Below, piece after piece: positions 1 to 39,137 of a DNA stretch of 39,137 bases; the first letter of the stretch is position 1, and the number at the start of each line of letters is the position of its first letter. This DNA is from Patescibacteria group bacterium (GTDB taxonomy: Bacteria; Patescibacteriota; Patescibacteriia; JAXHNJ01). Position numbers and translations under genes: made by a program. The notes beneath the pieces were generated by a model, which saw nothing but the letters and a program-made list of their open reading frames with translations, did not search any database and was not told where the DNA came from. The DNA is taken from positions 243,166 through 282,302 of the forward strand of contig JAXHNJ010000002.1 of assembly GCA_034520665.1 (NCBI GenBank), in the 5' to 3' direction.

Positions 1-3000
1 CTGAGAACTGACAGTGGGGTTTAAGGTTATTTTTATAATCTCATCCTCTGAAAAACTGTCCTTTAACTGATAACCAACGTAATAATCTCTATCAATAGCA
101 ATATTAGCATCCTGATTTTCCTCATCAATATCGGCTGGTTTCTCATAATTAGCCACTAAACCAACAGTACCCGTAATATCTGAAAAAGAAATATTTTTTC
201 GATCATTCGAATTTAAAACCAGCTCTAATATTTCATTATTTTCAAGACTAACCTCTTTATTCTCCCCGGAAATTGAATAAGAAAAGCTAACCGCTTGACC
301 GTTTAAATTAGGTAAAGCCTTGATTAAATAAGCAATTTGGTCAAGATTGTGGAGATTATTTTCAGCCGGGTGATTAATAGCATAATTAAACAATTCAAAG
401 GCTTTATCAGAGCCTACTATAGCCCCGACAACAGCCGCTTGATAGGAATATTCCGTGTAATCATCGCCTTGAGTGCCAAGATTTATTCTAATATAAGGTT
501 CTTCCTCAACCCCATGGACTTTTATCAAATCATTGAGAAGTGAATGAGCATATTCTTTGGCTCCGATATTGGCAACAGCCCGAATTAAATAGAGTTTAAG
601 CTCAGGAGTTAAATTTTCATTTTGTAAAAACAGATTGATATCAGTTAAAACCGGCTCACCTAAATTGGCCAAACCTAAATAAGCATAAACTGCTTCATCA
701 GTGTTAGTTTGGCTATCCTCTAAAATATCATAAAAATATTCTTTAGCTGCTGTTTTTGAAAATGACTCCGTGTCAGTAGCCAGGGCTTTGGCGGTCAGTA
801 ATATCTCTTCTGATGAATAAGGTAAAAGAGAAATACCTCCCTTTTCAGTCTGATAATGGGAAAAATCAAATGTTTCTGGAGTAGTTTTTTTATCAAAATA
901 GTTATTAAGTAAAACCTGGCTATAATATTGCATCATTTTTTGATCAACTCTATCACCGCCAGAGAAAAGACCCCTTTTCAAAAGATTATAATATTGGCCT
1001 CTTTCCTTATTAGTGAAGGTAAGATTGGTCAAACCATCTTCATTTCCGGAAATATTCAGTCCTTCAGTTAAAGTATAATAATCAACAACGTATTTTTTAT
1101 GATTTGTTTTAATTAAATTAAATTCTTTAGTAACTATATCTTCAAGATTGCCCGCAGTGGCTTTGACTCTTATTTTATGTTTGCCAGCCGGTAAATCCGG
1201 CAGAGAAAATTCTACTAATTCAAAGCTTTTGGCTGTGTATTTTTGGGAAGAGATGTCTTGATCCGGATAATTAACCTCAAAATTTACTTCCTCTCCAGAA
1301 GATAGTTCTTGGCCAAAAGAGCGCAATTTAATTTTGGGCTTGTCATCTGTAAGATAGTTCTTGGCCATTGAGATATTAACAAAAAAGGGCTGAGTTACTA
1401 TTATGGCTGTTTGGCTATCACCTACTTTTAAATCATCGGTTACCGCCTGCACACTGGTCTGCCAAGAGGTAATATTATCCGGAAGTTTAAAATTTACTTT
1501 GGCCTTTCCCTGACCGTCAGTTTGAGCAGTGCCAAAAAAAGCTATATCCTGAAAATTATCCCGACCTGCTTTATTATTATGAACATAAACATTATCAGCA
1601 AAAAAAGTGTGATAATTTTCAATGTGTAAATTATAAACTGTTACCGGTTCATTATGTTTTATAATTGAATTAATGAATATTTTTTTACCGGAAGAAAGCT
1701 CTAACTGATCTCCAAGCTTGGCTCGGCCAATAGGCTGCCAAACCCCATTAAGATAAACAATATGAACGGGGGTGGCTTTTAGAAAACCATTAATTTCAAG
1801 ATATTCATTAAGAAAATGTCTTGATTTACCCACTACTTTAGCTTTAACTAATTTATTTTTATCCGATTTTTCTCTGGTCAAGACATATTCGCCAACTTCT
1901 ACCTGACCAATATTCTTCTGCTCTTTATCTGACATTAATATCTGAGTATCTCCAGTAAAACAGCCACCGCCTTCAGCTCCGATTGAGTCTATTTTTTTAT
2001 GGGAAGTATAAGAAGCAGTAAGAGAAGAAGGAATTTTAGAATATATTTTACTCTGTATGTTTCCCCAACGCTCCCAGGATATCATGGCTAGAGCTTCATC
2101 AATTAAAGAAACATTTACCTCAGCTTTTTTCACTGCATCATTATTTTGATCGGTTACCTCAATAGCTAATTCTGCCTTTTCTCCTGGCTTATAAGCGGCT
2201 TTATCCGGGAACGTTTTAATATTTAATTTTTTAGAATCAGAATCAAATTCAACTATTTTTTGATGAGTAGTATGGTAGGATCGACCGTCAAATACAATAC
2301 CACTAACATAAATATTAGGGGCAAATTTTTCTTCAAACTGAAAACTTAAATTCGCTTGATTGGAGACACCAACATCAAAAATTCCATTCTGGTCTTTAAA
2401 ATAAAGTATTTTATCACTTTCAGACGGTGTAAAAGGAGATTCATTTTTATTTAAAGTTAGTTTAACTTCTTCCTCAATATTATACTTACTATTTTCCGGG
2501 TCAAGTTCTTTTTCTGTAACCAGATAATAACTGTCATAAATAGAGTTCTGGCTGTGATAATAACTAGAATAATTATTTTTAGAATAGTAATAAGTTTCTT
2601 TTTCAGTTACTCTTCCCTGGTTATCATTAGTAGTCACCACTATTTTATAATTTTTTTCGGATTCAGGATTAAAGGAATAAGAAAAAATGCCTTTCTCGTT
2701 TGTAATTAAACTTTCTTCTTCAATTAAATCTTCATGTTTTTCATACCGATAATTTTTTACTGTTTTTTTATTAATAAAATCATAACTGGTGTCTTTTTCT
2801 ATCTTTTCATACCAGAGATGATAAATTTTTAAATCAGCAGAAATATCAGCTACTGGATCACCCTCATAATCCCAAATATATTTATCCGGCTCAGCGTTAA
2901 TTTTATCCAGAGAAACATTATAAATAAGACCTGATATTTCCCCTCCCTTTTTAGCTGTCAGATCAATATCATAATGCGGGCCAAAAACACGAAAATAAGC

Positions 3001-5007
3001 TGTGGCCGTAATATCCGCCACTTCAGAATTTTTAGGATGAACTCTTAAATAGGCGGTATAAGGATAATAATTATTTTGAGTGTAGCTTGTTTCATAACTG
3101 ACTTCTATTTCTCCTTTATCATCAGTCACTCCCTGGCCGTCGCCAAACTTGCCGTTATATTTTAGTTCCAAACCAGAAACCGGGGTGCCGTCAAAAAAGG
3201 AGGCCTTTAACTTATAAACGGCTTTTTCTCCCTCAAAAATTGCTTTTTTAGGAGTAGTTATCTCAATTTTATAGGGAGGTTTGGTATAAGTTTTTATATT
3301 AATAGATTCGCGTGAGATTACTTCTCCATTATCAATAGCTAACAAACTGTAATATCCGGGATTAATATTGGAGAAAGATAATTCACCCTGATAAGTGCCT
3401 TTTTCAGAAATATTGACTGAAGTTTTGGCCAAAGTAGTTATTTTTTCCTCTCCATTAACCCTCTTAGTTTTAGCCAGTTTTATGGTTAAATTCTCTAAAT
3501 TAGAACCATTCCTTTTTTTAGCAATACCCCAAAAGTATATTTTATCTGTTGGCTGGTAAAGATTTCTATTGGGATAGAGATAAGACCAATAATATTTATT
3601 CTGAGCTATGTTTCGTCCCCAATAAGAATAAGAACTGTCTTCTGTAGGCACTAACAAATTTTCACTTCCTTTTGAAAGAGTGAAGAAATAAAGACTGTCT
3701 CTATAATAAATCCCCTCTTCGTCTTGCAACTCTAACGGTGTTTCAAACTCAGCTAACCCCTGACTATCGGTACTGGCCGAAAAATCTTCATTTTCTGAAA
3801 AAGAAATTTTAATATCTGATACTACTTCATCTGAATTAAGGCTGTTTACCCACATAAAAGATTTGTTAGGGCTGCCATAAAAAGCGGTTGATAAAGAGGA
3901 TATTTGTAAAAAAGACTGGTCTTTTTCCTCTCCGGCTTCTGCCTCCACTAAATAATATCCGTTTTTTAAATTATCCGGAAAGAGAATAACTTCATACCAA
4001 AAATTTGTTTGTTGTAAATCAGCTGTAAATGATGAAACTGATTCCAGAGAATCCGTAGGATAAGGCTTGTTTTTCCGGTAGAGACTAGCCCAATAAGGTA
4101 TGTCTTTATACTGCTCTATCACCGCATTTTTATAGGCTTCAAAATTATGAAATTTCCAAACCTTAACCTCTACAGAATTAGCCTCGGTACCTCTTTCATA
4201 AAGACTTAAGACAGGAGCGTCATTATTTGGAAATTCATAAAAGTTATCTATAAATCTAAAGCTTGAATAGGAGGTTGATTCTTCACTGGCTTCAGTTTCA
4301 AATCTAAAAACAATTTCTTTAGACAGTTTTTTATCCGTACCAGCCAAAGGCAGACCTTTTTTTATTTTTACTGTGTAGAGAGTGGCTGGCTTCAAGCTCT
4401 TAGGAACAAAAACTAATGTTTTCCTGTATTTTTTAAAATTACCCTCAGGCTTCGGTTGAATTTCAATGTAATCCTCATAATTTTCATAATTTTCATGTGA
4501 AAAAGTTATTTCAATTCCTGAATCAAGCGGCACGCTAGTAGCTTTATCCCTAGGCAAAGTACTGGTAATTTTAAAAATATCTTTTGTTTGAAAAGCCCAG
4601 GCAAATTCTTTTTCTTGACCTGGGTTTGGTTTTACAGTATTAATTTTGAAGTTATAAATGGTATTTGTGGCCAGTTCTTTTTCCGGAACAATTTTAAAGG
4701 TTTTATTATTAGAAGATTCCAGTTTATAATTTAATGAAGGGCTAATAGCTAAAGCCGTTTTAACCTTATCTTTTTCAACAGCGTGCTGGCTGTCCAAAGT
4801 AAAAGAAGAATTTTTATCCACCCCCAAAGAATCTATATTATCGGCTCTTAAAGTAAAGTCATAATCTATTTCTGAAACAAGGGGAGGTTTTTCTGTATTT
4901 GTATTTTTTATGAGCTCACTTTTAAAAAAGAACTGCCAAGTAGTAAAAGCCGCTATGATCAGGGTTAAAGCCAAAGCTAAGGTTAGAAAAGATTTTTTAT
5001 AAAGCAT
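1..5007 (-). CDS. Alpha-2-macroglobulin family surface protein with internal Hint domain (3' end outside window)
   Basis: Read on the minus strand from ATG at 5007 there are 1669 codons without a stop before the window edge, so the C-terminus is missing. The start MLYKKSFLTLALALTL is a signal/anchor segment. A Big_5-like domain lies near residues 140-240. The MG2-type motif NRNLYQPTDKIYFWG is near 480. A bait-region domain ends in a glycine-rich hinge near 1012-1015, and the A2M domain follows near 1147-1190 (LPDNITSWQ). Family members trap or inhibit proteases at the cell envelope. A Hint domain of 129 residues interrupts the hinge (separate entry). Where family members carry the C-x-E-Q thioester, this protein reads SGGDRVDQ (about residue 1345), with no Cys, so covalent trapping is unlikely. 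The gene lies 111 nt downstream of a membrane-anchored protein gene and may be expressed with it. No clear Shine-Dalgarno is visible. Family assignment is firm; the actual target protease is unknown. Confidence 0.88.
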   Translation of the reverse strand, partial: MLYKKSFLTLALALTLIIAAFTTWQFFFKSELIKNTNTEKPPLVSEIDYDFTLRADNIDSLGVDKNSSFTLDSQHAVEKDKVKTALAISPSLNYKLESSNNKTFKIVPEKELATNTIYNFKINTVKPNPGQEKEFAWAFQTKDIFKITSTLPRDKATSVPLDSGIEITFSHENYENYEDYIEIQPKPEGNFKKYRKTLVFVPKSLKPATLYTVKIKKGLPLAGTDKKLSKEIVFRFETEASEESTSYSSFRFIDNFYEFPNNDAPVLSLYERGTEANSVEVKVWKFHNFEAYKNAVIEQYKDIPYWASLYRKNKPYPTDSLESVSSFTADLQQTNFWYEVILFPDNLKNGYYLVEAEAGEEKDQSFLQISSLSTAFYGSPNKSFMWVNSLNSDEVVSDIKISFSENEDFSASTDSQGLAEFETPLELQDEEGIYYRDSLYFFTLSKGSENLLVPTEDSSYSYWGRNIAQNKYYWSYLYPNRNLYQPTDKIYFWGIAKKRNGSNLENLTIKLAKTKRVNGEEKITTLAKTSVNISEKGTYQGELSFSNINPGYYSLLAIDNGEVISRESINIKTYTKPPYKIEITTPKKAIFEGEKAVYKLKASFFDGTPVSGLELKYNGKFGDGQGVTDDKGEIEVSYETSYTQNNYYPYTAYLRVHPKNSEVADITATAYFRVFGPHYDIDLTAKKGGEISGLIYNVSLDKINAEPDKYIWDYEGDPVADISADLKIYHLWYEKIEKDTSYDFINKKTVKNYRYEKHEDLIEEESLITNEKGIFSYSFNPESEKNYKIVVTTNDNQGRVTEKETYYYSKNNYSSYYHSQNSIYDSYYLVTEKELDPENSKYNIEEEVKLTLNKNESPFTPSESDKILYFKDQNGIFDVGVSNQANLSFQFEEKFAPNIYVSGIVFDGRSYHTTHQKIVEFDSDSKKLNIKTFPDKAAYKPGEKAELAIEVTDQNNDAVKKAEVNVSLIDEALAMISWERWGNIQSKIYSKIPSSLTASYTSHKKIDSIGAEGGGCFTGDTQILMSDKEQKNIGQVEVGEYVLTREKSDKNKLVKAKVVGKSRHFLNEYLEINGFLKATPVHIVYLNGVWQPIGRAKLGDQLELSSGKKIFINSIIKHNEPVTVYNLHIENYHTFFADNVYVHNNKAGRDNFQDIAFFGTAQTDGQGKAKVNFKLPDNITSWQTSVQAVTDDLKVGDSQTAIIVTQPFFVNISMAKNYLTDDKPKIKLRSFGQELSSGEEVNFEVNYPDQDISSQKYTAKSFELVEFSLPDLPAGKHKIRVKATAGNLEDIVTKEFNLIKTNHKKYVVDYYTLTEGLNISGNEDGLTNLTFTNKERGQYYNLLKRGLFSGGDRVDQKMMQYYSQVLLNNYFDKKTTPETFDFSHYQTEKGGISLLPYSSEEILLTAKALATDTESFSKTAAKEYFYDILEDSQTNTDEAVYAYLGLANLGEPVLTDINLFLQNENLTPELKLYLIRAVANIGAKEYAHSLLNDLIKVHGVEEEPYIRINLGTQGDDYTEYSYQAAVVGAIVGSDKAFELFNYAINHPAENNLHNLDQIAYLIKALPNLNGQAVSFSYSISGENKEVSLENNEILELVLNSNDRKNISFSDITGTVGLVANYEKPADIDEENQDANIAIDRDYYVGYQLKDSFSEDEIIKITLNPTVSSQ
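1576..1962 (-). other. Hint (intein-like/BIL-type) domain inside the macroglobulin bait region
   Basis: Residues 1016-1144 of the macroglobulin. The segment opens with CFTGDTQIL (block A, catalytic Cys), has the block B pattern T-x-x-H in KATPVHIVYLNG, block F YNLHIENYHTFFADN, and ends in VHN. At 129 residues it is a mini-Hint without an endonuclease. The residue after the terminal HN is Asn, not Cys, Ser or Thr, which fits A-type bacterial intein-like domains rather than canonical inteins. Immediately before it is GAEGGG and immediately after it NKAGRDNFQDIAFF, the normal A2M hinge and domain start. Expected chemistry from the family: N-S acyl shift at Cys1016 and Asn cyclisation, giving self-cleavage or splicing. 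Whether it cleaves here is inference. Confidence 0.88.
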
Positions 5008-5008
5008 A

Positions 5009-5055
5009 AAATTTATTTATTATTTAATATATTAGTACTATAAAATTTACCCGCC
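5009..5055 (-). repeat. 47-bp dispersed repeat directly before the macroglobulin start codon (copy A)
   Basis: On the minus strand this runs from GGCGGGTAAATTTTATAG to AAATTT just ahead of the ATG at 5007. It matches 19511-19557 on the plus strand at 44 of 47 positions; a looser ATT-rich match extends upstream of both. It contains the palindromes TAGTACTA and AATATATT. It may carry the promoter of the macroglobulin gene. The first bases also close a possible 15-codon hydrophobic ORF (5047-5094, minus, MKNAIIIILVIIIGG), which is too short to call. Confidence 0.6.
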
Positions 5056-5118
5056 AATAATAATCACTAAAATAATAATAATGGCGTTTTTCATAATTTT
5101 TATTATTAATTATAAAAA

Positions 5119-5877
5119 TTATATTTCAGTAAAGATTAAATCATAACTAACTACTGGATCACTGTTAGCTATTACTTCGGAATCATCAGCTCCCCAGCCA
5201 CCGGTTTCGCTATCTTCTTTATAAAAGGCAGCCGAGTCATAGACTTCTAAAAGATCTCTTTTTAAAACATTATTGATATCAAAAGTTTGGTCGTTATAAT
5301 GAAGACCATAGGCCTGATAAAAAGTGCTGGTCGTTTTAAAAGGCTCCCGTATTTCCGGGCAGTCTAAATAAACATCAGTGGCTTCAGATAAACCACTGGT
5401 CATAGCCAAAATATCAACCATGGTTTCTTTATTACAGTAAATATCCAAAAAAGTACCAGCCATACCTTCAGAACCGGCTTTTTCTTTTTCAACATTATTA
5501 GCCATATAATAATAACCACTGGATAAATCAACCTGAGTCGGTTCAGATTTTGGTAAATTATCATTAACCTTATAAAAATAAGCCACATGAATCGGGTAAT
5601 CCCATTCTTTGTTAATCTTAATCCCGACCCGGCCGTCTACTTTACCGTCAGAAGAAGTGACTGACCAGGTGCTACCATCATATTTCATTAAACTAGCGTA
5701 CGGGTCAGAAGTATTATTAGTATTGGCAATTGAATTATTGGTAATACTAGTGTTAGTATTAGTATTACTTTCCTCACTCTTGTTTAATACAAAATAAACC
5801 CCCATAGCTCCCAGGATCACCAAAATTACTACTATAATTATTACTATTAATTTGCTTGATTTTTTATTGTTTTCCAT
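5119..5877 (-). CDS. Membrane-anchored extracytoplasmic protein, unknown function
   Basis: A 252-residue protein with a short charged N-terminus (MENNKKSSK), one long hydrophobic segment (about residues 10-31) and an Asn/Thr/Ser-rich linker (about 36-58) leading to a polar domain. This is the usual build of a single-pass protein with its domain outside the membrane. I do not recognise the outer domain. The gene sits just upstream of the macroglobulin gene on the same strand, so the two may work together at the envelope. A TATAAT-like -10 lies at 5905-5910 (minus) without a good -35. An AT-only 11-bp hairpin (5093-5122) overlaps the stop codon and is at best a weak terminator. A 20-codon ORF upstream (5942-6004, minus) looks non-coding. 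Confidence 0.75.
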   Translation of the reverse strand: MENNKKSSKLIVIIIVVILVILGAMGVYFVLNKSEESNTNTNTSITNNSIANTNNTSDPYASLMKYDGSTWSVTSSDGKVDGRVGIKINKEWDYPIHVAYFYKVNDNLPKSEPTQVDLSSGYYYMANNVEKEKAGSEGMAGTFLDIYCNKETMVDILAMTSGLSEATDVYLDCPEIREPFKTTSTFYQAYGLHYNDQTFDINNVLKRDLLEVYDSAAFYKEDSETGGWGADDSEVIANSDPVVSYDLIFTEI

Positions 5878-6043
5878 AATTTTTAATTAGTATTAAGCAT
5901 TTTTATTATACTACAAAATTTTAAATAATTAAATTAGCCCATTAAATCTTTTTGGATTCATTGAGCTTATTTTGCGTAATATTAATTTCTCTTTTTTTAA
6001 CCATAAAATGGCCAAAGTATTTATAACCCCAAAAAGTTTCCCT

Positions 6044-8704
6044 CTAACTTTCAAAATCAAGCCAATGGTACCGGTTATTAAATAATTTCCATAGATCAAA
6101 AACTAACCAAAGGACAATAAACGAAAGCACGGGCATGAGCCATCCGCTTATTCCAATCGGCGCTGTTTCGAATATATGTCTGGCCGGCGTATAAATAATA
6201 ATAATGGTAGCCACTAATGAAATAAGAGAGGCATAAACCAAATAAGGATTGACAAAAAGAGAGCGGCCAAATACCCCTTTTCTAAATGAACGGAAATTAA
6301 AAGCCGAAGCAATTTCCAAACTAATTAGCGTAGCCAAAGCCACGGTCCGGGAATAGACAATATCATAACCCAAAATATTAAAAGAAATATAAAAAGAAAT
6401 TAAAGTTAAGAGAGCCATAAAAAGCCCGTTACCTAATAACAATAAAGCAAAATCTTTAGTGAGAATACGTGCTTTTTTTCGCGGTTTTTCTGACATCAAA
6501 TCACCCGAAGAAGGGTTAAGGCCGAGAGTGATGGCCGGGAAATTATCCGTGACCAAATTCATAAACAAAATCTGCAGCGCCAGCAAAAGAGGCACAAGCC
6601 AGCCCAAAAACGGAGCTAACAACACACCAACAAAAATAATAAGCAACTCGGCTACATTAACCGATAACTGATAAGCCACAAATTTACGGATATTCTTAAA
6701 AATAGTCCGTCCTTCCCGAATAGCATAAACAATAGTGGCAAAATTATCATCTTTTAAGGTAAGATCCGCCACTGAGCGGGAAACATCGGTTCCGTTTTTG
6801 CCCATGGCTACTCCAATATGCGCTTCCTTAAGAGCCGGGGCGTCATTAACCCCATCCCCGGTCATAGTGACAATCTCGCCATTAGTTTTTAGAGCTTGCA
6901 CCAACCGCAGCTTATGCTCGGGTTTAACCCGGGCAAAAATAACCTTTTCACTAATAATATTTTCTAATTCCTCATCAGTGGCTTGCTCAATCTGGCGGCC
7001 CAACATAGTCTTTCCAGAAAGCCCAATCTGTCTGGCGACTGCTATGGCCGTTTCCTGATAATCGCCGGTAATTAACTTAACCCCAATACCAGCCTGCCGG
7101 CAATTGTCAATGGCTTCCTTGACTTCTTCGCGCGGCGGATCATCCATACCCAAAAGACCCAAAAAAATTAAGTCCTCTTCAAAATCATCTTTATTAAATT
7201 TCTTAATTGGTTTATAAGCCACGGCTAAAGTACGCATTGATTTTTTGGCTAACGATTCCTGAATTTTTTCTATACGCTCACGGCTTTTTTGATTCAGATG
7301 TTTTCGGCCCTGGCTAGTCTCTATAAAAGAGCATTTATCAATCATCATTTCCAGAGCTCCCTTAGTATAAACAAAATTTCCTTCAGGCGTTCGACAGAGT
7401 ACAGACATTTTTTTGCGTTCAGAATTAAAGGGTATTTCTTCCGCTCGTTCGGCCATTAAATCATCTTTAAAAATCCCGGCTTTAGCAGCCATGACCAAGA
7501 GAGCCGCCTCAGTCACACTGCCAATAGGATGATAAACACTTTTTTCGCCGGTCCGCTTGATAGCAGCATCATTACATAAAACACTAGCCGTTAAAAGACG
7601 GCTGATAACCGGATTTTCAAGCGGTTTAATTATTTTGTCTTTAATAGAAAATTCGCCTTCGGCTTCAAAACCCGCCCCGGAAACACTGATCAGGCCCTCC
7701 TCACTCCAGATTTTGCTGACGGTCATTTCCCCTCGGGTTAGAGTGCCGGTTTTATCACAGCAAATAACAGTTGTTTCTCCCAAAGTTTCAATAATAGACA
7801 TCCGGTTGACAATAGCATTTTTTTTAGCCATACGATGAGCGCCAACTGACAGAGTAGAGATTAAAACAACTGGAAATCCCTCGGGAAAAGCTGAAATAGA
7901 AAGAGCAATTACTAAAATTATAATATTATAGATGTGTTCCTGAGAGAAAACAGAAGTTCGGAAGAGCATCAAAGCACCAGTAGCCACAGAAATAACTACG
8001 GCCACAATAACCATATAGAGGGCAATGCGATTGATTTTTTTTTGCAGAGGAAGCTCTTTCACCGACTCGCTAATACTGCGGGAAATTTCTCCGAATTTTG
8101 TGTTCATACCAGTATGAACAACCATTGCCAAACAATGCCCGTAAAAAACATAAGTACCCATAAAAACCTGATTTTCCGCTTTGGCTTTATTTATATTCTT
8201 GACCGCAAATTTCCGGACCTCTTTTGATTCACCGGTTAAAGTAGATTCATTTACCTGTAATTCTTTTTCTTCAATGACCACGGCATCAGCCGGTATTTTT
8301 TCTCCGGTTCGCAAAACTAAAACATCACCAGAGACAATTTCAGAAGAGGGAATTTCAACTTCCACTCCGTCTCTTTTTACCACAGAAATTGGCAAAAGCA
8401 TGCCTTTGAGGGCTTTAATGGCTTTTTCTGACCGGTATTCCTGTATAAAGCCGGTAACAATTATAACTAAAATCACCGCTATAACTGTATAAGCAGTAAT
8501 TGATTTATCAACCATAAAGGAAAGAATCACCGCCCCTAAAAGTAAGTAAACAACAAAATTCCCCCTAATTTGGCGGAGAAAAATAAAAAAAGGCGAAACG
8601 TTACCAACCGAATGGATTTCATTAGGACCATACCGGGCTAGTAATTTTTTTGCCTTATGGGTAGAGAGGCCGTTTGTAGATGGTTTTTGTTTTTGTTTTT
8701 TCAT
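6044..8704 (-). CDS. P-type cation-transporting ATPase, SERCA/PMCA-like (P2) Ca2+ type
   Basis: An 886-residue protein of full family length. It shows an N-terminal cation-ATPase domain (GLSTHKAKKLLARYGPNEI), the actuator motif TGES (157-160), the phosphorylation motif CCDKTGTLT with D317, the nucleotide-domain KGA motif, TGDYQETA, and the hinge TGDGVNDAPALKEA. M4 carries PEGFP (274-278; SERCA has PEGLP). M5 has NVAELLIIF and M6 has NLVTDNFPA, so the Asn, Glu, Thr and Asp ligands of the two SERCA calcium sites are in place. It therefore probably pumps Ca2+ out of the cytoplasm using ATP; other divalent ions (Mn2+) are possible. It has its own promoter (8730-8758) and is divergent from the reverse-transcriptase unit. 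No neighbouring gene suggests a pathway. Confidence 0.93.
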   Translation of the reverse strand: MKKQKQKPSTNGLSTHKAKKLLARYGPNEIHSVGNVSPFFIFLRQIRGNFVVYLLLGAVILSFMVDKSITAYTVIAVILVIIVTGFIQEYRSEKAIKALKGMLLPISVVKRDGVEVEIPSSEIVSGDVLVLRTGEKIPADAVVIEEKELQVNESTLTGESKEVRKFAVKNINKAKAENQVFMGTYVFYGHCLAMVVHTGMNTKFGEISRSISESVKELPLQKKINRIALYMVIVAVVISVATGALMLFRTSVFSQEHIYNIIILVIALSISAFPEGFPVVLISTLSVGAHRMAKKNAIVNRMSIIETLGETTVICCDKTGTLTRGEMTVSKIWSEEGLISVSGAGFEAEGEFSIKDKIIKPLENPVISRLLTASVLCNDAAIKRTGEKSVYHPIGSVTEAALLVMAAKAGIFKDDLMAERAEEIPFNSERKKMSVLCRTPEGNFVYTKGALEMMIDKCSFIETSQGRKHLNQKSRERIEKIQESLAKKSMRTLAVAYKPIKKFNKDDFEEDLIFLGLLGMDDPPREEVKEAIDNCRQAGIGVKLITGDYQETAIAVARQIGLSGKTMLGRQIEQATDEELENIISEKVIFARVKPEHKLRLVQALKTNGEIVTMTGDGVNDAPALKEAHIGVAMGKNGTDVSRSVADLTLKDDNFATIVYAIREGRTIFKNIRKFVAYQLSVNVAELLIIFVGVLLAPFLGWLVPLLLALQILFMNLVTDNFPAITLGLNPSSGDLMSEKPRKKARILTKDFALLLLGNGLFMALLTLISFYISFNILGYDIVYSRTVALATLISLEIASAFNFRSFRKGVFGRSLFVNPYLVYASLISLVATIIIIYTPARHIFETAPIGISGWLMPVLSFIVLWLVFDLWKLFNNRYHWLDFES

Positions 8705-8729
8705 TATTTTAATTTTACAGCCTAACTAC

Positions 8730-8758
8730 ATTATAACATAAATAAGCGTTTTTTTCAA
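8730..8758 (-). promoter_or_regulatory. Promoter of the P-type ATPase gene
   Basis: On the minus strand TTGAAA (8758-8753), a 17-nt spacer and TATAAT (8735-8730) preceded by TG, an extended -10. Transcription would begin about 20 nt before the ATG at 8704. Confidence 0.65.
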
Positions 8759-8785
8759 ATGCTTGTATTAGTCCAACCGATTCAT

Positions 8786-8814
8786 TTGACAATAACAAAA
8801 CACTTTTATAATAT
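8786..8814 (+). promoter_or_regulatory. Consensus promoter of the structured RNA
   Basis: TTGACA at 8786-8791 and TAATAT at 8809-8814 with a 17-nt spacer. A second -10 reading, TATAAT at 8807-8812, gives a 15-nt spacer. The start of transcription is expected near 8820-8822, just before the first hairpin. No ORF follows for about 370 nt, so it drives a non-coding RNA. Confidence 0.75.
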
Positions 8815-8820
8815 TAAAAT

Positions 8821-9109
8821 AGAGCCGAACTGGTAGTCTAATCGCTAAAGACTACCAGGAGATCTGAGAGTCACAAAGAGAGTTCATTCGAAAAGCAGCA
8901 AGGAGGAGCACAAAAACCGCTTTACACAAGTAAAGCGCCGGAAATTCCTGAAAAGGAATATTCCTCTTATTTTTTCCTTTCTATTTTTCTTTTCTCTTGG
9001 TACGCGTAAGAACCTCAGTGGTCAAGCCCAGTAAAAATGAATTGTTTGACTCTCAGATCTTACTGAGGTTAAATTAAATGTTCTTTAAACCCGCCTTGCG
9101 GGTTTTTTT
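8821..9109 (+). ncRNA. Structured RNA upstream of the reverse transcriptase (candidate msr-msd-like or template RNA)
   Basis: This stretch is bounded by a strong promoter and an intrinsic terminator and holds no convincing ORF. Visible helices: a perfect 10-bp hairpin CTGGTAGTCT/AGACTACCAG (8830-8839/8849-8858); a perfect 14-bp long-range pair AGATCTGAGAGTCA/TGACTCTCAGATCT (8860-8873/9047-9060), placed like retron a1/a2; an 8-bp hairpin CGCTTTAC/GTAAAGCG (8918-8925/8930-8937); a 6-bp hairpin with a GAAA tetraloop (8944-8959); and AACCTCAGT/ACTGAGGTT (9011-9019/9062-9070), which crosses the long-range pair and so predicts a pseudoknot. A purine-rich stretch (8875-8910) and a pyrimidine tract (8961-8998) lie inside. 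Position next to the RT suggests it is the RT's RNA partner. It lacks the long msd hairpin of classical retrons, so the type is uncertain. Confidence 0.7.
9087..9109 (+). terminator. Intrinsic terminator between the structured RNA and the RT gene
   Basis: AAACCCGC (9087-9094), 3-nt loop, GCGGGTTT (9098-9105), then T to 9109. It ends the RNA 84 nt before the RT start codon, so the RT needs read-through or its own weak promoter. Confidence 0.85.
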
Positions 9110-9192
9110 CTTATTTGCTAAAATACTCTAACTATAAACAGCTTACAAGCTCTTTGAAAAAATATAAGATAAAAATTTTAGGAGGTCAAAAA

Positions 9193-10092
9193 ATGTTCTT
9201 TAAAACCTGTCTGCAAGACTTGCCTGGTAAACCTGAATATAAATTTGTAAATTTTAGAGACGTAAATCCCTTATCCGGTACTGATAAATTTCGTAATCTC
9301 GGTCTGTCCAACAAAGCTATGACAATTCTCCAAAAAAGACTTTTGCAGTATGTACGTAATCTACCGGTTAAACTGCCACAGGCCACGGCTTTCAGAAAAA
9401 AATGTTCGATTGATAAAAATGTCAAAAAACACAGAAACAGAAGATATTTGTATATCTTTGATATAGCTAAAGCCTTTCCGAGCGTCAATATTGAGAAATT
9501 AGCTCAAATAATTTGCCAAATTGACCCCGGTCTTTTCGGTCAGGAGAAACTTGTTAGCCATTTTCTATCTTCTTACTGTCAGCATCCAAACGGCGGTTTG
9601 GTAATAGGGGCCAATGCCTCACCGGCTCTTTTTAATCTTTATGCCGGTATCCTAATTGATTCACCCTTGTCTTCTCTCTGTCAAAAATACAGCCTTCTTT
9701 ATAGCCGCTATTCAGATGATTTAATTTTTTCTGCTAAAAGCCATCCTATTGGACGTGGCAAAAGAAGAGCTATTCGTCAAGTAGTTATCAAGGCTGGCTT
9801 TTCCATTCAGCATAGTAAGGCAAAAGTTATTGATCTTAATAAGGGGCCGGTGGTTATAAATGGTATTGGTATCAAAAGAAACGGAGATTTATATATTCCC
9901 CGCTCTTACTTGCGAAAAATTCGCGGTCTTATTCATTTAGCCAGGGAAAATCCTGATCTAAGACCAATGGTACATGGCCTGATGGGAAACTTTTGGACTT
10001 TCACCAGCACCACTTCGTTTAACCAAACAGAAAAAAAGCTTATCCAAGCTTATCGACAGCTACAAAAACTTGAAAAAGACCAGAGACTCTAA
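9193..10092 (+). CDS. Retron-type reverse transcriptase
   Basis: A 299-residue protein. ATG 9193 is chosen because AGGAGGT ends 6 nt before it; an in-frame ATG at 9115 has no ribosome site. RT motifs in order: KCSIDKNVKKH (71-80, with NVKKH in place of the retron NAxxH), FDIAKAFPSV with catalytic D90, VIGANASPALFN (137-148), YSRYSDDLIFS with the YSDD catalytic pair (173-176), and VINGIGIKRNGDLYIPRSYLRKIRGLIHL, the region equivalent to retron VTG and thumb. All three catalytic Asp are present. It lacks maturase or endonuclease domains, so it is not a group II intron RT. No effector gene is fused or adjacent; the next plus-strand gene is more than 8 kb away. Retron-like assignment is good; the biological role (phage defence is the known retron role) is inference. 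Confidence 0.9.
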   Translation: MFFKTCLQDLPGKPEYKFVNFRDVNPLSGTDKFRNLGLSNKAMTILQKRLLQYVRNLPVKLPQATAFRKKCSIDKNVKKHRNRRYLYIFDIAKAFPSVNIEKLAQIICQIDPGLFGQEKLVSHFLSSYCQHPNGGLVIGANASPALFNLYAGILIDSPLSSLCQKYSLLYSRYSDDLIFSAKSHPIGRGKRRAIRQVVIKAGFSIQHSKAKVIDLNKGPVVINGIGIKRNGDLYIPRSYLRKIRGLIHLARENPDLRPMVHGLMGNFWTFTSTTSFNQTEKKLIQAYRQLQKLEKDQRL

Positions 10093-10113
10093 TGCAAATT
10101 AGAGTCTTTTTTT
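10084..10113 (+). terminator. Terminator overlapping the end of the RT gene
   Basis: Perfect 10-bp stem AGACTCTAAT/ATTAGAGTCT (10084-10093/10098-10107), GCAA loop, then a run of T. The left arm contains the RT stop codon. Confidence 0.9.
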
Positions 10114-10296
10114 ATATTAAAATATTTTATAAATCAACTCCGTATTCTGAACTAAACCCAGCCTGTTAGCCTTTGGCTGACTTTTGGCAAGGACTTTTTT
10201 TCAAAGATAACCCAGAATAATGGGGTGCTTTTCCGCTTGCCTAACGGCGAGCAGACTTTTTGCCCTTTTGCTTTTCGGCGGAGTTTATCCCGCTGA

Positions 10297-10317
10297 ATAG
10301 CGGGGCCCGATTTTTTT
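10297..10317 (+). repeat. Left arm of the 21-bp inverted repeat bounding the defence-like island
   Basis: ATAGCGGGGCCCGA followed by seven T; its exact reverse complement is at 17777-17797. The left copy overlaps a hairpin CCCGCT/AGCGGG (10289-10304) that with the T run resembles a terminator. The 10114-10365 stretch otherwise holds no gene I can support. Confidence 0.7.
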
Positions 10318-10365
10318 GGCAGGGTTTGAGGCTGTGCCAGTTAAAAACTGGCGTGCCACTTATAT

Positions 10366-11097
10366 TTATTTAATCAAACTCCAGTTATTGAGGAAATATC
10401 CCATTTCATATCCACTTCCAAGGAAAATTTTATTTTCTCTAATCTTTATCAAAAGCGCAAAGCCAGTTTTTTTGTTTACTTCATAAATTGCGCCTTCTTT
10501 TATTTTTCTTTCTATTTCGCTTGAAGGTATGATTAAAAATTTGTTTTCTTCTCCTTTTAATACAAAAACATAAAAAATATTTCCTTGATTGTAGCGTTCA
10601 AACGATACTCGGCGGATATGAAAATTATAGGCATTAAATTTATTGATATTTGAAGTTTTAACTTGAATGCCAAAAAATTTATCATTCTTAATTGCGGAAA
10701 TATCCACTCCAACATCTACGCTCATTATACTAGCGTTGAATCCGCGAAAAAGCAGTTCCGAGCAAACTAAATGCTCTCCGCCTTTGCCGGTAAATCCGCC
10801 TTTAATCACAATTTTTTCTTCTTCGGCTTTTTCCGCCTCAATAATCTTTGGCGTTTCTTTGATTTCTTTTTTGTTTGAATTGAGCGCAAAAGTTCCAGGC
10901 GCAGTCCTAATAAAGTCTGAGCCCTCGCCTTTGTTTTTTATATCCACCACAATTTGCGCGTTCATCGTTGCTTCTGGTGTTGCGCCCTCGGTTTCCAAAA
11001 TACCGGATTCCAAAGCCAGCCGAGTAATTTCAGCATAGTGCAAAGGCGTTTTTGCCTTCTCTAATATTTCAATCGCTGATTGTTTGAATGTGTTCAT
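10366..11097 (-). CDS. HARE-HTH domain plus PD-(D/E)XK nuclease-like protein
   Basis: A 243-residue protein; ATG 11097 is preferred because the HARE-HTH domain (FKQSAIEILEKAKTPLHYAE) begins right there and the upstream gene stops 2 nt before it. An ATG at 11139 would overlap that gene by 40 nt. HARE-HTH domains (HB1/ASXL) occur in restriction endonucleases and chromatin proteins and probably bind DNA. After a Lys/Glu-rich linker the C-terminal half has E108 in GKGGEHL, D132 in VGVDIS and Q145-V-K147 in GIQVKTS, a PD-(D/E)XK-type E-D-QxK arrangement. It is thus probably a nuclease or nuclease-like protein of a defence system. It is the last gene of the AlbA_2 pair. Substrate is unknown. Confidence 0.75.
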   Translation of the reverse strand: MNTFKQSAIEILEKAKTPLHYAEITRLALESGILETEGATPEATMNAQIVVDIKNKGEGSDFIRTAPGTFALNSNKKEIKETPKIIEAEKAEEEKIVIKGGFTGKGGEHLVCSELLFRGFNASIMSVDVGVDISAIKNDKFFGIQVKTSNINKFNAYNFHIRRVSFERYNQGNIFYVFVLKGEENKFLIIPSSEIERKIKEGAIYEVNKKTGFALLIKIRENKIFLGSGYEMGYFLNNWSLIK

Positions 11098-11099
11098 AG

Positions 11100-12146
11100 T
11101 TATTTCTTTTTGTAATTCTTGTCTAAAATCTTGTAGCATTCTGTGGAATAAAAGTATTGGTCACTAGGCTTTGGGTTCTTATAATTTGCTGGCCATTGAT
11201 CAGCATATTTTTTATCTACTTTCAAAATATTTCTTTTAAGATCATTGAATTTTTTTCCTTGTCTGAAATCAGAATATCTTGCTTTACAACTTTTTAATAA
11301 GTCTGAGTGATCTAATGTGTACTTACTTTTAAAAGCAGATTCCTGCTCAATTTTAAAAGCTGGTGCGTTTAGATCATCGGTTATTTGAACACCTATGCCA
11401 TTTTTAATTTTTCCTGCAATTATTGAAACTGGTTTAACATCTCCAATAAGTCTTAATACAGGCTTTCCTTTTTCTTGGAAATTACCTTGATTTATAAATT
11501 TCAATTTTGGAATCAGTTTTTTATCTATAACAAGCGTTCCGCCTTTTCCTGTTATTTCTCCACCGATAGTATCCATAATCGCCGCATTTGTCGGGCCAAT
11601 TTTTGAGATTTTTTCAAAATGCTCTAACCAGCTTTTTCTCTCTTCTTCTTTAACAAAATCGAACATCGCTTTTAGTTCAGGATATTTTATTCCTTCACTT
11701 CTCGCATTGTAGCGATAATAAATATCAGCCTCTTTTAATTTGCCGTCATTTTTAAGACATACAATCGGTTTTGATTTTGTTTGTTGCGTATATAATAAAC
11801 CAATCTTTTTCGTCTTTACTCTTATTACAAATTTTTCGAAGATAATTTCAGGAGCAAAAACATTATTTAGATACGCAGTAATTTTAGCTTCGTCCACATC
11901 CTCAAAATTATTACTTTGAAGTCCGACAAGATTACGCGGTCTATCTTTTACGCCAAAAACGATATAGCCACCTTTATTATTAGCAAAGGCGACCATACTT
12001 TTGGCGTATTTATCCTTTGAGTTCCAGTTAAACGATTCTTTAAATTCAAGCCAACCACTCTCGCGCGAGATTATTCTATCCCCGATAGTTTCGTGAAATG
12101 AAAAAATTTTGTTATATTCATCACTATTTTTAAAATCATTATTCAT
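11100..12146 (-). CDS. Schlafen-type AlbA_2 (divergent AAA-4) domain protein
   Basis: A 348-residue protein. The N-terminal 150 residues carry the AlbA_2 pattern: RESGWLEFKESFNW (about 28-41), MVAFANNKGGYIVFGVKDR (about 51-69) and the closing IYYRYNARSEGIKYPEL. Such domains occur in Schlafen nucleases, regulators and anti-phage proteins. The C-terminal 190 residues are not recognised; they look like a mixed alpha/beta region followed by a helical tail. The start lies 11 nt after the stop of the HsdR relic, and the gene runs directly into the HARE-HTH nuclease gene (2 nt gap), so these two were probably accessory genes behind a type I restriction locus. Confidence 0.78.
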   Translation of the reverse strand: MNNDFKNSDEYNKIFSFHETIGDRIISRESGWLEFKESFNWNSKDKYAKSMVAFANNKGGYIVFGVKDRPRNLVGLQSNNFEDVDEAKITAYLNNVFAPEIIFEKFVIRVKTKKIGLLYTQQTKSKPIVCLKNDGKLKEADIYYRYNARSEGIKYPELKAMFDFVKEEERKSWLEHFEKISKIGPTNAAIMDTIGGEITGKGGTLVIDKKLIPKLKFINQGNFQEKGKPVLRLIGDVKPVSIIAGKIKNGIGVQITDDLNAPAFKIEQESAFKSKYTLDHSDLLKSCKARYSDFRQGKKFNDLKRNILKVDKKYADQWPANYKNPKPSDQYFYSTECYKILDKNYKKK

Positions 12147-12157
12147 GGCATTTTAAA

Positions 12158-12286
12158 TTAAGAACTCCACTCATCAGCAAAAAGCTCGGCTTGTTTTAAG
12201 ATATTTTCCGTTGCCATTTTTTGCTTGTCAGGCGGATAGCCGTATTGGCGCAAAATTCTTTTTACAATTACACGAAGTTTCGCCTG
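12158..12286 (-). pseudogene. hsdR: Relic of type I restriction subunit HsdR (C-terminal 42 codons only)
   Basis: Reading the minus strand to the TAA at 12158-12160 gives AKLRVIVKRILRQYGYPPDK and then QKMATENILKQAELFADEW. This matches the characteristic C-terminal segment of HsdR proteins (KLRVxVKRxLRKYGYPPDKQ...A..VLEQAE). Nothing upstream continues the protein: homology ends at about 12286, next to a dispersed repeat (12296-12318) resembling those at 17868 and 19645. The rest of hsdR, and any hsdM or hsdS, are absent from the window. An ORF on the opposite strand here is a shadow. The remaining stretch 12319-12424 has no recognisable content. Confidence 0.8.
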
Positions 12287-12424
12287 CCCGCCTCCTCACA
12301 GCCCTTGGACGCAGAACCTAAATGTGGAATTGGCTTTGAACTGTTGAACAAAATCCACTGGTTTGCCTTTGGCGGATGTTTGGCTCTGAAATTTTTTTGG
12401 GGGGCTACAAGTTAAAGGGTGAGG

Positions 12425-14692
12425 TTAGAATGAATGTATCGTTTTGTACTCAACATTCTTACAATAATTTATTTTCTTTTTGAAATCGTACCATGTGTCC
12501 CTTGTTATTTCTTCCTTAAGAATACTTTTTATATCCATCAGACGACCACTACTATACGAAAATAAATCATTCTCCAAATCATGAAGTTCTTTACAAAATT
12601 GATACTCGTCAGAACCCATCAAATTTTTCTTCTTTTTCTTTAATTCAAAAAATTCTTTGTTGATCTCCAAATATCTCTTATTTAATTCATCTATTTTGGC
12701 AATAATATTTTTCTCCTGCTCGGTCCTTTTGTGTTTATTCAAAAGCAGTCCCAAGTAAACTAATTTTTCTAATACCCTTGGATGATTATATCCGTATCCA
12801 AGAGTTACCTTTTCAAAATGCTGATTTATTAATCTTGCATATAGCTCTATCAAGTATTCTATATCAAATTTCTTATTTTTAAGATTATGGCTAATTTCTC
12901 TCAATAAAATTTCCGAAACTTGCTCAAGATTGAATAAAAAACTTTCTTCTACTTTATCCGTTTTTTGAAAATACCAATTCAATGCATAAAACTGAGTTTT
13001 GTATATTTTATTTAAATCCAAATCACTAAAATTACTCTTAATTCCATAAATAATGTTTATGTTATTTTCTATGGACTGAATAATTGGTAAGCCAACCTGC
13101 TTATTTTCTAATCCCACATCCCTTGCCAAATCAAGAAGGAAATCGCTCCATCTCTCCAATAATCGTACAAACTTATCTAAACTTTCCTTCTTCTGCTTTT
13201 CCTCTTTTATTCCAATAATCCAATTTATTACACCCCCTTGCCATGCATGAAAGCTAATAAATAATTCACTCGCAGACAAACTTAGCCGATTGCTTGCAAC
13301 TGATAATAATAAAATATTTTTCTTTAATTTTTTGAATAAATCGTTCCAAAAAATCTCATTGTGCTCATATCTATTCCAAGCAATCTTAATTTGGTTAAAG
13401 TAAATGTTTACGAGTTCTTTTAGAAATGTCTCTTGGTTGTTAGAAAGACATGCTATAGAAATTTTATTTATGACTTGATTTATTTGACTCGTAGTAAAAT
13501 ATTCATCGGTTTTTTGCAGTACAAAGTTTGATACATTGGACACAGATTTAATAGATTCCCAAATCCAATCGTTTTCTTTCGAGACCAATAATTTTTCGAT
13601 AAACCCGATATAGTATGCCGATATCAAATTTGGTAGTGGATTTCCCTTGTGATTACCAAGATTTTTATCAGCGTATTTTATATTTAGAGAATTAGCTAAA
13701 ATATTTTCGTAAATATTCAGTAAATAATAAACATTTTCTTTCCTTTTCTCCTGAATAATCCTGTCGCTCATTGATTGTAAGTACTCCAGTATTTTAGCTG
13801 TGAACCCCTCATCATCAAAAGAATAGGTACCCCAAAAAGAGGCAGGTATTCTGATAAAATTTTTGTTTCTCAAACTCAAATGTTTTAGGTAGATGTCGCG
13901 AATATATTTTACTGTTAGGTTAAAAGAGTTGATCTCATTTTTTGCCAACAATCTCAGACCAATCTCGTATAAATATTTAACATTTTCTGAAACAATCAAA
14001 TGCCAATTAGGATTAGATTTATACTGCACATCTAAAGAAAAATCCTTATTCTCCTTTTCATATTCAAAAATCTTATTTTGAATGTATGCATGTTTTTTAA
14101 ATTCTTTATTTACTTTTTCCAGATGATTTATGGCATTGTTTCTAATTTTTGTTAAAGTCGTTTCTGGATTTATTCGTTTTCTTAATTCTTTGTAGAGATT
14201 GTAGATTAAGTAAAATGCGACAAATAAAATACCTAATAATACTTCTAACACATAATTTTTGAGAAAAATGGGCGTAAAAAATGCCGTTATTGTAAGAAAC
14301 ACTAATAACCAAAAGAATACTTTTTCCTTAACATCTTGGATAAATTTATTTAGATATTGAGTGGAGAATAAATCAGCTGTACTTTGTAAAATAAAGGTGG
14401 AAAAAGAAAATACGATAGCAATTGACGCTCCAATAATTCCGGCAACAGCAAAAGCCAAGCTATGAACATTGTCACTGCTTACAGTGATATTTAGCCAAAG
14501 TAAAACTCTGTGCAAAAAAAATAGAGAAGCACCAAAAGGTATCAGATAAAAATAAAAAGAATCCACAAATCTTTTAACTTTCCCCTTAATAATATGCCAC
14601 TTATAATTGAGGTATTGTTTTGACTTGTAGAAGTATAATAATATTTTTTGCTTCAAGGTGGGCTCTTTTTTATTTTTATTGTCTGTTGCCAT
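12425..14692 (-). CDS. Four-helix membrane protein with large cytoplasmic helical domain (DUF2254-like N-terminus)
   Basis: A 755-residue protein with four hydrophobic segments at about 46-68, 80-105, 125-145 and 148-168, followed by some 580 residues of soluble, mostly helical sequence rich in Lys, Asn, Ile and Leu. The second segment (IIGASIAIVFSFSTFILQS, then a soluble turn) recalls DUF2254 membrane proteins; this similarity is weak. No enzymatic motif is visible in the long C-terminal part. It lies in a defence-like island, 4 nt after a 93-residue membrane protein gene, so the two probably form a pair. Membrane proteins with large cytoplasmic sensor parts are common abortive-infection effectors, but function here is unknown. 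Confidence 0.7.
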   Translation of the reverse strand: MATDNKNKKEPTLKQKILLYFYKSKQYLNYKWHIIKGKVKRFVDSFYFYLIPFGASLFFLHRVLLWLNITVSSDNVHSLAFAVAGIIGASIAIVFSFSTFILQSTADLFSTQYLNKFIQDVKEKVFFWLLVFLTITAFFTPIFLKNYVLEVLLGILFVAFYLIYNLYKELRKRINPETTLTKIRNNAINHLEKVNKEFKKHAYIQNKIFEYEKENKDFSLDVQYKSNPNWHLIVSENVKYLYEIGLRLLAKNEINSFNLTVKYIRDIYLKHLSLRNKNFIRIPASFWGTYSFDDEGFTAKILEYLQSMSDRIIQEKRKENVYYLLNIYENILANSLNIKYADKNLGNHKGNPLPNLISAYYIGFIEKLLVSKENDWIWESIKSVSNVSNFVLQKTDEYFTTSQINQVINKISIACLSNNQETFLKELVNIYFNQIKIAWNRYEHNEIFWNDLFKKLKKNILLLSVASNRLSLSASELFISFHAWQGGVINWIIGIKEEKQKKESLDKFVRLLERWSDFLLDLARDVGLENKQVGLPIIQSIENNINIIYGIKSNFSDLDLNKIYKTQFYALNWYFQKTDKVEESFLFNLEQVSEILLREISHNLKNKKFDIEYLIELYARLINQHFEKVTLGYGYNHPRVLEKLVYLGLLLNKHKRTEQEKNIIAKIDELNKRYLEINKEFFELKKKKKNLMGSDEYQFCKELHDLENDLFSYSSGRLMDIKSILKEEITRDTWYDFKKKINYCKNVEYKTIHSF

Positions 14693-14696
14693 AAAG

Positions 14697-14978
14697 TCAT
14701 TTTTTCACCTTACCTAAAACAATCATCAGAGTATTTGCTGACTGTTCATAAATATGGAGAATTTGCCACTTGCCAGTTTTTAATTTATCTTGCAAGGCCT
14801 TTTCATGTCGTATATCGTCTGCAGTCTTACTATCCCCGACATTTTTGGGAAACTTATATTTTACAATATCATAAATTGCTCGTGACTTGTGCCATGCTTG
14901 AATTGAAACAATAAGAGCAGACAATGAAATGGCCACTGCAATTATTTCTGGCCAATGTTTCAAAATAAAATTAATCAT
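14697..14978 (-). CDS. Small membrane protein, unknown function
   Basis: A 93-residue protein with one N-terminal hydrophobic helix (about residues 7-28, EIIAVAISLSALIVSIQAW) and a basic, hydrophilic remainder containing KTADDIRHEKALQDK. Its stop is 4 nt before the start of the 755-residue membrane protein, so the two are translationally linked. I do not recognise the family. It is probably a partner subunit of the larger protein. Confidence 0.65.
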   Translation of the reverse strand: MINFILKHWPEIIAVAISLSALIVSIQAWHKSRAIYDIVKYKFPKNVGDSKTADDIRHEKALQDKLKTGKWQILHIYEQSANTLMIVLGKVKK

Positions 14979-15015
14979 ATTAATTTACTTTCCAAATTTG
15001 TTTTAATTATTTTAT

Positions 15016-16176
15016 TTACCGATTACCCTTTGCCCGATTATGTGTCTTGCACAACATCTGGCAATTTTTAGCTGAAGTTGCGCCGTCCTTGCTCCATGCC
15101 GCCACGTGGTCGGCATCCATATCGCTTAAGCTCCAAATCTTCTCCTTGTTAGCACCATGTCCGATGGCGCAATGCGGGCAATTTGATTTTCCTTTGGCTT
15201 CTGCGGCTTTTGTCTGCGACGCATAAACCGATCTTTTGGTTGCTTCGTCAAATATGCGAACATCAAGCAGTTTCGTATCAACAGAATCGCCAAGAATAAA
15301 CTCAAAGACCCCTTTGCGGTTTTTGACATATGGATCAGCGTAGAGTTTATGTACTTCTTTGGATACTTTGGCGGGATCGTAAGAGTTTTTATGATACTCC
15401 TCATACAATCGCCCCCATTCAAGACCGCGCATTTCTTTTTCAACATCTGTAAACACACTAGAAATCCAATCAATCACGCTATTAAAATATGTTTTTAATT
15501 CTTTAATATTTGTATCCTTTCGATGACGGCTCATGTAGTCGTCAATATTGCCTTTACTTACCCAATCTAATGCTCGCTCCAAAAAATCTTGGCGATTAAC
15601 AACACCAGATATGTAGGCACCCCATTTTTGAGTATTGGCATTTTGACTATTACTAAATTCTTCTTTTGCAAGCGTTACAAATGGTCCGGAATAAATAGCG
15701 TTGAGTAATTCTTGAGGTTTAAGCGGAACGCCTGCAATATTGATTGTCTTAAACCACTCTTTTATCTGGCTTTCCGTGCCTTCACATTCATAAATAAGTA
15801 ATTTAGTTTCTAATATCTTGTCTTTTTTGTCCTTTGCTAGGCCACCAAAATATTGCATTCCGTTCTCATCTTTTATAGCAAACTTATCGGTAATAAAGCG
15901 CCCAAGGCTAGTGATGCGCTGTTGTCCGTCCAACACCTCAAATTTATTATTGCTAACTTTGTTAAAATAGATTAACCCTATCGGATAGCCCTTGAGAACT
16001 GATTCTATTACTGCGACTTCTCTCCCTTCTTCTGCATAAATGTAATTACGTTGATACTCTGGCTGAATGGTTAGCTTGCCAGCCAAACCGAACAAGCCCT
16101 TGCCTTCAAGTTCGTTATAAACGAACCCTTCGCAAATATTTTTGACAGTTATATTAGTTTTTAAAATCGTTTTCAT
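15016..16176 (-). CDS. DUF262 plus HNH endonuclease (GmrSD-like restriction protein)
   Basis: A 386-residue protein. The N-terminal DUF262 (ParB/Srx-fold, nucleotide-hydrolysing) domain shows IQPEYQRN (37-44) and DGQQRITS (83-90). The C-terminus is an HNH nuclease: CPHC (333-336), DADHVAAW (about 354-361), N371 and [10 protein letters not shown] (C376, H379, N380), with the zinc-holding Cys pairs. This domain order is that of GmrSD-type and related defence nucleases. It starts 1 nt after the stop of the adenine methylase gene, which implies the two act together: the methylase would mark host DNA and this protein cut unmarked DNA. The alternative is a modification-dependent nuclease. No residue appears to be missing. 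Confidence 0.88.
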
Positions 16177-16177
16177 A

Positions 16178-17293
16178 TTATTTTTTCTTATGTTTTATTA
16201 AAACTCTGGCATAGACCTTTTTTCCATTAATATAGGGTACACCATATGAATAATTTTCGGCATTATTTGTAATTAATGAACCTAAAATTTCAAATTGGTC
16301 AGGATTGTATTTATCAAGAAATGTAACTGGCACACCCATTGCACCTTTATAATCACTTGGTATCGCATCGGTGAAAGGCACTTCTATGGCGTCATAATTA
16401 TCGTATTTATCATACGATTTTTTTCCTTTAACTTCTCTATGTTTACTATATTTTAAATTTTCAGCCATTGTCATGAGTGGCAACGGTTGGTGACGGCGAC
16501 CATGATCAAGATTAGTAAGCCACAAACAATTATTGGTGGCGACAATCCTGTTTCCATTTTCATCTATCCTGGCTTCTGAGCCATATAAATCGTAGGATTC
16601 AGGAACAATAAATCCAGAAATCCATCTCCCCATTCCATTTCCAAGCCAAGCTTTATTTTCTTTAATTTTTGGAAAAATCTCTTTATAAGTTAAACAATTA
16701 ATATTGCCAATAATTAAAAATTTTTTCTTATAATCAAAAAGTTTCTTAACATATTCGCGAAATAAGCTGAAAGGTGGGTTTGTTACAACGATATCGGATT
16801 GTTTAAGAAGACTTATACATTCATCGCTACGAAAATCACCATCGCCTTCGAGTGGTGCCCATTCGTTGTGTTTATTGACTTTTAATTGCTTGGCAACATC
16901 TTTTAAGTTAAATTCGCCGTCGCCGTCTATATCATGTACTTCGTTGATAATAAATTTATTGGCGGTAATTTTAGGGCGACCTTTTGATTTTAGAAGAGTT
17001 TTGTCATCACCAAATAACCTTAGTTGTGTGTTAGCGACAGGCGATGGCTTGTAGCTCGTCGTGATGAGTTGTTTTAATCCAAGCCTGTTGAAATTAAGCA
17101 CGAAATAGCGAAAGAAGTTGCTTTCAAAAGGATCGTCGCAGTTGCAATATACTACCTTATTGCGAAAAGTATTAGGATTATAATCCAGATACTTTTCAAT
17201 CTCTTTTTGAATATCGCTGTATTGAGTATAAAACTCATCGTTCTTTGCTTTCTTTGCTTTTGTAAGATTTTTGATTGAGGATTTTCTGCCCAT
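16178..17293 (-). CDS. EcoRI-family adenine-specific DNA methyltransferase
   Basis: A 371-residue protein. The N-terminus [20 protein letters not shown] and the following [18 protein letters not shown] are typical of the EcoRI methylase family, in which the SAM site is built differently from most MTases. The catalytic motif IV is NPPF (172-175) in [16 protein letters not shown], the N6-adenine type. It would transfer a methyl group from SAM to adenine in a specific, unknown target. It is first in an operon with the DUF262-HNH gene and follows a small HTH gene by 62 nt, the order of controller, methylase and endonuclease seen in many type II systems. Length matches the family, so it is probably functional. 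Confidence 0.9.
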
Positions 17294-17355
17294 AATTTTA
17301 TTTCATTAAATCATCCCGCCTTTGCTTACAGCTTCGCACGGGCAAGCAATCGAAA

Positions 17356-17568
17356 TCATTTTAATAATAATTTATCAACTGATCTATCAAGAGCATCAGC
17401 AATTTTTTTAACAGTATCAATGGTCGGGTTTGGCGTCGCTCCCGCCTCTATTTTAGCAATTGTATGAAAAGCCAAGTTTGCTTTTTTTGATAAGACATCT
17501 TGAGAAATACCCGCAAGTTTGCGGTACTTCTTTATATTATCACCAATTATGGATTTTTGCTTTAACAT
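17356..17568 (-). CDS. XRE-family HTH regulator, probable controller of the restriction-modification genes
   Basis: A 70-residue, single-domain HTH_3 protein: IKKYRKLAGISQDVLSKKAN, then IAKIEAGATPNPTIDTVKKI, the usual five-helix Cro/CI fold. Size and position just upstream of the methylase gene on the same strand match the C (controller) proteins that time expression in type II restriction-modification systems. The start at 17568 lies only about 12 nt after the predicted transcription start. Repeated ACTAT/ATAGT half-sites overlap its promoter and suggest self-regulation. Target DNA is inferred, not shown. Confidence 0.82.
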   Translation of the reverse strand: MLKQKSIIGDNIKKYRKLAGISQDVLSKKANLAFHTIAKIEAGATPNPTIDTVKKIADALDRSVDKLLLK

Positions 17569-17574
17569 ATTCGT

Positions 17575-17601
17575 ATAGTTTTACTATTATAATGATATAG
17601 T
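17575..17601 (-). promoter_or_regulatory. Promoter and likely operator of the HTH/methylase genes
   Basis: Plus-strand half-sites ATAGT (17575-17579), ACTAT (17583-17587) and ATAGT (17597-17601) form two inverted pairs. On the minus strand TATAAT (17591-17586) gives a -10 some 18 nt ahead of the start codon. The overlap of half-sites and -10 is the layout of controller-protein boxes. No good -35 is seen, so activation may be needed. Confidence 0.5.
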
Positions 17602-17776
17602 AATATTATATTTAATTATTTATAGTTAGTATATGAATTATTTACGATTTAGTCAAACAAATTATAGAGATTTCCTAGGCCTTGCCCGCGCCCCCCAAAA
17701 AAAAGAAACTGCGTTTTCCTTAGGGGACAGACAGAAGTGATTGGGTAAGGGCAATTATAAAAATGATAGCCCCGCA

Positions 17777-17797
17777 AAAAAAATCGGGCCCCGCTAT
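17777..17797 (-). repeat. Right arm of the 21-bp inverted repeat bounding the island
   Basis: Exact reverse complement of 10297-10317. Here it sits inside a larger imperfect hairpin, GATAGC at 17765-17770 pairing with GCTATC at 17793-17798. The 17602-17970 stretch contains this arm, a dispersed repeat and no gene I can support. Confidence 0.7.
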
Positions 17798-17867
17798 CCT
17801 CGTCATTCGACGGGATCTCCACTTCGTTTTGAGATTCGAATAATTTTCTCTGCTCTCCCAGGAGAAC

Positions 17868-17905
17868 TCCCCGCCAGAGACTTACTCGCCTTGGGCGCAG
17901 AACCA
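17868..17905 (+). repeat. 38-bp dispersed repeat, copy 1
   Basis: Starts TCCCCGCCAGAG and ends GCGCAGAACCA. The copy at 19645-19682 matches at 35 of 38 positions. A shorter, more diverged piece lies at 12296-12318, at the break point of the hsdR relic. Confidence 0.6.
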
Positions 17906-17970
17906 GCGAACTAACATTATTAAAAAACTAAAAAACCCAAACTTATGTGAACAATCTAGAATTTTTAAGG

Positions 17971-18627
17971 CTAATTTTTTAAAACAGTTATTACTTTACC
18001 ACCAATTTTAATATTATCATCCGGGTGCAAATAAATAGGTTCGCGATCACTTTTTGCCCCACTGGTAAGCAATATTTCATTATTAGCAAAATTTAATAAA
18101 TATTTTTTTAATCCTATATAATCTTCGAGAAGTACTAAAATAATATCATTATTTTTAGCTTTTTGCTCTTTCGTATCAATAATAACATAATCCCCTTCCT
18201 CTATTCTTTTACCATTGATCTTATTATTGTGTAATGAATTATCGTTTACTTTTACAGCAAATAATCCTTGGGGAATAGCCTTCTTTATAAATTTATTTGA
18301 GATTCGTAAAAATCCCTCAATATTATCTTCTGAAAATATATTATTCGGATCGTACGACAATAAGTTAATAATAGGTATTGAAAATAATTTCTTTGCTTTC
18401 TTTACAACACCACGAGCTAATGATGAGTCCATTACTGTACGTTTTATAATTCCTCGAGTCCGATCAATAGTAAAGAATCCTTTCTTTTGCAGTTGCTGTA
18501 AATGATGTTTAATCTTTTGCGGCGATTCCTTTGGCCTATTAATAAGTTTCGCAATTGCTCTGAGGCTTATTTGCGCTAAATTTTTGGATTGAGAAAGCTT
18601 TAAGAGACGTTTCTGAATAGGATGCAT
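17971..18627 (-). CDS. LexA/S24-like transcriptional repressor
   Basis: A 218-residue protein. The N-terminal 65 residues form a winged helix resembling the LexA DNA-binding domain (ISLRAIAKLINRPKESPQKI, then a wing KKGFFTIDRT). The C-terminal part follows the S24 pattern: FAVKVNDNSLHNN with S131 at the nucleophile position, IEEGDYVIID, and IGLKKYL with K174 as the probable general base. The nucleophile context is DNSL rather than the usual GDSM, and no Ala-Gly cleavage site is evident in the linker (about 70-95), so self-cleavage is doubtful. It is divergent from a small plus-strand gene with which it shares a promoter region. It may govern an SOS-type or stress response; it is not certain that it is the cell's main LexA. 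Confidence 0.75.
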   Translation of the reverse strand: MHPIQKRLLKLSQSKNLAQISLRAIAKLINRPKESPQKIKHHLQQLQKKGFFTIDRTRGIIKRTVMDSSLARGVVKKAKKLFSIPIINLLSYDPNNIFSEDNIEGFLRISNKFIKKAIPQGLFAVKVNDNSLHNNKINGKRIEEGDYVIIDTKEQKAKNNDIILVLLEDYIGLKKYLLNFANNEILLTSGAKSDREPIYLHPDDNIKIGGKVITVLKN

Positions 18628-18648
18628 AAAATATTAGTTAATATACTC

Positions 18649-18734
18649 CTTATACTATCAAAATGAGCAAAAATTGTCAATACTTCCATAAAACTTGACA
18701 CTCTTGACACTATATGATAAGTTTTTGTTATAAT
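18649..18734. promoter_or_regulatory. Divergent promoter region between the LexA-like gene and the PHA-system-like gene
   Basis: Plus strand: TTGACA at 18704-18709 with TATAAT at 18729-18734 (19-nt spacer); another TTGACA at 18695-18700. Minus strand: TTGACA at 18680-18675 with TAGTAT at 18657-18652 (17-nt spacer). The arrangement suggests that the LexA-like protein could control both genes. Confidence 0.5.
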
Positions 18735-18736
18735 TG

Positions 18737-18846
18737 TTCATTCCCAAACAATCCTTAAAAAGGAGGAAAAATGCCGTAAATTTAGGGTAAGCTCTTGGTG
18801 TAGTTATTCATTCTCAAATAATCCTTAAAAAGGAGGAAAAATGCCG
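18737..18846 (+). repeat. Tandem duplication of leader, Shine-Dalgarno and start codon
   Basis: TTCATTC to ATGCCG occurs at 18737-18776 and again at 18807-18846, 70 nt apart, 38 of 40 positions equal. Both carry AAAAAGGAGGAAAAATG. The upstream copy reads ATG CCG TAA, a two-codon minigene; the downstream copy opens the real gene. Confidence 0.85.
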
Positions 18847-19143
18847 CGAATTAACGAAACATTAAGTCATTCATTGAGTTTAAATGAAGCAAAAAAAAGA
18901 ATCACACAACTTATCCCCCGCCTTAAAGAGGCCCATGGTGACCAGATTAGTGAGGTTTCTGAATACTGGCAAGAAAACACCAACTCGTTCAGCTTTCAAA
19001 TCATGGGATTTAATATTTCTGGTTCAATCCGTGTTATGGATTCAACTGTTGAAATAACTGGTAAGCTACCTTTTACGGCCGGGTTATTTAAGGGTAAAAT
19101 CATCAATGCTATTCACACCGAGGGAACAAAGCTTCTTTCGTAA
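18841..19143 (+). CDS. Polyhydroxyalkanoic acid system-like small protein (PF09650 family)
   Basis: A 100-residue protein beginning MPRINETLSHSLSLNEAKKR and containing FSFQIMGFNISGSIRVMDST, then a short alpha-helical end. This is the pattern of the family annotated as putative polyhydroxyalkanoic acid system proteins: an N-terminal helix with HSL, a beta sheet with G-x-x-G and a C-terminal helix. The molecular role is unknown, and no PHA genes are seen nearby. It has a very strong Shine-Dalgarno (AGGAGG, 7 nt before ATG), its own promoter and a strong terminator, so it is probably highly expressed as a single gene. A two-codon minigene sits 70 nt upstream. Confidence 0.75.
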   Translation: MPRINETLSHSLSLNEAKKRITQLIPRLKEAHGDQISEVSEYWQENTNSFSFQIMGFNISGSIRVMDSTVEITGKLPFTAGLFKGKIINAIHTEGTKLLS

Positions 19144-19169
19144 GTTTGTTCTCTAAATTTTCCTAGGAA

Positions 19170-19198
19170 AAAACCACCAGATATCTGGTGGTTTTTTC
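19170..19198 (+). terminator. Strong intrinsic terminator after the PHA-system-like gene
   Basis: AAACCACCAGAT (19171-19182) directly followed by its complement ATCTGGTGGTTT (19183-19194) and more T. It is palindromic with A on the other side, so it may act in both directions. Confidence 0.9.
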
Positions 19199-19332
19199 TT
19201 ATATACCTAAACTTTTAAAAACCTCAGGCGCAAAACTAATAATAAAAAAACTTTTCCGGTAGATTTCTACCTCCCTCTTCTCAATCTCGCTCGGGGTACG
19301 GCGGACAGGCGAACCAAAAATTACTGACTAAG

Positions 19333-19405
19333 CTCCGGGGGTAGGACTCGAACCTACGGTATCCGCGTTAACAGCGCGGCGTTGTACCAACTCAACTACC
19401 CCGGA
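19333..19405 (-). tRNA. tRNA-Asn (GTT), first copy
   Basis: 73 nt, all arms pair: acceptor TCCGGGG/CCCCGGA, D stem GTTG/CAAC, anticodon stem CCGCG/CGCGG with loop CTGTTAA (anticodon GTT), T arm GTAGG-TTCGAGT-CCTAC, discriminator G. No CCA is encoded. A minus-strand terminator lies just upstream. Confidence 0.95.
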
Positions 19406-19412
19406 ACTTAAT

Positions 19413-19439
19413 AAACAAAAAATCCCGGTTTAGCCGGGA
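19413..19439 (-). terminator. Minus-strand terminator between the two tRNA-Asn genes
   Basis: Minus strand TCCCGG (19439-19434), 5-nt loop, CCGGGA (19428-19423), then ATTTTTTG. It would end a transcript coming from the second tRNA-Asn or farther upstream. Confidence 0.65.
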
Positions 19440-19510
19440 GAAAATAGATTTAAATTAATATAAAACTCACCCGGCCATATAGCGGTTATTATTATTGTTA
19501 TTATTATTTT

Positions 19511-19557
19511 GGCGGGTAAATTTCATAGTACTAATATATTAAACGATAAATAAATTT
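19511..19557 (+). repeat. 47-bp dispersed repeat, copy B
   Basis: 44 of 47 positions equal to 5009-5055 (minus). At the other site the repeat abuts the macroglobulin start codon; here no ORF follows, so this copy is probably a remnant or a mobile regulatory sequence. The preceding ATT-rich stretch (19482-19510) is also similar. Confidence 0.6.
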
Positions 19558-19644
19558 CTGTCAAATTAAAAAGTTCACCGCTCCGGAGGCGGGGCCAGCC
19601 GACAATTTTTGAGATAAAAAAACAGTAAGCTCCGCGAGTCAGAT

Positions 19645-19682
19645 TCCCCGCCAGAGGCTCACTCGCCTTGGGCACAGAACCA
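19645..19682 (+). repeat. 38-bp dispersed repeat, copy 2
   Basis: Matches 17868-17905 at 35 of 38 positions. It lies in the gene-free stretch between the two tRNA genes. Confidence 0.6.
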
Positions 19683-19707
19683 AATAAACTAATATAAAAG
19701 CGATGGC

Positions 19708-19779
19708 CTCCGGGGACTGGATTCGAACCAGCGACCTAACGGTTAACAGCCGTTTGCTCTACCGCTGAGCTACCCCGGA
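19708..19779 (-). tRNA. tRNA-Asn (GTT), second copy, with extended acceptor stem
   Basis: 72 nt: acceptor TCCGGGG/CCCCGGA, D stem GCTC/GAGC, anticodon stem AACGG/CCGTT with loop CTGTTAA (GTT), T arm GCTGG-TTCGAAT-CCAGT, discriminator G, no CCA. The flanks continue the acceptor helix: AGCGATGGCC at 19699-19708 pairs perfectly with GGCCATCGCT at 19780-19789, so the precursor would have 17 continuous pairs, including the discriminator base. Confidence 0.93.
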
Positions 19780-19841
19780 GGCCATCGCTCTAATTTTAAT
19801 TTAACAATTAATAAATCAAGGTGCTTGCTTGTCCACCAAAG

Positions 19842-19953
19842 CCTCGAGCTTGTCGAGGGGCAAAGGTATTTACTCCGTCGACTAACGGGGCCATTGAGTC
19901 CCGACCCTGAGTGGGGTCGAGGATCCTCGATTCCGCCTTGACGGAATCGGGAC
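19842..19953. repeat. Cluster of GC-rich hairpins upstream of the tRNA genes
   Basis: CCTCGA/TCGAGG (19842-19858); an outer pair GTCCCGA/TCGGGAC (19898-19904/19947-19953) enclosing the palindrome TCGAGGATCCTCGA (19917-19930) and ATTCCG/CGGAAT. This is a multi-branched palindromic element in the 19790-20009 gap; no coding potential is seen. Similar intergenic hairpins recur in the window. Confidence 0.55.
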
Positions 19954-20009
19954 TATCGCGGAACTCACTGTTTTTATTATTAATGAACCATTTTGTATAA
20001 CAACAATAT

Positions 20010-21254
20010 TTAGTAATCTTTCAATTTCTTCATATCTCCATGTTCCTGAATCTTTTCCAAAGCCTTGGCTTCAATCTGGCGAATACGTTCACGAGTGACT
20101 CCAAACTCTCTACCCACTTCTTCCAAAGTATGGGCCACTCCATCGACTAAACCAAAACGCATTTCCAAAATTTTCTGTTCCCTGGGCGTTAATTCCTTTA
20201 TTATATCTTTTACATGATCTTTTAAAAGTTGTAAAGAGGCCACCCGATCCGGGGTTACTGTTTTTAAGTCTTCAATAAAGTCTCCCAAGGTCGAGTCTTC
20301 TTCATCATCACCAACCGAGGTTTCTAAAGAAACAGTATCCTGGGAAATTTTCATAATATGACGTACCTTATCAATCGGTTCATCCATTTCCGCCGAAATT
20401 TCTTCCGGTAAAGGCTCACGTCCCAGATCCTGAATAAGCTGTCTTTGAATCTGCTGAAAGCGATTTATAGTTTCCACCATATGCACCGGAATTCTAATAG
20501 TCCTTGACTGGTCAGCTAAAGCGCGAGTGATAGCTTGACGAATCCACCAAGTAGCGTAAGTAGAAAATTTATAGCCTTTACGATAATCAAATTTTTCCAC
20601 GGCTCTAAACAAACCAATATTGCCCTCTTGAATTAAGTCAAGTAAAGATAAAGAACGACCGGTAAATTTTTTAGCAATAGAAACAACTAAACGAAGATTG
20701 GCTTCAACTAATTTCTTTTCAGCTTCCAGATCGCCTCTTTCTTTTCTTTTAGCCAAGGCCACTTCCTCTTCAGCTTTTAAAAGTGACACTTTACCAATTT
20801 CCCGCAAATACATTTGTATAGAATCATTGGAAATATCCCCTAAATCAAAACGTCTGGCGTCTTTACCTTTTATAATTTTATCTAAAACACCGTCTTCCTT
20901 GTCAGCGTCCAAAATACTAACCGGGTTTTCGACAATAGTAATACCCTGCCTTTCAAATCTATCTAAAGTGGCTTCATATTCTTGAATATAATCCTCTAAA
21001 TCACTGAGTAAATAAAGTATTTCTGTTTCGGTGACAAAACCTCTTGAAAGACCCTTTTTAATCAATTTCTCTACCTCTTTTTTGGGAAAATCTTGTCTTT
21101 TATATCTTTTTCTTTTCTTGGTAGTTTTTTTCTTTTTTCTTGATTTTCTTTTCTGAGTCTTTTTTTTCTTATTGCTCGTTCTTTTTTTCTTTGTGGTTTT
21201 CTTTTTAGAAGATTTGGATTTTCTTTTTTTATTTTTTTTCTTTTTTTTAGGCAT
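20010..21254 (-). CDS. rpoD: Primary RNA polymerase sigma factor (sigma-70, RpoD)
   Basis: A 414-residue protein. Residues 1-50 are almost all Lys, Arg, Ser and Thr, then a short region 1.1-like segment ([20 protein letters not shown]). Region 1.2 is [16 protein letters not shown]; region 2 is [22 protein letters not shown] with the -10-binding [20 protein letters not shown]; regions 3 and 4 follow, ending with [20 protein letters not shown], the -35-binding helix. It directs core polymerase to housekeeping promoters such as the TTGACA/TATAAT ones in this window. It is 52 nt behind dnaG on the same strand, the macromolecular synthesis operon order. The poly-Lys head is longer than in most bacteria and fits Patescibacteria. 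Confidence 0.97.
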
Positions 21255-21306
21255 AATAAAGTATAATCAAAAAGACTAACAAAAATAAGTTAGTTTAAAA
21301 TAATAT

Positions 21307-23100
21307 TTAATTAATTTTTTTCAATTTTTCGGTCAAAAGATTAAATTCTTGAATCAATTTATCGGGACAATTTTTTCCTTCTTTTTCTAAGGTCTTAATT
21401 TTATGTCCCACTTCTTTTAAATTTCGGCAAATATGATTTTTTTTCAAGGCCTCCAATATATTTCTGATTTCATTTTTTATAACATCATTATCATTAACTT
21501 GGGCAAAATCCTTCTCAACTGAAAGAATAATCACGTCAATTTTAGACAAGAAATCAGGATTTGAGGCTTTAATACGCTTTATAAAATCCTCATAATCAAA
21601 CTTCTGCTTTTCATCATAGTAAATTTTGAGCTTTTTGTAAAGGGTGCGTAGATCATGAAAAATAGCTTCTTCTTCTAATTCCTGGGTTATTAAGGGAATA
21701 TACTCCGAAAATTTCAAACTCAAGCCTATTATTCTTTCAGAAAGCATCTGGTATCTTTCTTTTTTTTGGTTTTCTGGGTTTTTGGGAGAATTTTCCCCTT
21801 TTTCTCTGGTTTTATAAGGTTTTTCTTTAACTTTATTAATTGCTTCCCTTAAAATCTCTTCATCTACATGCACTAAATCAGCCAGTTTTTGTAGATAATG
21901 ACTTTGTTCAATCGGATCAAATAATTTGCTTATCAAGGGCAATAAAAGTTGACTGGCCTTTTTTTTATCTTCTACTTGCGATAAATCATAATTTTTTTCA
22001 GCCAGATTAAAAAAGTATTCCATCACGGAAACTGGGTTTTTAGCCGCTTTTTGCCAGAGATTAGGGTCTTTTTGAATACACTCATCCGGGTCTTTGCCAA
22101 AGGGCAGTTCAATAATTTTAACGTTAACATCCTGTCCCAAGGCCTGATCCAGGCCCCGGCGAGTAGCTTCTTGGCCAGCGGCGTCTTGGTCAAAGCAAAA
22201 AGCAATATCTTTAGTATATCTTTTTAAAAGTTTAATTTGTTCAGCCGTTAAAGCCGTACCCGAAGAAGCGACTACATTTTTCACTCCGGCCTGATAACTG
22301 GCTAAAACATCCATATTGCCCTCAACAATTACAGCTAATTTATTTTCTTTAATGGCCATCTTAGCTCTGTCAATACCATAAAGAGTGTAACTTTTATTAT
22401 AAACTAAGGTCTGGGGGGTATTCATGTATTTGGGCTCATTTTCCTTTTCTTCCAAGAGTCGGCCCGTAAAACCAATAATATTACCGTGAACATCACTAAT
22501 CGGAAACATCAATCTGGCTCGAAAGCGATCAAAATGTCCGGTCCCTTTTTGTTTTTTAATGCTTAGTCCGGCCTGAAAAATATCTTCTTCAGCGTACCCC
22601 CTGCCTCGCAGAAAGTCATGCAAATCATCCCATTTATCCAAAGCAAAGCCCAGTTTAAAATCTTCTGCGGTCTCTTTTTCTAGTCCCCTTTTTTTTAAAT
22701 AATCTCGGGCTGCTTCAGCCTGTTTAGAATCTTCCAAGACTTTTACAAAATAAGCGCCAGCCCATTTATTTATCTCTAGCTGTTGTGTTTTTTTATTTTG
22801 TCTGGCTGGATCAAGAGGCCTTAGCTGAACCCCGGCTTTTTTGGCTAAAATTTTCAAAGCTTCCGGGAATTCAACCCCTTCCATTTCCTGAACAAAAGTA
22901 AAAATATCCCCGCCCTGACCACAGCCAAAGCAATGAAAAATTTGTTTATCATCAGAAACCATAAAAGACGGTGTCTTATCGTCGTGAAAGGGACACTTAG
23001 CTTTATAATTGACTCCAGCTGGAGTGAGCTTAATATATTCTGAAACTACTTCAGAGATATTAAGCCGTTGCTTGATTTCTTCGACTTGATTATCAGGCAT
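21307..23100 (-). CDS. dnaG: DNA primase
   Basis: A 597-residue protein of full family length. The zinc-binding domain has CPFHDDKTPSF and FHCFGCGQGGD (C36, H39, C57, C60). The core then shows GFTGRLL, the TOPRIM segment VIVEGNMDVLASYQAG and the acidic DIAFCFDQDAAGQEATRRG. The C-terminal 150 residues are a helical helicase-interaction region. It lays RNA primers on single-stranded DNA at replication forks. It is followed by rpoD. Nothing is missing. Confidence 0.97.
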   Translation of the reverse strand: MPDNQVEEIKQRLNISEVVSEYIKLTPAGVNYKAKCPFHDDKTPSFMVSDDKQIFHCFGCGQGGDIFTFVQEMEGVEFPEALKILAKKAGVQLRPLDPARQNKKTQQLEINKWAGAYFVKVLEDSKQAEAARDYLKKRGLEKETAEDFKLGFALDKWDDLHDFLRGRGYAEEDIFQAGLSIKKQKGTGHFDRFRARLMFPISDVHGNIIGFTGRLLEEKENEPKYMNTPQTLVYNKSYTLYGIDRAKMAIKENKLAVIVEGNMDVLASYQAGVKNVVASSGTALTAEQIKLLKRYTKDIAFCFDQDAAGQEATRRGLDQALGQDVNVKIIELPFGKDPDECIQKDPNLWQKAAKNPVSVMEYFFNLAEKNYDLSQVEDKKKASQLLLPLISKLFDPIEQSHYLQKLADLVHVDEEILREAINKVKEKPYKTREKGENSPKNPENQKKERYQMLSERIIGLSLKFSEYIPLITQELEEEAIFHDLRTLYKKLKIYYDEKQKFDYEDFIKRIKASNPDFLSKIDVIILSVEKDFAQVNDNDVIKNEIRNILEALKKNHICRNLKEVGHKIKTLEKEGKNCPDKLIQEFNLLTEKLKKIN

Positions 23101-23173
23101 AATTTTTTGCTTTTCGAAAATTAGCTAATCGCTAGTCGTGATATTTAATGCACGAATAGCTATAAGCGACAAG

Positions 23174-23554
23174 CTAGCTCTTCCACAAACCGTGTATATT
23201 ACAGTACTGGCGGGCAAATATTTCTTTTTCTGGTTCTTTTAAACAAAACTCTGCCTCGGGCTTATCTCCCGGTTCAAGTACTTTTCTACGGATATTATCA
23301 CCGCAAACCAGCTCAATCCATTCAATATAGTGCTTCTCTTCCATGGGATGAGGGTCTGAGCCAATTCTTACTTTAACGCCGTTATCAGTTTTTTCAATTA
23401 CCGGCACATGTTTTTCTTGGCCCTCGTCTTCGGTTTTAGCTTGTGGCCCATCCATGGGCTGGCCGCAGCAAACTAATTCACCGACGCCAGTGTGCAGGAC
23501 TTCCACTATATTACCACAAACAGCGCATTTGTAAACCTGTTTTAGTTCAGTCAT
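23174..23554 (-). CDS. dfx: Desulfoferrodoxin (superoxide reductase)
   Basis: A 126-residue two-domain protein. The N-terminal desulforedoxin domain has C10, C13, C29, C30 for the Fe(Cys)4 centre. The catalytic domain has EKHVPVIE (H49), HPM (H69), H75, C118 and H121, the Fe(His)4Cys site. It reduces superoxide to hydrogen peroxide, taking electrons from rubredoxin-type partners, in the cytoplasm. Peroxide would then be handled by the neighbouring rubrerythrin. AAAGGAAA precedes the start. The set points to an anaerobic or microaerobic life. Confidence 0.95.
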
Positions 23555-23577
23555 ATTATTATTTCCTTTTTAATTCT

Positions 23578-23608
23578 CTGTCATACTAAGGCTCTCGAAG
23601 TATGACAG
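23578..23608. repeat. Hairpin repeat (CTGTCATACT/AGTATGACAG)
   Basis: Perfect 10-bp inverted repeat with an 11-nt loop between the dfx gene and the frameshifted rubredoxin-ferritin gene. A related one with the same ends (CTGTCAT/ATGACAG) is at 25652-25705, so this is an intergenic hairpin family. Confidence 0.6.
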
Positions 23609-23619
23609 AAAACGCTTAA

Positions 23620-24139
23620 TTATTTTATTCTTTCTTCGGACAAGTGCAAATGATCGGTTTCCACCTCAATAAAAGCCTCAAAAATTTCTTTGACTCTTTC
23701 GTTTTCGGCCTCCGCCGCCGCTTGACGGTAAAACTCAATAGCCCGGGTTTCCCGCTCATGAGATTCTTTCAGATTATCCTGGTTAGGCACATGGCAACTG
23801 TCATCCCCGGCGCTGATTGCTGTCTAGCTTCAAAATCTTTTTCCAAACCGAAGCGTGCTCAGCTTCTACCTTTTTTAAGGCTTTAAAAAGTATCTTGCCT
23901 TCTTCATCATCGGTTTTTTCTTCAGCACATTTATAAAAAGCCACGTTGGAAATTTCTACCTCTAAAGCACGCTCCACGTTTGCTCGGTCTTTCTCATTCA
24001 GTTCAACATCAAAATTTACTTTCGCCTCTTTGGCTTCTTTAATAAATTTTTGTTTGGCCCCGCAAAAAGGGCAGTTGGTCGGCGCTTCATCCCCGATATA
24101 GGCATCGCCGCATATTTCACATCGATATAATTTAATCAT
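23620..24139 (-). pseudogene. Rubredoxin plus ferritin-like protein (rubrerythrin family), frameshifted
   Basis: From ATG 24139 the frame reads MIKLYRCEICGDAYIGDEA with a rubredoxin domain (C7, C10 and NCPFCGA) at the N-terminus, then half a four-helix ferritin-like domain (VEVEHAS-type helix at about 90-100), and hits a TGA at 23801. The next frame continues the same domain: NLKESHERETRAIEFYRQAA, then EVETDHLHL, ending TAA at 23620-23622. One surplus base restores the protein; the run of four C at 23805-23808 is the likely place. It may be a true inactivating mutation or a sequencing slip. Order rubredoxin-ferritin is the reverse of classical rubrerythrin. It would reduce peroxide with the dfx product. 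Confidence 0.85.
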
Positions 24140-24270
24140 ATGTTTAGTTATTTAGTTATTAAGTCTATCCATCTCGAGCGACGAAGGAGTCGAGAGATCT
24201 CCGTTTTTTTAGAGATTTCTCCATTCGTCCTATCGTCCTCAGTCGAAATGGTTTTGAATTTTGAATTTTT

Positions 24271-24560
24271 CTAAGCCTAACCACCAAAACCTGACCCGCC
24301 GCTACGACTAAAACCTATTAGCCTTAAAACAAAGGGTTTTGGGCCGAGCCGCTAGTTTGGTTATTAGGCCGAGTCAATGGTTTTATTCTAAACCTAACCA
24401 CCAAAAACTTTACCAGCCGCTAAGCCTAAAACCTATTAGCATTAAAGCAAAAGGTTATGGGCCGAGCCGCTAGTTTGGTTATTAGGCCGAGTCAATGGTT
24501 TTATTCTAAACCTAAACCCTATAACCTTACCCGCCGCCATAACCCAAACTAAACCTAATA
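24271..24560. repeat. 117-bp tandem repeat, about 2.5 copies
   Basis: Unit 1 24271-24387, unit 2 24388-24505, partial unit 3 24506-24560. Units 1 and 2 differ mainly in their first half; the second half (GGGCCGAGCCGCTAGTTTGG onwards) is identical. No ORF spans it on either strand. It fills the gap between the two rubrerythrin-family genes; 24140-24270 has only short hairpins. Confidence 0.85.
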
Positions 24561-24561
24561 A

Positions 24562-25146
24562 TTAGTATTCTTCACACTTAAGTTGAAAGTACGCCTGTGG
24601 GTGCGAACAAGAAGGGCACTCCTTGGGCGGTTCTTCGCCAAAGTGCCTATAACCGCATTCGCGGCAAAACCACCAGACTTTTTCATTTTTCTTAAAAACG
24701 GATCCAGCCTTAACTTCTTTTAACAATTTCTGGTATCTCTCCTCGTGATGTTCCTCAGCCTTAGCAATACTTCTTAAACGCACCGCTACATCTGGATAAC
24801 CGTCTTTTTCGGCCTGCTCGGCAAATTCCGGGTACATAGTCACATGCTCGTAATTTTCCCCATTGATAGCCGCTTGTAGGTTTTCTTCGGTGGTGCCTAA
24901 AACAGCCGGCGCTTCGGCTTCGACATTCAAAGCCTCTTCTTTTACCCCCTCTTTATCCATCACTTCTTTCATCATGGTAAAATCCCATTTAGCATGCTGT
25001 TTTTCCTGCTCGGCTGTTTCATTAAAAATTCCGGCAATTTGTTCAAAGCCTTCTTTTTTAGCCTGCTTAGCGTACAGATTATAACGATTCCTGGCCTGCG
25101 ACTCACCAATAAAGGCCTTGGCGAGATTTTCAATGGTTTTGTTCAT
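24562..25146 (-). CDS. rbr: Rubrerythrin
   Basis: A 194-residue protein of typical length. The ferritin-like diiron domain has the ligands in GESQARNRY, EQEKQHAKW, EHVTMYPEFAEQAEKDG and AEEHHEERY; the C-terminal rubredoxin domain has CRECGY and CPSCSHPQAYF. It reduces hydrogen peroxide to water with electrons passed through the rubredoxin centre. It stands next to dfx, together forming a superoxide-to-water route in the cytoplasm. A fragment of a second copy is at 25560-25631. Confidence 0.96.
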   Translation of the reverse strand: MNKTIENLAKAFIGESQARNRYNLYAKQAKKEGFEQIAGIFNETAEQEKQHAKWDFTMMKEVMDKEGVKEEALNVEAEAPAVLGTTEENLQAAINGENYEHVTMYPEFAEQAEKDGYPDVAVRLRSIAKAEEHHEERYQKLLKEVKAGSVFKKNEKVWWFCRECGYRHFGEEPPKECPSCSHPQAYFQLKCEEY

Positions 25147-25185
25147 GTTATTTTCTGCTTAGTTTATTATTTATAATAGATGGTA

Positions 25186-25214
25186 TTGACATTTTATCAA
25201 TATTACGCTAACAT
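25186..25214 (+). promoter_or_regulatory. Promoter of the small zinc-ribbon gene
   Basis: TTGACA (25186-25191), 17-nt spacer, TAACAT (25209-25214), about 60 nt before the start codon. Confidence 0.6.
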
Positions 25215-25273
25215 GCCAAGTTCTAATAGAACGTTAATTGTTGCTCTTTTAACCCAAATCAAGGAGGATGGAC

Positions 25274-25489
25274 ATGTCCTGTGAACCCAATGAGCACAAA
25301 TTTGTATTTCAAGGTTATCATATAAAAGGGGAAAAAAGGCATGGTACCTCTGTACCCTACCTTTTAATCTATGAGGAATACTTCTGCGAAAAATGCGGTA
25401 AGAAAAAAAGCGAGTTGATCAATCAAGGTATCCATGCCAATCAGCCAACAGGAGCGCCCATATCGTATTCCGGCTATGGTTTCCATTAA
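25274..25489 (+). CDS. Small zinc-ribbon-like protein, unknown function
   Basis: A 71-residue protein with CEKCGKKK in the middle and an early Cys and His (MSCEPNEHKF), which could make one zinc site. ATG 25274 is chosen: AGGAGG (25262-25267) lies 6 nt before it, whereas the ATG at 25268 directly abuts the Shine-Dalgarno. It has its own promoter and terminator and runs against its neighbours. It lies between rbr and a rubrerythrin relic. The family is not recognised, but the signals make the gene credible. Confidence 0.7.
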   Translation: MSCEPNEHKFVFQGYHIKGEKRHGTSVPYLLIYEEYFCEKCGKKKSELINQGIHANQPTGAPISYSGYGFH

Positions 25490-25515
25490 TCCACCTATCC
25501 ACCTATATTAGCGGA

Positions 25516-25547
25516 GGCTACTTTCTACAAGAAAGTAGCCTTTTTTT
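25516..25547 (+). terminator. Terminator of the small zinc-ribbon gene
   Basis: GGCTACTTTCT/AGAAAGTAGCC (25516-25526/25530-25540), 3-nt loop, then seven T. Confidence 0.92.
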
Positions 25548-25559
25548 ATTATATAAGGA

Positions 25560-25631
25560 TCAAGTATAGCGATTCCTGGCCTGCGACTCGCCAATAAAGG
25601 CTTTAGCTAGGTTTTCTATAGTTTTTTTCAT
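25560..25631 (-). pseudogene. Relic of a second rubrerythrin gene (first 22 codons)
   Basis: The minus strand reads MKKTIENLAKAFIGESQARN, R, Y and then diverges to a TGA. Protein identity to rbr is nearly complete over 22 residues, while many third codon positions differ, so this was a separate, once-selected paralogue and not a recent copy. The rest of the gene is gone; the terminator of the small zinc-ribbon gene lies right behind the break. Confidence 0.85.
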
Positions 25632-25651
25632 GTTATTTTCTCCTTTGCCCG

Positions 25652-25705
25652 CTGTCATGCTGAGGCTAAGCCGGCTCTGAGCCGTGCCGAAGGAAAGTAT
25701 GACAG
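25652..25705. repeat. Hairpin repeat, second member of the CTGTCAT/ATGACAG family
   Basis: Ends CTGTCAT (25652-25658) and ATGACAG (25699-25705) with a GC-rich inner arm. It resembles 23578-23608. The gap up to 25846 also holds degenerate ACTCAAT/CTTAAT repeats and no gene. Confidence 0.55.
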
Positions 25706-25804
25706 CAAGAATTTTTACCGGGATTACCCTTCGAGGCTTCGCACCTCAAAGTGACAGTTTGCTTTAACCACTCAATACCTCAATCACTTAATATCTTAAT
25801 TAAC

Positions 25805-25837
25805 TCAATCAACTCACCTCCCCCCGCCAAAAAGGGA
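25805..25837. repeat. 33-bp direct repeat, copy 1
   Basis: TCAATCAACTCACC to AAAAAGGGA, perfectly repeated at 26462-26494. Just before it, a 24-bp stretch (25782-25805) is repeated at 26575-26598. The pair brackets two small minus-strand genes. Confidence 0.8.
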
Positions 25838-25846
25838 CACAGATTA

Positions 25847-26179
25847 TCACACTAACTTTGACAAAGTATCTAATCGGATTAAAATCTCCGGCCGGACTTT
25901 TTCCTTCATTTTTTCCAAATTACTTCTAATTTCTTCTGCCCCTTCTTTTGCCACTTCTAAAAAATGTCCTCTCTGGCCAACCTGAAAATCAGTCAGCCGG
26001 ACATATTCGGCAAGATAATCAATTTCATCGCCTGTTAAGTCCTTGAATTTTTCTATTATTTCTTTCAAAGCATCTGATTTTTTAAAATCAAGCATTAAAT
26101 CAACTGTTTTTAAAAGCTCTTCTTTTTTATGAGCTAAATTTTCTTGGGATGATTTTGGTTCTTCAAAATTTTCTCGCAT
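25847..26179 (-). CDS. Small helical protein, unknown function
   Basis: A 110-residue, charged, apparently all-helical protein without Cys. It starts MRENFEEPKSSQENLAHKKE and contains LKEIIEKFKDLTGDEIDYLA. No family is recognised and no Shine-Dalgarno is clear. It lies between two 33-bp direct repeats together with the next small ORF. Confidence 0.55.
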   Translation of the reverse strand: MRENFEEPKSSQENLAHKKEELLKTVDLMLDFKKSDALKEIIEKFKDLTGDEIDYLAEYVRLTDFQVGQRGHFLEVAKEGAEEIRSNLEKMKEKVRPEILIRLDTLSKLV

Positions 26180-26217
26180 ATATTTGTATATTTATTATCT
26201 GTCAAAAGATAGCGGGT

Positions 26218-26403
26218 TTATTTTTTCTGCTTGGACGCTTTTTTTCTTTGACTTTTTTTGAGTGCTTTTTTTGCTAATTTTTTTAAACAGATTTCTTCCA
26301 TTATTTCTACTTTTTTTGTACCCCAATTCGGGTCAATTTTAACCGAATTTTTTTCTGCCGTTTTCTTCCCTTCAAGGGTATTGGCGGCCATCAGGTAGTG
26401 CAC
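26218..26403 (-). CDS. Small Lys-rich protein, unknown function
   Basis: A 61-residue ORF. The start is uncertain: ATG 26403, or ATG 26391 giving MAANTLEGKK. The second half is very basic (KKLAKKALKKSQRKKASKQK), which could bind nucleic acid. It is 38 nt upstream of the 110-residue gene on the same strand. It could be a real small protein or chance. Confidence 0.4.
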   Translation of the reverse strand: MHYLMAANTLEGKKTAEKNSVKIDPNWGTKKVEIMEEICLKKLAKKALKKSQRKKASKQKK

Positions 26404-26804
26404 AGTTTACTTAAGTACGTTACTCAACCACTCACTAGTACTAGAAAAATATCGCGATAAATCAATCAACTCACCTCCCCCCGCCAAAAAGGGATTATTT
26501 TAATATTCTCAGCGAATTTATTCGCGTACGCCACTGAAGTGGCTAGGAAATTATACTCAACATCTCAATATCTTAATCACTTAATATCTTAATTAACTTA
26601 ATCACTCAATAGATTCTCCAATTAAATAGCGAGTTACTCGGCATAAATGCCCCAGTTATATGGTAATGATAGGGTTTTTTTAGGAATTTTTCAAGCTGGT
26701 GATTTAAAAATTTAAATAGGTTTATGCCTTTGCTATTCAACTAAAGCAAAAATAAGACCAATAAAAAACTGCTAAAAGACTTTAATTTTAATTACAAAAA
26801 AAAC
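26404..26804. other. Gene-free stretch with repeats
   Basis: Contains CTAGTACTAG and TATCGCGATA palindromes, copy 2 of the 33-bp direct repeat (26462-26494) and copy 2 of the 24-bp repeat (26575-26598) within degenerate CTTAAT/CTCAAT units. No ORF with a ribosome site is visible on either strand. The last part leads into the arsR promoter. Confidence 0.5.
26462..26494. repeat. 33-bp direct repeat, copy 2
   Basis: Identical to 25805-25837, same orientation, 657 bp away. Confidence 0.8.
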
Positions 26805-26850
26805 TTGACAATCAAAATTAGGTCTAATATAATATCAATACTTATTGATA
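26805..26850 (+). promoter_or_regulatory. Consensus promoter with ArsR-type operator (site A1)
   Basis: TTGACA (26805-26810), 17-nt spacer, TATAAT (26828-26833). The perfect palindrome TATCAATA-CT-TATTGATA (26833-26850) begins at the last base of the -10 and covers the start point. A repressor bound there would block initiation. Related sites are at 27473-27488 and 39071-39088. Confidence 0.85.
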
Positions 26851-26865
26851 CTTATTTATACTCTT

Positions 26866-27174
26866 ATGAATTACAACTGTTGTGAAACTAAAAAATCAAA
26901 AAATAATCTTGACCAAACAGCTGAGTTTTTAAAAATCATCGCCGAGCCAAACCGTTTGAAGATTTTATGTATCCTGCAAAAGCAGGAAATGTGCGTCTGC
27001 GATATTTGGCAACATCTAAATTTACCCCAAAATTTGGCTTCACACCACTTGAAAGTATTAAAAGACTTTAAGCTGGTTAAATCAAGAAAAGAAAGTACCA
27101 AAGTAATTTACAGTGTTAACTCCCAAACAATAAGAAAATATTATTCACTTTTATCTCATTATATTAATAACTAA
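26866..27174 (+). CDS. arsR: ArsR-family metalloregulator
   Basis: A 102-residue winged-helix repressor. ATG 26866 is chosen over the in-frame TTG 26845, which lies inside the operator. NRLKILCILQKQEMCVCDIW holds the metal-binding pair C43 and C45 of the ArsR CVC motif; MNYNCC adds two N-terminal Cys, a possible third ligand. The recognition helix is in LPQNLASHHLKVLKDFKLV. It should bind the palindrome next to its own promoter and release it on binding As(III), Sb(III) or another thiophilic ion. It leads the operon ending near 31093. Confidence 0.93.
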   Translation: MNYNCCETKKSKNNLDQTAEFLKIIAEPNRLKILCILQKQEMCVCDIWQHLNLPQNLASHHLKVLKDFKLVKSRKESTKVIYSVNSQTIRKYYSLLSHYINN

Positions 27175-27182
27175 AGAAACAT

Positions 27183-27416
27183 ATGACTATCAAAATTTTG
27201 GGTACTGGCTGCCCTAATTGCCAGACATTAGAAAAAAACGCCAAAAAAGCCGTGGCAGAACTTGGCCTGGAAGACATTCAGATTGAACACGAATATGACA
27301 TCGCTAAAATTACTGAATACGGGGTTATGTCCACGCCAGCTATTGTGGTTGACGATCAGGTTAAGACGGCCGGCCGGATTCCCGATGTGGAAGAAATAAA
27401 AGGCTGGCTTAAGTAA
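27183..27416 (+). CDS. Thioredoxin-like small redox protein (CPNC)
   Basis: A 77-residue thioredoxin-fold protein of the redox-active disulfide (MTH895-like) family: MTIKILGTGCPNCQTL with C10 and C13, cis-Pro in VMSTPAIVV. It lies 8 nt after arsR. Such proteins often stand with ArsP-like permeases and may supply or sense thiols; small proteins of this kind are called ArsE-like in some arsenical operons, which I cannot confirm here. It probably acts in the cytoplasm. Confidence 0.88.
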   Translation: MTIKILGTGCPNCQTLEKNAKKAVAELGLEDIQIEHEYDIAKITEYGVMSTPAIVVDDQVKTAGRIPDVEEIKGWLK

Positions 27417-27431
27417 AAAGATTAATAAACT

Positions 27432-27489
27432 TTATCTCTGTATTACTACAGGGATAAAATTTCATCCATAATATCAATATAGATTGATG
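27432..27489 (+). promoter_or_regulatory. Hairpin and second ArsR-type operator (site A2)
   Basis: A hairpin TTATCTCTGTA/TACAGGGATAA (27432-27442/27447-27457, one T-G pair) without a clear T run. Then CATAAT (27467-27472) and ATCAAT-ATAG-ATTGAT (27473-27488), a match to the arsR operator. No good -35 is visible. It suggests an internal, repressor-controlled promoter for the permease genes. Confidence 0.6.
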
Positions 27490-27499
27490 ATTAAACTTT

Positions 27500-28612
27500 A
27501 TGAACAAAGAAATTAAAATTTTTATCCTGCTCTTAGGGCTGTTTTTATTATTCTACTTCATGCCTATGGAGTCAGCTTTTTTCACCGGAGCCATTCTCTC
27601 TGGTTTTAAATTATTAAACGAATACGCCCGCGAGCATGTTCTAACTTGTTTGCTGCCGGCTTTTTTTATCGCCGGGGCCATTTCCGTATTTGTAAAAAAA
27701 GACTTTATTTTGAAATATTTGGGCGGGCAAGCTAAAAAGGTTGTTTCTTATTCACTAGCTTCGGTATCAGGGGCGATTTTAGCGGTTTGCTCTTGCACCA
27801 TATTGCCGTTGTTTGCCGGCATCAGAAAAAGAGGAGCCGGACTGGGACCGGCTATTACTTTTCTTTTTTCCGGTCCGGCCATTAACATTGCCGCTATGTT
27901 TTTAACCTTATCCGTATTAGGGCTTAATATCGGCTTAGCCCGAATCATTTCCGCCATTTTCTTATCAATTTTAGTCGGGCTTTCCATGCATTTGATATTT
28001 AGAGAAAAAACAGAAGCTGGCGGATTATATACCGAAGAATATAAAGAAATAAAAATCGGTAAAAAAGTTCTAATTGTATTTTTTGTGGCCATGATTGGGG
28101 TTTTAATTGTTAATGGATTGCAAATAGACAAATTTCTAAAATTTGGCTTGATGATTTTATTGGCATTGATCACCGCCGGAATCGCTATTTTCAAATTCCA
28201 TCAAGAAACTAGCAGGGAATGGCTCAAAGAAACCTGGTCTTTCACTAAAATGCTGTTGCCGATTTTGTTTATCGGCGTATTTGTGGCCGGTTTTATCATG
28301 CCGTTTTTACCACAAGAGCTGATTGAGAAAATAGTCGGCTCCAATTCAATCACTGGTAATTTCGTCGCTTCTATATTCGGAGCCTTTATGTATTTTTCCA
28401 CTTTGACCGAAATTCCTATTTTACAAGCTTTAATTGCTAAAGGAATGCATCAAGGACCAGTTTTGGCTTTACTTTTAGCCGGACCGTCTTTGAGCTTGCC
28501 AAATATGCTGGTGGTGAGAGGGGTTTTAGGCAATAAAAAAACCGCGGTTTATGTTTTATTAGTGGTATTTTATTCAACCCTGGCCGGCTTAATCTTTGGA
28601 GGGATAATGTAA
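27500..28612 (+). CDS. ArsP-like permease (UPF0718/DUF318 family)
   Basis: A 370-residue protein with about 8-10 membrane segments. It has the family features AVCSCTILPLFAGIRKRGAG (Cys pair in the membrane) and FSGPAINIAAM in the first half, with a second set FLPQELIEKIVGSN and AGPSLSLPN in the second half. Family members include ArsP, an exporter of trivalent organoarsenicals. The likely role is efflux of an organo- or inorganic metalloid; the substrate is inferred from the ArsR and ArsF/ArsG-like neighbours. The next gene follows after 2 nt. Confidence 0.88.
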   Translation: MNKEIKIFILLLGLFLLFYFMPMESAFFTGAILSGFKLLNEYAREHVLTCLLPAFFIAGAISVFVKKDFILKYLGGQAKKVVSYSLASVSGAILAVCSCTILPLFAGIRKRGAGLGPAITFLFSGPAINIAAMFLTLSVLGLNIGLARIISAIFLSILVGLSMHLIFREKTEAGGLYTEEYKEIKIGKKVLIVFFVAMIGVLIVNGLQIDKFLKFGLMILLALITAGIAIFKFHQETSREWLKETWSFTKMLLPILFIGVFVAGFIMPFLPQELIEKIVGSNSITGNFVASIFGAFMYFSTLTEIPILQALIAKGMHQGPVLALLLAGPSLSLPNMLVVRGVLGNKKTAVYVLLVVFYSTLAGLIFGGIM

Positions 28613-28614
28613 TT

Positions 28615-29082
28615 ATGAAGAAAATGATAAAAAGACTTTTATTTATCGGCCTATTTGCGGCTTTATTTGTTACCGCCGGCTGTGCTAGTGATCCTTCTAA
28701 TCAAAATAATTCAGAAGATAATTTATCTTGGATGAACAGAAACGCCGGTCCAGCCGAACAAATTGAAGTGGTCCATTTCCACGCCACCCAGCAGTGCTGG
28801 TCGTGTATCACCGTCGGTGAATACGCTTTAAAAACCATTAAGGAAAAGTTTCCCGAGGAATACAAAAACGAAACAATAGTTTTTAAGGACGTTAACGGCG
28901 AATTACCGGAAAACAGCGCCCTGGTCAAAAAATATCAGGCTAGTGGCTCCTCTCTTTTTATCAATGCCATAAAAGACGGGAAAGATAATATTCAGGAAGA
29001 CATCAATGTCTGGCGGTACGTCAGCAATGAAAGTCAGTTTATTAGTTATTTTGAAAAGAAATTAAAAGGTTTATTAGAATGA
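28615..29082 (+). CDS. ArsF-like thioredoxin-fold lipoprotein
   Basis: A 155-residue protein with a lipoprotein signal, lipobox VTAGC (C23), then VVHFHATQQCWSCITVGEYA holding the CWSC redox pair (C61, C64). This H-x-x-x-x-C-x-x-C pattern is that of the family named nitrophenyl compound nitroreductase subunit ArsF. It would sit on the outer face of the membrane and pass electrons or thiols to a membrane partner. It lies between the ArsP-like permease (2 nt) and the ferredoxin (4-nt overlap), so these act in one unit. Confidence 0.8.
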   Translation: MKKMIKRLLFIGLFAALFVTAGCASDPSNQNNSEDNLSWMNRNAGPAEQIEVVHFHATQQCWSCITVGEYALKTIKEKFPEEYKNETIVFKDVNGELPENSALVKKYQASGSSLFINAIKDGKDNIQEDINVWRYVSNESQFISYFEKKLKGLLE

Positions 29083-29361
29083 GAAAAAAATCAGCCAAAA
29101 AAGCAAAATGGTTTCCCAGGATAGATAAAGACAAATGCACTCAGTGTCTGGCCTGCGTCAATTTCTGCGCCAATGGCGTTTATGCGGAAAAAAACGGAAA
29201 ACCCGCCGTGATAAAACCTGAAAATTGCGTTATCGGCTGTCGGGGTTGTGAAAAAATTTGTCCAGTTGGCGCCATTTCACATCCTTGCCGAAAAGGCGCT
29301 TAAAAAAATATTAAAAGAAAATGACCTTTGTAGCTGCGGCTCCTCTTGTCAGATTAAATAA
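29079..29361 (+). CDS. Two-cluster 4Fe-4S ferredoxin, reading frame broken near the C-terminus
   Basis: The start overlaps the preceding stop (ATGA). Cys at 20, 23, 26, 30 and 50, 54, 57, 61 bind two 4Fe-4S clusters. The frame ends early at 29303 after ISHPCRKGA. In the next frame, 29281-29361 reads ILAEKALKKILKENDLCSCG and on to SSCQIK, stopping 3 nt before the following gene. Dropping one C of the pair at 29283-29284 joins the two as ISHLAEKALKK. So the ancestral protein had about 93 residues with a CSCGSSC tail. Either a real frameshift or a sequence error. It probably feeds electrons to the ArsF/ArsG-like proteins. Confidence 0.82.
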
Positions 29362-29364
29362 ATT

Positions 29365-30081
29365 ATGGATTTTATAAACGCTTTAATTGATAATTACAAT
29401 ATTCCCCTACTATCAGCCTTTCTACTGGGTATTTTGACTTCCATCAGCCCTTGCCCCTTAGCTACTAACATCACCGCTATTGCCTTTATTTCCCGAAAAA
29501 TAAAAACAGTTAAAAAAACCCTGCTCAATGGCCTCTTTTACACTTTAGGCCGAGGCCTCAGCTACACCCTCTTAGCCACTTTAATTTATTTTGGGCTGTC
29601 GTCTTTTCAGATATCCCGGATTTTTCAGGGCTGGGGCGATAAGGTTTTGGGGCCGGTTTTAATTATTATCGGTCTTATTATGTTCGGCATTATAAAAATA
29701 AAAATTGGCGGCCAAAGCGAAAAAGTTGAAAAGATCAAAGAATGGCTCTCCCACAAAGGCTATCTCGGCTCGCTTTTGCTGGGTATGTTATTTGCGCTGG
29801 CTTTTTGTCCTTATAGCGGGGTGCTTTTTTTCGGAGCCCTTATTCCCTTGGCTATCGGTTCCGCCGAGGGGCTTTTGCTGCCGCCGGTTTTTGCCCTGGG
29901 CACAGGCCTGCCAGTCATTGTGTTCGCCTTCCTAATCGCTTTTTCCATGAAAAAAGTCAGCCAAGCTTTTCAAGTGATGCAAAAGGTTGAAAAAGTGATG
30001 CGTTATATCGTGGCCAGCGTGTTTTTAGTGGCTGGTCTTTATTATTTGCAGTATTTGGTTAAATATTTGATTCATCTATGA
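29365..30081 (+). CDS. ArsG/CcdA-like membrane permease
   Basis: A 238-residue protein with six membrane segments and the CcdA/DsbD fold: SPCPLATN (C30) in the first half and FCPYSGVLFFGALIP (about C148) in the second. This Cys-Pro pairing matches the family called ArsG, an aromatic arsenical efflux permease, as well as thiol-electron carriers CcdA. With the ArsF-like protein and ferredoxin before it, the ArsG reading is favoured; electron transfer across the membrane is the alternative. The stop overlaps the next start by 4 nt. Confidence 0.8.
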   Translation: MDFINALIDNYNIPLLSAFLLGILTSISPCPLATNITAIAFISRKIKTVKKTLLNGLFYTLGRGLSYTLLATLIYFGLSSFQISRIFQGWGDKVLGPVLIIIGLIMFGIIKIKIGGQSEKVEKIKEWLSHKGYLGSLLLGMLFALAFCPYSGVLFFGALIPLAIGSAEGLLLPPVFALGTGLPVIVFAFLIAFSMKKVSQAFQVMQKVEKVMRYIVASVFLVAGLYYLQYLVKYLIHL

Positions 30082-30569
30082 TTAGCAATGCTTTTGTTTT
30101 CATCGCTGTTTCAATCTTCCTAACGCTTATTTCCTTTTTTCTTGATAAAGAAAAAACAATTTCAGGCTTGAAAAGAGGCTTAAAGATGTTCAGAAGTATT
30201 GCCATTCCGTTTTTAAACATTTTGATTTTAGTCAGCTTGGCTTTGTACTTAATTCCGCAGTCGGTTATTGTTAAATACTTGGGGGCTAACTCGGGGATTA
30301 TGGGCCTGCTTTTGGCGGCTGTTGTCGGGTCAATTACTTTAATTCCCGGTCCTATTTCCTATCCCATTGCCGCCGCTTTAATCAAACAAGGCGCTTCTTA
30401 TATGACGGTGGCTACTCTTATGACAACAATGATGATGGTGGGAGTGGTAACTTTTCCGCTAGAGGCAAAATATTTTGGCAATAAAATTGCGTTTATCAGA
30501 AATACGCTAAATTTTGTAATTGCTATTTTGATTGGCGTATTGGTTGGAATAATTTTTTTAATAAAATGA
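30078..30569 (+). CDS. Permease half-subunit 1 (UPF0718-like)
   Basis: A 163-residue protein with four membrane segments and the signature IPGPISYPIAAALIKQGAS, equivalent to one repeat of the ArsP-like family. It lacks the second repeat, which is supplied by the next gene (overlap of 4 nt). The two probably form a heterodimeric transporter. The CSC motif of the full-length relative is absent, so it may carry a different substrate. Confidence 0.8.
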   Translation: MISNAFVFIAVSIFLTLISFFLDKEKTISGLKRGLKMFRSIAIPFLNILILVSLALYLIPQSVIVKYLGANSGIMGLLLAAVVGSITLIPGPISYPIAAALIKQGASYMTVATLMTTMMMVGVVTFPLEAKYFGNKIAFIRNTLNFVIAILIGVLVGIIFLIK

Positions 30570-31093
30570 AAAATTCAATTAAAAAACATAAACGATATAT
30601 TTGGCTGACTGGCTATTTAATAGCCACTCTCATCTCATTCTTTTTGGGATTTAATCCCGGCAAAGAAGTTTTTGGCAATTTCACCAAATTTTTTATAGAA
30701 ATGGTAACTTTTATCCCGTTTTTGTTTATTATCATCGGTTTGTTTGATGTTTGGTTTCCCAAAGAAAAAATTGAAAAGCATATTGGCCAAGAATCGGGCA
30801 TAAAAGGAATGTTTTTAGTGATTATTTTGGCTATGCTTCAAGCCGGCCCACTTTACGGCGCTTTTCCAGTGGCTTATATCCTTTACAAAAAAGGCGCCAG
30901 TATTAAAAATATCTTTATTTATTTGGGTGCGTTTTCTTCCCTGAAAATTCCCATGCTCGGAATAGAAATTGGTTATTTGGGAATAAATTTTACTTTGGCC
31001 CGAACCTTAGTCTCCTTGCCACTTTTTATCGCTGTCGGTTATCTTATGGAATGGTATTTGAAAAATAAAAAATTTAAGATAAATAAAGTTTAA
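30566..31093 (+). CDS. Permease half-subunit 2 (UPF0718-like)
   Basis: A 175-residue protein with four to five membrane segments; LQAGPLYGAFPVAYILYKKG and ASIKNIFIYLGAFSSLKIPM are equivalent to the GP motif region of the first half. Translationally coupled to half-subunit 1. Last gene of the first ars-like operon; no terminator is visible before the next promoter at 31111. Confidence 0.8.
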   Translation: MKNSIKKHKRYIWLTGYLIATLISFFLGFNPGKEVFGNFTKFFIEMVTFIPFLFIIIGLFDVWFPKEKIEKHIGQESGIKGMFLVIILAMLQAGPLYGAFPVAYILYKKGASIKNIFIYLGAFSSLKIPMLGIEIGYLGINFTLARTLVSLPLFIAVGYLMEWYLKNKKFKINKV

Positions 31094-31110
31094 ATATACT
31101 TTATTGATAC

Positions 31111-31140
31111 TTAACAATTTCTTAACATTTACATTATAAT
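31111..31140 (+). promoter_or_regulatory. OmpR/PhoP-type response-regulator box and promoter
   Basis: Direct repeats TTAACA (31111-31116) and TTAACA (31122-31127), 11 bp apart, in the place of a -35, then TATAAT (31135-31140). An 11-bp spaced direct repeat is how OmpR-family regulators bind; the one encoded at 31908 is the obvious candidate. The same layout is at 37732-37761. Confidence 0.7.
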
Positions 31141-31153
31141 AAGAAAATATCCA

Positions 31154-31201
31154 CTTGATACACTGTATATGGGTGTAGATAACTTATATACAGTTATCAA
31201 G
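31154..31201 (+). promoter_or_regulatory. Leader hairpin with an alternative fold
   Basis: CTTGATA-CA-CTGTATAT (31154-31170) pairs with ATATACAG-T-TATCAAG (31186-31201) around a 15-nt loop. The overlapping GATAACT/AGTTATC pair (31178-31184/31192-31198) excludes that fold. It lies between promoter and start codon. Confidence 0.5.
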
Positions 31202-31256
31202 GTCGGTGCATCTATTGGTAATTTATGGTAATTTAAAAATAAATCCAATTACAATT

Positions 31257-31709
31257 ATGAAGAAAAAAATATCTTTAGGACTCGGGGCTTTAGCACTTAC
31301 TTTAATGCTGATAGTTAGTGCTCCCGCTGTTATGGCAACAGACGATTCATCCAGTACTGATTCTTTTGTCAGTCGTTGCGGACAATCAATCCAAAAAGGT
31401 TATGGAATGATGTCTGATACCATCACTAATCTTTTGGGTATGAGTCAGGAAGAAATTCAAACCGAAAAGGAAAGCGGTAAAAGTATCGCCGAAATCGCTC
31501 AAGAAAAAGATATCGCTGAACAAGCGTTGATTGATGGCATGTTGGAAGCGAAAACACAGAATTTTCAAGAAGCCGTAGAAAGCGGCTATTTGACGCCAGA
31601 GCAGGCAGACGAAAGAATGGAATGGATGAAAGAAAAAATTGAAAGAAAGCTGGAAAAAGCCGGCGGGTATTTTGGCCACGAAGGCTGTAGCGGTGGATGC
31701 CATCGCTAG
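31257..31709 (+). CDS. Secreted DUF2680-like protein with His/Cys tail
   Basis: ATG 31257 is chosen since it opens a clean signal peptide (MKKKISLGLGALALTLMLIV, cut near VMA); an in-frame start at 31206 would spoil it. The mature part of about 120 residues is helical: SQEEIQTEKESGKSIAEIAQ, then YLTPEQADERMEWMKEKIER, a pattern like DUF2680/YckD. It ends GHEGCSGGCHR, a likely metal-binding tail. The promoter carries a response-regulator box, and the two-component genes follow. Probably an envelope stress or metal-buffering protein. Confidence 0.75.
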   Translation: MKKKISLGLGALALTLMLIVSAPAVMATDDSSSTDSFVSRCGQSIQKGYGMMSDTITNLLGMSQEEIQTEKESGKSIAEIAQEKDIAEQALIDGMLEAKTQNFQEAVESGYLTPEQADERMEWMKEKIERKLEKAGGYFGHEGCSGGCHR

Positions 31710-31719
31710 CAAGGCACAA

Positions 31720-31753
31720 TCAAGGGAGGTGAAATAAATTTTTCCTCCCTTGA
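31720..31753 (+). promoter_or_regulatory. 10-bp hairpin after the secreted protein gene
   Basis: TCAAGGGAGG (31720-31729) pairs with CCTCCCTTGA (31744-31753), 14-nt loop, no T run. The left arm contains GGGAGGTGA, a Shine-Dalgarno-like sequence, so it may hide a ribosome site for the relic ORF at 31771 or act as a weak transcription stop. Confidence 0.5.
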
Positions 31754-31770
31754 GGTAAACATATAAATTT

Positions 31771-31851
31771 ATGAAAAAAATAATTACTTTTATCCGGGGA
31801 CATAAAATTATTTCCTTACACTGCAGGCGAAAGCCGACATCGAGATACTGA
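31771..31851 (+). pseudogene. Short relic ORF, possible membrane-fusion protein start
   Basis: 26 codons, MKKIITFIRGHKIISLHCRR and a TGA soon after. MKKIITFIRGHKII recalls the cytoplasmic start of HlyD/RND-type adaptor proteins, but the expected membrane helix is missing. Probably the leftover of a deleted efflux gene; weak evidence. A 7-bp hairpin (31869-31888) follows it. Confidence 0.35.
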
Positions 31852-31907
31852 TTTAAAGGATACTAATTATCCTATTTGAACATAGGATGAGGTGATAAAA
31901 TAAATTT

Positions 31908-32585
31908 ATGCGTGAAAAAATTTTAATAATTGAAGACGACGAAAAAATATCCGATCTTCTCAAGCTTTACTTAGAAAAAGAGGGTTTTAAAGTGGAAGTA
32001 GCCAAAGATGGCAAGTTTGGGATTTTGAAATTTTCCAAAGAAAATCCAGACTTATTAATTCTTGACTTAATGTTGCCAGAAGTTGACGGATTAACAGTAG
32101 CCCGATCAATCCGCGCTAAAAGTAGTGTGCCGATTATTATGCTCACCGCCAAGGACGAAGAAACGGATAAAATTGTCGGACTTGAAATTGGGGCCGACGA
32201 TTACGTGACTAAGCCCTTCAGCCCTAAAGAACTAATTGCCAGAGTCAAAGCGGTGTTAAGGCGAACTTATGAAACCAAAAATGGCAAGCCAATAATCAAA
32301 GTCAAAGATTTAGAAATTAACCAAGATAAATTTGAAGTAAAAAAGAATGGTAAAAATATTAGATTAACACGCCGAGAATTTAAGCTGCTACTTGCCTTGG
32401 CGCAAAGTCCGGGCAAAGTTTTTTCCCGTTCGGAGCTGATGCACTCAATCTATTTGCATGATGATGAGGCGATTTTTGACAGGACTATTGATGTTCATGT
32501 TGCTAATTTGCGACGAAAGTTAAATGAGAAAAATCAAAATTTAATAATGACAATCAAAGGAGTGGGTTATAAGCTAAAAGAATGA
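31908..32585 (+). CDS. OmpR-family response regulator
   Basis: A 225-residue protein. Receiver domain: acidic IIEDDEK, phospho-acceptor D53 in LILDLMLPEVDG, T80 in IMLTAKD, K102 in YVTKPFS. C-terminal winged helix: LTRREFKLLLALAQSPGKVF, then DRTIDVHVANLRRKL. It is coupled to the sensor kinase (4-nt overlap). GAGGTGA lies 12 nt before the start. TTAACA direct repeats at 31111 and 37732 are its likely sites. A decayed copy of its first codons is at 37843. Confidence 0.95.
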   Translation: MREKILIIEDDEKISDLLKLYLEKEGFKVEVAKDGKFGILKFSKENPDLLILDLMLPEVDGLTVARSIRAKSSVPIIMLTAKDEETDKIVGLEIGADDYVTKPFSPKELIARVKAVLRRTYETKNGKPIIKVKDLEINQDKFEVKKNGKNIRLTRREFKLLLALAQSPGKVFSRSELMHSIYLHDDEAIFDRTIDVHVANLRRKLNEKNQNLIMTIKGVGYKLKE

Positions 32586-33682
32586 AAAAAATTAAATTAA
32601 ATTTACAATGGAAATTAACTTTAGCTTTTTTAGGAATAGTTGTCTTAGTGATAATGATTTTCGGTATTTTAGCTAATTATTATATTCATGAACATTTTCA
32701 AAAATTTTGCGAATTATCTGGCATTGCTATGTTGCGTTGTGCAAGGGGAAAGGCAGGGCAAGCTTTTTTGGCAAGTATCAATCGGTCGTTATTTTTAGTT
32801 GGTGCATTCGGCGCTTTTTTTTCAATAATTCTTGGCTATGTTTTAGGCAAGTTTATTTTAAGCCCCCTACAAAAAGCCATAAAAGCGGTTAAAGAATTTT
32901 CTGAAGGAAATTATGCAATTAGGATAAATGCGGCTACTAGCGACGAGATAAATGACTTGATAAAAACATTAAATAGAATGTTTTTCAGCTTAGAAAAACT
33001 GGAAAAATTAAGAAAGGATCTGGTAGCTAATTTTTCTCATGAGCTGGCCACGCCTTTAACCAATATCTACGGCTACCTTGAGGCTATAAACGATAATGTA
33101 ATCAGCGATGAATCAGAGAAGAAAAAAGCGATATCACTTGTAAAAACAGAGGCTGAAAGATTAATTCATTTAACCAAAGAGATGAAAAAGTTAGCTTTAC
33201 TGGAATCTGAAAACTTTGTTTTATCGCTTAAAAAAACCGATATTAACAGCTTAATTGAAAATATATGTGAAAAGTTTATATTAAGAATCAAAGATAAAAA
33301 TATAACAATTGATAAGGATTTTGACTTAAAATTGCCAAAAGTTGAAATTGATCCGGCTAAATTCGAACTAGTCATTTTTAATCTTATTGACAATGCTATC
33401 AAATACTCGCCAAATAATGGGGTTATAAAATTAAAAACACTAAAACAATCAGAACAAATTATTATTTCAATCAAAGATAACGGACAGGGCATTGACAAGG
33501 AGGATATTCCTTTTATTTTTGAAAGATTTTATCGCGGCGATAAATCCAGAACGAAAAAAGATGACAGCTCAGGGATCGGCCTGACAATTGTTAAAAAAAT
33601 TGTTGAGGCGCATAAAGGAAGCATTGAAATAAAAAGTGCAAAAGGCAAAGGCAGTGAATTTATTATTTATTTAACCTGTTAG
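32582..33682 (+). CDS. Membrane sensor histidine kinase
   Basis: A 366-residue protein. Helix 1 (about 11-34), a short outer loop (35-68) with two Cys (C43, C53), helix 2 (about 69-95), HAMP, then the phospho-acceptor H153 in FSHELATPLTNIYGY, and an ATPase domain with NLIDNAIKYSP, DNGQGID, FERFYRGDKSR and SSGIGLTIVKKI. The small outer loop with two Cys suggests direct sensing of a metal or of thiol redox state, but that is inference. It phosphorylates the OmpR-type regulator encoded with it. Confidence 0.94.
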   Translation: MKKIKLNLQWKLTLAFLGIVVLVIMIFGILANYYIHEHFQKFCELSGIAMLRCARGKAGQAFLASINRSLFLVGAFGAFFSIILGYVLGKFILSPLQKAIKAVKEFSEGNYAIRINAATSDEINDLIKTLNRMFFSLEKLEKLRKDLVANFSHELATPLTNIYGYLEAINDNVISDESEKKKAISLVKTEAERLIHLTKEMKKLALLESENFVLSLKKTDINSLIENICEKFILRIKDKNITIDKDFDLKLPKVEIDPAKFELVIFNLIDNAIKYSPNNGVIKLKTLKQSEQIIISIKDNGQGIDKEDIPFIFERFYRGDKSRTKKDDSSGIGLTIVKKIVEAHKGSIEIKSAKGKGSEFIIYLTC

Positions 33683-33721
33683 ATAGAAACTTATCTAACC
33701 GGGTTTACCTCTATAAAAACT

Positions 33722-34033
33722 ATGAAAAACTACAATCTAAACGAAAAAATTATTTTCTCCGATGAAAAACCGATCAAGAGGCATTTTCTTAACGCCCAAG
33801 GATTTCACGCCGCCTTGATCTGTTTAAAATCGGGCGTGGAAATACCGCCTCACCCGGAAGATTATGCTGTACTTTTAACCGTTCTTGAGGGCCAGGGAAT
33901 TTTTACCGATATTAACGGAAAAAAGACCTTAACCAAAAATCAGAGCATTTATATAAAAAAAGACGAAATCAGAGGCATAAAAGCAGTGGAAAATTTGGTT
34001 GTTCTAGGCATTCAAGACAGACCAAAAAATTAA
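33722..34033 (+). CDS. Cupin-domain protein
   Basis: A 103-residue single cupin barrel: GVEIPPHPEDYAVLLTVLEG (motif 1, with H and acidic ligands), then G-x-x-I (SIYIKKDEIRGIKA). One of the usual motif His residues is replaced, so metal binding is uncertain. It lies 39 nt after the kinase gene and just upstream of the second arsR. Function unknown; such small cupins often accompany metal and redox stress genes. Confidence 0.75.
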   Translation: MKNYNLNEKIIFSDEKPIKRHFLNAQGFHAALICLKSGVEIPPHPEDYAVLLTVLEGQGIFTDINGKKTLTKNQSIYIKKDEIRGIKAVENLVVLGIQDRPKN

Positions 34034-34056
34034 AATGATATATTTATTTCTGCTCT

Positions 34057-34106
34057 TTGACAAAAAATAATAAAAGAGTTAATATGTGAATACATATTCA
34101 CATATT
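34057..34106 (+). promoter_or_regulatory. Promoter with long palindromic operator of the second ArsR (site B)
   Basis: TTGACA (34057-34062), 17-nt spacer, TAATAT (34080-34085). The operator has perfect 12-bp arms AATATGTGAATA (34081-34092) and TATTCACATATT (34095-34106) around CA. It differs from site A, so the two ArsR proteins should have separate targets. Confidence 0.87.
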
Positions 34107-34112
34107 AATATT

Positions 34113-34442
34113 ATGCAAAAAAAAGAATTAGAATTACAAAAATATTTAAAGATAATCTCCGACAAGAGTAAATATAAAATAATCAAGCATCTGGCGGGTG
34201 GAGAAGATTGCGTTTGTAATATAGTGCGAAAATTAAAACTGGAAAGAACTTTGATTTCCCACCATCTGAATATTCTTCAAAAAGCCAACTTGATAAAAGG
34301 CAGAAAATCGGGAACTTGGATTTATTATTCCTTGGAAAAGAAAACCTTTGAAAGTATAGAAGAATTATTTAAAGAATTATTGGGCTCGGCGAATATCAGA
34401 GGCAAACCAAACAGATTGGATAAGAATAATAAATGTAACTAA
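34113..34442 (+). CDS. arsR: ArsR-family metalloregulator (second)
   Basis: A 109-residue protein; ATG 34113 is chosen because the in-frame GTG at 34086 lies in the operator. KYKIIKHLAGGEDCVCNIVR holds C33 and C35, the As(III)-binding pair, followed by the recognition helix LERTLISHHLNILQKANLI. It should repress its own promoter and the arsenite pump gene that follows after 12 nt. Confidence 0.92.
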   Translation: MQKKELELQKYLKIISDKSKYKIIKHLAGGEDCVCNIVRKLKLERTLISHHLNILQKANLIKGRKSGTWIYYSLEKKTFESIEELFKELLGSANIRGKPNRLDKNNKCN

Positions 34443-34454
34443 TAAATTTTATAT

Positions 34455-35540
34455 ATGCTATTAAAAAGAAATAATAATTTAAATAAAATAAAAAAAGAGG
34501 TAGCTGAAATTGAAGAAAAAGTGTTGGGAATATTTGAAAAATATCTTACAGTCTGGGTGGCGATCTGTATAGCTTTAGGAATAGCCATAGGAAAATATCT
34601 ACCCGTCCTGCCTGAAACATTGCAAAAATTCACCTACGCCAATGTTTCAATACCCATCGCTATTTTGATCTGGCTGATGATCTATCCGATGATGCTAAAA
34701 ATCGATTTTTCCTGCATCGGTGATTGCTTCAAGCACCCGAAGGGACTGACCATAACCTTGGTCGTAAATTGGCTGATAAAGCCTTTTACTATGTTCTTTT
34801 TTGCCTCGCTGTTCTTTACTTTTTTGTTCAAAGCTTTTATCAGTCCCGAATTGGCCAAGGAATACGTAGCGGGAGCGGTTCTCTTGGGTGCCGCCCCATG
34901 CACGGCTATGGTATTTGTCTGGAGCTACCTTACCAAGGGGAATCCCCTTTACACACTTTTACAGGTGGCGGTCAATGATCTAGTGATTTTATTGGCTTTC
35001 GTTCCGATAGTTTCCGTTTTGCTTGGGGTAAGCGGCTTGGCAATCCCTTATAATACTCTGTTTTTGTCAGTCGGCCTTTTTGTGCTCGTGCCTTTGGTAG
35101 CCGCATTTTTAACCAGACAGAGGCACATTAAAAGAAAAGGGCACGCATGTTTTGAAAAAGAATTTTTGCCAAAATTCAAACATATTACCGAAATCGGCTT
35201 ATTATTTACCTTGATTATTATTTTTTCTTTCCAGGGCAACATCATCCTAGCCAATCCATTTCATATCGCCTTAATCGCCGTTCCTTTAGTGATTCAGACC
35301 TTTTTCATATTTTTCATCGCTTATCTATGGGCGAAAAAATGGAAAGTTTCTCATGATGTGGCGGCTCCGGCCGGAATGATCGGCGCCAGTAATTTTTTTG
35401 AATTAGCCGTGGCGGTGGCCATCACTCTTTTCGGACTGAATTCCGGAGCTACTCTGGTGACTGTGGTCGGTGTTTTAGTAGAAGTTCCAGTGATGCTTAT
35501 GCTGGTCAGGATTGCCAATAGGACTAAACATTGGTTTTAA
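34455..35540 (+). CDS. acr3: Arsenite efflux pump, Acr3 family
   Basis: A 361-residue protein with ten membrane segments, as usual for the family. LLGAAPCTAMVFVWSYLTKG contains the conserved, required Cys (C149), and PAGMIGASNFFELAVAVAIT the conserved Glu region. It exports As(III) using the proton gradient. Directly behind the second arsR. No ArsC arsenate reductase is seen, so arsenite itself is the probable threat. Confidence 0.96.
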   Translation: MLLKRNNNLNKIKKEVAEIEEKVLGIFEKYLTVWVAICIALGIAIGKYLPVLPETLQKFTYANVSIPIAILIWLMIYPMMLKIDFSCIGDCFKHPKGLTITLVVNWLIKPFTMFFFASLFFTFLFKAFISPELAKEYVAGAVLLGAAPCTAMVFVWSYLTKGNPLYTLLQVAVNDLVILLAFVPIVSVLLGVSGLAIPYNTLFLSVGLFVLVPLVAAFLTRQRHIKRKGHACFEKEFLPKFKHITEIGLLFTLIIIFSFQGNIILANPFHIALIAVPLVIQTFFIFFIAYLWAKKWKVSHDVAAPAGMIGASNFFELAVAVAITLFGLNSGATLVTVVGVLVEVPVMLMLVRIANRTKHWF

Positions 35541-35563
35541 TAAATAAATAACTAATAAAAAAT

Positions 35564-35875
35564 ATGAATAACAAATGGAGAAATATACAAGAAATGATAA
35601 ATTATTCTGAAGAGGGAATAATAAGTAAAGTTATTGAGAAAGATGACCTGGGAGATGTGACTCTTTTTAGCATGTCTAAATCAACTGAAATTTCACAACA
35701 TACGTCTACTAAAGCAGGATATGTATATGTTGTTGAAGGAGAAGGAGTATTTAATCTTGAAGGTGAAGATATTCTTATGAAATCAGGTGTATTAATATTC
35801 ATGGATGCAAATGCAAAACATTCATTAAAAGCAAATGAGAATACTACCTTTATATTAATTTTAAGAAATAATTAA
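35564..35875 (+). CDS. Cupin-domain protein (second)
   Basis: A 103-residue cupin: ISQHTSTKAGYVYVVEGEGV (motif 1) and MDANAKHSLKANEN (motif 2). It contains two of the typical His residues. It follows acr3 by 23 nt and precedes a thioredoxin by 10 nt, so it belongs to the same unit. Its role in the metalloid response is unknown. Confidence 0.78.
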   Translation: MNNKWRNIQEMINYSEEGIISKVIEKDDLGDVTLFSMSKSTEISQHTSTKAGYVYVVEGEGVFNLEGEDILMKSGVLIFMDANAKHSLKANENTTFILILRNN

Positions 35876-35885
35876 TTCAAAAAAT

Positions 35886-36365
35886 ATGATAAAAAAATTT
35901 ACAGATCAAAATTTTGATCAAGAAGTAATACAAAGTGAGAAGATTATTTTAGTTGATTTTTGGGCACCTTGGTGTGCGCCTTGTTTGGCGATGAATCCAA
36001 TTATAAATGACTTGGCTGAAAAATTTGCAGGGCCAATTGTTGTTGGGAAAATAAATGTTGATGAAAATAAAATCACAACGAAAAAATACGGAATTATGTC
36101 AGTGCCGCATATAAAAATATTTAAAAATGGAAAAGTGGTTAAAGAATTTGTCGGAAAACAGGATTTTGAAATATTAAGCAATGAATTAAATAATTTCTGT
36201 GAAGAAGAAAATAATAATCAAGAAATGAAAAAAGCTGATGAAGATAATATTAACAATATCAGCGGTTGTTGTCCTGAAAAAGATTATTGCGACATAGATT
36301 GTCGGCCGGATGACGATAAAAAAGACGATATTGAAATTGGTTGCAGTTGCGGAGGGAATTGTTAG
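35886..36365 (+). CDS. Thioredoxin with cysteine-rich C-terminal tail
   Basis: A 159-residue protein. Residues 1-105 are a standard thioredoxin: VDFWAPWCAPC (C30, C33) and cis-Pro in IMSVPHIKIF. An acidic linker leads to a tail with CCPEKDYCDIDC and GCSCGGNC, eight Cys in about 35 residues. Thioredoxins end at about 108 residues, so the tail is an addition, probably a metal- or metalloid-binding appendage. It may keep the ars proteins reduced or buffer As(III). Confidence 0.9.
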   Translation: MIKKFTDQNFDQEVIQSEKIILVDFWAPWCAPCLAMNPIINDLAEKFAGPIVVGKINVDENKITTKKYGIMSVPHIKIFKNGKVVKEFVGKQDFEILSNELNNFCEEENNNQEMKKADEDNINNISGCCPEKDYCDIDCRPDDDKKDDIEIGCSCGGNC

Positions 36366-36397
36366 CGTAAAATTTATTAATAATTAAATTTAAAACT

Positions 36398-36757
36398 ATG
36401 AACGAAGAAAAAAAACAAGACCCGAAATTCGCCAAGTTCCACGGCGTGGATCGGGAAAAAATTCAATGGCATCCAGTCATTGACGAATCAAAATGCATTG
36501 GTTGCGGCATGTGTGCCACTTCTTGCGGACGAGGTGTGTATAAATTTGATTATGAAAACAAAAAATCCAAAGTAGCCAATCCGACGCATTGTATGGTAGC
36601 TTGCCAGACTTGTGCCAATCTCTGTCCAGTTGGAGCTATTTCTTTTGCCAAGAATGACGCTACCCGAGAAAAAGCCCAAAAAATCGTCAAAGACTTTCAA
36701 CTACTTCCGAAAGTTAAGGAAGAATTGGAAAAAAGGAAAGATGAATTAAAATACTAA
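36398..36757 (+). CDS. 4Fe-4S ferredoxin
   Basis: A 119-residue protein. Cluster motifs CIGCGMCATSC and CMVACQTCANLCPVGAI bind two 4Fe-4S clusters. Before them lies FHGVDREKIQWHPVID, after them a charged helix of about 35 residues. It is similar in its core to the broken ferredoxin at 29079, so the two metalloid units each carry one. Redox partner unknown. Confidence 0.9.
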   Translation: MNEEKKQDPKFAKFHGVDREKIQWHPVIDESKCIGCGMCATSCGRGVYKFDYENKKSKVANPTHCMVACQTCANLCPVGAISFAKNDATREKAQKIVKDFQLLPKVKEELEKRKDELKY

Positions 36758-36765
36758 TTTAAATT

Positions 36766-37668
36766 ATGAGTGGACACAGTAATCACTTAATAAATGCAAA
36801 AAATCTTGTTTTAGCTATTATTATAAACTCGTTTATAGTGATATTTGAGATTATTTTTGGTGTTATTTCCCGCAGTTTCGCGCTCATCAGTGATGCCTTG
36901 CACAACATCACTGATATCGGCTCAATGATTTTGAGCCTTTGGGGAGAAAAATTGGCGGATAAGCCACAAACTGAGAAAAAAACTTACGGTTATAACCGCG
37001 CCGAACTGATTATTGCTTTTGTCAACGCGGGAGTTTTGCTCGGGATTGTCGGTTTTATTTTGGTTGAAGCGATTATCCGTTTTTTTCATCCTGAACAGGT
37101 TGCCAGCTTTACAATGTTAATCGTCGCCGGCGTGGCTCTTGTCGGTAATGGTATAGCTACTTATCTTTTACAAAAAGGGGCTGATAAAAATTTAAATTTG
37201 AAAAGTGCTTGGCTACACTCTATGCAAGACGCGCTTTTTTCTTTGGCTGTTGTTATCGGCGCCGTCATTATTTATTATACTGGCTGGAATTGGATTGATC
37301 CACTCGCCTCTATAATCATTTCGGTTTTTCTACTTAAAGAAATTTATTCAATTATAAAGCAATCCGTAAATATGTTGATGGATTCAGTACCAGAAGGTAT
37401 TGATTTTGCCGAAGTAAAAAAAGAGCTAATGAAATTAGAGGGCATAAGTGATATAAATGATTTACATATTTGGCAGACAAACAGTGAAAATAAAATTTTA
37501 AGCGTCCATATAAAAATTAGTGAACTTTCAGAAAAAAAGCGAACGGAACTATTGATTAAGGTTCAAAAACTTTTGAAAGAGAAATATGGTATCGATCATT
37601 CCACCCTACAAATGGTTTCGGAAAAAGAAGCCAAACTAATTAATTTAAATTGCAATCATTGTAATTAA
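36766..37668 (+). CDS. CDF-family divalent metal efflux protein
   Basis: A 300-residue protein with six membrane segments. FALISDALHNITDIGSMILS contains the H/D metal site of the first conserved region, and the matching LHSMQDALFSL and IDPLASIIIS are in the second half. The cytoplasmic C-terminal domain ends in NCNHCN, a small metal-binding tail. It exports Zn2+, Cd2+, Co2+ or similar. It follows the ferredoxin by 8 nt. Confidence 0.93.
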   Translation: MSGHSNHLINAKNLVLAIIINSFIVIFEIIFGVISRSFALISDALHNITDIGSMILSLWGEKLADKPQTEKKTYGYNRAELIIAFVNAGVLLGIVGFILVEAIIRFFHPEQVASFTMLIVAGVALVGNGIATYLLQKGADKNLNLKSAWLHSMQDALFSLAVVIGAVIIYYTGWNWIDPLASIIISVFLLKEIYSIIKQSVNMLMDSVPEGIDFAEVKKELMKLEGISDINDLHIWQTNSENKILSVHIKISELSEKKRTELLIKVQKLLKEKYGIDHSTLQMVSEKEAKLINLNCNHCN

Positions 37669-37731
37669 AAATATTTATGAAAAATAAATCCGATTTTGAT
37701 TAATTTTTATGCCTTAATTTTAGAAATATTC

Positions 37732-37761
37732 TTAACAGTTTCTTAACATTCACATCATAAT
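37732..37761 (+). promoter_or_regulatory. Second response-regulator box and promoter (probably decayed)
   Basis: TTAACA (37732-37737) and TTAACA (37743-37748), 11 bp apart, then CATAAT (37756-37761) where the copy at 31111-31140 has TATAAT. The surrounding 40 bases are clearly related to that copy, so this is a duplicated promoter. Confidence 0.65.
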
Positions 37762-37842
37762 AAGAAAATATGAAATTGTTAAACTTTATGGTAAATTGTA
37801 GATAAATTTTATGTAATCAAAAAAATAATCGGATTATAACTT

Positions 37843-37954
37843 ATGCGTGAAAAAACTTTAATAATTGAAGATAATAAAAATAATAGAGACCTATAAAGGT
37901 AGTATTGAGATAAAAAGTGAAAAAATCAGGACAGTAAATTTATTATTTATTAGC
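37843..37954 (+). pseudogene. Relic of a second two-component operon (regulator start fused to kinase end)
   Basis: ATG 37843 reads MREKTLIIEDNKNNRDL and stops; its first ten codons match the regulator at 31908 (MREKILIIED). Right behind, 37885-37954 reads ETYKGSIEIKSEK, a match to the last 20 codons of the kinase gene (EAHKGSIEIKSAKGKGSEFI), then loses frame. Everything between was deleted. The 37669-37986 gap holds only this relic and its promoter. Confidence 0.82.
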
Positions 37955-37986
37955 CATATTATAAAAATTAACAATAGTATAATAAT

Positions 37987-38352
37987 ATGAACGATCTAGA
38001 CTTAAAATTAAAGGAATTTTCTCAGGCGATTCGGGAAACAAAAAAGTATCAAACTTACAAAAAGGCAGCTGAAATATACGAAAAGGATCAAGAGGCTCAA
38101 CAGCTGTTAAAAGATTTTCAAACAGCTCAACAAAATGTGAATATTTACCAACAAGGCCATTTTTCCGGATTAGAAGAACAGAAAAAAGAATATGAAAATC
38201 TATTAAAAGAAGTTAGAAAGAATAAAGTAATTAATGATTGGATAAAAACGCAAAAAGATATGCAAAAATTAATAGGTCTTTTAGCAGCAGAATTAAGCCA
38301 AGACATTAATTTTAAATTTACCCCTCCTGAAAAAAGAAGCTGTTGCGGGTAA
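37987..38352 (+). CDS. YlbF/YmcA-family protein
   Basis: A 121-residue, all-helical protein: LKEFSQAIRETKKYQTYKKA, then EAQQLLKDFQTAQQN and KVINDWIKTQKDMQ, the pattern of the YlbF (Com_YlbF) family. In Bacillus its members form a complex that affects RNase Y and development. This one ends KRSCCG, an added Cys pair, like other genes in this region. Its role among metal-resistance genes is unclear. Confidence 0.82.
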   Translation: MNDLDLKLKEFSQAIRETKKYQTYKKAAEIYEKDQEAQQLLKDFQTAQQNVNIYQQGHFSGLEEQKKEYENLLKEVRKNKVINDWIKTQKDMQKLIGLLAAELSQDINFKFTPPEKRSCCG

Positions 38353-38373
38353 TATAAATATTAAATTGTAAAT

Positions 38374-39036
38374 ATGAAAAACAGAGTAATTATTTTAACA
38401 TTATCTTTAGTCGTAATTTTAGTTGTTTTCAGCATAACGGCTCTCAATAAAAACTTAAGCCAAGAAAATAATGTTAATCCTAATTCGGCCTCGGATGAAC
38501 TATCCCGTTCTAAACAAGAAAAAATCAGAATCGCGGCCTGCCCAACCTGTTATGAATTGAGTAAAAAGCTGGATTTGGAAAAATATCAAGTTATTGAAAC
38601 AAACTCTACCGCTCAAAGCATTGCTCTTTTGCAGAACAAAAAAGCAGATATGATCTTAGCCGGCCGCACGCTCAAGCCGCACGAACCGCAGCTGGAATAT
38701 ATGGTGATAGACGAAGGCTATTCTTTTTTAAGCAACCAGGGAAAGACAATCTTTATCAACCAATTAAATGATTATAATGTTTATACTGACCTAAACGCGG
38801 AAGAACTAAAGGAAAAGTTATCTATTGAAAAAATTCAAACAGTGGATAATGTTTATGAATACTTAGATAAGGGAATAGTTATCACCTCCTGGGAAAACAC
38901 TGATTATAATCAAGCGGAAATTGTTCATCTGCTGGAAAAGAACAGAGAAAGAGTAAAACTATCCCGCCGGCCGACAGTTTATTGTCCAAATGTCTGTGGC
39001 GCTGAAGCACAGGAATTGGTTTTGAAATTAAAATAA
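38374..39036 (+). CDS. Anchored extracytoplasmic binding-protein-like protein
   Basis: A 220-residue protein with an N-terminal membrane segment (about 5-24, VIILTLSLVVILVVFSITAL), a linker, then KIRIAACPTCYELSKKLDLE. The later text (STAQSIALLQNKKADMILAG and GYSFLSNQGKTIFINQL) resembles half of a periplasmic binding protein. It has Cys pairs CPTC near the start of the domain and CPNVC near the end, which may bind a metal or form a disulfide. No ABC transporter genes are in view. Identity is uncertain. Confidence 0.65.
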   Translation: MKNRVIILTLSLVVILVVFSITALNKNLSQENNVNPNSASDELSRSKQEKIRIAACPTCYELSKKLDLEKYQVIETNSTAQSIALLQNKKADMILAGRTLKPHEPQLEYMVIDEGYSFLSNQGKTIFINQLNDYNVYTDLNAEELKEKLSIEKIQTVDNVYEYLDKGIVITSWENTDYNQAEIVHLLEKNRERVKLSRRPTVYCPNVCGAEAQELVLKLK

Positions 39037-39042
39037 ATATTT

Positions 39043-39088
39043 TTGACTAGTTAAATTTGATTTAGTATAATATCAATAGATATTGATG
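39043..39088 (+). promoter_or_regulatory. Promoter with ArsR-type operator (site A3)
   Basis: TTGACT (39043-39048), 17-nt spacer, TATAAT (39066-39071), and TATCAATA-GA-TATTGATG (39071-39088). The operator starts at the last base of the -10, exactly as at 26805-26850. Confidence 0.83.
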
Positions 39089-39106
39089 AACAAATAACAC
39101 AATTTT

Positions 39107-39137
39107 ATGAAAACAAAAAAAAATATTCTATCTATCT
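39107..39137 (+). CDS. Start of a gene cut by the window edge
   Basis: ATG 39107 followed by MKTKKNILSI. The basic start and following Ile/Leu suggest a signal peptide or membrane segment. It is 19 nt behind an ArsR-type operator, so it belongs to the metalloid response. Nothing more can be said. Confidence 0.55.
   Translation, partial: MKTKKNILSI

Follow-up and report, generated by a model that had tools for sequence, protein, structure and literature searches.

A membrane-anchored macroglobulin with an embedded Hint domain

We identified an alpha-2-macroglobulin (A2M)-like gene on the reverse strand of the window, the 39,137-nucleotide stretch of DNA analyzed here. Its open reading frame begins at position 5007 and covers 1–5007 (−), with the C-terminal end beyond the window edge; in the whole genome it runs continuously, stop to stop, over 1766 codons. 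The features are as follows, with slashes in later motifs marking the borders of the Hint domain.

1–5007 (−): membrane-anchored A2M-like protein with embedded Hint (Pfam; Foldseek 3.9e-43 to E. coli and Salmonella A2M)
4924–4989 (−): N-terminal hydrophobic segment, putative membrane anchor, residues ~7–28, read by eye: LTLALALTLIIAAFTTWQFFF
3337–3582 (−): MG2 domain, residues 476–557 (Pfam PF01835, 2.2e-9)
2089–2505 (−): A2M bait-region domain (A2M_BRD), residues 835–973 (Pfam PF07703, 5.5e-11)
1963–1980 (−): N-side of the bait hinge, GAEGGG, residues 1010–1015; an uninterrupted GAExGGG in Hint-less relatives
1576–1962 (−): Hint domain, similar to bacterial intein-like (BIL) domains, 129 residues, 1016–1144 (Pfam, profile and fold; AF2 pLDDT >90 over most of it)
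1960–1962 (−): catalytic Cys1 (Cys1016), present in 67/67 relatives
1762–1773 (−): block B TxxH, T1079...H1082, in 67/67
1576–1581 (−): block G His1143-Asn1144, in 67/67 (Asn1144 at 1576–1578)
1570–1575 (−): +1 Asn1145 and +2 Lys1146; +1 is not a Cys, Ser or Thr nucleophile (read from the sequence)
1324–1533 (−): A2M family domain after the bait, residues 1159–1228 (Pfam PF00207, 1.1e-10)
940–957 (−): GDRVDQ where the thioester motif is expected, with no CxEQ (read from the sequence)

The MG, bait-region and A2M domains occur in order, with Pfam scores above the cut-offs, and Pfam also reports Big_5 for the whole protein. In Foldseek, a model of 1190 residues matched the E. coli and Salmonella A2Ms, then CD109, A2ML1, C3, C5 and TEP1; the whole-chain superposition is loose (TM 0.3–0.45), as expected because this is a flexible, multi-domain chain. 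The internal CxEQ thioester, a type I A2M trait, is absent and GDRVDQ stands in its place. Bacterial A2Ms without a thioester (type II) count as accepted family members (PMC5764988), so the window protein stays in the family. These analyses confirm the reading frame as that of a predicted membrane-anchored bacterial A2M lacking the internal thioester. The A2Ms of Patescibacteria have been regarded as putative shields against host proteases, with no mention of a Hint domain (PMC8080830, PMC9793634). Upstream of the A2M gene, 5119–5877 (−) encodes a small membrane-anchored protein of 252 amino acids with no clear Pfam family; this gene is adjoined by one that appears by eye to encode a P-type ATPase (6044–8704).

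The Gly-rich bait hinge is split by the Hint domain (GAEGGG/C...TxxH...HN/NK), with NKAGRDNF downstream. The preliminary description had placed a Hint domain of 129 residues at 1576–1962, from Cys1016 to Asn1144, with intact catalytic residues and an Asn in place of the splicing nucleophile, and all of these coordinates and residues proved correct. Pfam PT-HINT matches residues 1031–1144 (3.9e-9 with the whole protein, 6.2e-11 with a 200-aa segment). The GC content of the Hint is 0.315 vs 0.33–0.35 elsewhere in the gene, which amounts to no difference, and the same holds for codon usage. A family profile built from 35 A2M-Hint regions matched the PDB entry 2lwy at 4.9e-20 and BUBL1 BIL2 (6tmm/6y75) at ~1e-19, and scored lower on the RecA intein (8.4e-11) and on hedgehog. 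AlphaFold predicts the Hint part of the region with confidence, and the resulting model has BUBL1 BIL2 and 2lwy as its top Foldseek matches; it also aligns over its full length with Xenopus A2M (7s62), with poor superposition.

By sequence and predicted fold, the domain is closest to BIL domains. It combines the traits of the type-A BILs, namely the Hint fold, Cys1, TxxH, a C-terminal His-Asn and a +1 residue other than Cys, Ser or Thr. Canonical (class 1) inteins have one of these three residues at +1, and this was found in 0/67 relatives. A PT-HINT polymorphic toxin would have a C-terminal toxin domain after the Hint, where the window protein continues with its A2M domain and remaining A2M parts; nor does the arrangement match Hedgehog, in which the Hint is C-terminal and has a sterol-recognition region, as the Hint here is internal with A2M on both flanks.

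The bait site and its conservation among relatives

The segment of the profile that follows the Hint aligns with human A2M 721–795, where the human bait region ends, and with C5 766–826; the segment before it aligns with C5 451–628. We take the human A2M bait to be ~690–728 and C5a to be 678–751, and the Hint therefore holds the bait position, which is also the site of the anaphylatoxin insert in complement C3/C5. This agrees with the earlier assignment of the Hint to the bait hinge. Hint-less relatives read GGAExGGGG...VRxNFxDTA at the same place, and about 30 such relatives have a Gly-rich hinge that is unbroken. The hinge without the Hint has a median length of 54 in carriers vs 59 in Hint-less proteins, and the near-equal lengths indicate that the Hint was added to the hinge and not exchanged for it.

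A class sample, a phylum sample and a scan of GTDB contigs together gave 67 distinct A2M-Hint fusions, of which nearly all belong to Patescibacteria. The class sample (381 genomes) contains 24 genomes with the fusion in one piece, by our own count from the table, and ~46 with an A2M whose match is interrupted precisely where the Hint begins and ends; the fusion was found in 20 of the 380 genomes of the phylum sample. The contig scan used two peptide patterns only and found 42 loci (L051–L092) with ~40 fusions from Uhr-, Gottesman-, Peregrini-, Collier-, Portnoy-, Doudna-, Kerfeld-, Davies-, Woese-, Buchanan-, Wirth- and other candidate bacteria. It also yielded one MAG titled Micavibrio (L084), with a thioester-bearing A2M-Hint and a Memo gene downstream; the protein is nested among patescibacterial sequences, and the locus may be either a mis-binned contig or a horizontal transfer. 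One A2M-Hint genome (G043) has a second, divergent A2M-like protein of ~1300 residues (L017/L021).

The Hint site is identical in all 67 fusions; random placement in relatives, which the preliminary description had named as a refutation, was not seen, and no A2M in the sampled genomes has a Hint elsewhere in the chain. The 67 distinct relatives with the same layout, together with the continuous reading frame, rule out chance or an assembly artifact. The open-access literature yielded no description of an A2M with a Hint or intein, in Patescibacteria or otherwise, consistent with the earlier remark that the combination has no standard description. The parts are known; their combination and the fixed site appear to be new.

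Cys1, TxxH and the terminal HN are intact in all 67 sequences, and Gly occupies −1 in 64. The +1 residue is D in 25, E in 18, Q in 13, A in 6, N in 3, and G and K in one each, and is never Cys, Ser or Thr. Every fusion has a Lys within +1 to +3: in 66 it stands at +2 or +3, and the remaining one has it at +1. The patterns of the contig scan include GCF at Cys1 and exclude the TxxH, HN and Lys positions, and fusions known only through profile searches carry the same catalytic and Lys residues, so selection bias should be limited. As a control, most of the Hints that the same profile finds in GyrB/DnaB-like hosts of the phylum show Ser or Thr at +1. Lys follows the Gly run in 8/29 Hint-less A2Ms, five of which belong to one distinct group (a count uncorrected for kinship). 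Other surface proteins with a terminal or near-terminal Hint often read HN/K there, and a nearby Lys may therefore be a trait of this Hint family.

Other Hint-bearing proteins were seen in the same searches. The products of L128 (2116–13322, +) and L131 are large surface proteins with many repeats, by eye of FG-GAP/VCBS type, that carry a Hint at the extreme C-terminus; such Hints end in HN/KPPG or similar, two have Ser at position 1, and three lie in one gene cluster. Apparent GyrB inteins (SAGG/C...HN/S) and a further HN/S Hint occur in Patescibacteria (L195, L198, L199, L196).

History of the Hint domain and neighboring genes

The Hint requires ~10 changes on the A2M tree and is present in both thioester-bearing and thioester-less branches. 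Host and Hint trees have 21/64 splits in common, far above the sharing in shuffled trees (mean 0.27, maximum 3), which indicates that the Hint is a long-term resident and not a mobile intein. The correlation of Hint and host distances is 0.38 in the thioester-less group, 0.79 in the thioester-bearing group and 0.22 overall, and this lower overall value means that some exchange is possible. In Wirthbacteria-type A2Ms (L089, L152, L153) the Hint at this site is longer (139–141 aa) and has diverged further, perhaps through an independent insertion or a replacement; the tree suggests a second insertion, yet the AU test does not reject a single origin of all A2M Hints (p 0.46). Long residence with several losses fits best, and repeated gain at the same site is possible.

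The Hint fold and the insertion at a conserved spot would suit a mobile intein that arrived recently in the A2M gene. This reading is extremely improbable: 129 amino acids leave no room for a homing endonuclease, the +1 nucleophile is missing, the A2M Hints are compatible with a single origin, and the congruence of host and Hint trees rules out a recent arrival. Alternatively, the Hint could be an inert insert, a decayed intein retained as a folded spacer in the hinge. In favor of this, Hint-less relatives are about equally frequent or more so. Against inertness, five catalytic residues are invariant in 67 sequences that are roughly 30–50% identical, and dN/dS of the Hint is 0.025–0.11 in the close pairs for which it could be estimated, like that of its neighbors, with synonymous sites near saturation. 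By these estimates the Hint is under purifying selection, and we consider an inert insert quite unlikely. The conservation of the residues shows that a function has been selected; it does not show the product of the reaction.

In this genome a Memo-family gene (PF01875, 5.7e-22; L187, 8011–9033, −) lies just outside the window, downstream of the A2M gene. A Memo gene follows most Hint-bearing A2Ms (37 Hint-bearing loci), most of the Hint-less loci and nearly all Hint-less A2Ms that lack the thioester; it usually overlaps the A2M stop codon and in some loci is fused to a second, CapA-like domain. We found no description of this conserved A2M-Memo gene pair of Patescibacteria in the open-access literature. 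A subset of A2Ms, both Hint-bearing and Hint-less, has an ECF sigma factor gene directly upstream, for example L056 (2319–2978, +), L200 (6500–7069, +) and L098 (781–1401, +). These sigma-linked A2Ms have an N-terminal cytoplasmic extension before the membrane anchor that looks anti-sigma-like by eye and has no Pfam match; the A2M may be the outer part of a sigma/anti-sigma sensor. A tie of the Hint to either neighbor is ruled out by the Hint-less A2Ms that both also accompany; the Memo and sigma neighbors go with the A2M, not with the Hint.

Proposed processing of the hinge

Because 67 relatives keep both the site and an intact cutting machinery, we propose that the type-A BIL-like Hint, which holds a constant place in the bait hinge of a patescibacterial surface A2M, probably processes this hinge itself, the trap thus acting on its own bait. 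From the anatomy, site, residues and conservation described above, we infer a chemistry of three steps. Cys1016 would attack Gly1015, which would then carry a thioester; cyclization of Asn1144 would cut the chain before Asn1145; and resolution of the thioester would release the 129-residue Hint. For the last step, by analogy with known BILs, resealing of the hinge by an amine (on the side chain of Lys1146, or the one set free on Asn1145) has something close to an even chance. Hydrolysis would leave the bait open and the molecule in two chains, as a self-made trigger or maturation cut; this outcome is possible and carries distinctly less weight. It is unlikely that the Hint does not cut at all, and rather more unlikely that the thioester is transferred to an outside amine, for example on an attacking protease or the envelope.

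Type-A BILs, which end in His-Asn and lack a +1 nucleophile, mostly cleave; they can also splice, through attack of the released amine on the thioester (PMC4031507). In BUBL1 BIL2 the splice is made to a Lys side chain through an isopeptide, and the N-flank can be transferred to other proteins (PMC8616854). Given this precedent and a Lys in 67/67 fusions, resealing should be no less likely than cutting by itself. We tentatively suggest that the bait could be resealed through the conserved Lys (+2/+3) as a branched isopeptide hinge, or that the Gly thioester could be passed to a protease when one is present; if true, the trigger or thioester of the A2M would have been replaced by an intein-based device. 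Against the Lys route, the conserved Lys could be a feature of charge or fold, and other surface Hints often have Lys at +1. Self-processing as a whole is weakened by the roughly 30 relatives whose A2M does without the Hint, which makes the domain dispensable over long times.

The two ends of a Hint lie near each other in known Hint folds. In human A2M, the change is triggered by discontinuity of the bait, not by its length, and cuts or an extension have no such effect as long as the bait stays continuous (PMC9352918). By this rule, a cut without resealing should spring the trap and a cut with resealing should give an ordinary bait; an uncut Hint, its ends close together, should keep the bait continuous and the trap set. 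A built-in trigger, in which the Hint leaves its cut unsealed and this break itself springs the A2M change, replacing or adding to protease attack, would accord with this behavior and with the missing +1 nucleophile in all 67 fusions. However, CxEQ is kept in 14/67, where an unregulated cut would waste the thioester, so that an early unsealed cut is disfavored at least in those; the Lys near the junction in every sequence also speaks against it, and no regulator was identified. We regard such a trigger as possible, if somewhat doubtful.

The 53/67 fusions without CxEQ, and the conjugation of the BUBL1 BIL2 N-flank to other proteins, would fit a covalent capture in which an amine on a trapped protease or on the envelope attacks the Gly thioester formed by the Hint, as a substitute for the thioester that most of these A2Ms have lost. 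Yet thioester loss does not follow the Hint, as Hint-less A2Ms mostly lack the thioester too and 14 proteins have both. Hint and thioester do not trade off, a general substitution of one for the other is unsupported, and we think capture improbable. Overall, we favor self-excision with resealing and rank the trigger only slightly lower; capture through the thioester of the Hint is possible and finds no support in co-occurrence.

In the A2M family, bait cleavage is taken to trap proteases through a conformational change, and its members, from bacterial traps to complement, are understood as switches that an external protease operates by cutting the bait. A conserved lineage whose bait bears its own cutting, and perhaps resealing, enzyme would represent a different way to set or mature this switch, and BIL domains, whose purpose is poorly known, would gain a clear host and site.

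With the type-A BILs of C. thermocellum (2lwy) and T. thermophila (BUBL1 BIL2; 6tmm, 6y75), the A2M Hint has in common the fold, Cys1, TxxH, His-Asn and a +1 residue other than Cys, Ser or Thr; it differs in lying in a bait hinge, at a site fixed across the phylum, with Lys at +2/+3 and a predicted activity. Hedgehog autoprocessing domains have the Hint fold and Cys1 thioester chemistry in common with it and give a weaker match; their Hint is C-terminal, has no Asn step and uses cholesterol. Among bacterial A2Ms, those of E. coli (YfhM/ECAM) and Salmonella have MG domains, bait region, A2M domain and C-terminal region in common with the window protein, which matches them in fold (3.9e-43) and, in the C-terminal part, by profile. 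Unlike them, it lacks the CxEQ thioester, has a Hint in the bait and is followed by a Memo gene. The ANA domain of complement C3/C4/C5 is likewise a folded domain of ~75–130 residues at the bait position that a cut can release, and the flanks of the profile match C5 on either side of what we take to be C5a. The ANA domain is helical and is freed by a protease, whereas the A2M Hint has a catalytic beta fold and should bring about its own release.
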